The notes under the pieces are model-generated. The model had not been told where the DNA came from and ran no database searches. It saw only the letters and a program-made list of their open reading frames with translations. The translations under genes and the position numbers were made by a program. From Acidobacteriota bacterium (lineage in GTDB: Bacteria; Acidobacteriota; Thermoanaerobaculia; Thermoanaerobaculales; Thermoanaerobaculaceae): a stretch of DNA of 46,888 nt. Shown here in pieces: positions 1 through 46,888 of this stretch; position 1 is the stretch's first letter, and each line of letters opens with the position of its first letter. The DNA lies in the NCBI GenBank assembly GCA_004298115.1, contig SCRJ01000058.1, forward strand, positions 1-46,888. The letters run 5' to 3'.

Positions 1-240
1 TTCTTGCCCTCCGCAGCGAACGACCGCGCGCCCGGCGGTCGCGCCCCACATTCACGAGGTGCGGTCTTGTCCGTGTGGGGCGCGCGCGCCGCGCGCGCTT
101 CTTCTTGCCTTCCGCAGCGAACGACAGCGCGCCCGGCGGTCGCGCCCCACATCGAGACGAGGACGTGTCTTGCCCTCCGCAGCGAACGACGGCGCGCCCG
201 GCGGTCGCGCCCCACATTTGAGGCGCGCGCGGACCCCGCG
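1..240. repeat. GC-rich dispersed repeat cluster
   Basis: Three partial copies share a core (ccgcagcgaacga followed by a gcgcccggcggtcgc block and a ccccacat tail) starting near 11, 112 and 177. The second copy is preceded by a gtgtgggg module and an alternating CG palindrome (cgcgcgcgccgcgcgcgc). Spacing is irregular (about 101 and 65 bp) because that module is missing from the third copy. All frames are open only because the repeat lacks stops; no gene is supported. Related copies lie at 42098-42135, 43990-44050 and 44215-44385. Confidence 0.75.
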
Positions 241-241
241 C

Positions 242-1087
242 CTACTCCCACTCGACGTTGAAAAGGTGCAGCTCCGGGGTGAGGAGCGAGACGAGCGCGC
301 TGCGAATCATGCGCGCGCCGGGCGCCAGCCGATGCCGCCGCGACAGGTGCGTCAGGACGAGGTGGCGGTTGCGCAGCCCCGGCGCCCGCTCCACCAGGTC
401 GTCGAGGTGCATGTGGCCGAACTTGCGGGCGCGCTCGAGCTCCGACGGCCGCAGGAACGTGCACTCGACCACCAGCACCTCGACGTCGGCGAGCCACGGC
501 TCGGCCGCGAAGACCTCCGGCCCGGTGTCGGCGAGGTAGGCGATGAGCGGGGTGCGGACGTCCTCGGTGATCGTCTCACCCCCGGCCTGCCGCCGCCGCA
601 GCTCCGCCGGCTCGAGTCCGGCGAGGCCCGGCCGCAGCCGGCGCCGCACCCACTCGACGCAGCACCCGAGCGTCTCGACCCAGTGCGACGTCGCGAAGAA
701 TCGCAGCTCGAACCCCCGGCGCAGCGGGCGGACCTCGCCGGGCGTGACCGGGATGACCTCCACGTCGTAGGGCTTGCCGCCTTCGAGCCGGGCGCAGGTG
801 GCGAGCAGCTCGGCGACGCCGGAGGCGATCGCCGGCGGCACGTACACGCGGCCGCCGGGGATCCCGTTGAGCTGGCGCTGGCTCGCCCAGGCGGGCAAGC
901 CGAGGACGTGGTCCATGTGCCCGTGCGAGATCACCACGTCGCCGAGCGGCACCAGCGCCCGCGCCGGCCGCCCGGCGTCGAGGGCGAGCCGCAGTTGCGG
1001 CAGCAGCACGAGCGACGCCTCGCCGGCGCGGGACCCGCCCGCCAGGCGGAGCTCGCCCCACGAGGTGGCCAGGCGCAGTTGTTTCAC
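242..1087 (-). CDS. MBL-fold metallo-hydrolase, RNase Z-like
   Basis: A 281-residue metallo-beta-lactamase-fold protein. The zinc-binding signature SHGHMDH is at residues 54-60. Further probable ligands are His135 (TSHW), Asp187 (LADTGP), the GHMH segment at 224-227 and His247 (VLTHLS). This order matches the RNase Z/ElaC branch, which processes tRNA 3' ends, but many relatives act on other phosphodiesters, so the substrate is uncertain. No signal peptide is visible, so it is probably cytoplasmic. It is divergently oriented from the ECF sigma gene with only 67 bp between the two starts, so their promoters must overlap. Confidence 0.85.
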   Translation of the reverse strand: MKQLRLATSWGELRLAGGSRAGEASLVLLPQLRLALDAGRPARALVPLGDVVISHGHMDHVLGLPAWASQRQLNGIPGGRVYVPPAIASGVAELLATCARLEGGKPYDVEVIPVTPGEVRPLRRGFELRFFATSHWVETLGCCVEWVRRRLRPGLAGLEPAELRRRQAGGETITEDVRTPLIAYLADTGPEVFAAEPWLADVEVLVVECTFLRPSELERARKFGHMHLDDLVERAPGLRNRHLVLTHLSRRHRLAPGARMIRSALVSLLTPELHLFNVEWE

Positions 1088-1154
1088 TCCGAGGAGAGTG
1101 CCTGCCCGGTTGCGGTATTGTCAACTCGAGGCGGCCGCGCTCGTCATCCGCATC

Positions 1155-1757
1155 ATGGCGAGCGTCGCACGACGGGAGACGCCCTTGGGGCACGACGACG
1201 AGCGGGAGCTGGTGGAGCTGGCGCGCGGCGGCGACCGCGACGCCGCCGGCGAGCTGCTCGAGCGCCACGAGCTGCTCCTGTTCCGCACCTGCCGGCGGCT
1301 GCTCCCCCGGGGTGAGGACCTCGAAGGCGCGGTGCAGGAGACGATGCTCCGCGCCCTGCGCAACCTGGGCGGCTTCTCCGGCGAGGGGAGCTTCGGCGGC
1401 TGGCTCGCCGCGATCGCGGTCAACCTCTGCCGCGACAAGCTGCGCCGGCGCCGCCTCGTCCCGTTCCTCGCCCTGGAGACCCCGGACGAGGACGACCCCG
1501 ACCCGCTCGCGGTCGTACCGTCGTCCGAGCCGGGCCCGGACCGGGTCGCGATGGGCCGCGAGGCCGTGGCGGCGATGCGCCGCGAGGTGGAGCGGCTGCC
1601 GCGCCGGCAGCGCGAGGTGTTCGCCCTGCGGTTCTTCGCCGGGCTGGACCTGGAAGGGATCGCCGGCGCCCTGTCGGTCGACGTCGGCACCGTGAAGACC
1701 CACCTGCACCGCGCGGTGCATCGGGTGCGCGCCGCGGTCGAGGAGGCAAAACCATGA
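1155..1757 (+). CDS. ECF-family RNA polymerase sigma factor
   Basis: A 200-residue sigma-70 family protein. Region 2 spans about residues 22-98 and contains the DLEGAVQETMLRALRNL helix used for core binding and -10 recognition. Region 4 spans about 140-195, with the helix-turn-helix LDLEGIAGALSVDVGTVKTHLHRA, and there is no region 3, as in ECF factors. ATG 1155 was chosen because the open frame upstream is antisense to the hydrolase and carries no domain. The stop overlaps the next start (ATGA), so it is translationally coupled to its anti-sigma factor. Confidence 0.92.
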   Translation: MASVARRETPLGHDDERELVELARGGDRDAAGELLERHELLLFRTCRRLLPRGEDLEGAVQETMLRALRNLGGFSGEGSFGGWLAAIAVNLCRDKLRRRRLVPFLALETPDEDDPDPLAVVPSSEPGPDRVAMGREAVAAMRREVERLPRRQREVFALRFFAGLDLEGIAGALSVDVGTVKTHLHRAVHRVRAAVEEAKP

Positions 1758-2197
1758 CGATCAGGCATCTGCGCGACGAGGAGCTGGACCTCGCGCTGGC
1801 CGGCGAGACGCTGCCGGTGGAGACCGCCGAGCACCTGGCCGCGTGCGTGGCGTGCCGCCGCCGGCGCGACGCGTTCCTGGCGGCGGTGGACGGGGCGATG
1901 GGGGCGGATCCCGACGAGGCGGCGCGGCGCCGGGTGCGCGAGGGCGCGCTCGCGGCGTGGGGCGGCACCGGCCGCCGGCGCCACTGGGTGCGCTGGGTGG
2001 CGGCGGCCGCGGCGGTGGTCGTGCTCGGTTTGCTGCCGTTGCTGCGCAGCCGCCCGGTCGCGCCGCGGTTGAACCCCGACGCGGTCCTCGTCGAGGTGGA
2101 CGCCGTCCTGGCGCAGGACCCGCTGTCGGCGCTGGCCTCCGAAGACGTCATCAACACCGTCGCCCCGGCGTCGGTGGAAGCTGGGGAAGGGAGCTGA
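1754..2197 (+). CDS. zinc-finger anti-sigma factor, membrane-anchored
   Basis: A 147-residue protein. The N-terminal ZAS-type zinc motif reads His27-x3-Cys31-x2-Cys34 (HLAACVAC), typical of anti-sigma factors that hold an ECF sigma at the membrane. One membrane helix spans about residues 80-97, followed by a short outer segment rich in acidic and hydrophobic residues. It overlaps the sigma gene by four bases. The two exported LTxxQ proteins downstream are plausible signal inputs to the periplasmic tail, as CnrX is for CnrY; that pairing is inferred from gene order. Confidence 0.9.
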   Translation: MTIRHLRDEELDLALAGETLPVETAEHLAACVACRRRRDAFLAAVDGAMGADPDEAARRRVREGALAAWGGTGRRRHWVRWVAAAAAVVVLGLLPLLRSRPVAPRLNPDAVLVEVDAVLAQDPLSALASEDVINTVAPASVEAGEGS

Positions 2198-2199
2198 TC

Positions 2200-2685
2200 A
2201 TGCACGGTCGTGGAATGAGTTGGGTTGTGGCGGTGGGGCTCGTGTTCGCGGCCGGCGCGGCCGCCGCGCAGACGTTCGCCGTGCCGCCGGGCCGGTGGTG
2301 GGAGCGGCCGGCGGTGGCGGGGCGGCTGGGCCTGTCCCCGGATCAGGTCAAGGGGCTCGATGCGGCGACGTACGCGTTCGCGCGGCGCATGGTCGACCTC
2401 AAGGCCACCGTCGAGAAGGCCGCGATCGACCTGCGCGCCGCCGCCGACGTCGAGCCGTTCGCGCCGGACAAGGTGCGCGACGCGTTCGCGGTGCTGCAGC
2501 AGGCGCGCAGCCGGCTCGAGACCGAGCGCTTCGACATGCTGATCAAGGTCAGGGAGCTGCTCACCCCGGACCAGTGGAGCAAGCTGCAGGAGCTGGCGCG
2601 CGCCCGCCGCGCCGAGAAGGGCGACGGCGCCCAGCCCGGGCCCGGCGCCGGCCAACGCGCCAACCCGCCGCGCCGCTGGCGCTGA
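2200..2685 (+). CDS. Spy/CpxP/ZraP-like periplasmic protein (first copy)
   Basis: A 161-residue exported protein with a signal peptide ending near AAAQ at residue 24. Two LSPDQ/LTPDQ motifs (residues 45-49 and 121-125) flank a long charged helical stretch, the layout of the Spy/CpxP/ZraP/CnrX all-helical family of periplasmic chaperones and metal sensors. The Arg/Pro/Gly-rich tail (140-161) is not conserved in that family. The ATG lies two bases after the anti-sigma stop, so it is in the same operon. No His-rich metal site is apparent, so a chaperone-like or envelope-stress role is as likely as metal sensing. Confidence 0.8.
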   Translation: MHGRGMSWVVAVGLVFAAGAAAAQTFAVPPGRWWERPAVAGRLGLSPDQVKGLDAATYAFARRMVDLKATVEKAAIDLRAAADVEPFAPDKVRDAFAVLQQARSRLETERFDMLIKVRELLTPDQWSKLQELARARRAEKGDGAQPGPGAGQRANPPRRWR

Positions 2686-2725
2686 CCGACCCGTACCGGG
2701 TCAAACAAACGAAAGGGAGGACGTC

Positions 2726-3187
2726 ATGAGGAAAGCCTTGCTCGCTCTCGTGGTGCTAGCGCTGGCGGTGCCGGCGCTCGCGGATGACGGCCCGCTCGCG
2801 CAGCGCGCGAAGGGCGAGGTCGTCGGGTTCCTGGCGCTCACGCCGGACCAGGTCGCGCAGTGGGACGCCCTGCTCGCGGTGCGCCAGCAGACCGTCCCGC
2901 CGCTGCGCACCCAGCTGCAGGGGATCGAGGAGCAGCTCAAGACGCTGCTCGGCGAGTCCAACCCGGACCCGGCCGCCGTCGGGACCCTGGTGCTCCAGGC
3001 CAAGGGGGTGCGCGACCAGATCCGGGCCGCGGAGAGCGCCTACGTCGACGGTTTCACCGCCATGCTCGCAGCCGACCAGCAGGCGAAGTTCGCCTTCCTG
3101 CACCGCGCCGAGAAGGCGGCGCCGCTGATCCCGGCGTTCCGTCTCTTCGCGCTGCTGCCGCCGCTGCCGCACCCCTGGCTCCCGTAG
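2726..3187 (+). CDS. Spy/CpxP-like periplasmic protein (second copy)
   Basis: A 153-residue exported protein. The signal peptide is residues 1-19 (cleavage after ALA). LTPDQ is at 38-42 and a second LxxDQ (LAADQQAKF) at 114-122, with amphipathic helices between. It is the same fold class as the gene just upstream but of low visible identity. A strong ribosome binding site (gaaagggagg) precedes ATG 2726. The hydrophobic, proline-rich C-terminus is unusual. A GC-rich terminator follows at 3217, closing the sigma/anti-sigma/sensor operon. Confidence 0.78.
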   Translation: MRKALLALVVLALAVPALADDGPLAQRAKGEVVGFLALTPDQVAQWDALLAVRQQTVPPLRTQLQGIEEQLKTLLGESNPDPAAVGTLVLQAKGVRDQIRAAESAYVDGFTAMLAADQQAKFAFLHRAEKAAPLIPAFRLFALLPPLPHPWLP

Positions 3188-3216
3188 CCCCCGCGTTCGA
3201 GTCCGTCTGGATGTCG

Positions 3217-3245
3217 CGGCCGCCCGCCGGGCGGCCGTTCTTTTC
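3217..3245 (+). terminator. intrinsic terminator of the sigma-factor operon
   Basis: A perfect 9-bp GC stem (cggccgccc / gggcggccg, three-base loop) is followed by ttcttttc. It lies 30 bp after the stop of the second Spy-like gene. Confidence 0.75.
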
Positions 3246-4075
3246 GTGTACCTATGGGGCGGGCCGCCGCGCGCGTTCTCTCGTGCCCTCCGACAAGCGA
3301 CCACCGGGCTCCGGCCAGCCGCCCCCCGCGTCGTCACGGTTTCTGTAGCGGCCGATGCTCGCATCGGCCGACGAGTTGCGCGTCCTGTCCGTGTGGGACG
3401 CGCGCGCCGCGCGCGTTTCTTCGTGCCCTCCGGAAAGCGACGGCCGGGTTCCGGCCAGCCGCCCCCGCATCGACGAGGTCTCTGTAGCGGCCGATGCTCG
3501 CATCGGCCGACGGGTTGCCTGTCTTGTCCGTGTGGGACGCGCGCGCCGCGCGCGTTTCCTCTTGCCCTCCGACAAGCGACCACCAGGCTCCGGCCAGCCG
3601 CCCCCCGTATCGACGAGGTCCCTGTAGCGGCCGATGCTCGCATCGGCCGACGGGTTGCGTGTCCTGTCCGTGTGGGACGCGCGCGCCGCGCGCGTTTCCT
3701 CTTGCCCTCCGCAGAGCGACCGCCGGGCTCCGGCCAGCCGCCCCCCGCATCGTCACGGTCCCAGCATCGGCCGGCGCCCCCATCGGCCGACGAGTTGCCT
3801 GTCCTGTCCGTGTGGGACGCGCGCGCCGCGCGCGTTTCCTCTTGCCCTCCGACAAGCGACCACCAGGCTCCGGCCAGCCGCCCCCGCATCGCCCCGGTTT
3901 CTGTAGCGGCCGATGCTCGCATCGGCCGACGGGTTGCGTGTCCTGTCCGTGTGGGACGCGCGCACCGCGCGCGTTTCCTCTTGCCCTCCGACAAGCGACC
4001 ACCGGGCTCCGGCCAGCCGCCCCCCGCGTCGCCACGGTTTCTGTAGCGGCCGATGCTCGCATCGGCCGGCGGCCT
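3246..4075. repeat. six-unit tandem array of ~140-bp palindromic repeats
   Basis: The phrase gtagcggccgatgctcgc recurs at 3345, 3484, 3624, 3903 and 4043, and a diverged copy aligns near 3764, giving a period of 139-140 bp. Each unit has palindrome A (arms cggccgatgc and gcatcggccg around TC), then gtgtgggacg, then palindrome B (alternating CG), then a constant block (ccctccgacaagcgaccacc...ggccagccgcccc). The first unit starts inside the block at 3246. Long open frames on both strands here are a by-product of the repeat and are not genes. Confidence 0.85.
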
Positions 4076-4266
4076 GACGGAAGGGCCGGCCCTCGCACGG
4101 TTGGCGCGGTGGGTGCGCCGATTGAAACGGCTGCGTTTGCCCCGCAGACCCCGGCGCCCAACAGCCGCCGGCAGCGCACCTCCGAATGCGTATCCAATTC
4201 AGCGGTCACGTGTTCCAGCGATCGGGCCGGAGCCAGGCCTGTCCGTAACGCGACTGAGACGAGGAC

Positions 4267-4295
4267 TTGAAATATCCGGACGAGCTGTGGCATTC
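4267..4295 (+). promoter_or_regulatory. possible promoter of the first secreted paralog
   Basis: TTGAAA at 4267 and CATTCT about 18 bp downstream form a moderate sigma-70-like pair, giving a ~170-nt leader before the gene. A short hairpin (ggggct / agcccc, 4417-4434) lies just before the ribosome binding site. The match is weak. Confidence 0.3.
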
Positions 4296-4469
4296 TCCAA
4301 TTCGATGTAACGCAGTCGCAGTTGCAGAATGAGTGATCGAAAACCCAAACGGACGGACGCCGGGCCAGGGGGTCGGGTTCGGCGGGTTTGACAGAGGCGG
4401 CGTGTCAGGACGGTCAGGGGCTCGAGGAAGCCCCCAACAAAAGCAGTGCAGAGGAAAGGAGAAGGCGAG

Positions 4470-5231
4470 ATGGTCAAGCAGAGGAGAAGTTCCACGTTGT
4501 TTGCGCTCGGTATTGCGGTTCTGGTGGCCGTGGCTGTGGCGGCGCCGGCGGGGGCTCAGATCCACCAGTTTGGAAAGACTCTGGTCGGCGCGCAAGGGAG
4601 CATGAGCGCGACGACCCAGGGAGGCAGCGGTAGCCCGAACGGTGACAAGAACTCCACGCACGGAACGTGCTCTTGCGCCGAATGTATCTACCTCGACACG
4701 TACGACCCAACCAACCCTCAGTCAGGCGACCTGATCGCCAGCACCACTACGACCCTGCAAAAGGGCGTGCCCTATCTGATCACTATCAAGGGAACCTACT
4801 CGGTTTGGGCAGTGAGTTGGTGGGTCGGTAACGGCCAGGGTGCGTCGGAGGCAGCGCCCCAGTACCCGTCGCCGGGGACAACCAATGGCCGCGTGGCAGC
4901 CGATTGGGAGTACCTCTTTGCTTGGTACACGCCAACAACTCCTGCCATAAGCCCCCTTCCGGTCCACCTGCCCTACCAGGGCATCAGTCTTGACGGCGGG
5001 ATTACCTACAATGATTATGTGCCGCTGGGCGGTCAGTTCTATTCCCCGACCCACATGTACCAGTATCTCGTTGAAGGTCAGGGGAGCACGGCGTCCTTCA
5101 AGAAGAACGACTTCCCCACCAGTGACAACTACGGTCGATTCAGGATCTGCGTCCAAAAGCTCGTTCCGTGCGGCTCAATCAAGGACGACAACGGCGGTGG
5201 CGACGACGGAGACCCAGGCGGTCACAGCTAG
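4470..5231 (+). CDS. secreted Cys-containing protein of unknown function, paralog 1
   Basis: A 253-residue exported protein with a signal peptide of residues 1-29 (cleavage AGA|Q). I do not recognise the family. Clear paralogy to 6775-7491: shared QGSMSA (42-47), a Cys cluster CxCxxC (67-72), YLITIKGTYSVWA (102-114), YQGISLDGG (169-177), FKKND (210-214) and RICVQKLxPCG (226-235). Five cysteines (67, 69, 72, 227, 234) are kept in both. The N-terminal trio could bind a metal or form disulfides with the C-terminal pair. The acidic Gly/Asp tail (238-253) is specific to this copy. ATG 4470 is preceded by aaaggagaagg and follows a typical pattern; a strong terminator follows. It may be a structural or adhesive surface protein, but nothing proves this. 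Confidence 0.85.
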   Translation: MVKQRRSSTLFALGIAVLVAVAVAAPAGAQIHQFGKTLVGAQGSMSATTQGGSGSPNGDKNSTHGTCSCAECIYLDTYDPTNPQSGDLIASTTTTLQKGVPYLITIKGTYSVWAVSWWVGNGQGASEAAPQYPSPGTTNGRVAADWEYLFAWYTPTTPAISPLPVHLPYQGISLDGGITYNDYVPLGGQFYSPTHMYQYLVEGQGSTASFKKNDFPTSDNYGRFRICVQKLVPCGSIKDDNGGGDDGDPGGHS

Positions 5232-5289
5232 ACTGGTACGTACCTTTTCTTCGCGGTGACACTGAGAACGCGAACAGCGGAGATGGAAG

Positions 5290-5324
5290 CGGGGGAGGCT
5301 CCGGCCTCTCCCGTTTTCCTTTTT
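5290..5324 (+). terminator. intrinsic terminator of secreted paralog 1
   Basis: A 10-bp stem (cgggggaggc / gcctctcccg, one G-T pair) with a TCCG tetraloop, then ttttccttttt. It is 58 bp after the stop. Confidence 0.85.
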
Positions 5325-5847
5325 GCCTTGAGCCGTCAGCGCGAGCACCTCGATGAGCGCAAACGGCGGTAGGGGTGCTTTCGGCGTGACATGGCGTGGC
5401 GCCCGCAAGAGCGTCGGTGCGCGGCTTGTCGCGACCCCGGTTCCGCCCCATCTGTCCGTAGCGCCCCCCCGACCCGCGGCGGCGCCTCCTTCAGCCGCCG
5501 CGCCCCATCGGCCACCGGTTCGCTCTCGACCAACCTCGCTAGCTCTCTCCCGCTCATCGCCACCACGTCCCCCCTGCGCCTCCTTACAGGCGCTAACCCT
5601 CAGGGGACATTTCTATCGAGTCCACCAGGGGACACTATCAAAGAGTTTCGACACGCGTGGAATGGGAAGCTTGACATGTCGTGCCAACCCTTGGACACTG
5701 ACGCGAAGTGGCGGGAGGGTCAACGCCGATGTCTTGTGCAATGAGTCTCGGCGAGTCGCAGCGGGTGCGCGGCTCTTGGCGCGACGGTACGTGACGCCCC
5801 CGCCCTCCCCCCCCGTGGCGCCATCAAGGCGAGGCCCCCCCCCCGCG
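5325..5847. other. gene-poor stretch before the regulator
   Basis: About 520 bp with no convincing gene. It holds poly-C runs (near 5805-5845) and weak open frames of low-complexity Pro/Arg composition. The regulator's promoter is presumably here, but I cannot place it. Confidence 0.4.
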
Positions 5848-6492
5848 GTGATCAGCATCGCCGTTGCCGTGCAGCCGGCCCTCTGGGCCGAGTTGCTCGG
5901 CATCATCTTGGAACACGAGCCCGGCATGAAGGTCCTCGGCAACGCAGCCAGCGAGGACGAGATCCTCGCCCTCACCGCAAAAGACCCCAACTCCGTGGTC
6001 CTCTTCGACTTCGAGGCGCTTGGCCCGAACGGTGCCGGGGTCATTGCGAGGATACATCGGGCCGCACCCCGTGCGCGCGTGTTGGTCCTGGCGAGGCGCT
6101 CCGGTGAGGAGACCGTCGCGGCGGTGCTCCGGGCAGGGGCGGCCGGACTGGTCGGCAAGCACATGGCCTACAAGACGGTCCTCGATGCGATCCGTGCCGT
6201 GGCGGTCGGCGAGGTGTGGGCCAACCGTTGGACGACGGCCCAAGTGATCTCACAGCTCATCGCAACGGGCCGGCCCGAACCGGACGACGTCTCGTTCACT
6301 CTCACCCGCCGCGAGTGGGAGGTCGTGAGTGCCGTCGGTCGCGGGCTGCGCAGCCGCGAGATTGCGCTCGAGCTCGGGATCAGCCCGAAGACCGTCAAGT
6401 CTCACCTCAGCAACATCTTCGGCAAGACCCAATTGAAGGGCCGTTTCGCGCTCGCGTTGTGGGCTCAGGGTAACCTCCCACAAAAGGCCTAG
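5848..6492 (+). CDS. NarL/FixJ-type regulator with atypical receiver
   Basis: A 214-residue two-domain protein. A receiver-like domain covers residues 1-120, with Asp54 (VVLFDFEALGPNG) and Lys104 (AAGLVGK) in the phospho-acceptor and conserved Lys positions. The acidic pair that normally ends beta-1 and binds Mg2+ is replaced by Val-Gln (ISIAVAVQPA), and the usual Thr/Ser before the switch is Ala. A LuxR-type HTH covers 151-208 (LTRREWEVV, ISPKTVKSHLSNIFGK). GTG 5848 was chosen because upstream sequence in frame has no domain; no good ribosome site is visible, so the start is uncertain. There is no kinase nearby. Its position between the two secreted paralogs suggests it controls them; that is inference. 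Confidence 0.8.
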   Translation: MISIAVAVQPALWAELLGIILEHEPGMKVLGNAASEDEILALTAKDPNSVVLFDFEALGPNGAGVIARIHRAAPRARVLVLARRSGEETVAAVLRAGAAGLVGKHMAYKTVLDAIRAVAVGEVWANRWTTAQVISQLIATGRPEPDDVSFTLTRREWEVVSAVGRGLRSREIALELGISPKTVKSHLSNIFGKTQLKGRFALALWAQGNLPQKA

Positions 6493-6529
6493 GCCCATCA
6501 GGGCACGGCGCAGCCCTCCCGTCTACCGA

Positions 6530-6558
6530 TTGGCACGCCATTCTGCGAACGTTACTTT
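6530..6558 (+). promoter_or_regulatory. putative promoter of the paralog 2 leader
   Basis: TTGGCA at 6530 is separated by 17 bp from TACTTT at 6553. The -35 matches five of six consensus positions, the -10 only three. It would start RNA near 6565, just ahead of the structured leader. Confidence 0.4.
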
Positions 6559-6606
6559 ATTGCCATGTTGGGTGATGTGTCTCGTATTGGACGGATTTTT
6601 AGTCGC

Positions 6607-6671
6607 TTGGCTTGGCCGGGAGCCAATAGTGAAACCGGCCACCACCTGAGAAGGTGCACGCCGGTTTTTTT
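6607..6671 (+). promoter_or_regulatory. candidate pseudoknot/terminator attenuator in the leader of paralog 2
   Basis: Hairpin ttggct (6607-6612) / agccaa (6621-6626) carries the loop tggccggg. Seven loop bases (6613-6619) are perfectly complementary to ccggcca at 6635-6641, giving an H-type pseudoknot. The same downstream bases form the 5' arm of an intrinsic terminator: aaccggc with gccggtt, an inner cacct/aggtg stem with a GAGA loop, then seven Ts (6632-6671). The two folds exclude each other, as in a transcription attenuator or riboswitch. The coding start is 104 nt downstream. No known riboswitch consensus was recognised. Confidence 0.5.
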
Positions 6672-6774
6672 GTCGATGGAGGCGGCAACGACGGGCACTG
6701 AAGCAACACGCGTCCTGGAGACGGGGGATCGGAAACCAGAGGGAGTGAAGCTAGAGGAAGCGTGGAGGAAGCCA

Positions 6775-7491
6775 ATGAAGAACCAGTGGAAAGTGCCTGT
6801 GAACGTCGGCGCAGTGGTGTTGGTCACCCTGGTCGGGGCGGTTGCGGCCAGCGCCCAGATCAATGACTTCGAGAAGCGGCTCACCGCATCGCAAGGGAGC
6901 ATGAGCGCTGTGGGCCAGAGAGTCGCCGGGACCCAGTGTACCTCGCTTTGCAGTGAGTGTTTCTGGCTTGACACATTCGCTTCCCCAGACCCGGCTGGTG
7001 GAAACCTGATCGCCCACTCGGCGGCGAGGTTGGACAACGGCGCTCTCTACCTCATCACCATCAAAGGAACATACTCCGTTTGGGCGGCGAGTTGGTATGT
7101 CAGTCCTGGCCAGGGCTTCCCGGAGAATGCACCAATGTTCCCAACGCTGGGAGTGGTCAACGGGCATGCGTACGCCGACTGGGAGTGGATATTTGGCTGG
7201 TTCACGCCACCCAACCCTAGCGACCCGAGCACGACCATCCCCTTGCCAGCTCCCCTTCCGTTCCAAGGCATCAGCGTCGACGGGGGCTCCACCTACACCC
7301 AGCCAGACCCCATAGGGGGAGACGGCTACAATCCGGCCCACGTTTACCGGTATCTCGTGGTGGGACAGGGTCTCCAAGCGTTCTTCAAGAAGAATGACGT
7401 CCCGACGTACGACAACCAGGGGAAGTTCCGGATCTGCGTGCAGAAGTTGACCCCGTGCGGTGACCTCACCGGCATGGCAGTAAGTCAGTGA
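6775..7491 (+). CDS. secreted Cys-containing protein of unknown function, paralog 2
   Basis: A 238-residue exported protein with a signal peptide of about residues 1-27 (ASA|Q). It is a paralog of 4470-5231, sharing the QGSMSA segment (40-45), a Cys trio (55, 59, 62; here CxxxCxxC), YLITIKGTYSVWA (92-104), FQGISVDGG (163-171), FKKNDVPT (204-211) and RICVQKLTPCG (219-229). It lacks the acidic C-terminal tail of paralog 1. ATG 6775 has a good ribosome site (tggagg). It has its own promoter candidate, attenuator-like leader and terminator, so it is expressed as a single-gene unit. Family and function are unrecognised; the Trp- and Tyr-rich middle (101-145) would suit a carbohydrate- or surface-binding beta domain. 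Confidence 0.85.
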   Translation: MKNQWKVPVNVGAVVLVTLVGAVAASAQINDFEKRLTASQGSMSAVGQRVAGTQCTSLCSECFWLDTFASPDPAGGNLIAHSAARLDNGALYLITIKGTYSVWAASWYVSPGQGFPENAPMFPTLGVVNGHAYADWEWIFGWFTPPNPSDPSTTIPLPAPLPFQGISVDGGSTYTQPDPIGGDGYNPAHVYRYLVVGQGLQAFFKKNDVPTYDNQGKFRICVQKLTPCGDLTGMAVSQ

Positions 7492-7560
7492 CCAAGTTGG
7501 GGTAATGATTTCTGCCGGTTGCCTGAGATTCACGAGGTTGGCATTTGGAGTTGTGCAACT

Positions 7561-7602
7561 AAGGCGGGGCGAGCGCAAGAACGCGTTCCCCGCCTTTTCT
7601 CT
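7561..7602 (+). terminator. intrinsic terminator of secreted paralog 2
   Basis: A 9-bp stem aaggcgggg / ccccgcctt with an 18-nt loop, followed by ttctcttt, 69 bp after the stop codon. Confidence 0.75.
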
Positions 7603-7693
7603 TTGGCCGAGGTTGGCTACAAAGACTGTCAGTCCTCGCCCTACTCCGAGGGTATGTCTTGACCGAATGGCTGAGGATCTGCGTCGAGTCCGA

Positions 7694-8130
7694 TCAGGTC
7701 ACGTTTCGGGGGAGTGTCGGGGTGCCGGGCGAGGCGATCGCGGGGTGGGCGGACTCGAGCACGTAGCGGTGCGGGTCGACGTCGGCGAGCTTCGCGCTCT
7801 CGAACAGCGTGTACGTTGCGGCGGCCACCTCGGCGCCGCGCTTGGAGTGCGAGCCGTAGTGGTTCTTGCGCCCTACAACCACCCCACGCAGGGCCCATTC
7901 CGCGGTATTGTTGTCCAGCGGCACCCGAGCATCGGTCAGAAACAGCGTCAGAGCCCCGGCCACAGCGGGAGCATGTAGTCGATCGCCCTGCCCAGCGAGC
8001 TTTGCGGCGGCGTGGCCGACTTGGTCTCGTATGCCCAGCTCCGCAGGCGGTCGACGATCGGGCGCGAGCGCTCCTCGCGCAGCCTCGCTCGCAGCTCCAA
8101 CGCAAAGACCAACCCAACCCAATGGGTTGA
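7694..8130 (-). pseudogene. IS66-family transposase remnant (frameshifted, 5'-truncated)
   Basis: The minus strand encodes the C-terminal part of an IS66 DDE transposase in two frames. The upstream frame (down to about 7950) reads ELRARLREERSRPIVDRL then YMLPLWPGL. The downstream frame continues LTLFLTDARVPLDNNTAEWA, then the GRKNHYGSHSKRGAEVAA and ESAKLADVDPHRYV blocks that are IS66 hallmarks. The join is at a CTCT dinucleotide near 7950; removing one CT restores LWPGLTLFL. The N-terminal two thirds and the other IS66 genes are missing, so it is inactive. No terminal inverted repeats were found. Confidence 0.85.
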
Positions 8131-8220
8131 TCTCCGGGGGCCACTGCAGGTGGGTCCATCGGACACATGGCCTCTCCGAGGGGATCCGGCCCCGCGTTTC
8201 GACTCGTGATTGCCTACCCC

Positions 8221-9489
8221 TCAGGTACCGTTGGCGCTCGGGGCAACAAAGCGCACGCCGTATGACGCCACGCCAAACATCGTGGCGAGAACCCCGAAGG
8301 CCGATGTTCCGAGCCCATCGCCTCGCAACAGGCCTCCGACCGTAACGACTAAGACCGGGAACATGAGTACGAGAAATGAGTGTTCTAGGACCGACTGAAG
8401 CGAACCATCGGATCGCCATCCAAATGTGAGCGCTATCGTTAGCATCAAAGCGGGCACGATCACCTCAGCCCCAGGGAAGACGTCAAGCTTATGGACGGTA
8501 TGAAGCGGCGAGAACTCGGACGGGTGTACGAAGAAGAAGGGAGCCGTCACCAGACCCGCTACAATCGTCACGAAGGCGATGTCCCTCGCCGCCCGCCCGA
8601 AACCAGCCCTCCTCGCAAGCGCGCCTGCCATGACAGGTAGTACAAAGAGGAACTGACCACGACTGGATAGGCTGAAACCGAGGAGAGCGAGCGCCGCCGC
8701 TTTCGCCGGCACTGAAATCGGCCTTTCAGCGAAGTGCATGGTGAGGACGACGCCGGCGAGAACGACGATCGAATTTACTAGATAATCCGATCCAGTCACA
8801 ATGCCGTGCATCAGCGCCGGACCGAGCGCGATGGCGGCGAGAAGGAGCCAAAGTGCCTTGGCGCTGGAACCCGAGAGTCTGGCAAGAATGACGAATATCA
8901 CCGGAAGCCAGAAGATGACCTGGTAAGCGCTGCCGCCAAGAATGACAAAGGGAACGGCCAGCATGAGCAACCCCGGCATTGGACTGATTGAATTCCCAAG
9001 ATATGTACGTTCCAAATAGGGATATCGACCTTGCAGCAAAGCCCGCGTCGCCTGATCCAGCGCGTCGTCGCTGTCGCTCCCTTTTCCCGAGACGTGGACA
9101 TTCGCCATCGGGTAGACCACCAGGAGCGTGGCAACAAGAGCCAGGAGACAGAGAACCGCCACTAGGATCACCCTGTTCCGCGGCCATTGAACCAGAGCCG
9201 GGAGCGCTCGCCGCGCAAAGAGGATGGCAAATGCGCCAAGGGCGAAGTAGAAGACAATGCCGAGGCCGCCGACGTACCTCTGAACATCCGCAGCGGATGG
9301 GAGCAGTATCGCCACAGCCAGGCCGAGAAATGGTCCCCATTCTCTAAGAGGCTTCGGCTGAAAGAGTGGGGCATCCGCTTTGGTTTCTGGGTGACCAATC
9401 GGGGCCGCGAGCAACTCCGGAGTCCCTCGCTGCAATTCGGACGGATTGCGGGAGGCAAGAGGCGGTTCCTGCGGAGCCACGAGAGCCAT
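8221..9489 (-). CDS. polytopic membrane protein, probable GT-C type glycosyltransferase
   Basis: A 422-residue protein with about ten hydrophobic segments after a soluble N-terminal ~50 residues. The outer-loop motif GSDSDDALDQ, then ALLQGRYPYLERTYLG (137-165), fits the acidic catalytic loop and 'G.yPY' motif seen in GT-C enzymes that use polyprenyl-phosphate sugars. This assignment rests on pattern only. ATG 9489 was preferred because the upstream in-frame extension is Arg-rich and repeat-like. It is the only intact minus-strand gene near the polysaccharide locus and is divergent from the flippase gene. Confidence 0.6.
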   Translation of the reverse strand: MALVAPQEPPLASRNPSELQRGTPELLAAPIGHPETKADAPLFQPKPLREWGPFLGLAVAILLPSAADVQRYVGGLGIVFYFALGAFAILFARRALPALVQWPRNRVILVAVLCLLALVATLLVVYPMANVHVSGKGSDSDDALDQATRALLQGRYPYLERTYLGNSISPMPGLLMLAVPFVILGGSAYQVIFWLPVIFVILARLSGSSAKALWLLLAAIALGPALMHGIVTGSDYLVNSIVVLAGVVLTMHFAERPISVPAKAAALALLGFSLSSRGQFLFVLPVMAGALARRAGFGRAARDIAFVTIVAGLVTAPFFFVHPSEFSPLHTVHKLDVFPGAEVIVPALMLTIALTFGWRSDGSLQSVLEHSFLVLMFPVLVVTVGGLLRGDGLGTSAFGVLATMFGVASYGVRFVAPSANGT

Positions 9490-10106
9490 ACTAGCAGCGC
9501 TTAGCCGGAATCGGGCTCCGACCGGCCGACCCGTCGGGCCGCGTGACCGTGTGTGGGGCGCACGTACTCGGAGCCGCCGGCACGTGGCACGGGGGTGCGC
9601 GCCTTCTCGACGCACTGCGCACCAACCCGCCCCTGTCCGCCTGCCGGAGGGGCCTTACTGCAAGCCGGTACTTCCTACCGCGCTGCTCATGCCAGCAAGG
9701 CAGCAGCACGGCGTCGGATCCGTGCCTCTGCGCGCCCCACCGTCATCGGGAACGGCGAGAGGAGAGTGATACCATCTTTCAGTCCAAGCCTGATACCCGG
9801 GGAAGTTGGAGACCAGGCAGAGGCGGACATATGGCGCATTGATTGTGGTCGGTCGGAACATGTAGCCCTTCAAATGGTTGCTGCCGCAACCAGCGGCGGG
9901 AGCGACTTTGACCGTGCATCTTATCGGGGTTGCGTCGAAGGCAAGCCTACCCTTACAGCTCATTAGGCTGGCCCGGGGTCACCAAGCGTCGGCGACACCT
10001 CGAGGCCTGGCAAAGAGCTTCGCGGGCCACATTCGCCGCTGAGCGAGGCCAGCTCTTACCCGGCGGACTCGAGGTGCGGAGCAAATAGAAGAACAACCTA
10101 CCGGCT
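9490..10106. other. 617-bp divergent intergenic region
   Basis: It separates the minus-strand membrane protein from the first polysaccharide gene and should hold promoters in both directions. No convincing gene, repeat or JUMPstart-like element was seen. Confidence 0.4.
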
Positions 10107-11648
10107 ATGGCACGTCCCTTAGAAACCAGCAGAGGCGTACGGGCGTTCTGCCCTACAGTCCTCAAACCAACGCTCGCCAGGATCGAGGCCTCGGAGGTCG
10201 GTCTGCGCCTTGCAAAGGGCAGCCTCTGGTCCATTTCCGGAAGCTTGATTTCCCGGGGCCTGCTGCTGGCCGCCTCGATTCCGGTGGCTAGAATCCTGGG
10301 TAAGACAGGATTCGGCGAATTAGGGATGGTTCAATCCACAGCTGGAATGTTCGGAGTTCTTGCTGGGTTCGGCCTGGGGATCACCGCCACCAAGTTCGTC
10401 GCCGAGTTCCGCCGCAGCGAACCTGAACGAGCTGGACGCATCATTGGTCTTTCTGGACTGGTTGCCACCGCCACTGGTGCCTTGTGGGCAACGGGCCTTC
10501 TGGTCCTGGCCCCATGGCTTGCGAAGCATGCGATTGACGCTCCAAATCTGACGGCTGCACTGCGGGTCGCTGCCGTCATGCTCTTCTTCAGCGCCCTTAC
10601 TGGTGCTCAAACCGGGGCACTATCAGGGCTTGAAGCGTTTAGGACGATCGCCTATGCAAACGTCTTTGCTGGCATGGTTTCCCTTCCAATCCTTGTGTGC
10701 GGGGCATATTTTGGTGGCCTCACGGGCGCAGTCTGGGCCCTGGGAGTAGATCTCTGCGTCAAATGGCTCCTCAATAGCGTGGCTCTGCGCAAAGAAGCGC
10801 GGCGGTATGGCGTCCCCCTCAAACCAACACAATGCCTACGAGAATGGCCCGCTTTATGGAACTTTAGCATCCCATTTGTTGCGTCCGCTCTTGTGGTTGT
10901 AGCAACGATGTGGCTATGCAATGTTATCCTGGCGAACCAACCTGCAGGCTATTCTGAGTTAGGTATCCTAAACGCCTCCAACACCTGGCGTGCCTTGCTG
11001 GTCTTCATCCCAGGAATGATCGTGAACACCGCCCTGCCGATATTGTCTGAGACTACCTCCCGCGATGAACCCACCCGAGCATTCGCGCGCACATTGAAGA
11101 CGACACAATCCATTATTGGCGTGATTGTTCTTCCTTTCGGTACGGTCTTGATCTATTCATCAGATGCCCTTATGACATTGTTTGGCAAAGAGTTCCGAAA
11201 CGGCTCTGTCGTTCTCGTTGGAGTACTCTCTGCCACGATGATCTCGTCGCTCGCAGCTGTGACAGGTCCAGCTCTGCAGGCCCGGAACCGGGTGTGGATC
11301 GGTGCCGTCTTCAATCTGGCCTATGCCGTCCTGCTGTTAGCAATTGTTTTCCTCCTATCCGGGCGTTGGGGCGCGGCCTCCGTCGCCTACGGTAGTGCCG
11401 CCTCATATCTTGCCCTCACCGTGGTGGGAGGTTGGTACCTGCGACGGGACTTGCCGCGTGGTCTCCAAAGACGGATTGTCCTTTCTGCCTTGTTCGTTGT
11501 CGGGGCCGCGGGCATCTGGCTGACCTTGAGGCCTATCCAGAGGTACTGGCTAGTGGCGCCAATGTTCGTGATGGCACTGGTCGTTGCAAAGTTCCTTGCC
11601 CGGTACCCATCCGATGAGGTGGGACAATCCCTGGACGCCGCATGCTAA
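10107..11648 (+). CDS. wzx: polysaccharide flippase (Wzx/MOP family)
   Basis: A 513-residue protein with 12-14 predicted membrane helices. The N-terminal block RLAKGSLWSISGSLISRGLLL followed by IPVARILGKTGFGELGM (about 34-75) is the standard opening of Wzx-type flippases, which move undecaprenyl-PP-linked oligosaccharide across the inner membrane. A second flippase lies at 30457-31953, so the two may serve different repeat units or come from separate acquisitions. The first ~30 residues are atypical and the start lacks a good ribosome site, so translation may begin a little downstream. Codon use is noticeably less GC-rich at third positions than in flanking genes. Confidence 0.85.
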   Translation: MARPLETSRGVRAFCPTVLKPTLARIEASEVGLRLAKGSLWSISGSLISRGLLLAASIPVARILGKTGFGELGMVQSTAGMFGVLAGFGLGITATKFVAEFRRSEPERAGRIIGLSGLVATATGALWATGLLVLAPWLAKHAIDAPNLTAALRVAAVMLFFSALTGAQTGALSGLEAFRTIAYANVFAGMVSLPILVCGAYFGGLTGAVWALGVDLCVKWLLNSVALRKEARRYGVPLKPTQCLREWPALWNFSIPFVASALVVVATMWLCNVILANQPAGYSELGILNASNTWRALLVFIPGMIVNTALPILSETTSRDEPTRAFARTLKTTQSIIGVIVLPFGTVLIYSSDALMTLFGKEFRNGSVVLVGVLSATMISSLAAVTGPALQARNRVWIGAVFNLAYAVLLLAIVFLLSGRWGAASVAYGSAASYLALTVVGGWYLRRDLPRGLQRRIVLSALFVVGAAGIWLTLRPIQRYWLVAPMFVMALVVAKFLARYPSDEVGQSLDAAC

Positions 11649-11658
11649 CCTTTGCGAA

Positions 11659-12480
11659 ATGCGCTGCCCCGTCTGCACTGGCGAATCGGTAGTCGAGGGT
11701 GTTCGGCTCGGCGGTTACGATATTGAGGGCTGCATTCGATGCGGTCTGCGGTTCGCCCCCAAGGCATTTGCCGTTGAGACGGATTACGACGCAGTGTACG
11801 ATTCGAGGGCGTATATCAAGGAGCAGGTACGGCCGATGTCCGTGGCGAAGGCGAGAGAGAGGTTTCCTGATGTCGCGACGTACCGGGCGTTCTTTGACCA
11901 TGTGCCTCTTTCGCCTGGAAAGAGGTTGTTGGATGTGGGTTGCGGGGTCGGCCGCTTCTTGTACGCCGCCCATTTGAGAGGGTGGCAGGTGGAGGGCATC
12001 GACCGCTCACAGAGGGCAATAGATCTGGGCAAGACCTATGCGGCCTATCCGATGAGGGCCGGGTCGGTAGGAGATATCGTTGAAGCGGGGCGCCTTTTTG
12101 ATGTGGTGACGTTGTTCGAAGTGCTCGAGCACCTGGCGGACCCAGTGGTTATGCTGAAACGGTGCAAGATGCTGCTCCGGGGTGGTGGTTCCGTGTTTGT
12201 TACGGTGCCGAACTGGGGGTGCTCCTCTGTCCACAAGACGTCCAATCCGGCCGAGTTGCCGCCTATCCACTTGTTGTTCTTCGGTGAGGGAAGCCTGCGG
12301 ATGGCGGCGAGCGAGGCAGGCCTGAAGGTCTTGGAAACGGGCTATATAGACTCCAGCATGGTAGCCGGAGCGGTGAATCGATGGCGGGCGGTGAGCTGGG
12401 CAAGATGGGCGGCCACGCGGGTTCTAAAGCGGGGCGAGAGGACGAGCGGGCTCTGGATGCTCGCCGAACCCGCCGGGTAG
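11659..12480 (+). CDS. SAM-dependent methyltransferase with N-terminal zinc ribbon
   Basis: A 273-residue class I methyltransferase. Two CxxC pairs (Cys3/Cys6, Cys25/Cys28) make a zinc-ribbon-like N-terminus common in sugar C-methyltransferase relatives. The SAM-binding motif LDVGCGVGRF is at 91-100, with an acidic residue at the end of beta-2 (VEGIDRS). FEVLEHLADP and a PPIHLLFF segment follow, as in family-11/12 methyltransferases of polysaccharide loci. It probably methylates a nucleotide sugar or glycan. ATG 11659 lies 11 bp after the flippase stop; earlier starts would overlap that gene. Confidence 0.85.
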   Translation: MRCPVCTGESVVEGVRLGGYDIEGCIRCGLRFAPKAFAVETDYDAVYDSRAYIKEQVRPMSVAKARERFPDVATYRAFFDHVPLSPGKRLLDVGCGVGRFLYAAHLRGWQVEGIDRSQRAIDLGKTYAAYPMRAGSVGDIVEAGRLFDVVTLFEVLEHLADPVVMLKRCKMLLRGGGSVFVTVPNWGCSSVHKTSNPAELPPIHLLFFGEGSLRMAASEAGLKVLETGYIDSSMVAGAVNRWRAVSWARWAATRVLKRGERTSGLWMLAEPAG

Positions 12481-12490
12481 GGCTCAGGCG

Positions 12491-13741
12491 ATGGAGCGAC
12501 CTTTGAGCATTGCCTTCGTAGTCGGCGCGCTAGAAGTGGGCGGGCTTGAAACCGTGGTCTTGAGCCTAGGGGCGCATCTCCAAGCGGTGGGCCATCAGGT
12601 TACGATTGTGACGTGCGTGCGGCGGGGCCAGTGGTGGGACCTGGCGACGGCAGCAGGGCTATCGTGTGTGTGCCTTCCGCTGGCGAAGTCCTTCTGCGGC
12701 GTGAGGCACTCGCGGGTGGTTGGACGGTATCTGGCTGGTCACGCCTTCGATTGTATCGTGTTGAACGACTGCAGGTATGCTCAGGCGTCGCTGGGGATGC
12801 TTTCGGAGAAAACCATAGCGATGCCCATCATTCACAACAACCAGAATGACGTGTATGCCACGGCGTGTGCAAATCCGGACGCGTGGAATGTGGCCATTGG
12901 GGTCAGCCCAAAGGTCACGCAGGTCGCCCAAGGCAGGGTTCCGGGAAAGGTAGTGCGTACTGTCCTCAATGGGGTGAGCGCACCAACACCCGAGGCGTTT
13001 GGCAGGCGAATGAGGCTTGCAGGCAAAATGGCACTCCTGTTCGTGGGTCGAGTTAGCCACAGAGATAAGGGCGCGCTGTATCTTGCTGAAATCGTTCGGA
13101 AATGTGTGGCAAGAGGAATTGACTGCGAGCTGACGATCGTTGGCGCCGGGGAGTCGCTTGAGGATGTCCAACGCAGGGCTAAGCAGTTTGGACTGGGGGA
13201 GAGAGTTCGTGCAGTTGGGGTATTGTCAAGAGATGGCGTGTACGAGGAGATGCTAAAGCATCATGTCCTCGTGATGCCGTCGCATTATGAGGGACTTGGC
13301 CTTGTGGCCTTAGAGGCGCAGGCGTGCGGCTGCGTGCCGGTAGCGTCACGATTGCAGGGGATCACGGACCATGCCCTGGTTGATGGGGAGACGGGTACGC
13401 TTGTGGACGTCGGCGATGTTGAGGGGTTTGCAGAAGCCATTGAGAGGCTCTATCGCGATCGAAAACTATGGCGGACGATGAGCGAGAGAGGCCATTCGAG
13501 AGTTGAGAGCGAGGCATCTGTCGAGGTGATGGGGGCGGCGTATGAGCAGATTATCGGCGAGGCCCTACAGGGGAGGTATCCTTTGCCAAAGGGGAGAAGA
13601 AGCCTGCCAAAGTGCGATCGGAGAGTATTGACCTGGCGGGAATACGTTCCGCGGCCCCTGCTTGGGTATGGTAGGGCGCTGTTGCGGCGAGCGCGCCGAG
13701 GCCGGGAGGCCGGTGCGCCAAGGGCATATGGGCCTTGGTAG
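12491..13741 (+). CDS. glycosyltransferase family 4
   Basis: A 416-residue GT-B retaining glycosyltransferase. The N-terminal acceptor-side loop is GALEVGGLETVVLSL (12-26). The C-terminal donor-site signature EGLGLVALEAQACG (about 270-283) carries the E-x7-E pair that binds the donor nucleotide sugar. LLFVGRVSHRDKG marks the start of the second Rossmann domain. The basic C-terminal tail (380-416) suggests membrane association. The ATG lies 10 bp after the methyltransferase stop, so it is the same transcript. The sugar it transfers cannot be read from sequence. Confidence 0.9.
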   Translation: MERPLSIAFVVGALEVGGLETVVLSLGAHLQAVGHQVTIVTCVRRGQWWDLATAAGLSCVCLPLAKSFCGVRHSRVVGRYLAGHAFDCIVLNDCRYAQASLGMLSEKTIAMPIIHNNQNDVYATACANPDAWNVAIGVSPKVTQVAQGRVPGKVVRTVLNGVSAPTPEAFGRRMRLAGKMALLFVGRVSHRDKGALYLAEIVRKCVARGIDCELTIVGAGESLEDVQRRAKQFGLGERVRAVGVLSRDGVYEEMLKHHVLVMPSHYEGLGLVALEAQACGCVPVASRLQGITDHALVDGETGTLVDVGDVEGFAEAIERLYRDRKLWRTMSERGHSRVESEASVEVMGAAYEQIIGEALQGRYPLPKGRRSLPKCDRRVLTWREYVPRPLLGYGRALLRRARRGREAGAPRAYGPW

Positions 13742-14244
13742 GGAACGAGACGTTCGCGCGATGACTGATGGCAAACGAGGACCACTCAAGGGGCGTTGAT
13801 GTGTGGGGACGCGGGCCACGGCGTAATGAGCGGTGGTGGATGTTGTCGGTGATGGTGGTGGGCGGCCGAGGTGAGGGTCAACAGAAACGCGGGATCACGC
13901 ACAATGGTGTGATACGCGACCACGGGGCGCGCGTAGCGGCCGCCGCGCCGTGCACGGCCTACGCAGGTGGGTCGCGGGATGCCGTCGCCCCTGGTGAGAG
14001 GTGAAGGGTTTCGATCCAGCTAGATGCTTCTCGTGTGGCCGGCCTCGTCGCGATGCCGGGCGGGACCACTCGCGTGAGAGGCGGGTCGGAGGGCAGTCTC
14101 GGAAGGGGAAGAGGGCGGCCAATGTGTCAGGATGTGCGTGACAGCGCAGGCACGCGAAAGGTTGTTGGACCACTGTTGCCCTGGGTGGTGGTCTGGGGTC
14201 GTGCGCGCCCGGGGCAATTGCAGGGGAGATAGGCGGCGGGAGGG
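13742..14244. other. 503-bp intergenic region in the polysaccharide locus
   Basis: No gene is supported. The text is G/T-rich (runs such as ggtggtggatgttg near 13831) and loosely resembles the non-coding stretch at 21150-21200. This may be a module junction. Confidence 0.4.
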
Positions 14245-15402
14245 ATGCGCATCTGCATGGTGTTCCCTGGCATGCTTGGCGAACTCCCACCGGCTATCAC
14301 AGCGGCGGTCGCGCTACGGCAACTCGGCGACGAGGTCACGATGGTCGCGGCAGGGTGCGAAGAGTTGACCAAACAGATCCTTCGGGAGAACAACGTTGAG
14401 TGGTTGGGGCTCGGAATGACGAGATACCCGAGGGGCAGTCTGGGAAAGGCGAGACTGCGCCTGCAGTTCGGGCTGCTTCTGCACGGGTGCGTGCGAAAAA
14501 TGCACCCAGACGTTGTGTGGTATCACACGGCGCACGCAATGGAGTATCGCCGCCAAGTGGACCGGCGGGCACCTGACGCCCTGACGGTGGCCCACGCGCA
14601 CGAGCTGTATGACGATCATGGGAGGTTGCGCGGCCTGCAGGAACGAACTATCGCTGCGTCCGCGTGCTGGATCGCGCCCGAGAAGAACCGCGGGGAGATG
14701 CTTCGTACTGCGAGCTCCTCTCGCACCCCTTGGTGGATCGTTCCCAACCGTCCGCTCGAGACGCTTGGCGATCCTCCGAACGGGGGCACTGGCGCCATGG
14801 AGGTCTTCCGACGCCATGGAGGATCTCCCGACTGCAGACGTTTCGTGATTTACCAAGGCCTCATTGCCGAGGATCGGTGCCTCCTCCAGATCGTGGAAGC
14901 GTTCCGCCAAGTTCGCGGGCCTGAACTGGGACTGATCATTCTGGGTGACGGCCGGAATCGTCGTTTCGTAGAGAGGTTGAGGGCTGCCGCACACGGTGAC
15001 GGCAGGATTGCTATGATTGCCAGGATTGTGCCGCCCCTCCACCTGCGGGTCACTGCCGGGGCCGACGTCGGGCTGCTCCTTTACGCGCCCACCTCCCTCA
15101 ACAACCTATTCTGCGCTCCCGGAAAGCTCTTCGAGTACGCCTGGTGCGGAGTTGGAGTGGTAATGCCACTGTTTCCCTCGCTGACTGCGATTACCGAACC
15201 GTTCGGGTTTGGGCGAGGCTGCGATCCGCTGGATGTGTCGTCAATTGCCGGGGCCGTTCAACATGAACTCGATCGGGAGCCCAACGAGCGACGTAGTGCG
15301 GCGGCCGCTTTTCTCCGGGCATCTCCGTCGCCCCCGGAGATCTATAGTGAGGTGGGAGGGTTCTTGCGGCAGCTAGTGATTGAGAGGCGCAGAACACCCT
15401 GA
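14245..15402 (+). CDS. glycosyltransferase family 4-like
   Basis: A 385-residue GT-B fold protein starting MRICMVFPGMLGELPPAI. VAHAHELYDDHG (about 114-125) matches the His-containing segment common in this group. FVIYQGLIAEDRCLLQIVEAF opens the donor domain, and APGKLFEYAWCGVGVVMP corresponds to the donor-binding 'KxFEYMA.G' loop, so the usual E-x7-E is reduced to this variant. It stands apart from the gene upstream by 500 bp but is close to the next glycosyltransferase. Acceptor and donor are unknown. Confidence 0.85.
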   Translation: MRICMVFPGMLGELPPAITAAVALRQLGDEVTMVAAGCEELTKQILRENNVEWLGLGMTRYPRGSLGKARLRLQFGLLLHGCVRKMHPDVVWYHTAHAMEYRRQVDRRAPDALTVAHAHELYDDHGRLRGLQERTIAASACWIAPEKNRGEMLRTASSSRTPWWIVPNRPLETLGDPPNGGTGAMEVFRRHGGSPDCRRFVIYQGLIAEDRCLLQIVEAFRQVRGPELGLIILGDGRNRRFVERLRAAAHGDGRIAMIARIVPPLHLRVTAGADVGLLLYAPTSLNNLFCAPGKLFEYAWCGVGVVMPLFPSLTAITEPFGFGRGCDPLDVSSIAGAVQHELDREPNERRSAAAAFLRASPSPPEIYSEVGGFLRQLVIERRRTP

Positions 15403-15518
15403 GGTGTCAGGTCCTATTGTGCGCTATTGCGTTAGCGTCGGGCAGCTCCTGGGGAACGCAGCGAGAACGGAGGCGAGAGATTCCGCGGGCGACGCCGTCT
15501 TCGAGACAGGCTGAACGA

Positions 15519-16724
15519 ATGGTGGGCGAGGTGAGCGGGTCGGCGGCGCCCGAGCGAGGGGTGTCCTGTATCTTGACCGTGGGCGGACTTGCAAAGGAGA
15601 CTGGTGGCGCCGCGGTGGTGGTTTCCGAATTGTGTCGGGCGCTCACGGAGCTTGGCGCAACGGTCGAGCTGATTTCGACTGGGACGGGGCCCGCGGCCAT
15701 CCCACCGTCGTTCAAGACGCCTCGCACGTGGCGTTTGACCGAGGTGCGCGGATTCGCATGGCCTGCTGCGCGAGTGAAATGGGCTCCGGGGTTTCGCGGC
15801 GCTGTGAGACGACGCTGCGAAGCGGCAGGAGAAGTCGTGCTCCACGACCATGGCCTCTGGCTACCCTCCAACCATTCGGTTGCGAAAGTCGCGCGTACCC
15901 TCGGCATACCGCTCGTGATCAGCCCGCTCGGAATGCTATTCCCCTGGACCAGGCGGCACAAACCGTTCAAAAAGAGGGTTGCCTGGGGGCTGTACCAACG
16001 ACGCGACCTCCAGTCAGCGTCGGCCCTCCACGCCACTTCATGGCAGGAGTTTGAAGCCCTGCGGGCGCTGGGCCTGCGGCAGCCGGTTGCCGTGGTCCCG
16101 AACGCCTTCGAGCTACCCCCTGAGGACTTACGAAGCCCCCGTTCGAATGATCCAAGGATTGCTCTCTTTCTCTCCCGGCTGACCCCGAAGAAGGGCCTCG
16201 ACAGTCTACTGCGGGTGTGGCGGGCACTGCGGCCGCAAGGGTGGAGGCTGGTCATCGCCGGGCCGGATGAAGGCGGCTACGGGGCGCGCCTCTTGAAGCA
16301 ATGGCAGGTCGAAGGGCAGGATTCAGCGGTGGAGTGCATCGGCCCTGTGTGGGGCCAAGAGAAGTGGCGGCTAATCCGCACGGCCAGCGTCTTCGTCCTC
16401 CCCTCTCGGTCCGAGAACTTTGGGGTTGTCATCGCGGAGGCGCTTGCCAGTGGCGTCCCGGTCATCACCACGAAAGAAACGCCTTGGCAGGAGATCGAAC
16501 ACCACAGGTGCGGGTGGTGGATCGACGGCGGAGACGAAGCGCTAAGCGTAGCCTTAGGTGAAGCAATCACACTGTCTGGCGCAGAGCTGGATCAAATGGG
16601 GGCGAGAGGCAAGGTCCTGATTGAGCAGGAGTTTTCTTCAATCACGATGGCACGACGGATGATAGCTGTTTACGCGTGGCTTCTCGGCAGGGGTCCGCAA
16701 CCAGAAGGCGTCGTGGTGGACTGA
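15519..16724 (+). CDS. glycosyltransferase family 4
   Basis: A 401-residue GT-B enzyme. ILTVGGLAKETGGAAVVVSEL near residue 16 is the N-terminal Gly loop. ISPLGMLFPWTRRHKPFKK is typical of GT4 enzymes in exopolysaccharide loci, and the donor motif ENFGVVIAEALASGVPV sits near residue 303 with both Glu residues present. ATG 15519 was chosen because the upstream in-frame extension is Arg-rich and lies between genes. Its stop overlaps the ATG of the acetyltransferase (TGATG), so the two are coupled. Confidence 0.9.
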   Translation: MVGEVSGSAAPERGVSCILTVGGLAKETGGAAVVVSELCRALTELGATVELISTGTGPAAIPPSFKTPRTWRLTEVRGFAWPAARVKWAPGFRGAVRRRCEAAGEVVLHDHGLWLPSNHSVAKVARTLGIPLVISPLGMLFPWTRRHKPFKKRVAWGLYQRRDLQSASALHATSWQEFEALRALGLRQPVAVVPNAFELPPEDLRSPRSNDPRIALFLSRLTPKKGLDSLLRVWRALRPQGWRLVIAGPDEGGYGARLLKQWQVEGQDSAVECIGPVWGQEKWRLIRTASVFVLPSRSENFGVVIAEALASGVPVITTKETPWQEIEHHRCGWWIDGGDEALSVALGEAITLSGAELDQMGARGKVLIEQEFSSITMARRMIAVYAWLLGRGPQPEGVVVD

Positions 16725-17284
16725 TGGCAGAGAACCTAGACGTGGCGGCGAATAGGGCCGCGGTAAAGTACTCGCACCCAGAAATCGCCAAACGAGTGGC
16801 CTGGGCGCTCGCCAAGCCGCTGTTTCGCTGGAGTCCGCGAGTCGCATTTGGCTGGCGGAACGCTCTCCTCCGACTATTTGGCGCGAGGGTCGGTCGGGGC
16901 GTTCGCATTGAGCCGTCGGTGGCCGTCGCAATGCCCTGGAACCTAAAACTTGGCGATTGGTCGGCTGTGGGTGCGAACGCACGGCTCTACAGCCTCGGGA
17001 GCATCACCCTGGGCTCGGGGGTCACGGTCTCGCAGGGCGCCCATTTGTGCGCGGGTACCCACGACTACACTGACCCCAAGATGCCACTGCTGAGACCGCC
17101 CGTCAGCGTCGGGGATCAAGCGTGGATCTGTGCGGACGCATTCGTGGGCCCAGGGGTGAGAGTCGGCGAGGGCGCAGTGATCGGCGCACGGGCGGTTGTA
17201 GTCAAGGACGTGGAGCAGTGGACCGTCGTTGCGGGCAACCCGGCTCGTGTCGTGAAGCGCCGGACCTTCGGAGCGTCGCGATGA
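16724..17284 (+). CDS. hexapeptide-repeat O-acetyltransferase (WcaF/LacA-like)
   Basis: A 186-residue left-handed beta-helix acetyltransferase. Imperfect hexapeptides run from about residue 65 to 175 (for example VGRGVRIEPSVAV and VGEGAVIGARAVV). A catalytic His sits in CAGTHDYTDP (about 123), and the C-terminus VVAGNPARVVKRR is diagnostic of the LacA/WcaF group that O-acetylates sugars from acetyl-CoA. It overlaps the genes on both sides (TGATG and ATGA), so it belongs to a tight glycosyltransferase operon. It probably O-acetylates the repeat unit. Confidence 0.9.
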   Translation: MAENLDVAANRAAVKYSHPEIAKRVAWALAKPLFRWSPRVAFGWRNALLRLFGARVGRGVRIEPSVAVAMPWNLKLGDWSAVGANARLYSLGSITLGSGVTVSQGAHLCAGTHDYTDPKMPLLRPPVSVGDQAWICADAFVGPGVRVGEGAVIGARAVVVKDVEQWTVVAGNPARVVKRRTFGASR

Positions 17285-18120
17285 GCGTTTCAGTGCTGAT
17301 CCCAACTCTCAACGAGGAACGGAACATCAGCGAATGTCTCGCTTCGGTCGCCTGGAGTGATGACGTCGTGGTCGTTGATTCCAACTCAGTTGATCGGACG
17401 GGGGGGATCGCGCGTGCGGCCGGTGCACGGGTCGTGGAGTTCAAGTGGGATGGCAACCTCCCGAAGAAGAAGAACTGGGCCCTCGCCAACGTGGACTGGA
17501 GACACCCTTGGGTCCTGGTGCTCGACGCGGACGAACGGGTCACGCCCGAGTTGGCGGAGGAGCTCCTGGCGAGGGTTGCGAACACGGACTGCCGCGGCTT
17601 CCTGCTTAACAGGCGGCTGATATTCCTCGGCCGTTGGATCAAGCACTGCGGCTACTACCCGAGCTGGAACGTCCGCCTGTTCCTGCATAGGCGGGGGCGC
17701 TTTGAGTCTCTGGTGGACGGCGACACCGGCTCGGGCGACAACGAGGTCCACGAGCACGTCATCGTGGACGGACTCGTTGGACGACTGCGGGGCGAGTTGG
17801 TTCACCATGCATACCCGGACATCGCCACTTGGGTCGAGAAGCACAACCGGTACTCCAACTGGGAGGCGGCAGTGGAGGTTTGGGGGGTTCAGAGCGGGAG
17901 GTTACCTTCGGGGACGGCCGCTGCGGCGCGCCGGCATGCCCGCATTCTGACACGCAAGTTGCCCTGTCGCCCTACACTGCGGTTCCTCTACAGTTACGTG
18001 CTCCACGGGGGTTTTCTGGACGGCTATCCCGGCTACGTGCTGTCCCGCCTGATGGCCACCTATGAGCTGCTCTCCCTACTGAAGGCGAGAGAAGCTCGGC
18101 AGCGAAGGACGACGCCCTGA
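17281..18120 (+). CDS. glycosyltransferase family 2, WaaE/KdtX-like
   Basis: A 279-residue GT-A enzyme. SVLIPTLNEERNISECLASV (2-21) is the nucleotide-binding start, VVDSNSVDRT follows, and VLDADERVTPEL carries the DxD metal site. The KKKNWAL and WNVRLFLHRRGRFE segments with a C-terminal HGGFLDGYPG match the LPS core beta-1,4-glucosyltransferase (WaaE/KdtX) type. It overlaps the acetyltransferase by four bases (ATGA). Its own stop TGA overlaps the probable CTG start of the next gene. Confidence 0.9.
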   Translation: MSVSVLIPTLNEERNISECLASVAWSDDVVVVDSNSVDRTGGIARAAGARVVEFKWDGNLPKKKNWALANVDWRHPWVLVLDADERVTPELAEELLARVANTDCRGFLLNRRLIFLGRWIKHCGYYPSWNVRLFLHRRGRFESLVDGDTGSGDNEVHEHVIVDGLVGRLRGELVHHAYPDIATWVEKHNRYSNWEAAVEVWGVQSGRLPSGTAAAARRHARILTRKLPCRPTLRFLYSYVLHGGFLDGYPGYVLSRLMATYELLSLLKAREARQRRTTP

Positions 18121-19352
18121 AGACGGCAAGGAGTGTCCTTCTTCTCAATCAGTACTTCGTCCCCGACATCGCACCGACGGGGCAGTTGCTGGGCGAGTTG
18201 GCCGAGGATCTGGTCAAGGCGGGAATGGACGTGACGGTTGTCGCCGGGTCCGGCCGGTATGCCGGTGGCGCGCGCCTGCCCAGTCGCGAAGACTGGCGGG
18301 GTGTGCACGTTCATCGCGTGCGCTGCACCAGCCTCGGACGGGCCAGCGCGGGCCGGCGACTCACCGACTACGCCACGTACTTCATCCTGGCTGCAGCCCG
18401 GGTGATCGCGATGCACCCGCCCGACGTGGTGGTGTGTCTTTCGACGCCGCCGTTGCTCGCGCTGCTCGGCGCGATGGCCCGCCGGCGCGGCGCGCGGTTC
18501 GTGTACAAGGTCGAGGACCTCTACCCGGACGTGGCGTTCGCCTTGGGCGCGCTGCGCGAGCGTTCAGTCCTTGGCCGCGCCCTCGCATGGCTCTCTCGGG
18601 CGATTCTGGCGCGGGCCGACGCCGTGGTGGCGCTCGACGGAGCGATGGCCGAGACGCTTCACGCCCGCGGCGCCCGGCGGGTCGAGGTCATCCCGAACTG
18701 GGCCGACGGCCAGCGACTGCGGCTCGACCTCGAGGCCGGCGAGAGGTTCCGCCGTGAGGAGTGCCTGGAAGGCCGCTTCGTCGTCCTCTACGCCGGCAAC
18801 CTCGGCCGCGCACACCGCTTCGACACCGTGCTCGGAGCCGCGAAGGCGCTCGCCGGCAGGGAACCCCGGGTCTTGTTCCTCTTTGTCGGGGATGGAGAAC
18901 GACTCGCTGAAGTGCGCGCTGCGTCCCTCGGCTCGGCAAACGTGAAGCTGATGCCGTACCAGCCGGCTGCGCGGTTGAACGCGCTGTTCAACGCGGCCGA
19001 CATCCACCTCGTGACCCTGCGCGACGAGGCGGCCGGGTTGCTCGTGCCCTCGAAGTACGCGTCGGCGCTGGCCGCCGGCAAACCGGTCCTCATGGCCGGA
19101 GCTCGGTCCAGCGCCATGGCACAGGAGATCGAGCGCGAACGGCTGGGGTTCTCGTGCGGCCACGACGCCGAGCAGATCGCGACCGCGGTGCTGGCGGCGT
19201 GTGGCGACCCGGTCCGCGTGCGGCGCCAGGGGGAACACGCCCGGGAGGTCTTCACGACCCGGTATGATCGAACGATGGCAACGGCGCAGTGGCATGACCT
19301 CATCGGCGGACTCGCGCGCTCGTCGATGAGAGTGGAGGGGGACGGTGGCTAG
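18117..19352 (+). CDS. glycosyltransferase family 4, WbuB/WcaI-like, probable CTG start
   Basis: A 411-residue GT4 enzyme if translated from CTG 18117. The first ATG/GTG/TTG in frame is TTG 18186, but that would remove the conserved N-terminal strand and loop (LLLNQYFVPDIAPTGQLLGEL), which is plainly encoded just upstream. GAAGGA at 18104-18109 sits 7 nt before CTG 18117, and the CTGA overlap with the preceding stop is the usual coupling geometry. The donor domain begins VVLYAGNLGRAHRFDT. VPSKYASALAAGKPVLM replaces the E-x7-E motif, as in WbuB-type fucosamine/N-acetylaminosugar transferases. It overlaps the next gene by 8 bp. Third-position GC rises sharply from here on. Confidence 0.85.
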   Translation: MKTARSVLLLNQYFVPDIAPTGQLLGELAEDLVKAGMDVTVVAGSGRYAGGARLPSREDWRGVHVHRVRCTSLGRASAGRRLTDYATYFILAAARVIAMHPPDVVVCLSTPPLLALLGAMARRRGARFVYKVEDLYPDVAFALGALRERSVLGRALAWLSRAILARADAVVALDGAMAETLHARGARRVEVIPNWADGQRLRLDLEAGERFRREECLEGRFVVLYAGNLGRAHRFDTVLGAAKALAGREPRVLFLFVGDGERLAEVRAASLGSANVKLMPYQPAARLNALFNAADIHLVTLRDEAAGLLVPSKYASALAAGKPVLMAGARSSAMAQEIERERLGFSCGHDAEQIATAVLAACGDPVRVRRQGEHAREVFTTRYDRTMATAQWHDLIGGLARSSMRVEGDGG

Positions 19353-20478
19353 TCTGCTGCTGGCAGCGCTTGCGGCGGCCGTGATCGCCGCCCTCGTGAC
19401 CAGCCTGATGGTTCCGGTCGCGAACTGGCTGGCCGTTGCCCTCCGCGCGCTCGACGCTCCCGGGGAGCGCAAGCTCCACACCGACCCCACCCCCCGCCTG
19501 GGCGGGCTGGCCGTCGGCGCTGGACTGCTGTTCGGCGTTGGGCTGGTGGCGTTAGCCAGGTGGGGTGTGTGGGGGGGGCGCATTTCCCGCTCGGAGCTGG
19601 CCGTCGTCCTGCTCGGGACCGTGATGGTGTTCCTCGTGGGGATGGCCGACGACGTCGTCGGGGTTCCCCCGCTGCACAAGATCCTGGTCGAGACCGCCGC
19701 CGCGGCGATGGTCGTCGCGGCTGGATTGCGTTTCTCGGTCTTGACCCTGCCTGGGAGCAAGGGGGAACTGGCCCTCGGCATCCTGGCCGGGGTCGTGACG
19801 GTCGCCTGGATCGTCGGGGCGACCAACGCCTTCAACCTCATCGACGGCCTCGACGGTTTGGCCGGCGGGGTCGCGGCGATCATCTCGTCGAGCTTGTTGG
19901 TGTGCGGAGTCCTGCAAGGGCATCGATTCACGGTGGTTCTGCTCGCCGGCCTAACCGGGGCGTGCCTCGGGTTCCTGCGGCACAACTGGGAGCCGGCGAG
20001 GATCTTCCTTGGGGACGCCGGGTCGCTGACCGTGGGTTTCCTGCTGGCGATCGCCGCCGTGCAGGCCTCGATCAAGGCGTCGGCGGCCGTGGCCATCCTG
20101 GTGCCGATCCTGGTGCTCGGGCTGCCGGTCATGGACACACTGCTGGTGATGATCGTGCGTTTCTTCGGGCTGTCACGTGCCACGCTGCGGGACCGCCTGC
20201 TGCGCCTCGGACACGCCGATCTCCAACACGTCCACTTCCTGCTCGCGGAGCACGCCCATAGCCGGCGCAAGGCGGTGATGTGGTTGCACGTCGTGACGCT
20301 GACCTTCTGTGCGCTGGCGATCGTCGTCCTGGTCACCAAGAACGCGGTGGCCGGGGTCTTGCTGGTGGGCCTGGAGTTTCTGGCTGTCCTGGGTCTAAGG
20401 ACGGTCGGCCTGGCCTCCCGCCTTCGCCGTGTGGCGCCCCCCGGGCCGGCCGAGACCCCGATATCTCCATCGGGCTGA
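19345..20478 (+). CDS. WecA/MraY-family undecaprenyl-phosphate sugar-1-phosphate transferase
   Basis: A 377-residue polytopic protein with about ten membrane helices. Family motifs appear in order: ERKLHTDPTPRLGG (41-54), the Mg2+-binding MADDVVG (about 107-113), NAFNLIDGLDGLAGG (about 165-179), FLGDAGSLTVGF, and the loop HADLQHVHFLLAEHAHSRRKA. This makes it a WecA-type rather than MraY enzyme, transferring GlcNAc-1-P or a similar sugar phosphate to the lipid carrier to start glycan assembly. GTG 19345 overlaps the upstream gene by 8 bp. A second, unrelated initiating enzyme is encoded at 34849. Confidence 0.92.
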   Translation: MASLLLAALAAAVIAALVTSLMVPVANWLAVALRALDAPGERKLHTDPTPRLGGLAVGAGLLFGVGLVALARWGVWGGRISRSELAVVLLGTVMVFLVGMADDVVGVPPLHKILVETAAAAMVVAAGLRFSVLTLPGSKGELALGILAGVVTVAWIVGATNAFNLIDGLDGLAGGVAAIISSSLLVCGVLQGHRFTVVLLAGLTGACLGFLRHNWEPARIFLGDAGSLTVGFLLAIAAVQASIKASAAVAILVPILVLGLPVMDTLLVMIVRFFGLSRATLRDRLLRLGHADLQHVHFLLAEHAHSRRKAVMWLHVVTLTFCALAIVVLVTKNAVAGVLLVGLEFLAVLGLRTVGLASRLRRVAPPGPAETPISPSG

Positions 20479-21468
20479 CGCAACAAAAGCAGCAGTCGCG
20501 CGTGGTCGTGGTGCCCCGGACGGGTGTTCCCCCTCGCGCCCGACGAGGGGCAGGGTCGGCAGTACATCGGAAGAAGGCTGGGGTTCGGGGACCAACGCCT
20601 CGGTGGGCGCGCCTCCAATTGGTGCCCTCTGTGTGGCGGTCGATGCTTGCATTGGCCGAGGAGCAGCACGGTCGCCCGTTCACCGGTAGGGGTCGGCGTT
20701 GTCAAACTGACAGCCGCGCACCTCATGCTCACGTGCTACACGCCAGCAAGGATCTCTCTCTGCGTCGAGTGCAGATGTGGGGCCGGCGCGACGCGCCGGC
20801 GGGTTCACGCTCCCCAAAGAACAACGACCGAGGGCGATCGCGGCGCGCCCAGTGGCCGCGACCCGCAACCAAGACGGAGTCGAGGAAGCGTTCGCGGAAG
20901 CGGTTGACGGAGGTTGAGGAGCCTGCTATACCTCCACCCCGACGATCTATGTTGATGCCCTTCACCGAGTCTCTGACTGTGTGGCTGCTGCCTCGATCGA
21001 GGTCGAGGTGAAGTCTCCCCTTTGTCCAAGCGCTGCACCATCTGGGATGGGGGACCGGCGGCCCGGATACCCTCGGGGCGGACCGAACGGCCGGCAAACG
21101 CATAGGGTGCGCGGGGTCGGCAGAGTGATCAAGTCCGGCCCGCGATGGGGTGGGGCAGATGTCGGTGTTGGGTGGTGGTGGTGGGCGTCGAGGTGGGGAC
21201 CCGCCACACCGGGGGTGGGGAGCAGCGATCGATGACCGCGGGAGGTCGGGGAGTCTAGGCCTTCCGATGGGTAGTGCGGATGTGCCGCGGCACGTGCGAT
21301 GGCAACGATGCTAACTCATGACCACCCATGGTTTGCAAACCGAACCAACGGCGGGAGCTTGCCGTGGAGGCAGCGCCCGGCCAGGCCTCGACGCGGTAGC
21401 GGCAACCCCGACGGCTCCGGGATTGTTTGGCCGCCCCTTGCAGCATTTCCTGAGCGATCACTGACGAC
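20479..21468. other. 990-bp intergenic region with degenerate repeats
   Basis: No gene is supported. Near 20639-20660 lies a decayed copy of palindrome A of the 3246-4075 array (cggtcgatgc / gcattggccg), preceded by gtgccctctgtgtgg. The remainder (20700-21460) is GC-rich with G-runs around 21150-21220. It separates the WecA-like block from the copolymerase gene and must carry that gene's promoter, which I cannot place. Confidence 0.5.
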
Positions 21469-23052
21469 ATGACAGGACACCCGCCCATGACCGACAACCG
21501 ACAGCCCATCGAGTCCGATCCCAGCCGCCAGGGCGGCGAGCTCTCCTTCGCCGACATCGTCGCCTTCTTTCAGCGCCACTGGCGGCTGATCTTCGGCGCA
21601 GCATTTGCGGCAGGGCTGCTCACCGCCCTGACGGTGATTCTCTTCATCCCTCGCAAGTACGAGGCCGCGGCCACGCTGATCATCGTGCCGCCCAAGTTCG
21701 CCTCCGACCTGAAGCCTTCGACCCTGACTGTCCAGGGGTATCAACAGCTGCTCGAGTCGGACGCGGTCATCGCCGAAGCCAGACGACGCTTGATCGCTCG
21801 GGGCGTCCTGAAGACTGACGACCTCCTGCGGCTGGGCCGCGAGATCGACACCAAGATCTTTGCCTCGCGGCGCGCCGAGGAGACCGTCCTCGCCCCCATG
21901 CTCCAGGCGGTCGCGCGTGGCCGCTCGGCGGAGCAGGCCGCGGCGATCGCGAACGAGTGGGCCACCGTCTTCCTGGAGCGCACACGGCAGCTCATGGCGG
22001 GTCCGACCTCGGCCACCGTCGAGCTGATCGACAAGCAGTACCCGGAGGCGCGGAGCGCGGTCGAGAAGCTGGAGCAGCAGCGCAACGACGCCCAGACCGG
22101 GCTGCAGCAGCGCTTCGACGACACGGTGACAAGGTGGGACGACACGATCACCTCCTACAAGAACCAGACCGCGGACCTCGTCGCCGCCTATCGCGCCGAA
22201 ACGAGGCGCATCCTGGAATCGTTCTCCGCGACCAAGAACCTTGAGACGCGCAGGGTCCGCCTCGATGCCATGCGCCGGGCGTACGGCGACCTGCAAAGCG
22301 AGCAGACCCGGGTCAACTCGCAGCTCGAGCAGCGCAAGCTCGAGCTGGAGGCGGTGCGCAAGCAGCTCGCCGTCGCACCACAGTACCTCGAGATCCACAA
22401 GGCGATCACCGACGACGCCCTCTGGCAGTCCCTCGCAAACGCGAAGGGCAAGACAGACCAGGACGTCAACTGGCCCGAGCTGCAGCAGCGCAGCCTCGTC
22501 TCGCAGCAGCTCAACCCCATGTACCAGGAGCTGGCCACCCGGGCGAGCAAGGTCGAAACCGACGTTTTCACATTGGTTCCCAGGGCTGAGCAGCTCAAGG
22601 GGGAGACCGCTCGCCTGAGCGTCGAGGTTCAGCAGCTTGGCGAGGAGTACGGCGCCGACGCCAGCGAGCTGGAGAAATTGAGTCAGGAGCGTGACGCCGG
22701 CCTCGAGAAATTGCAGGAGGACCGGTCCAACGGCCTCGGCGAGTTGACCCGCAACAAGCAGCGCGCGCTCGACGACATCACCCGCGAGCGCGAGGCGCGC
22801 CTGGCCGGGCTCGGCCGTGACATCAGCCACGAGCAGGAGCTGTACGGCGAGCTGGCCAAGGCCTACAACCAGGCAGTGCTGGCCAAGGCGCAGGAGAACG
22901 TGGAAGACGTCCGTCTCGGCGCCCCAGCCGTCCCCCCCGAAACCCCCAAGCCGCGCGGCGGCGCGACCAAGGCCCTGCTTGCGGCGATCCTGGGCGGCAT
23001 GCTCGGCCTGTTCGTCGCTCTCGTCCGTGAAGCCGCCGTCAAGACCGGGTGA
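21469..23052 (+). CDS. Wzz-like polysaccharide copolymerase with extended coiled coil
   Basis: A 527-residue inner-membrane protein of the PCP/Wzz superfamily. The cytoplasmic start has LSFADIVAFFQRHWRLIF, TM1 covers about 39-60, IPRKYEAAATLIIVP follows, and TM2 near 497-518 is preceded by a Pro-rich stretch. The periplasmic part is much longer than enteric Wzz (about 325-370 residues in total) because of coiled coil between about 180 and 480. There is no C-terminal Walker kinase, so it is not a BY-kinase fusion. It is expected to set chain length for the Wzy-type polymer. ATG 21487 is an alternative start. Confidence 0.85.
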   Translation: MTGHPPMTDNRQPIESDPSRQGGELSFADIVAFFQRHWRLIFGAAFAAGLLTALTVILFIPRKYEAAATLIIVPPKFASDLKPSTLTVQGYQQLLESDAVIAEARRRLIARGVLKTDDLLRLGREIDTKIFASRRAEETVLAPMLQAVARGRSAEQAAAIANEWATVFLERTRQLMAGPTSATVELIDKQYPEARSAVEKLEQQRNDAQTGLQQRFDDTVTRWDDTITSYKNQTADLVAAYRAETRRILESFSATKNLETRRVRLDAMRRAYGDLQSEQTRVNSQLEQRKLELEAVRKQLAVAPQYLEIHKAITDDALWQSLANAKGKTDQDVNWPELQQRSLVSQQLNPMYQELATRASKVETDVFTLVPRAEQLKGETARLSVEVQQLGEEYGADASELEKLSQERDAGLEKLQEDRSNGLGELTRNKQRALDDITREREARLAGLGRDISHEQELYGELAKAYNQAVLAKAQENVEDVRLGAPAVPPETPKPRGGATKALLAAILGGMLGLFVALVREAAVKTG

Positions 23053-23089
23053 CCGTGGCCTTGCCCTCTCGCAACGCCCTCAGTCGCGT

Positions 23090-23205
23090 CACGGTCTCTG
23101 TCATCCTGAGCAGCTAGGCGACAAAAGACCTCCCCTGGCCCGCAACGCCCATGCCGTTGCGGCCGCGAGCCTGTCCTGAGCCAAGCGAAGGAAAGGATCT
23201 CCCGG
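23090..23205. repeat. TGTCATCCTGAG-type dispersed repeat fragments
   Basis: Two pieces (ctgtcatcctgagcag near 23098, and ctgtcctgagccaagcgaagg near 23171 followed by aaaggatctccc) match the widespread intergenic repeat read as 'tcctgagcgaagcgaaggatct'. Both are partial. Confidence 0.55.
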
Positions 23206-23256
23206 AACCCGCGACGAACCCACAACGTCGAACGCATGACAACGGGACTTCTTCAT

Positions 23257-23404
23257 ATGACCAGGCTCCCACTAACGCCCGCATCTTCGTCGCGGGTCAC
23301 ACCGGGCTCGTCGGCTCGGGGGGCGTCCGGCGTCTGCGGGCGAGCCGGTTCAGGGCCGCCTTCATCGCCTCTCTCGCGCCGAGTTCGACCCCCGCGATCG
23401 GGCT
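23257..23404 (+). pseudogene. GDP-L-fucose synthase (fcl) 5' remnant
   Basis: From 23274 one frame reads NARIFVAGHTGLVGSGGVRRL, the nucleotide-binding opening of GDP-fucose synthase (typically AKIYVAGHRGLVGSALVRRL). After a frameshift before 23366 the sequence continues RLSRAEFDPRDRA, matching the next family segment (RTRAELDLTDQAA). Nothing further of the gene remains. It lies 220 bp ahead of gmd, the pathway's preceding enzyme, so an original fcl-gmd pair appears to have decayed. Confidence 0.7.
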
Positions 23405-23623
23405 TGTGAGGTTGCTGCACCTGGACAATTTCTATGTATCTTGTCGAAGCACCATGCGTCAATACCACATGCATCGGAATGGGGGCGCCGATCGGGACCC
23501 TGTCATGGGACGTCCCAGCAACCGGGAGAGGCGGGTTGCTCCCCGGCGGGGCTCAGCGGCAGACTAAACCTACCATCCTGCTGCGACATAACTGGAGTGA
23601 GGACTGAGAATGCGAGGCAGAAA

Positions 23624-24664
23624 GTGAGTTGTAAGACCGCGTTGATCACCGGAATAGCTGGGCAAGACGGTTCATACCTTTCGGAGTTGTTGCTTGCGAA
23701 AGGCTACACCGTTCGGGGTATCGTGAGACGCGCAAGCTACCCACATACCGAACGTGTTGACCATCTTCTTAGGGCGCATGACGAGCGCGACCCAGACTGT
23801 AGATTCAAGCTCGACTATGCCGATCTCGGCGATGTGTCGAGCCTTCGCAACGTCGTCGAGCAGGTCAGGCCGGATGAGGTCTACAACCTGGCATCCCAGA
23901 GTCACGTGGGAATCAGCTTCATTACCGGCGAGTCCACCCTGGATTTCAACGCGATAGGACCCTTCAGGCTGCTCGATACTCTCAGGCGGATGGGTGCGCC
24001 AACGCGCTACTATCAGGCCTCCTCGAGTGAGATGTTCGGGGCATCGCCACCGCCACAGAATGAGACAACCCCATTCTTGCCCCAGAGCCCATACGGGGTC
24101 TCGAAGGTGGCAGCCTTTTATCTGACTCGAATGCATCGGGTCGCGTATGGTATGTTTGCCGCGAACGGAATCCTGTTCAATCATGAGTCGCCACGACGCG
24201 GAATTAACTTCGTCACGAGGAAGATCACACGGGGTATCGCGAGTATTCTTACCGGTGAAATCCGGAAGCTGTACCTAGGAAACCTTGACGCCAAGAGAGA
24301 TTGGGGTTTCTCGGGTGACTACGTCGAAGCGATCTGGCGAATACTCCAGCAGCCTGAGCCGGATGACTTCGTCATCGCGACTGGCGATACGCGCACCGTC
24401 AGAGAGTTCCTGGAGGAGACCTTTTCGCTGCTGGGCTTGGTCTGGGAGGACTTCGTCGAGGTCGAGGACCGATACATGCGGCCTGCCGAGGTGCCGGCAT
24501 TGTTGGGTGATGCCAGCAAAGCACGGAGGGTGCTGGCTTGGGAGCCGAAGGTGAGGTTCAAGGAGCTATGCAGAATGATGCTGGAAGGCGATCTTGCGGC
24601 GAAGGGCCTGACTCTGGAGGCGGCGAGGGCGTTAGGTAGCACCCTCCGGCCGGGAAAGAAGTGA
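23624..24664 (+). CDS. gmd: GDP-mannose 4,6-dehydratase
   Basis: A 346-residue short-chain dehydrogenase/reductase. ALITGIAGQDGSYLSELLLAKGY gives the NADP-binding Gly motif (near 6-28). NLASQSHVGISF, the SSSEMFG catalytic segment (133-139) and Tyr157-x3-Lys161 (YGVSK) follow. FNHESPRRGINFVTRKITRG is diagnostic of Gmd. It makes GDP-4-keto-6-deoxy-mannose, the branch point for GDP-fucose, rhamnose and perosamine. GTG 23624 gives the canonical N-terminus; GTG 23597 would add nine residues. The next genes suggest the product goes to an aminated sugar. Confidence 0.93.
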   Translation: MSCKTALITGIAGQDGSYLSELLLAKGYTVRGIVRRASYPHTERVDHLLRAHDERDPDCRFKLDYADLGDVSSLRNVVEQVRPDEVYNLASQSHVGISFITGESTLDFNAIGPFRLLDTLRRMGAPTRYYQASSSEMFGASPPPQNETTPFLPQSPYGVSKVAAFYLTRMHRVAYGMFAANGILFNHESPRRGINFVTRKITRGIASILTGEIRKLYLGNLDAKRDWGFSGDYVEAIWRILQQPEPDDFVIATGDTRTVREFLEETFSLLGLVWEDFVEVEDRYMRPAEVPALLGDASKARRVLAWEPKVRFKELCRMMLEGDLAAKGLTLEAARALGSTLRPGKK

Positions 24665-24716
24665 CCACACCCGGGCGAGGGGCGGTAAGATCCGGGAAGA
24701 CGTGAGGGAGCCGGAG

Positions 24717-25673
24717 ATGAATGAGCGAAGGGCGTTCTGGGCGGGGAAGGGAGTCGTTGTGACCGGCGGTGCCGGCTTCATTGGCTCACGCGTTGTTGCT
24801 GGGTTGACCAAGGCACGTGGCGTCAACCGATCGGACATCACCGTGCCGCGATCGGCGGACTGTGACCTGAGGGACTTTGGGAACTGCACGAGGGCACTGA
24901 AAGGTGCGAACGTGGTGATCCACCTGGCGGCAGTCACCGGCGGCATCGGCTTCAGCCGCAGCTTCCCGGCTTCCCAGTATCGGGATTCAAGCCTGATCGA
25001 TATGAACGTAATTGAAGCCGCCCGGCAAGGAGGGGTGTCGAAACTGGTTGCAATCGGGAACCTCTTTGCCTATGCCGCGGATGCCCCAATGCCACTCAAA
25101 GAAGAGACGCTGTTCGACGGTCTGCCGACGGATGCGCACCGGGGAGTCGGTTGGCTGAAGAGAAACCTCGCGCTGCTGGCGGATCTCTACTTCCGGCAGT
25201 ACCGTTTCCCAATGGTGACGGTATACTCGGCTAACGCTTATGGGCCCGGTGATTCGGTTGACCCCGCTCATGCGCACGTCATTCCGGCAACGATCATGAA
25301 ATGCCTAGAAGCCCCGGCCGAACTCGTGGTGTGGGGCGATGGCACCCCCACGCGGGACTTCCTCTATGTGGATGACCTCGCGGAGGGCCTCATTCGTGCC
25401 GCGGAGAGACTCGAGGCCCCCAGCTCGATGAACCTCGGTTCGGGCACGGAGATTACGGTCCGCAGGTTGGTGGAACTCGTCGCCCGCTTCGCGGGTTTCA
25501 AAGGAAAGATCGTGTTTGACGTGACCAAGTCAGGGGGCGACGCACGGCGGTGTTCGAGCGTCGATAGGGCGAGAGACCTTCTGGACTTCAAACCTGCGGT
25601 GCCAATAGAGGACGGTCTGGAGGCCACAGTTGAGTGGTATCGGAAGGCGCTCGGGAGCGGCAGTCGTGGGTAG
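24717..25673 (+). CDS. SDR epimerase/GDP-fucose synthase-like protein lacking catalytic Tyr
   Basis: A 318-residue SDR-fold protein. The Gly motif GGAGFIG (17-23) and HLAAVTGGIGFSRSFPASQY (69-88) are intact, as are YSANAYGPGDSVDPAHAHVI and the TPTRDFLYVDDLAEGL segment. The active site is altered. The YxxxK pair of the family (normally PYGIAKK) reads V144-GWL-K148, and the Thr/Ser at the end of beta-5 (normally IGTVCAYP) reads IGNLFAYA. It may be catalytically impaired, bind without turnover, or use other chemistry. ATG 24717 has gaggga 7 bp upstream. It lies between gmd and the aminotransferase. Confidence 0.82.
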   Translation: MNERRAFWAGKGVVVTGGAGFIGSRVVAGLTKARGVNRSDITVPRSADCDLRDFGNCTRALKGANVVIHLAAVTGGIGFSRSFPASQYRDSSLIDMNVIEAARQGGVSKLVAIGNLFAYAADAPMPLKEETLFDGLPTDAHRGVGWLKRNLALLADLYFRQYRFPMVTVYSANAYGPGDSVDPAHAHVIPATIMKCLEAPAELVVWGDGTPTRDFLYVDDLAEGLIRAAERLEAPSSMNLGSGTEITVRRLVELVARFAGFKGKIVFDVTKSGGDARRCSSVDRARDLLDFKPAVPIEDGLEATVEWYRKALGSGSRG

Positions 25674-25814
25674 CAACGTGGTGTGCCATGCAGCGTTGGG
25701 CGGGCGAACCGCTCCGCGTCATCGTTCCCGGCGTGGCATCGCGCTCAAACCGTGGCATTGTGTCCGGGCCGACGTGGGAATAGACCCCCCCGGGAGGTCG
25801 CGGCGAGGTGCCAA

Positions 25815-26900
25815 ATGAAGCCGATTAGCCAGATGGAACCCTGGATTGGCCTCGAAGAGAGGCAGGCGATCGTCCAATATCTCGACTCGGGGGGATGGCT
25901 CACCGAATTTCATAAGACGCGAGAGTTCGAGGAGCGGATTGCCGAGTTTGTTGGTAGCCGTTACTCGGTCGTCGTAAGCAACGGCACCGTCAGCCTCGCC
26001 GTCGCCCTCATGGCGCTAGGGGTCGGTGAGGGTGACGAGGTCATTGTTCCCGACTTCACGATGCTGGCCTCGGCTACCTCGGTAATGCTGGCCGGCGCTC
26101 GCCCGGTCTTTGTGGATGTGGAACGTCACAGCTACTGTTTGGACCTCGATCTCGCCGAAGCAGCAATAACTGCGAAGACACGTGCCCTGATGGTCGTCAG
26201 CATGAACGGTCGCAGTCCTGACATGACGAGGGCGGTGGAATTGTGTACGCGGCGGGGTCTCTACCTGATCGAAGATGCTGCCCAGTCCCTCGGCTCGCGG
26301 TTCAGTGACAAGCAGCTCGGGACGTGGGGCCACATCGGCAGCTTCTCCTTCAGTGCGCCGAAGATCATCACAACCGGGCAGGGCGGCGCATTGGTGACCG
26401 ACGATCCCGTGCTGGACGCAAAGATGAGGAAGATCAAGGACTTTGGGAGGCGCCGGGCCGGCGAAGACTTCTATGAGACCCGGGGTTTCAATTTCAAGTT
26501 CACCGATCTGCAGGCGGTCATTGGTCTGGAGCAGATGAAGAAACTCGCGTGGCGAGTACGGCGGAAGAAGGAGATGTACAAGACCTATCAGACGGAACTT
26601 GCGGGAGCCGACGAGGTGACGTTCCTTCCCACTGACCTCGAGCACGTTACGCCATGGTTCGTCGATATCCTTGTCTCGGATCCCGCAGGCTTGCGCGAGC
26701 ACTTGAAAGGCTGCCAAATCGGCAGTCGGCCGGTCTACCCCGCTTTGCATAGTCAGCCCGCGTTTGGCCTGGTCGGCAGGTTCCCGAACAGCGAATTTGT
26801 TGCACGGCACGGACTATGGCTACCGTCTTCATCATTCCTATCGGATGAAGACATTAGGTTCGTCTGCCAGGCAATACGTACATATTTCGGTAGGAATTGA
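25815..26900 (+). CDS. DegT/DnrJ/EryC1 sugar aminotransferase, possible GDP-perosamine synthase
   Basis: A 361-residue PLP enzyme. SNGTVSLAVALMALGVGEGDEV, Asp154 (IEDAAQSLGS) and Lys183 in SFSAPKIITTGQGG form the cofactor site. RGFNFKFTDLQAVIGLEQMKKL is the usual dimer and substrate region. Following gmd, the likely substrate is GDP-4-keto-6-deoxymannose, giving GDP-perosamine. The family also contains other nucleotide-sugar aminotransferases, so the product is inferred. ATG 25815 is the clear start, since upstream sequence in frame has no domain. Confidence 0.88.
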   Translation: MKPISQMEPWIGLEERQAIVQYLDSGGWLTEFHKTREFEERIAEFVGSRYSVVVSNGTVSLAVALMALGVGEGDEVIVPDFTMLASATSVMLAGARPVFVDVERHSYCLDLDLAEAAITAKTRALMVVSMNGRSPDMTRAVELCTRRGLYLIEDAAQSLGSRFSDKQLGTWGHIGSFSFSAPKIITTGQGGALVTDDPVLDAKMRKIKDFGRRRAGEDFYETRGFNFKFTDLQAVIGLEQMKKLAWRVRRKKEMYKTYQTELAGADEVTFLPTDLEHVTPWFVDILVSDPAGLREHLKGCQIGSRPVYPALHSQPAFGLVGRFPNSEFVARHGLWLPSSSFLSDEDIRFVCQAIRTYFGRN

Positions 26901-26909
26901 GGCGCTGCG

Positions 26910-28142
26910 ATGGCTGCGGAGTATAGGTTCCGTTCAGCGGAAGAGCAGGACGCGGAGCGGATTGCGGCATTCAACGAGCGGATTTTCCGCCCCAGTGTTG
27001 GCGTGTGGGCGAGGGATTTGCTTAGCAGCAAGTCCCCCAGGCTCGCACCGGGCGATTTCTCGCTGGTTGAGGATGCCAGTTCGGGCGAAATCGTTTCGTC
27101 TCTGTGCTGCATCGAGCAGCATTGGGAGTTGGAAGGGGTCACAATCCCAGTTGGGCAGATCGAGCTGGTGGGTACCGATGAACGGCATCGGGGACATGGG
27201 CTCCTGCGGGAACAGATGAGGTGGTTTGACAAGAGGCTCCTAGAGAAGGGCTGCGTATTGGCTTGCGTCCAAGGGATTCCCGCCTTCTATCAGCGGATGG
27301 GGTATCACGCGGCGGTTCCGCTGAAGGGCGGCATGCGTCTGGCGGTTGAGCAGATCCCTTCGAAGCCAAGAGGGTCGTCGGTTCGCCGTTGCACCCGCGC
27401 GGACCTTGTAGAGCTTGCCGACCTCTATGAGAAGTCAACACGGTGGCTCGCGGTGCGGTCCCTGCGCAACGCCCGGCTGTGGGAATACCAGGAAGGCCAG
27501 AACAGCAAGTCGGAGCATGCCTACGATACATACGTCATCGAGAGATCTGGCCATGCAACTGGCTATGCGCGGTTCGGGCGGCAGACCCGATCGAACGCGG
27601 TCGTGCTGAGAGAGTTGGCAGTCAGCTCGGAGGATGACGTCATCGCGGCCTTGGGCTGCGGGCGCAAACTCGCGTCAGAGCGGGGATGCAACGCCGTGAT
27701 TATGCAGTTGCCTTCGGGCCATGGCGCATTTGACCTTGTCCGCCACTGGTCACCCGAGGTCATCCCACCGTTTGCGTGGATGGTGCGAATCCCGGATTGG
27801 TACGCCTTCTTCACGCTGTTGAAACCGGTGCTCGATCGCCGCGTTGGCCGATCCCTTTTGGCGGGATTCTCGGGCGAGGTTCGGATATTGCTGGATGACC
27901 GGCAGGTAACGCAGTGCCTCACGTTCAGGCGGGGGCGCCTCACGGATGCGGGGAACTGCGGTAAGCCCGATAAATGGTGCTTGAGGGTGACAGAGCCAAT
28001 CCTCGTCAAGCTCACCCTCGGCTACCGGAGCAGGGAGGCACTTGAGGACTGGTTTGTCGAGATGCAGAGCCAGGCGGCGCACCGGTATCTCATTGATACT
28101 CTGTTTCCGCAGCTGAGGGCCTTTGTCTACGAGACGTATTGA
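26910..28142 (+). CDS. GNAT acyltransferase with Eis-like architecture
   Basis: A 410-residue protein. Residues about 1-150 are a GNAT domain with the acetyl-CoA loop GTDERHRGHGLLREQM (about 89-104) and IPAFYQRMGYHAA. A second GNAT-like part covers about 150-290. The C-terminal ~110 residues (SLLAGFSGEVRILLDD onward) resemble the SCP2-like domain of Eis. The ATG is 10 bp after the aminotransferase stop, so they are cotranscribed. N-acylation of the amino sugar made by the preceding gene is the simplest reading. It would be an unusual choice, because perosamine N-acetyltransferases are normally hexapeptide-repeat proteins. Confidence 0.8.
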   Translation: MAAEYRFRSAEEQDAERIAAFNERIFRPSVGVWARDLLSSKSPRLAPGDFSLVEDASSGEIVSSLCCIEQHWELEGVTIPVGQIELVGTDERHRGHGLLREQMRWFDKRLLEKGCVLACVQGIPAFYQRMGYHAAVPLKGGMRLAVEQIPSKPRGSSVRRCTRADLVELADLYEKSTRWLAVRSLRNARLWEYQEGQNSKSEHAYDTYVIERSGHATGYARFGRQTRSNAVVLRELAVSSEDDVIAALGCGRKLASERGCNAVIMQLPSGHGAFDLVRHWSPEVIPPFAWMVRIPDWYAFFTLLKPVLDRRVGRSLLAGFSGEVRILLDDRQVTQCLTFRRGRLTDAGNCGKPDKWCLRVTEPILVKLTLGYRSREALEDWFVEMQSQAAHRYLIDTLFPQLRAFVYETY

Positions 28143-28211
28143 GGTGGTGCGCGGATGACCCAAGTGGCCAGAGGGCAGAAGTCGTGAGACCTAGACGGGG
28201 CTGCGGAAGCG

Positions 28212-29012
28212 ATGGTTGAGGGAATCCCGTTTGTGGTGGTATCATGCGATGCCTATCGGGACGTGTGGTTGCCTTTCTTCCACTGTTTCTTTAAGTACTG
28301 GCCCGACTGCCCTTTGCCTGTCTATCTAGGATCGAATGAGAGGACGTTTGTCGATCCGCGAGTGCGGCCACTAATGGTTGGTGTAGACGGTGGTTTTGGC
28401 GCGAACACCTTGGCAATCCTAACGCGCCTGAAGTCCGAGTGGCTCGTGACCTGTAATGAAGACATTTTGCTTGATCGCCGGCTTGACACGCAACTCGTAA
28501 TTGGAATCATTGAGCGGGGTTTGCGGGCGAACGCTGGTTGCCTGAAGCTAATCACCACCCCGCCGATGGCGGCGGTTCGAGAGCGAAATGATCTCGTCGG
28601 GGAGGTCCCAGCGGGCAGCCCGTATCGAGTATCTTTTAGCCTCAACCTTTGGCGCAAAGAGGTCCTTCTGGCGTTGTTGAGGCAGACTGAATCTGCGTGG
28701 GACTTCGAAAGGCGCGGCAACCGCCGGGCGGACCAGATGAAGGAATCCTTCCTTGCCCTGGATTGGCGCCTAGCGAGGAATCCGCCGATCCCGTTCGTGC
28801 ATGGCATCATCAAGGGGCGGTGGACATCGGCTGCGGTGCGGTTACTCAAGCGTGAGGGGCTTGTGGAGTGTTTGAAGGGGCGCCCGCGCCAGGCGCTGTC
28901 GTCGGGGGTCTATGCGTCGTTGTATGTTCGCCTCTTCCGACTTCGGTGGGTTTGGGAAGTCAGGCGGCAGTGCGAAGGGGTGCTTAGGGCTGCCAAGGGA
29001 CAGGCGGCGTAG
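28212..29012 (+). CDS. putative glycosyltransferase of an uncharacterised family
   Basis: A 266-residue soluble protein. It starts IPFVVVSCDAYRDVWLPFF, which looks like a GT-A nucleotide-binding strand. LKSEWLVTCNEDILL (about 77-91) could be the metal-binding acidic motif. YRVSFSLNLWRKEVLLALL followed by ESAWDFERRG recalls a group of uncharacterised polysaccharide-locus transferases. No named family can be assigned with certainty. The C-terminus is basic. It lies 69 bp after the Eis-like gene. Confidence 0.65.
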   Translation: MVEGIPFVVVSCDAYRDVWLPFFHCFFKYWPDCPLPVYLGSNERTFVDPRVRPLMVGVDGGFGANTLAILTRLKSEWLVTCNEDILLDRRLDTQLVIGIIERGLRANAGCLKLITTPPMAAVRERNDLVGEVPAGSPYRVSFSLNLWRKEVLLALLRQTESAWDFERRGNRRADQMKESFLALDWRLARNPPIPFVHGIIKGRWTSAAVRLLKREGLVECLKGRPRQALSSGVYASLYVRLFRLRWVWEVRRQCEGVLRAAKGQAA

Positions 29013-29417
29013 CCCCGAACGAGGGGATTGGCGCGTTTGGTCTTCCGACGGGCTGCGGGATGTTGGGTGGGCCTGGCGGCTGGCGCGTGGGCGGTTGTGG
29101 TTGCGATACCGAGTGCAATGCGTGGGGCCTTCGGTTCTATATGCTGGTCATCCGAAGTCGGTGATCCGGCCAGGCCCGGGCGTCGCCCGTTATGGGCAGA
29201 GGAGCGTTTGGTGGGCGTGACCCCTTCGCGACGGGCAGAAGCTGTCGCAGCACATCCGTCAAGGCATGGGGCGCTACGGGGAACCGCCCTGTTGCGAGTT
29301 GCGCGCGAGTCCGCCTCCGCTAAACGGGGGCGACCGGCCAGCCTCGGCAGCCGCGTGGGGGACCTTTCCGGGTGAAGGAGCGGGAACTGTGGGCGATTGT
29401 GATGGCGGTTGAGGGCG
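29013..29417. other. 405-bp intergenic region
   Basis: No supported gene, hairpin terminator or repeat was found between the two transferase genes. Confidence 0.4.
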
Positions 29418-30395
29418 ATGCAAGCGATCTTCTCAATCATAATTCCGGTATTTGATCCCTTTGATCGATCCGTGGCGTTGGGTGCGTTACAGCGAGCGTT
29501 GTCGGGCGCCCTGGGTCTGGTGGGTAGGCGCGAGGTGGTGATTGTCAATAACAGCCCCGCGCTGTCGTGTCCCAACCTAAGTCACTATCTCCGAACCGTC
29601 TGTGAATCTGCACCGGCAGACGTTAAGCTGGTCGAGGCCACGAAGAACCTCGGAACGGCCCGTGGTTTCAACCTGGGGCTGCGAGAGATCCGACCGGATA
29701 GTACGTTTGTTGTGTTCATGTCACAAGACTGCGATATCGTGGAAGAAGAAACCCTCCAGAAGGTCGAGTTGGCGCTGAGCGAATACCCAGAGATCGGTAT
29801 TGCGCATCCCTACAGTGTCTACGAGGACTCACGAGCGTTCAATGTTTCACGAAAGTACAGCACGTCAGCGTTTCTGAGGTTGGTACGTGGTAACGCCTCG
29901 CCAACAGTTGGCGATATTGGTGACGCGGAACTGAAACGGATTTGTGAGAGAGTGGGGCGACGGGCAGGTGTAACGTTGACGGCGAACTTTCCACTTACCT
30001 TTGCAGTGTTGCGGCGGGAGTTGCTCCAGGCCGTAGGTACATTCGACGACGGGATTGAGTTGGGTTGTCATGAGACAGATGATCTAGCGTACCGTGCCCG
30101 ACTTGGCCGGTTCGAGGTTGCGCGTCTCAATGGCGTCTTTGTTAACCACCGTCGGTTTCTCTTCAGGCACATTTGCGTAGGCGGAACGCCTCTGGCCGCA
30201 GCTTTGCCGCACCAAGATGCGCTGAAACAGTCAGGGGAATGGTGGCGCCGAAAGTGGGGGAGACCCTATACGGAGCTATATGCACGGTTGCGACTGGGCC
30301 CGACGTTCTTTTGGGCGTTGGCGCCCTACTTTGTGGCGAGACGGTTTGCAGGTCGTGTAAGGAGGGCATTCTTCTGGAAGCGGTGGGCCGCGTGA
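29418..30395 (+). CDS. glycosyltransferase family 2
   Basis: A 325-residue GT-A enzyme. FSIIIPVFDPFDRS is the first strand and loop, VVIVNNSPAL follows, and ATKNLGTARGFNLGL is the NLG motif of rhamnosyl-type GT2 enzymes. VVFMSQDCDIVEEETL carries the DxD metal site. LGCHETDDLAYRARLGRFEV matches the catalytic ED/ETD segment. ATG 29418 was preferred to TTG 29409. The C-terminal basic and aromatic stretch may contact the membrane. Acceptor and donor are unknown. Confidence 0.87.
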   Translation: MQAIFSIIIPVFDPFDRSVALGALQRALSGALGLVGRREVVIVNNSPALSCPNLSHYLRTVCESAPADVKLVEATKNLGTARGFNLGLREIRPDSTFVVFMSQDCDIVEEETLQKVELALSEYPEIGIAHPYSVYEDSRAFNVSRKYSTSAFLRLVRGNASPTVGDIGDAELKRICERVGRRAGVTLTANFPLTFAVLRRELLQAVGTFDDGIELGCHETDDLAYRARLGRFEVARLNGVFVNHRRFLFRHICVGGTPLAAALPHQDALKQSGEWWRRKWGRPYTELYARLRLGPTFFWALAPYFVARRFAGRVRRAFFWKRWAA

Positions 30396-30456
30396 GCGGC
30401 GTGGGAAGAGCCGTTTAGCATGCGGGCGCCGGAGAGGTCGGTCGCTGGGGTGGGTT

Positions 30457-31953
30457 GTGGGTAAGGAACGTGGCGGCCTCGTTCGTAACGTGGTGGAGTA
30501 CGCCCCCGCGACTGTGGTCCCGGCGGTACTTGTGCCCTTGAGCTCTGCAATCTTCACCCGAACATTTTCAGCTGCAGACTTCGGGCAGTACGCGCTCGTG
30601 CTGATAGTGGCCAATCTCCTGTCGATGATATCCAGTCAGTGGGTTCAGCAAGGAGTGAATCGGTATCTGCCCGGCGCGGCGGCGGAGGGCGAAGTCTCCG
30701 GATTGAAGCCTGCGATTGCGCGGTCGGTCGTTATTGCCGGCACACTTGGTTGCGTTGTTTCGGTGGGTTCGGCCATTGGCGTTGGCGCCCGATTGGGCGA
30801 CGGATGGCGCCCCCTGCTGCTCGCTGGGGTGGTTCTTGTCGTGGCGACGTCGGTCTTTACGCCACTCTTGGTGGTGCTTCAGGCGGAAATGCGATCTCGT
30901 GCGTTTACCGCCTATCGTGTGGGTAGCCTCCTCCTCGGTTTCGGGTTGTCGATTCTATTCGTCTTCGTGGTGAGGCGCGACATCGCAGGTTTGATCGTTG
31001 GCAATGCGCTTGGGATGCTGGTGCTTCTGTTCCCGCTGTGGCGCAGCACTGGGTTGGCTATAGGGCCTAGGACCCACGCCCTGGGTCGGTTGGCTGGTGA
31101 CAGGATTCGACAGATGGCGCGCTATGGCCTCCCGATGACATGGTGGTTTGTGGGAGTTGGAATCCTTTTCTTCTCGGATAGGTACCTTATCGAACGATTC
31201 CGCGGCGTCGGGGAGGTGGGCGTTTACTCAGCTGTCTATGTCTTGATGACTGGAGCGGTGAGCACAATGGCGACCCCGGTCATCCTCGCGGCGCACCCGG
31301 CGCTGATGGCGGCATGGAATGACCAGGACAAGGCGAAGGCTGCGCGGTGGCTTCGGACGATTCTCGAGCTCCTGCTAGTTGTCGGGGTTGTGATCGTGCT
31401 ATTTACCGGCCTGTTCGCCACCGATCTCGCCCGCCTGTTGCTTGGGCCGGAATTTCGGCGCGGTGCAGGTGTGATGGCCGTGCTGGTGGCCGCAGCTGTA
31501 ATGTGGCAAGTTGGGGGGTATGCCCACAAGCCGCTGGAGTTCGCGGGAAAGACGAAGCTGATGTCCATTCTGGTGATGGTTGTAGCGGCACTGGACATTG
31601 CAGCGAACGTCCTCTTCGTTCCCAGATTCGGCTATCCGGCGGCAGCTTGGGCGCTGCTTGGAGCCAGTACCCTCTATACGGCACTAGCGGCATGGGCTGG
31701 CCGACGCGTGTTGCCGTGGAAGGTACGGTTATGGATACCCATCCGCTTTGCTGTGGCCTCGGGGGCGAGCCTCTTGTTGGTTAGGTGGTTAAGGCTCCTC
31801 ATTGCCGCCTCCGAGGGTTACCTGACTGGGTTGGTGTTCTCGATTGCCTTGGCAACGGCATGTGCTTTTGTGTTGTTTGTCTTGCTTGTCAATACAACTC
31901 TGCCACCACTTCGCGGCGGTGTTGGCAAGACTGAGGCGACGGGAGGGGCGTAG
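30457..31953 (+). CDS. wzx: second polysaccharide flippase (Wzx/MOP family)
   Basis: A 498-residue protein with 12-14 membrane helices. The N-terminus VRNVVEYAPATVVPAVLVPL with IFTRTFSAADFGQYALVLIV is typical of oligosaccharide flippases. Conserved ARYGLPMTWWFVGVGILFFSDRYLIER (about 222-247) is a RfbX/Wzx landmark. It sits next to the polymerase gene, so this is probably the flippase paired with the Wzy system. GTG 30457 is the start. It is only distantly similar to the flippase at 10107. Confidence 0.87.
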   Translation: MGKERGGLVRNVVEYAPATVVPAVLVPLSSAIFTRTFSAADFGQYALVLIVANLLSMISSQWVQQGVNRYLPGAAAEGEVSGLKPAIARSVVIAGTLGCVVSVGSAIGVGARLGDGWRPLLLAGVVLVVATSVFTPLLVVLQAEMRSRAFTAYRVGSLLLGFGLSILFVFVVRRDIAGLIVGNALGMLVLLFPLWRSTGLAIGPRTHALGRLAGDRIRQMARYGLPMTWWFVGVGILFFSDRYLIERFRGVGEVGVYSAVYVLMTGAVSTMATPVILAAHPALMAAWNDQDKAKAARWLRTILELLLVVGVVIVLFTGLFATDLARLLLGPEFRRGAGVMAVLVAAAVMWQVGGYAHKPLEFAGKTKLMSILVMVVAALDIAANVLFVPRFGYPAAAWALLGASTLYTALAAWAGRRVLPWKVRLWIPIRFAVASGASLLLVRWLRLLIAASEGYLTGLVFSIALATACAFVLFVLLVNTTLPPLRGGVGKTEATGGA

Positions 31954-32078
31954 GTGCGGCTGCTGAGCCGAGCGGTGTTAGGAGTCTCGTTCGGGGGGCA
32001 GGTGGCATAGTGTCGGGGTTGCAAGAGGGTGGCCTGTGGTTGTGGTCGCGATGTAGACGTGGGGCTGGGCGGTAACCC

Positions 32079-33476
32079 GTGGCGCACAATACGTTTGGGA
32101 TTTCGTGTTGGTTCGTGATTACGTGGGTTGCGCTCGGCGCGGTCCTGGTCGGCCATGGCCTCATCAGGCGTCGGTGGTTGACCGGGCAGACTGCTTTTAC
32201 GGGGATGTGGTTTGCGAGCCTGACTCTGCTGTGGGACGTGCCGGCGAGCCAAGGCTATGTTTCTGCCGAGGCAGCGGCCCTGATCGTTCTGGCACACATG
32301 AGCTTTTTCGCGGGGAGCGCCGGGATGTCGTTGCTACGCCAACGGAGTCGGAGATCGGGGCCAGCAATTGCGGGTGCAGGCCGGCGGAGCGCGTTATCTC
32401 GCGTTTTCTGGTTGTTTCTCTTGGGTGGGCTCACGGGGGCGGTTCTGCTAAACATTACCTCGGGGGCGGCACGCGTGCACGATATCGGGCAGCTCGTACA
32501 GGTTCGTTCGGCGCTGGCGGAGGGTCAGGTCGTTACTCCCCTCTACCAGCGGGTGCTAGCCAATCTGCTATATCCAGCATCGCTCCTTGGTGCGGTGCTA
32601 TTCGTCGACTCCAAACGGCGCGTGCCTTCGTGGCCTCTTGTCCTTCTTCCGCTTTGTGGGTTGCTGCTGGCAAGCGCCTCGAACGGTGGCCGGGGAGCCA
32701 TTCTGATCGGCGGCCTACTGATCGGATGGTCGCTGATACTTGGCATGGCGGGTGCCAGTCGGCAGGACCGGGGACGGCGGCGGGGTAAGCGCGCTGGGTG
32801 GTCTCTGCTGGTTGCGCTCTGTGGCGCCGTGGTGGCATATTCGGCGTTGATTGCGATAACAAGGCCAGCCGCGGGAACAGCGTTTGGCTCGATTGAGGTG
32901 TATTTCACGGGGCCGATCCCTGCGCTCGGCGAGTGGTTGAAGAGTTTCGGGCCTGTTGACTGGGTGAGATTTGACCTGAAGGACTTGGCGATTTCCCGGG
33001 AGTTGTTAGGTCTTGTGGGCGTCGTGGTCGAGCGGACCATAGACCGAACCTTCGTCTTGATACCGCATCCGTTCAACGTCTATACGGACCTGGCGGAACA
33101 TGCTCAGGACTTTGGCGTGCTGGGGGCACTCACTGTCTCTCTGCTTCTTGGTGCAGCGTCTGCCGAATTGGAACGGAAGCACCTCTCGGCTGGAGTTTTG
33201 GCTTTGCGTTCGTGTGTATACACGTACCTCAGTTTCTCCCTTTTTGCGGATTTGGCATTCTTGGCGATTGGGTGGTGGATTGCCCTGTTTGTGTCAGTAG
33301 CGTTGTTGTCGCCGTTGGCTCGACTCCAACTGCAGAGCGGTCTTAAGAACGCCACCAGGGAGCCTGCGCGGAGGCAATGTTCGGCCTTTGGGAAGACGAG
33401 GGCCTCCGAAGGTGGCGAGTCCCAACCTATCGCTGGCGCAGTTTTCTGGGGCGGGTCGAGTCAGAGAGGTCTCTAA
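32079..33476 (+). CDS. wzy: O-antigen polymerase-like membrane protein (Wzy)
   Basis: A 465-residue protein with about 10-12 hydrophobic segments. A long hydrophilic loop (about 255-345) contains FTGPIPALGEWLKSF and a segment ending HPFNVYTDLAEHAQDFGVLGAL, the layout of the EpsG/Wzy oligosaccharide-repeat polymerases. Sequence identity within this group is always low, so the call rests on topology and location between a flippase and glycosyltransferases. The Arg/Ser-rich C-terminal 40 residues lack membrane character. GTG 32079 is the start. Confidence 0.72.
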   Translation: MAHNTFGISCWFVITWVALGAVLVGHGLIRRRWLTGQTAFTGMWFASLTLLWDVPASQGYVSAEAAALIVLAHMSFFAGSAGMSLLRQRSRRSGPAIAGAGRRSALSRVFWLFLLGGLTGAVLLNITSGAARVHDIGQLVQVRSALAEGQVVTPLYQRVLANLLYPASLLGAVLFVDSKRRVPSWPLVLLPLCGLLLASASNGGRGAILIGGLLIGWSLILGMAGASRQDRGRRRGKRAGWSLLVALCGAVVAYSALIAITRPAAGTAFGSIEVYFTGPIPALGEWLKSFGPVDWVRFDLKDLAISRELLGLVGVVVERTIDRTFVLIPHPFNVYTDLAEHAQDFGVLGALTVSLLLGAASAELERKHLSAGVLALRSCVYTYLSFSLFADLAFLAIGWWIALFVSVALLSPLARLQLQSGLKNATREPARRQCSAFGKTRASEGGESQPIAGAVFWGGSSQRGL

Positions 33477-33556
33477 TAATGGGTGGACCCAACGGGCAGG
33501 GGGAGTAGGGTGCAGGGGCGAGCGTGTGCAGGTCAGATCGGGCGAGGGGTGAGGGG

Positions 33557-34831
33557 TTGAGAATCTATCTAGTTGACCCTCACGACACTCTTCCTGGAGA
33601 GCTGTGGGGCAACAGCCGGGCGGTCTTACTGGCTGAGTACCTGTCCAGAGCGGGCCATACGGTTGTGTGGTGGGCTTCAGCGTTCTCGCACAACTCCAAG
33701 ACCTTTCGGGCGACGGACTGGGAGGACCGCCGGGTCTCCGCGGGCCTGACTGTCAGGATCGTGCCGGTCCCAGGATATTCGAGGCATGTCAGCTTGGCGC
33801 GTCTTTGGTCACTGTGGCTGTTCGGCTGGCGGACGTACCGGAGAGCAATCAGGGATTCAATTAGGCCGGACTGCATTGTTCTGACGCTGCCCGCGCCTGG
33901 GAGTGATCTCTTGATTTCCGGGCTGGCGCGGCGGCTCGGCATTCCGCTTGTTACGGATCTTCGCGACCTTTGGCCGGAACTGTTTGTTGCTGTATTGCCA
34001 ACGCTCCTGAGACCTGCAGCGGGAATCCTGGCTGCTCCAATCCTCTGGTGCCGTCGGGTCGCCATGCGGCGAGCCGATGGTCTTGTGGCAGTCTCGCAGA
34101 CCTACCTTCAAGTGGCACGGACCGAAGCTCAACGCCCTTCGAATGACGTTATGGTGAAGTGTATCCCATGGGGGCCAACGTTCTCCTCGGGAAGCTGCGA
34201 CGGTCGAGCTGCCGAGTTCTCGAGGATGGATAGCGGAGGAGTCGTGAAGGAGCCGGGAGAGATATGGGCCATCTATGCTGGCACCCTCGGCGAGCAATAC
34301 GACATCCCAACACTTCTTGAAGCCGCTAGGATATTGGCTAGGACGGGAAACGAAGCAGGGATCCGGATTGTTGTGGCGGGCGATGGCCCGATGCGGCAGC
34401 TAGTGGAAGAGTTCACCGGTTGTGACGGCTATGAGGTTCTCCGTTACGTTGGTCGCGTGGATCCTAAGTGCCTGGCAGGGTACTATGGCCTGGCGGATAT
34501 TGGCATCTGTCCTTACTCTGCGGATTCGACCGTCTCCTTGCCAATTAAGGCATTCGATTGCTTTGCAGCAGGGATACCTGTAGTTAGTTCTCTTCGAGGG
34601 GAACTGGAGAGGCTGTTGAGAGAGGAGAGGGCTGGTTTGCAGTATGAGGCAGGCAATCCGAAGTCGCTTGCGGCTGCGATTAGAGTGCTGGCAGGGGATA
34701 AGGCCAAGCGGGAAGAGGCTGGAAGGAACTCGCTGAAGGTTGGAGAGCGGTTTCGGAGCGACGCTCTCTATTCGACGTTTGTGGAGCTGATTGAAGCTGT
34801 CGCTTGTACCCGGCCAAACTCGCGGGGGTAG
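33557..34831 (+). CDS. glycosyltransferase family 4
   Basis: A 424-residue GT-B enzyme. RIYLVDPHDTLPGELWGNSR opens the protein, and VTDLRDLWPELF is the conserved 'D.RDLWP' segment. AIYAGTLGEQYDIPTLLEAA begins the donor domain. Donor contacts are in SLPIKAFDCFAAGIPVV, replacing the classical E-x7-E, as in WbuB-like enzymes. TTG 33557 was chosen because gaggggtgagggg lies just upstream and the product matches family N-termini; GTG 33524 would add 11 unconserved residues. It is followed immediately by the phosphoglycosyl transferase gene. Confidence 0.88.
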   Translation: MRIYLVDPHDTLPGELWGNSRAVLLAEYLSRAGHTVVWWASAFSHNSKTFRATDWEDRRVSAGLTVRIVPVPGYSRHVSLARLWSLWLFGWRTYRRAIRDSIRPDCIVLTLPAPGSDLLISGLARRLGIPLVTDLRDLWPELFVAVLPTLLRPAAGILAAPILWCRRVAMRRADGLVAVSQTYLQVARTEAQRPSNDVMVKCIPWGPTFSSGSCDGRAAEFSRMDSGGVVKEPGEIWAIYAGTLGEQYDIPTLLEAARILARTGNEAGIRIVVAGDGPMRQLVEEFTGCDGYEVLRYVGRVDPKCLAGYYGLADIGICPYSADSTVSLPIKAFDCFAAGIPVVSSLRGELERLLREERAGLQYEAGNPKSLAAAIRVLAGDKAKREEAGRNSLKVGERFRSDALYSTFVELIEAVACTRPNSRG

Positions 34832-34848
34832 TGGTGGAAGCCGCGTGG

Positions 34849-35511
34849 ATGAGGAGTGGGGTGGGGACGGTGAACCGGCGACCGGTGCGGCATTGGTGGA
34901 AGAGGGTGGTGGATGTGAGTCTCGCTGCCCTTCTTCTCGTCCTTGTTTTTCCGCTGATTGCGATGTTGGCGGCTGTGGTGTGGATCGTGACGCGGGGACC
35001 CGTGCTGTATGTGCAGCGGCGGCCGGGCCTCGGCGGGAGGCCCTTCAGGCTGTACAAGTTTCGAACGATGAGTGACGCACTGAATGAGCGCGGTGAAGTC
35101 CGCTGTGACGCCGAGCGCCTCACGCGATTCGGGCGGTGGCTGCGGTCGGCTAGTTTAGATGAGCTACCGTCGCTGTTCAACGTGTTGAGGGGAGACATGA
35201 GCCTGGTCGGGCCGCGGCCCCTGCTTATGCAGTACCTTGACCGATACACACCCGAGCAGGCGCGGCGACACGAGGTGCGGCCGGGGATCACGGGGTGGGC
35301 CCAGGTCAACGGGCGCAACGCCCTGACGTGGGAGGAAAAGTTCAAGCTAGACGTTTGGTACGTGGACCACTGTTCGTTCTGGCTTGACGTGAAGATCCTT
35401 CGGATGACAGTTGGGAAGGTAGTAAGGCGTGAAGGCATCAGCGCCGCAGGCCACGTAACGATGCCGGAGTTCATGGGTACCGCTGACTCATTCCGAGAGA
35501 CCGACTGTTAA
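34849..35511 (+). CDS. PglC/WcaJ-type phosphoglycosyl transferase (initiating enzyme)
   Basis: A 220-residue monotopic sugar-1-phosphate transferase. HWWKRVVDVSLAALLLVLVFPLI gives the re-entrant membrane helix. RPGLGGRPFRLYKFRTM, the catalytic Asp-Glu dyad in SLDELPSLFNVLRGDMSLVG, GPRPLL and GITGWAQVNGRNALTWEEKF are all intact. It loads a nucleotide sugar onto undecaprenyl phosphate. The small size and the nearby PglF- and PglE-like genes suggest a di-N-acetylbacillosamine-like sugar as substrate. GTG 34831, overlapping the previous stop (TAGTG), is an alternative start. Confidence 0.92.
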   Translation: MRSGVGTVNRRPVRHWWKRVVDVSLAALLLVLVFPLIAMLAAVVWIVTRGPVLYVQRRPGLGGRPFRLYKFRTMSDALNERGEVRCDAERLTRFGRWLRSASLDELPSLFNVLRGDMSLVGPRPLLMQYLDRYTPEQARRHEVRPGITGWAQVNGRNALTWEEKFKLDVWYVDHCSFWLDVKILRMTVGKVVRREGISAAGHVTMPEFMGTADSFRETDC

Positions 35512-35673
35512 TGCCAAGAACGGATCTAGGTTGGCACAGAGCGGAGTGGTGAAGCGCCTCGCGAGGCCACATCAGTGCGGTGCCCGTAGTTGGTCAGGTG
35601 TTTCGGTGACAGGAGTGCGGCGGATGAGCGACGCAAACGGGAGTTCGGCCAGAAGCGACGGAGAAGGGACGAC

Positions 35674-36651
35674 ATGTACAAGGTGCTCGTGACTGGCGCA
35701 GGCGCCCTGCTCGGCCAGGGGATCATCAGGAGCTTGGCGAATTCATCTTTGCCTCTGGAGATCGTTGCGGTTGACCCGAGCCCGCTGGCAGCGGGGCTGT
35801 ATTGGGCCAAGCGCGGAATCATTATCAGGATGGCGAGCGACCCCCGATTCCTGGAGGGGTTCGAGGCTGTCCTCGATGCCGAGAGGCCCGACATCGTCTT
35901 TGTCGGGACGGACGTCGAGCTTCCCATCCTGGCGAGGAACCGCGAGAGGCTGGCTCGGGCATACGGTTCGGCGATCGTTGTCAGTCCCGAGCACGTGGTC
36001 GAAATCGCAAACGACAAGTATCTGACCTCGCGGTTTCTGCGGGACAATGGATTCGATGCGCCCGATGCATGCCTTCCTGGTGAAGAGGGCGAGTTCATCA
36101 CTAGGTATGGTTTTCCGCTTGTCGTCAAGCCGAGGATCGGAGCTCGCTCTGTGGGTGTTCGAGTCGTTTGCAGCCACGATGAACTGCAGCAGGCTCTCTC
36201 GAAACAGACCGACGCGGTGATTCAGGAGTACGTCGGAACCGAGGCCGAGGAATACACTGCCGGTACGATCACATTCGACGGGAAGTGCGAGGCGTCGATC
36301 GTCATGAGGCGTGATCTCAGGGACGGCAACACCTATCGGGCATTTGTAGAAGAGTTCGGCGGTTTGAATGACGCGGTGCAGCGAATGGCGGGAGTCCTTG
36401 GGGCTTTTGGCCCGGCAAACTTTCAGTTCCGGCTGCAGTCGGGGCGCGTGCGTGTCTTCGAGATCAATGCCCGGTTTTCCGGGACCACGCCGTTGCGAAA
36501 GTTGGCCGGGTTCCCGGAGGTGGAAATGGTCTTACGGCGGGTTCTGGAGTCGGAGCCGATCAGACAACCGAAGGTTAGGCCGTTGGTCATCCTTCGTCAC
36601 TGGTCTGAAATCGGCGTCGAGCCAGACGAACTGATAGGGGTGGGCAGGTAA
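35674..36651 (+). CDS. ATP-grasp ligase, CarB-like
   Basis: A 325-residue protein. A pre-ATP-grasp Rossmann-like domain (1-110, VLVTGAGALLGQGIIRSL) is followed by the ATP-grasp fold. FPLVVKPRIGARSVGVRVV is the ATP-binding lid region, VIQEYVGTEAEEYT follows, and FEINARFSGTTPL holds the Mg-binding Glu and Asn. Such CarB-like ligases occur in polysaccharide loci, where they are thought to attach a carboxylate or amino acid to an amine; here the amino sugar of the PglE-like enzyme is a candidate acceptor. ATG 35674 is preceded by gaaggga. It is spaced 2 bp from the next gene. Confidence 0.85.
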   Translation: MYKVLVTGAGALLGQGIIRSLANSSLPLEIVAVDPSPLAAGLYWAKRGIIIRMASDPRFLEGFEAVLDAERPDIVFVGTDVELPILARNRERLARAYGSAIVVSPEHVVEIANDKYLTSRFLRDNGFDAPDACLPGEEGEFITRYGFPLVVKPRIGARSVGVRVVCSHDELQQALSKQTDAVIQEYVGTEAEEYTAGTITFDGKCEASIVMRRDLRDGNTYRAFVEEFGGLNDAVQRMAGVLGAFGPANFQFRLQSGRVRVFEINARFSGTTPLRKLAGFPEVEMVLRRVLESEPIRQPKVRPLVILRHWSEIGVEPDELIGVGR

Positions 36652-36653
36652 CC

Positions 36654-37583
36654 ATGGCGAAGACGATCGCCGTGACCGGCGCAACGGGTTTCATCGGCCA
36701 CAGGGTGGTCGCGAAACTGTGTTCGTCGGGCTTCGCCGTGCGCGGCCTTACGCGGGTCCAGACTGGCGTACGCCCGGAAGGCCGCATGGAGGTCCGGGGT
36801 CTCGACCTGCTGGATCAGAAGAGTTGTGAAGCCGGCGTTGCCGGGTGCGATGGCGTCGTTCACCTAGCGGCCCACATTCCAGCCGACATGATCGCTCCGG
36901 ACCAAGCGGCCCGGTGCATGGAGGTCAACGCGCTTGGGACGCTGACACTGCTGCGGGCAGTTGAGAAGCAGGGTGTCCCGTTCTTCGTCTTCATGTCCTC
37001 GGGCAACGGCTACACGCGTCGATCAGGCCTGCGCCGGGAGGATGACCCCATTCTTCCAACCGGAAACGGCAGCTTCTACCTCGCCTCGAAGCTGTGCGCT
37101 GAGATCTGGGTCCAGCACTTTGCGGAGTGTCGGGGACTCGCAGCGGCAGTCTTGCGGCCGTCATCGATCTACGGCCCGGGGATGCGGCGCGCGGGCCTGA
37201 TACCCAACCTCGTTGGGCGACTGAGCAGGAAGGTCCCCGCGACAGTGCACGATGGGGGGCGGTACGCGGCGGACTTCGTCTACTGTGATGATGTCGTTGC
37301 GGCAACACAAGTTGTCGTGAAACGCCAGATGAGAGGAGTGTTTAACGTCGGATCTGGCGAAGTCACCTCCGCGCTCGCTGTCGCCAGGCTCGTACTCGGC
37401 CTGGTTGGCGGGGATGAATCGCTTCTCGGCGTTGAGCCCTGTTTGCCGGGTTCCGCGGCGCCTGGGTTCTCTGGGCTGGATACCTCGCGGATGCGCACCC
37501 TGCTGGGAATTGTCCCCACGCCGCTCAAGGTTGGGCTCAACGCCTATCTGGGGTGGGTGTTGAGCGGCGCAGGTGATCGATGA
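36654..37583 (+). CDS. NAD-dependent epimerase/dehydratase (SDR)
   Basis: A 309-residue extended SDR. TGATGFIGHRVVAKL (8-22) binds NAD. VVHLAAHIPADMI, then the SSGNGYTR segment, and Tyr-x3-Lys in SFYLASKLCAEIW complete the active site. LRPSSIYGPGMR and FVYCDDVVAAT are substrate-side motifs. The catalytic residues are intact, unlike in the homolog at 24717. It overlaps the phosphoesterase gene by four bases and follows the ATP-grasp gene by two, so the three are surely one transcript. It probably acts on a nucleotide sugar. Confidence 0.88.
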   Translation: MAKTIAVTGATGFIGHRVVAKLCSSGFAVRGLTRVQTGVRPEGRMEVRGLDLLDQKSCEAGVAGCDGVVHLAAHIPADMIAPDQAARCMEVNALGTLTLLRAVEKQGVPFFVFMSSGNGYTRRSGLRREDDPILPTGNGSFYLASKLCAEIWVQHFAECRGLAAAVLRPSSIYGPGMRRAGLIPNLVGRLSRKVPATVHDGGRYAADFVYCDDVVAATQVVVKRQMRGVFNVGSGEVTSALAVARLVLGLVGGDESLLGVEPCLPGSAAPGFSGLDTSRMRTLLGIVPTPLKVGLNAYLGWVLSGAGDR

Positions 37584-38368
37584 AGGTGTCGGTTCTTGGT
37601 GACGTGCACGGGAACCTACCTGCCCTCCAGAGGGCCCTCGCCAGTATTAGGCAGAGGGGCACTGATCGCGTTGTCATTCTTGGCGATCTTCTCACCTACG
37701 GGCCGTTCGTCCGAGATGTCGTCGACCTGGTGGCGGATGTGGTTGGAGGGGGGCGGGCGACCCTGCTCCGGGGTAATCACGATTGGGTCTACAGCGCCAC
37801 CGAGCAGGAGAGCGAGACATACCGCGCGAACCTGGCGGACTGGGTGCGGGAGTCGATCGAGTGGTGCCGGGTCCGGCTCGATTACACGGCCTTCTGCGCT
37901 CTTCCGTGGGTTGACGAGAGCGTCGTCGAGGGAATCTTGCTTTCGCACGCGAACCCATATGGATTGAACGACTGGACGTACCTGTCGGCAGGTCCGGAGG
38001 AGGAACGGGCCGCAGCGGCGCTGGCCGGGCGAGACGTGCGGTTCGGGGTGTTCGGCCACACCCATCGGTCAAGGGTGTTTTCGCCGCACCTCGACGGGGG
38101 GCGTGCTCTACTCCCGGGAGATCGAGTGGAGTTTCGGAGGCCTTGTGCCGATGGATGTGCGGTGGTCATGAATGCGGGCTCGGTGGGCCAACCACGATAC
38201 TCCCCGCCCGCGAGCGTGTTCCTCGAACTGGTCGTCGAGCCGAGCTCTCTGTTGGCAGAACTGGTGCCGGTGACCTACGACGTCGGGCAGTTCTGCCGTT
38301 CGATCGCCGCGTGCAGCATGAGCGAGGGTACCAAGGAGAGGTTGAAGGCGTTCTTCACTCGCGACTAG
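37580..38368 (+). CDS. calcineurin-like metallophosphoesterase
   Basis: A 262-residue protein with all family metal motifs: GDVHGN (7-12), GDLLTYGP (about 34-41), GNHD (about 64-67), a His in LLSHANPYG, and GHTH (about 156-159). It resembles the YfcE/MJ0936 diesterase group. It overlaps the epimerase gene (ATGA), which is rare for this family in polysaccharide loci. It may remove a phosphate or cleave a pyrophosphate or cyclic bond from a precursor made by the trio. The last gene of this lower-GC block; 220 bp follow before the PglE-like gene. Confidence 0.87.
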   Translation: MKVSVLGDVHGNLPALQRALASIRQRGTDRVVILGDLLTYGPFVRDVVDLVADVVGGGRATLLRGNHDWVYSATEQESETYRANLADWVRESIEWCRVRLDYTAFCALPWVDESVVEGILLSHANPYGLNDWTYLSAGPEEERAAAALAGRDVRFGVFGHTHRSRVFSPHLDGGRALLPGDRVEFRRPCADGCAVVMNAGSVGQPRYSPPASVFLELVVEPSSLLAELVPVTYDVGQFCRSIAACSMSEGTKERLKAFFTRD

Positions 38369-38591
38369 TGGTCTTGCAGCGGCACCACTCCTCCAGACTG
38401 GTGAGATGGCCAACGGATCGACAGTGGTGTTGCCACTCGGTCGTCTTCAGACACCGTAATGGCATCGACATCACGGTCAAAGGCGGCCGGGAACTGGTAC
38501 GGTGTTCTGGAAATGCCTGCAGCTGAGAGTGGCGCGAAGCGGACGCCGCCGTCGAAGGTGTTTGGAACATAGATGTAGCGAAAGGATGGCG

Positions 38592-39731
38592 ATGACCCAA
38601 CGCCTCTACCTGTCCCCGCCCCACATGTCCGGCCGCGAACTGAAGCTGGTTCAGGACGCGTTCGCCTCGAACTGGATCGCGCCGCTCGGGCCCCACGTCG
38701 ATGCGTTCGAGCGCGAGTTCGCGGCGCTCGTCGCCATACCCCACGCGGCCGCGCTCTCCTCGGGTACCGCGGCGCTGCATTTGGCCCTCATGCTCGCCGG
38801 CGTCGAGGCTATGGACGAGGTGATGTGCTCCTCGCTGACTTTCTCGGCGAGCGCCAATGCAATCGCTTACTGCGGTGCGAGACCCGTGTTCATCGACTGC
38901 GACGCGACGAGCTGGAACCTGGATCCCGACCTGCTCGAAGCGGAGTTGGAGCGGTGCACCAGGGCCGGGAAGCTCCCCAGGGCGGTACTGCCCGTGGACC
39001 TTTACGGTCAGTGCGCGGACTTCCCGCGCATCGAGCCGATCTGCGAGCGCTTCGGTGTCGCGCTCATCGAGGACGCGGCCGAGGCGCTGGGCGCGACTTG
39101 CGCCGGTCGGCCCGCCGGATCGTTCGGGCGCGCCGCGGCATTCTCGTTCAACGGCAACAAGATCATCACGACGTCCGGGGGCGGCATGCTGGTCTCGTCG
39201 GACGAGGCTCTCATCAAGCGCGCCAGGTTCCTTGCGACCCAGGCGCGCGACCCTGCGCCGCACTACCAGCACTCGACGATCGGCTACAACTACCGGATGT
39301 CGAACGTGCTGGCCGCGATCGGGCGAGGGCAGTTGATGGTGCTGGAGGATCGGGTCGAGGCGCGACGTGCCAACTTCGATGCCTATTCCGCGGCGCTCGG
39401 CGGCCTGCCGGGCGTGGCCTTTATGCCCGAGGCGCCATACGGAAGGTGCACGCGCTGGCTCACCTGCTTGACGATCGATCCCGTTGCGTTCGGCGCAACG
39501 CGCGAGGACGTGCGGCTCGCCCTCGAGGGGGAGAATATTGAGTCGCGGCCGATCTGGAAGCCGATGCATCTGCAGCCGGTGTTCGCCTCCTGCCGCGCGG
39601 TGGGCGGGTCGGTGTCCGAGCGGATCTTCGAACGCGGGCTGTGTTTGCCATCCGGTTCGAACCTGACCGTGGCCGATCGGGGTCGGGTGATTGCCACCGT
39701 ACGGCGTTGCTGCCCTGCGGTTCGCCCTTGA
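38592..39731 (+). CDS. PglE-like nucleotide-sugar aminotransferase (DegT family)
   Basis: A 379-residue PLP enzyme. LSPPHMSGRELKLVQDAFASNWIAPLG (7-33) is the typical start of the UDP-4-keto-6-deoxy-GlcNAc C4-aminotransferases (PglE group). SSGTAALHLAL binds PLP phosphate, Asp161 is in IEDAAEALG, and Lys190 is in FSFNGNKIITTSGGGML. The ribosome site aaagga (38580-38585) fits ATG 38592 at 6-7 nt and is too close to ATG 38586. With the PglF-like gene downstream it should convert UDP-GlcNAc to UDP-4-amino-4,6-dideoxy-GlcNAc. No PglD-type acetyltransferase lies beside it. Confidence 0.9.
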   Translation: MTQRLYLSPPHMSGRELKLVQDAFASNWIAPLGPHVDAFEREFAALVAIPHAAALSSGTAALHLALMLAGVEAMDEVMCSSLTFSASANAIAYCGARPVFIDCDATSWNLDPDLLEAELERCTRAGKLPRAVLPVDLYGQCADFPRIEPICERFGVALIEDAAEALGATCAGRPAGSFGRAAAFSFNGNKIITTSGGGMLVSSDEALIKRARFLATQARDPAPHYQHSTIGYNYRMSNVLAAIGRGQLMVLEDRVEARRANFDAYSAALGGLPGVAFMPEAPYGRCTRWLTCLTIDPVAFGATREDVRLALEGENIESRPIWKPMHLQPVFASCRAVGGSVSERIFERGLCLPSGSNLTVADRGRVIATVRRCCPAVRP

Positions 39732-39967
39732 AGGCGGCGGGCCGGTGGCCGGATCACGCGCGGGAGCAGCAGGAAGGTACAGGCTCGACCCGGCGGATTG
39801 AATAGCACGAGTTTGGAGGACCGCAGGCCCAAGGCTGCACGCGGATCGGTGGGTGGGCCGAGCGCCGGTGTCTGGCGGCGCGAGATTCGGTCGGATGCCT
39901 TGGTAGGGCTTGCGCCCGCGAGAAGAAGTTGTAGAATCTATGGTCAGATGCATCTGGTGATTGAGCG

Positions 39968-41941
39968 ATGAAACCCGACCGGGGTGATACCCGTGGTCAC
40001 CGAAATGGCGCCGCGCGAGCCATGACCGGGGCGGTAGCGTGGCTGCGGTTCTCCCCGCTGCGGTATGTCCTCGTGATCGCGACCGATGCGGCGATCCCGG
40101 TGTTCGCACTCTGGTTTGCGATGTTCCTGCGGTTCGAGGGGCGGATCGCCGTCGAGTACGGGCGAATTCTGCCGGAGCTCATCGTGCTGCTGGTCTGCGG
40201 GCGGGTCCTCGCCAACCTCCTCCTCCGGCTGCACCGGTGGTCCTTCCGGCTTTCGGGGCTGCCCGACGGCGCGCGGGTCGGGGTCGCCGGGCTGCTCGGG
40301 ACCGGGGTGTTCCTGCTGAGCATCTTCCTACTCGGCCTTGCTCACCCCCCTCGCTCGGTCGTCGTGATGGAGCTGTTCTTCTCCACGTTCCTGATGGCGG
40401 CGATGAGGTTTGCGCCCCGGCTCACCTGGATGTATGTCAGCGAGCGCGCTCGCGCCGGGCAGGGCGGCGCCCAGCGCACCGTGATCATCGGCGCCGGCGT
40501 CGCGGGGGAGTTGCTGCTGCGCGACCTGCAGCAGTCCGACGAGCACAGCTACTACGTCGTCGGCTTCGTCGACGACAACCGGATGAAGCAAGGCGTCATC
40601 GTCGGCGGCAAGACTGTTCTCGGTACCGTGGCCGAGCTTCCCGGGGTCGCCAGGCGCTATCGCGTCGCCACGGTGTTGATCGCCATTCCGCGCATGTCCG
40701 CGGCGCGCATCCGGGAGATCCTCGCGCTGTGCGCCAATCTCAAGCTGCAGTTCAAAATCCTGCCGGTCTCGTTCGCGTACCTCAACGACCGGGCGGCGGC
40801 GACGATGCTGCAGGACCTGGAGCCGGAGGACCTGCTGCCGCGCGGGCCGGTCGAGTTCTCCGACAGCGGCCAGCGCGCGTGCATCATGGGGCGCAAGGTG
40901 CTGGTGACCGGCGCCGCCGGCTCGATCGGGCGGGAGATCTGCGTCCAGCTCCTGCGCGCCGGGGTGAGCCGGCTCGTGATGGTGGACCTCAACGAGAACG
41001 AGATGTACCTCGCCAGCCGCGAGCTGCAGCGGCTCTACCCGGACGTCACGTTCATGACGGAGGTCGCCGACATTCGCGACGCTGGCCGCATGGAGGCACT
41101 GTTCGCCAAGTACCGGCCCCAGGACGTGTTCCACGCCGCGGCGCACAAGCACGTGCCGCTGATGGAGATCGCCCCCGGGGAGGCGATCAAGAACAACGTG
41201 CTCGGGACCCGCAACGTCGCGCTCGCCGCCGACCGGGCGGGCGTGGACCGCTTCGTGTTCATCTCGACGGACAAGGCGGTGCGCCCGACCAGCGTCATGG
41301 GCGCCTCCAAGCGGGTGGCCGAGATGATCGTGCGTCAGCTGGCGCGCACGTCGCACACGCGGTTCTGCGCCGTGCGGTTCGGCAACGTCCTCGGCTCGGC
41401 CGGATCGGTGGTGCCGTTGTTCCGCGCGCAGATCGCGGCCGGCGGCCCGGTGACCGTGACCGACCCCGAGGTCAAGCGCTACTTCATGACCATCCGCGAG
41501 GCCGTTGGTCTCGTGCTGCAGGCCGGGTACAGCGACTACGGCGAGATGTGCGTCCTGGACATGGGCGAGCAGATCAAGATCGTGGACCTCGCGCGCCACA
41601 TGATCACCATGGCGGGGCACGTGCCCGACGTCGACATCACCATCGAGTTCAGCGGCCTGCGCCCCGGCGAGAAGCTGTACGAGGAGCTGCTCACCGAGGA
41701 GGAGGAGCGCACGCAGCAGGTCGACCGGAAGCTCTTCGTGGCCCGGTGCCCTGCGCCCCCGGAAGACCTCGACCTCCGGGTGCGCGAGCTGGCCGACGCG
41801 GCCGCGGCCGAGGACGGGGAGCGGGTACGGGCCGGGCTGCGAGCCCTGGTGAGCTCATACACGTGCCCGGCGCCGTGCACGCGGCCGGACGCAACGGTGG
41901 CGGCCGATGGGGGGCTCGAGGCCAAGGTACCGCTGATGTGA
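39968..41941 (+). CDS. PglF/CapD/FlaA1-type membrane nucleotide-sugar 4,6-dehydratase
   Basis: A 657-residue protein. Four N-terminal membrane helices (about 33-150) are followed by a CoA-binding-like Rossmann domain (170-290), then an SDR domain with GAAGSIG (315-321). The catalytic Tyr of SDRs is replaced by Met444 in MGASK448, which is normal for this family. FISTDKAVRPTSVMGASKR and FMTIREAVGLVLQAG are diagnostic. It converts UDP-GlcNAc to the 4-keto-6-deoxy sugar used by the PglE-like gene. The C-terminal ~60 residues after LFVARC are low-complexity. A terminator follows at 41989. Confidence 0.92.
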   Translation: MKPDRGDTRGHRNGAARAMTGAVAWLRFSPLRYVLVIATDAAIPVFALWFAMFLRFEGRIAVEYGRILPELIVLLVCGRVLANLLLRLHRWSFRLSGLPDGARVGVAGLLGTGVFLLSIFLLGLAHPPRSVVVMELFFSTFLMAAMRFAPRLTWMYVSERARAGQGGAQRTVIIGAGVAGELLLRDLQQSDEHSYYVVGFVDDNRMKQGVIVGGKTVLGTVAELPGVARRYRVATVLIAIPRMSAARIREILALCANLKLQFKILPVSFAYLNDRAAATMLQDLEPEDLLPRGPVEFSDSGQRACIMGRKVLVTGAAGSIGREICVQLLRAGVSRLVMVDLNENEMYLASRELQRLYPDVTFMTEVADIRDAGRMEALFAKYRPQDVFHAAAHKHVPLMEIAPGEAIKNNVLGTRNVALAADRAGVDRFVFISTDKAVRPTSVMGASKRVAEMIVRQLARTSHTRFCAVRFGNVLGSAGSVVPLFRAQIAAGGPVTVTDPEVKRYFMTIREAVGLVLQAGYSDYGEMCVLDMGEQIKIVDLARHMITMAGHVPDVDITIEFSGLRPGEKLYEELLTEEEERTQQVDRKLFVARCPAPPEDLDLRVRELADAAAAEDGERVRAGLRALVSSYTCPAPCTRPDATVAADGGLEAKVPLM

Positions 41942-41988
41942 CGCGGCACGGAAGATAGGTGCCGGCCCCGCGAGGCCGGCGTGGGGAT

Positions 41989-42017
41989 GGGCGCACTTCG
42001 GTGCGCCTTCGTTGTTT
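41989..42017 (+). terminator. likely intrinsic terminator after the PglF-like gene
   Basis: Stem ggcgca / tgcgcc with a CTTCGG loop, followed by ttcgttgttt. The T-tract is interrupted, so it may be weak. Confidence 0.6.
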
Positions 42018-42041
42018 CCTGACGACGGCACGGAACCTGCT

Positions 42042-42089
42042 GTCATTGCGAGCCCCGCCGGTGGCGGGGCTAGGGGACCTCGCAATGAC
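42042..42089. repeat. MITE-like inverted repeat, short copy
   Basis: Perfect 11-bp termini gtcattgcgag / ctcgcaatgac enclose an inner palindrome ccccgcc / ggcgggg. It is 48 bp long, a deletion form of the elements at 43861 and 44073. Confidence 0.75.
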
Positions 42090-42183
42090 CGCTCTTCCGA
42101 CAGGAACGGACGCGCGCCCGGCGGGCGCGGCTCACGGTCGCTGCGGACGACGGCGAGGGCGAGGCGTATTACACTACGCAGCG

Positions 42184-43020
42184 ATGAGCGAGGCGGGAAG
42201 CCTGCAGGCTGCGACGTACGACTCGGCGGCGCGACGGGCGCCGCTGGTGCGCGAGCTGGTCGAGGTCGTTCGCTACCGCGACCTGCTCGGCTTGCTGATC
42301 TCGAACATCACGAAGTCGCGCTACAAGCGCTCGGCGCTGGGCGTGGTGTGGACGCTGCTCAACCCGCTGCTCAACATGGCGGTGCTGACGTTCGCGTTCT
42401 CGCACATGTTCCGGTTCTCGCTCGTGCACTACCCCGTGTACGTTCTGTCCGGGCTCATCCTCTGGAACTTCTTCACGCAGACGACGACGTACGCCATGAG
42501 CACGCTGGTGTGGGGCGGCGGCCTGCTCAAGCGGATCTATCTGCCGCGCAGCATCTTCGCGGTCGCCTCGATCGGCAACGGCCTGGTCAACCTGCTGCTC
42601 TCGCTCATCCCGCTGCTGGCGATCATCTTGATCGTCGGCCACCCGGTGCATCTCACGTGGTGGTTCGTGCCGCTTGCCGTGCTGCTGCTCGCAATGTTCT
42701 CGCTCGGGGTCGCCCTGCTGATGTCCGCGCTGGCGGTGTTCTTCGCGGACGTGGTGGAGATGTACGCCGTCTTCGTCCAGGTCTGGTTCTTCCTCACGCC
42801 GGTGATGTACCCGAAAGAAATGCTCCCGGCCAGGTTCGTCTGGTACCTCAACCTGAACCCGGTGTACAACCTGCTCGAGCTGTTCCGGGTGCCGATCTAC
42901 AACGGCACCATCCCGGGGCCGCACACGATCATCGCCGCGGTCGCTTCCGCGGTCGTGTCGCTGCTCCTCGGCTGGTGGGCGTTCGCGAGCAAGGCGGATG
43001 AGCTTGCGTACCGGGTGTAG
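42184..43020 (+). CDS. wzm: ABC-2 type polysaccharide exporter permease
   Basis: A 278-residue protein with six membrane helices. The N-terminal RDLLGLLISNITKSRYKRSALGVVW and LLNPLLNMAVL segments are the standard start of Wzm/TagG/RfbA permeases. VWFFLTPVMYPKEMLPARFVWYLNLNPVYNLLELFRVPI near residue 200-240 is the conserved C-terminal block. ATG 42184 starts a protein beginning at the family's usual length; the upstream in-frame region is repeat DNA. It lies 15 bp before the ATPase gene, with which it forms the exporter. Confidence 0.92.
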   Translation: MSEAGSLQAATYDSAARRAPLVRELVEVVRYRDLLGLLISNITKSRYKRSALGVVWTLLNPLLNMAVLTFAFSHMFRFSLVHYPVYVLSGLILWNFFTQTTTYAMSTLVWGGGLLKRIYLPRSIFAVASIGNGLVNLLLSLIPLLAIILIVGHPVHLTWWFVPLAVLLLAMFSLGVALLMSALAVFFADVVEMYAVFVQVWFFLTPVMYPKEMLPARFVWYLNLNPVYNLLELFRVPIYNGTIPGPHTIIAAVASAVVSLLLGWWAFASKADELAYRV

Positions 43021-43035
43021 CGTGCCGAGGCCGAA

Positions 43036-43764
43036 ATGAACGAGCCTGCGGTCAAGCTCGAGCGCGTCTCGGTCCGCTACCGCGTGCCGCACGAGCGGAT
43101 CCCGTCGCTCAAGGAGTACGCGATCCGCTGGGTGCGACGCCGCTTGCGGTATGCGGATTTCTGGGCGCTCCACGACATCGACCTGGAGGTTGGCCGCGGC
43201 GAGGTCTTCGGCATCCTCGGCGCCAACGGCGCCGGGAAGAGCACCCTGCTCAAGGTCGTGGCGCGAGTGCTGCGGCCGACGTCGGGCCGGGTGCGGGTGT
43301 GGGGGAGGGTCGCGCCGCTGCTCGAGCTCGGCGCCGGCTTCGACTTCGAGCTGAGCGGGCGCGAGAACATCTTCCTCAACGGCACGATCCTCGGGTTCAC
43401 CAAAGCCGACGTCGCGTCGCGGCTGGACCGCATCGTGGAGTTCGCCGACCTCCGGGAGTTCATCGACGCGCCGTTGCGGACGTACTCGTCCGGCATGGTG
43501 GCCAGGCTGGGGTTCGCGATCGCGACGGACGTGGAGCCGGAGGTCCTGATCGTGGACGAGATCCTCGCGGTCGGAGACGCCGGGTTCCAGAAGAAGTCGG
43601 CGGAACGAATCCGGGCTTTCCGCGAGAACGGCACGACCATCCTCCTGGTCACGCACGATGCCGCGGCGCTCAAGGCGATGTGCAGCCGGGTGATGTGGCT
43701 CAAGCGGGGCGAGGTGGAGGCCGTGGGGCCGGTCGACGAGGTGCTGGCCCGCTACCAGGCGTGA
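43036..43764 (+). CDS. wzt: ABC-type polysaccharide exporter ATPase, no C-terminal glycan domain
   Basis: A 242-residue ATPase. Walker A GANGAGKST (62-70), the signature SSGMVARL (151-158), Walker B LIVDEI (171-176) and the switch His in LLVTHD are present. ELSGRENIFLNGTILG is typical of the Wzt/TagH subfamily. The protein ends right after the nucleotide-binding domain, so it lacks the ~150-residue C-terminal domain with which Wzt from E. coli O8/O9a reads the glycan end. It is therefore closer to capsule (KpsT-like) or teichoic-acid exporters. Confidence 0.92.
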   Translation: MNEPAVKLERVSVRYRVPHERIPSLKEYAIRWVRRRLRYADFWALHDIDLEVGRGEVFGILGANGAGKSTLLKVVARVLRPTSGRVRVWGRVAPLLELGAGFDFELSGRENIFLNGTILGFTKADVASRLDRIVEFADLREFIDAPLRTYSSGMVARLGFAIATDVEPEVLIVDEILAVGDAGFQKKSAERIRAFRENGTTILLVTHDAAALKAMCSRVMWLKRGEVEAVGPVDEVLARYQA

Positions 43765-43860
43765 GGCCGACGGGACGCGTATCGGTGGGTCCGGGGGAGG
43801 ACGTACGACGCACCGCGCCCGCGGTTCCGTCCCTTTTCGCGAAGCGCCCTCACCGTGGCG

Positions 43861-44001
43861 GTCATTGCGAGGAGTCCTGCCGTAGGCAGGACGACGACGC
43901 AATCTGGTGCCGACCGCACGGAGCGGCGGACCTGTCGTGCTCGAGATTGCCACGGTTCCCTCGCCCCGCCGCGGGGCGGGGCTCGCGAACCTCGCAATGA
44001 C
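43861..44001. repeat. MITE-like inverted repeat element, long copy
   Basis: 141 bp bounded by gtcattgcgag and ctcgcaatgac. It shares with the copy at 44073 an inner block from caatct through ccgaccgcacggagcgg to gagattgccacgg, then a ccccgcc/ggcgggg palindrome. The element has no gene and is non-autonomous. Confidence 0.85.
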
Positions 44002-44072
44002 CGCTTTTCCAACAGGAACGGCCGCGCGCCCGGCGGTCGCGCCGCACGTCGCGACGGGTCCCAATGCGATCG

Positions 44073-44207
44073 GTCATTGCGAGCCCCACCGCAGGCGGGG
44101 CGAAGCAATCTCGTGCCGACCGCACGGAGCGGCGAACCTGTCGTGCTCGAGATTGCCACGGTTCCCTCGCCCCGCCTCGGGGCGGGGCTCGGGAACCTCG
44201 CAATGAC
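44073..44207. repeat. MITE-like inverted repeat element, long copy
   Basis: 135 bp, the same structure as 43861-44001 with the same 11-bp termini. It differs mainly in the left arm (ccccaccgcaggcgggg in place of the tcctgccgtaggcagga arm) and a few substitutions. Confidence 0.85.
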
Positions 44208-44214
44208 CGCTCTC

Positions 44215-44385
44215 CCACACCAACGACAGCGCGCCCGGCGGTCGTGGCCCACATTTGAAGCGGAGAGCTGTCGTGCCTATGTGGGGCGGGCGCGCCGCGC
44301 GCGCTTCTTCTTGCCCACGGCGGCGAACGACAGCGCGGCCGGAGGTCGCATCGCGCACCGCGGCGGCTGCAGCAGGGGCGCAGCG
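44215..44385. repeat. GC-rich dispersed repeat, related to 1-240
   Basis: The block acagcgcgcccggcggtcg occurs near 44224 and a diverged version near 44330. Between them sits the gtgggg module with the CG palindrome and cttcttcttgcc, in the order seen at 70-150. No gene is present. Confidence 0.7.
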
Positions 44386-44494
44386 TGAGCGTGCGGAAGT
44401 GCGCTAGGATAGGGCAGATGCGCTGACGGGGTCGGAGCGGAGCAAGGCGTTGCAGGCGGCGCTACGGCCACTCGTTGAGTGCGGGAGATCGGCG

Positions 44495-46888
44495 ATGAAG
44501 CGTGCAGCGTGGTCACGGTCCTTCGGGTTCGGTTCGGTCGTCCTGGGTGTGCTGCTGACCGCGGCGGCGGCGCGAGCGGTTGAGCTTCCGCGCCCGACGT
44601 ACGCGAACTCGGTGGTCTTTTCGATCCAACACAACGTGACCGATGCGACGACGGTCGACCTCCTGAAGTCGAAGTACGGCGGCGGGCTTTTCGTGGAGCT
44701 AAGCATCTCAACCTTTGTTGATTTCAACCTCGATTGGCATGCCCCCCTGGCAAGCGCCGACAGCGATCCCGGCATAGCGGCGTTCCGGTCGCAGGTCGAC
44801 GCGTTCGTCGCGGCCGCCGCAACCCAGGGAGTCAACCTGCACATCGGGTTCGGAGATGGTCTGTCGCGTGCTGTCTACATGTCGCACGTGGCCAAGGTCG
44901 AGGACGTGCGCAACGCGCAGTGGTACAACTCCAACAACCTCGTGGCCGGCGACACGCCGCCGGACGAGGGCGCGATGGACACGGTGATTTTCGGGACGTT
45001 CTCCCGCTACGCCCGCAAGCTGCAGCAGTTCGAGGACGCCAAGTGGCACGCGGCGTTCAAGTACCTGGCGGCTGTCATCGCGGCCCACCCCGGCATGACG
45101 ATCGTGGTGAGCGCCCCGGCCGAGGCGGAGCTGAACTTCAACGGGGCGAACTGGGCGACCGCGGAGCAGGCGGTGTTCTGCGATTACAGTCCGTTCACGG
45201 CACTCGAGTTCCGCGACTGGATCACGCACGAGGGCCTGTACGCGCCCGGGGGGCGGTACGACGGCGACGGGTGGCCCGGAGGGGGGACGAAGTACCAGGG
45301 CGCTGCGGGGCTGGCCCAGTTCAACGTCGACTTCTGGACCAGCTTCACGAGCTGGGACCTCGAGTACTTCAACTGGTCGCTCGCCGACCCGTTCGATGCG
45401 GACAACACCGATGCGTTCGACGAGGATCCGCACTGCATCCCGTTCAGCACCTACGTGCACGGCGGCATGATGCCGGCCGACGGGGCTGGTTTCACCCCGG
45501 GAGGCTTCGACCCGCCGCGCGTCATGTTCGCGAAGGGGACCGACCCGTTCTGGGACCTCTGGCAGACGTTCCGCGAGACGCTGGTGTACCACCACGTCCG
45601 GGACATCGTCGCCATCGCCCGGGCGGAGGGCATCCCGGCGGACCGGCTGTTCACCCACCAGATCCCGGCCGACTACCTGTGGGGCACGTACCCCGACTAC
45701 CCGACCGGGAACAACAACCGGTACTACTCGTCGGGCTCGCCGCTGTGGAGCGCGGACATGGGGGCGCTCTCCGGTCTGGGCGTGACCTGTTACGACCTGC
45801 ACTTCCCCGCGGGCGAGGCGCGGACGTCGCAGTGGCTCCTCGGAGCGCTGACGGCGCGCTCGAGCAACTGGGCGCTGATGGAGTACAACCCGGAGACGAT
45901 CCCGGACGGGTTCGCCGACCAGGTCACCATCGCCCCGGCCGCCGACATCTACGACCAGATGATGCGGGCCTACCGCGCCGGCGTGCATTTCCTGAACTTC
46001 TTCCTCTGGCGGGGGCCGATCGAGTGGGCGTACGAAGGCACGCCGCGCGAGGACGCCCTCGACATGTTCTTCGCCGCCGTCAAGGACGAGGCGCGGCAAC
46101 CCGCCGGGACGACATTTACGCCGCCGGTTCCGGGCGGAGTGAGCGCGACGTACGAGGCGGCGACCGACCGGGTCCTGGTGAGCTGGTCGCCGCTGATCTG
46201 GCCCGACCTGGCGTACCGGTGGGACCAGTGGGGCGACTTCGGCGGCTTTACGGTGTGCCGCGGCACGACGGCGGACTTTCCATGCAGCCCAGCGACCGCC
46301 ATCGGTCGAACCGCGCTGTTCGAGTGGGACGACGCGACGTTCGACCGGTCGCGGCCGGTGTACTACAAGATCGTGGCGGCCAACGCGCTCGGCGAGGAAG
46401 GACCGGTCGCGGCGACCGGCCGCGTCCTGCCCAGGGAAGGGCCGGTCGCCGTTCTCGGGTTGGGGAGGTCTGCGCTGGTCTATGGCGGTGTCGCGTCCGG
46501 GGCGACCACCGGCCCCCAGGACCTCGTGATCGAGAACTCCGGCACGGCTGACCTCACGTGGACGATCCGGGTTGAGCCGCCGGAGGCCACGTGGCTGCTT
46601 CCGACGGTTTCGAGCGGGACCAACACGGCGGTCGTTCCGATCGGGGTCGCCCCGGGTCTTGCGCCGGGGACGTACACCGCGTCGCTCGTGGTCGAGGACC
46701 CGGCGGCGCTGTCCTCGCCGCAGACGGTGGGCATCACCTACACCGTGCGCCAGGCCGGGAGCCCGCCCTTCGGCTACATCGACTCGCCGGCGGACGGGGC
46801 GGTGGGGGTGGTTGGGGCGGTTCCGATCACGGGGTGGGCGCTGGACGACATCGAGGTCAAGAGGGTGATCCTGTGGCGTGACCCGTTC
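44495..46888 (+). CDS. exported multidomain surface protein, glycosidase-like, 3' end outside window
   Basis: Open for 798 codons to the window edge with no stop. The signal peptide is residues 1-28 (ARA|V). Residues about 35-540 look like a TIM-barrel hydrolase, with Trp- and Asp-rich strands and candidate acidic residues in SAPAEAELNF and LMEYNPET; the family is unrecognised. About 545-645 is fibronectin III-like (VSATYEAATDRVLVSWSP). About 648-752 is BACON-like (LVIENSGTADLTWTI, then APGLAPGTYTASLVV). From about 757 a repeat domain begins (GYIDSPADGAVG, then GWALDD), common on Acidobacteriota-type surface proteins. It could trim or bind the polysaccharide made by the locus; that is inference. 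Confidence 0.8.
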   Translation, partial: MKRAAWSRSFGFGSVVLGVLLTAAAARAVELPRPTYANSVVFSIQHNVTDATTVDLLKSKYGGGLFVELSISTFVDFNLDWHAPLASADSDPGIAAFRSQVDAFVAAAATQGVNLHIGFGDGLSRAVYMSHVAKVEDVRNAQWYNSNNLVAGDTPPDEGAMDTVIFGTFSRYARKLQQFEDAKWHAAFKYLAAVIAAHPGMTIVVSAPAEAELNFNGANWATAEQAVFCDYSPFTALEFRDWITHEGLYAPGGRYDGDGWPGGGTKYQGAAGLAQFNVDFWTSFTSWDLEYFNWSLADPFDADNTDAFDEDPHCIPFSTYVHGGMMPADGAGFTPGGFDPPRVMFAKGTDPFWDLWQTFRETLVYHHVRDIVAIARAEGIPADRLFTHQIPADYLWGTYPDYPTGNNNRYYSSGSPLWSADMGALSGLGVTCYDLHFPAGEARTSQWLLGALTARSSNWALMEYNPETIPDGFADQVTIAPAADIYDQMMRAYRAGVHFLNFFLWRGPIEWAYEGTPREDALDMFFAAVKDEARQPAGTTFTPPVPGGVSATYEAATDRVLVSWSPLIWPDLAYRWDQWGDFGGFTVCRGTTADFPCSPATAIGRTALFEWDDATFDRSRPVYYKIVAANALGEEGPVAATGRVLPREGPVAVLGLGRSALVYGGVASGATTGPQDLVIENSGTADLTWTIRVEPPEATWLLPTVSSGTNTAVVPIGVAPGLAPGTYTASLVVEDPAALSSPQTVGITYTVRQAGSPPFGYIDSPADGAVGVVGAVPITGWALDDIEVKRVILWRDPF

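Follow-up and report, generated by a model that had tools for sequence, protein, structure and literature searches.

Introduction

Riboswitches of the preQ1-I and SAM-II classes are H-type pseudoknots with the terminator or the ribosome site in the 3' strand. The leader described here would share with them the pairing of a loop with a downstream strand of the expression platform, if a local pseudoknot proposed for it earlier is formed. However, Rfam finds no sequence of these classes in the window (the whole stretch of 46,888 nucleotides that was analyzed), and the pairing is not conserved.

Comparison with the c-di-GMP-II riboswitch (RF01786; 3Q3Z) reveals an identical 3' half, with GGA, the GCC of P2, GUGA, and AAACCGG. 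In addition, a terminator is placed on this core, and a secreted-protein gene follows downstream, as secreted or lipoprotein genes do in the genus mates. On the other hand, P2, P3, the kink-turn G, and the UGG are altered, the 5' half of the aptamer-like part folds as another strong hairpin, and the Rfam score is far below the cut-off. In 3Q3Z, the ligand contacts are A13, A14, U37, G39, U60, A61, and C68-A74 (PMC7288161). Variant c-di-GMP families, such as c-di-GMP-II-GCG, exist separately in Rfam (PMC12452182). They are altered relatives of the c-di-GMP-II aptamer, as the present leader seems to be, whereas none of them was listed as a better match to the window.

We consider that the leader is probably (at about 70%) a transcription attenuator with a c-di-GMP-II riboswitch as its ancestor, and that its own sensor half has been remodelled or has decayed. 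This turns an unexplained pseudoknot into a specific hypothesis: a secreted-protein gene would be under the control of a c-di-GMP-derived attenuator. A changed form that still switches would show how far the c-di-GMP-II aptamer can drift, whereas one that no longer switches would capture a riboswitch in decay. The leader is ordinary in kind and is a single, unrepeated case, of mild interest because the riboswitch may have been remodelled or may be dying.

Layout of the leader

The features of the leader and its two flanking genes are listed in Table 1. The promoter-like pair reported in the sequence-only reading is present; it is weak, with 8 of 12 consensus positions, and a promoter scan was silent on it. 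A putative transcription start near 6565 would fall just ahead of the aptamer-like part. The ATG of the downstream gene is located 104 nt past the terminator, as had been described.

Table 1. Features of the leader and of the genes on either side of it
Feature	Position	Strand	Basis
LuxR-type response regulator, upstream gene, GTG start	5848..6492	+	Pfam Response_reg and GerE, both above cut-off
Putative promoter-like pair, TTGGCA (6530-6535) and TACTTT (6553-6558), spacer 17 nt	6530..6558	+	sequence
Strong 14-bp imperfect hairpin of the changed 5' half	6562..6616	+	folding against shuffles
P1 5' arm in the c-di-GMP-II-like reading, GGUG(AU)G; partner CCACC (6639-6643)	6571..6577	+	R1 alignment
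Stretch aligned to the P2 5' arm, kink-turn strand, and P3 5' arm	6579..6593	+	R1 alignment, column check
Loop UAGUCGC, aligned with the family UGGUCAC	6600..6606	+	R1 alignment
Hairpin and loop pairing proposed earlier, possible antiterminator, not conserved	6607..6641	+	sequence, shuffles, relatives
c-di-GMP-II aptamer 3' half, intact, GGAGCCAATAGTGAAACCGGCC	6619..6640	+	conserved columns; 20-mer identity (6618-6637) to RF01786 riboswitches
Intrinsic terminator, 5' arm formed by AAACCGGC of the core	6632..6671	+	fold energy, z-score
Ribosome-binding site GGAGGA, 5 nt upstream of the ATG	6764..6769	+	sequence
Secreted-protein gene, family unknown, downstream	6775..7491	+	sequence comparison

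Natural family

Thirty-eight natural aptamers were aligned, and the covariance model R1 was built from the alignment. Covariation, taken across the structure as a whole, supports P1, P2, P3, and the pseudoknot (UCAC with GUGA): cells in which both sides had changed numbered 135, compared with 47 in shuffles. The covariation score was 0.438 versus 0.148 in shuffled alignments, none of 500 shuffles was as high, and slid controls were all far lower.

R1 gives 63-66 bits to three riboswitches from two species of the same genus as the window, two in G005 and one in G006, and these precede secreted or lipoprotein genes. The Rfam cut-off misses two of the three canonical c-di-GMP-II riboswitches of this genus, and Rfam probably under-calls the class in these bacteria. 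Canonical-looking copies were seen at L186:1448-1541 (G005:C97) and L189:2035-2128 (G006:C79), where Rfam gives 43.0 and 43.5 bits (cut-off 53.5) and R1 gives 63. Tandem c-di-GMP-II aptamers approximately 170-210 nt apart were also seen, at L117:5629-5861 and L145:775-963, in one Acidobacteria and one Chloroflexi genome.

Intact 3' half

The 3' half consists of GGA from the kink-turn, GCC from the 3' strand of P2, AAUAGUGAAACCGG as the pseudoknot strand and ligand-binding core, and CC from the 3' strand of P1. It keeps all 19 positions that are conserved in at least 34 of the 38 natural aptamers, and fits the conserved pattern GGAGCC-A-R-U-R-GUG-AAACCG-R-C. By nucleotide search of 60 related genomes, the 20 letters at 6618-6637 (GGGAGCCAATAGTGAAACCG) were found to be identical in three genomes of the same order. 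All three copies are inside RF01786 riboswitches scoring 54.5-56.5 bits, above the Rfam cut-off, and these riboswitches precede genes starting with a signal-peptide-like sequence. Among 149 genomes of the class, GAGCCAAYRGYGAAACCGRC occurs with no mismatch in G097, G034, G028, G027, and G005 in addition to the window; every exact match except that in the window is a riboswitch by covariance models.

A search of approximately 85,000 genomes with GGAGCCARTRGTGAAACCGR gave 86 matches in 84 stretches, all at places with at least 51 bits by R1, some of the matching sequences having gone into the building of R1. In viral contigs, the pattern shortened by one base matched two further riboswitches and one coding sequence, which was seen three times. 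The latter is an exact chance match to the core, with an R1 score of 19.4 bits. Four one-mismatch matches to the core outside riboswitches, three of them in long open frames, have R1 scores of only 10.7-16.8 bits. The 20-mer pattern is expected by chance in this genome at about 6e-5, by a simple equal-base count.

The best reading is that the 3' half descends from a c-di-GMP-II riboswitch. The sequence-only reading had recognized no known consensus, which was wrong, as the c-di-GMP-II 3' core lies within the feature. Its proposal of a candidate new riboswitch is not supported either: the conserved part is that of c-di-GMP-II, a known class, and on present evidence the leader does not represent a new one.

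Scores of the covariance models

At the gathering threshold, Rfam gave no match in the window. At a loose threshold, c-di-GMP-II was matched at 14.5 bits (cut-off 53.5) and sul1 at 12.8; an overlapping match from the same clan, with a lower score, was left out of the Rfam output. The 14.5-bit match is the best cis-regulatory one in the window, but it is only the fourth in the whole genome, and is therefore no evidence when taken alone. R1 gives 25.1 bits at 6557-6651, which is the best score in the genome (the next is 13.3; E 0.002), compared with 45-90 bits for known members. This is not proof, because, across the 149 genomes of the class, R1 also scores one 23S rRNA region at 29-38 bits in several genomes and some coding stretches at 20-27 bits. 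The argument is based on the exact core, the position in the leader, and the terminator built on the core.

It should be mentioned that the region matched by the c-di-GMP-II model in 23S rRNA genes (L219-L227, from G110, G047, G080, and others of the class) is the conserved GGAGGCUUUGAA...GGAGCCAAUGGUGAAAUACCACC, which has the same GGC/UGA...GGA/GCC and GUGAAA elements. The kink-turn architecture is possibly shared, and the region is a source of false positives.

Changed 5' half

The 5' half retains 7 of 11 strongly conserved positions. The four changes are in one G of P2, the kink-turn G, the first G of UGG, and the A of UCAC. The last of these is changed to G, which still permits a G-U pair, and the same UCGC is found in G005. 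The kink-turn G, which is U in the window, and the first G of UGG are each present in 38/38 members of the family. P2 reads GUC/GCC with a U-C mismatch, and a closed P2 with the G-A and A-G pairs of the kink-turn is not formed. P3 has five pairs around a mismatch, two of the pairs being wobbles, in place of a helix of approximately 8 pairs; the loop that this poor P3 would present has UAG at the position of UGG. These departures suggest that the sensor was remodelled or is decaying. The canonical nested fold has an energy of +5.9 kcal/mol in the window versus a family median of -10.8. The hairpin at 6562-6616, in contrast, has an energy of -20.8 kcal/mol (z -2.8), and one of 200 shuffles was as good.

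A weak trace of the family is seen in this half: when the 5' half alone was shuffled and the 3' half was left unchanged, a profile search gave a score as high in 22 of 1000 cases. The changed form of the leader has no second copy in the genomes searched. Complementary P3 or P1 arms with fewer than two mismatches were not found upstream (6300-6620). Two hand placements, with GGU 6571-6573 as P2 or with the 6562-6616 hairpin as a long P3 presenting the loop GUAUUGG, were rejected: each keeps some features and loses P1 or the pseudoknot.

Within the preferred explanation, the leader might be an ordinary working c-di-GMP-II riboswitch with unusually diverged P2 and P3. P1 can be drawn with five pairs under the R1 alignment, and UCGC 6603-6606 can pair with GUGA 6629-6632, including one G-U, to form the pseudoknot of the family itself. 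Furthermore, those contacts of 3Q3Z that are invariant in the family (U37, G39, A61, and A69-G73, in our own mapping of the numbering) are kept in this alignment. Nevertheless, the score far under the Rfam cut-off, the alteration of two invariant G residues, the mismatch in P2, the poor P3, and the unfavorable canonical fold make this sub-case doubtful. A remaining response of the leader to c-di-GMP is likewise tentative: possible, and on the doubtful side. The genome encodes 13 GGDEF domains, which belong to c-di-GMP enzymes. In another form of remodelling, the c-di-GMP-II core would have been kept and the sensor rebuilt as the 14-bp hairpin plus a local pseudoknot, with the ligand specificity changed or lost. 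This seems unlikely; if true, it would be a natural case of one riboswitch class becoming another regulator.

Terminator and attenuation

The terminator arms, AAACCGGC at 6632-6639 and GCCGGTTT at 6660-6667, enclose an inner hairpin, and a run of seven T (6665-6671) ends the structure. The strength ascribed to it earlier was borne out, with an energy of -19.6 kcal/mol for the terminator alone and z = -3.6 for 6625-6680. The stretch 6632-6641 has two alternative pairings. A terminator complementary to the same core, with AAACCGG as the 5' arm, is found in 60 of 87 relatives (about 70%). Because the relatives show this same arrangement, transcription attenuation through a shared terminator 5' arm, as proposed in the sequence-only reading, is well supported: the leader would act as an attenuator by its intrinsic terminator and the alternative pairing of the 5' arm.

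The intrinsic terminator is built on the aptamer 3' half in such a way that AAACCGGC can be part of the aptamer or of the terminator, but never of both. Without an upstream partner, it would pair with GCCGGTTT, and the RNA would end near 6671. If it is held by the 5' part, the polymerase would read into the secreted-protein gene. In the ancestral class, the overlap suggests that the ligand holds this strand and turns the gene on. In the present leader, the strand might be held by such a ligand-stabilized fold of a damaged c-di-GMP aptamer or by the local 6609-6619/6635-6643 pairing. As a third option, nothing holds it, and the gene would be mostly off.

Local pseudoknot

The pseudoknot described in the sequence-only reading can be drawn exactly as proposed. 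TTGGCT (6607-6612) pairs with AGCCAA (6621-6626) in a 6-bp hairpin, and the letters of the loop, TGGCCGG (6613-6619), match CCGGCCA (6635-6641) as a perfect complement. It differs from the pseudoknot of the c-di-GMP-II family. In a rival explanation, the leader would be a new attenuator or riboswitch built on these two stems, now working independently of the c-di-GMP-II fold. The pairing is perfect and overlaps the terminator arm, and when the leader was shuffled by dinucleotides, an H-type pseudoknot this long (stems of 6 and 7 bp or more) arose in only 1 of 1000 cases. The whole window, scanned on both strands, contains a single such pseudoknot; roughly one per window scanned would be no surprise. 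Moreover, the loop/3'-arm pairing is the predicted fold of the pre-terminator region when the terminator is absent.

However, neither stem is kept in seven aligned relatives: only 1-3 of 7 pairs are found in the 7-bp stem and 0-4 of 6 in the hairpin, the very outcome that had been named as refuting the proposal. In the two stems, letters from nearby upstream sequence pair with the conserved GAGCCAA and ACCGGCC. These bases are conserved in the known class for other reasons, so that their constraint needs no new fold, and the pairing is represented by one sequence only. An independent new regulator is quite unlikely. The pairing may still act as an antiterminator in this single leader, though it is not conserved.

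Other explanations

The border between the intact and the changed letters is sharp, near 6617-6618. This might be caused by misassembly or mis-sequencing, in which the first half of a normal c-di-GMP-II leader was swapped for other sequence. The assembly is in 203 contigs, and the nucleotide search of the 60 related genomes found this 5' half in no other genome. Against this, the contig is normal on both sides, the weak resemblance of the 5' half remains (p about 0.02), and the 5' part alone folds better than chance; an artefact of this kind is improbable. That the structure is a mere terminator of the upstream luxR-type gene, a same-strand gene whose stop codon lies 140 nt before it, combined with a chance core match, is very improbable given the chance expectation above, none of the 86 genome matches outside riboswitches, and a core in the right place with the terminator built on it.

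Flanking genes and surroundings

A copy of the LuxR-type regulator, 76% identical, is present in G005 of the same genus, and the leader is absent after this copy. The downstream secreted protein is 53% identical to its neighbor at 4470-5231. The two paralogs are adjacent, and a riboswitch-like leader is found only at the second. No convincing relatives beyond this neighbor were found in the 60 related genomes, in the close relatives within a species-genome collection, or in viral contigs, and the role of the protein therefore gives no hint of a ligand. The search for homologous leaders through related proteins likewise led only to the adjacent paralog, and the leader of 4470 is without an R1 match. 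The AlphaFold model of the downstream protein, with a pLDDT of 42, was set aside.

Elsewhere in the window, the region 3240-4050 is GC-rich intergenic sequence with a repeat period of approximately 140 bases, which shows up as a series of terminator-like GCGCGCGCCGCGCGCG sites, nearly identical to one another, and as open frames that are repetitive. On the minus strand, 7694-8168 holds a remnant that by eye resembles the C-terminus of an IS66-type transposase (LDNNTAEWALRGVVVGRKNHYGSHSKRGAEVAA).
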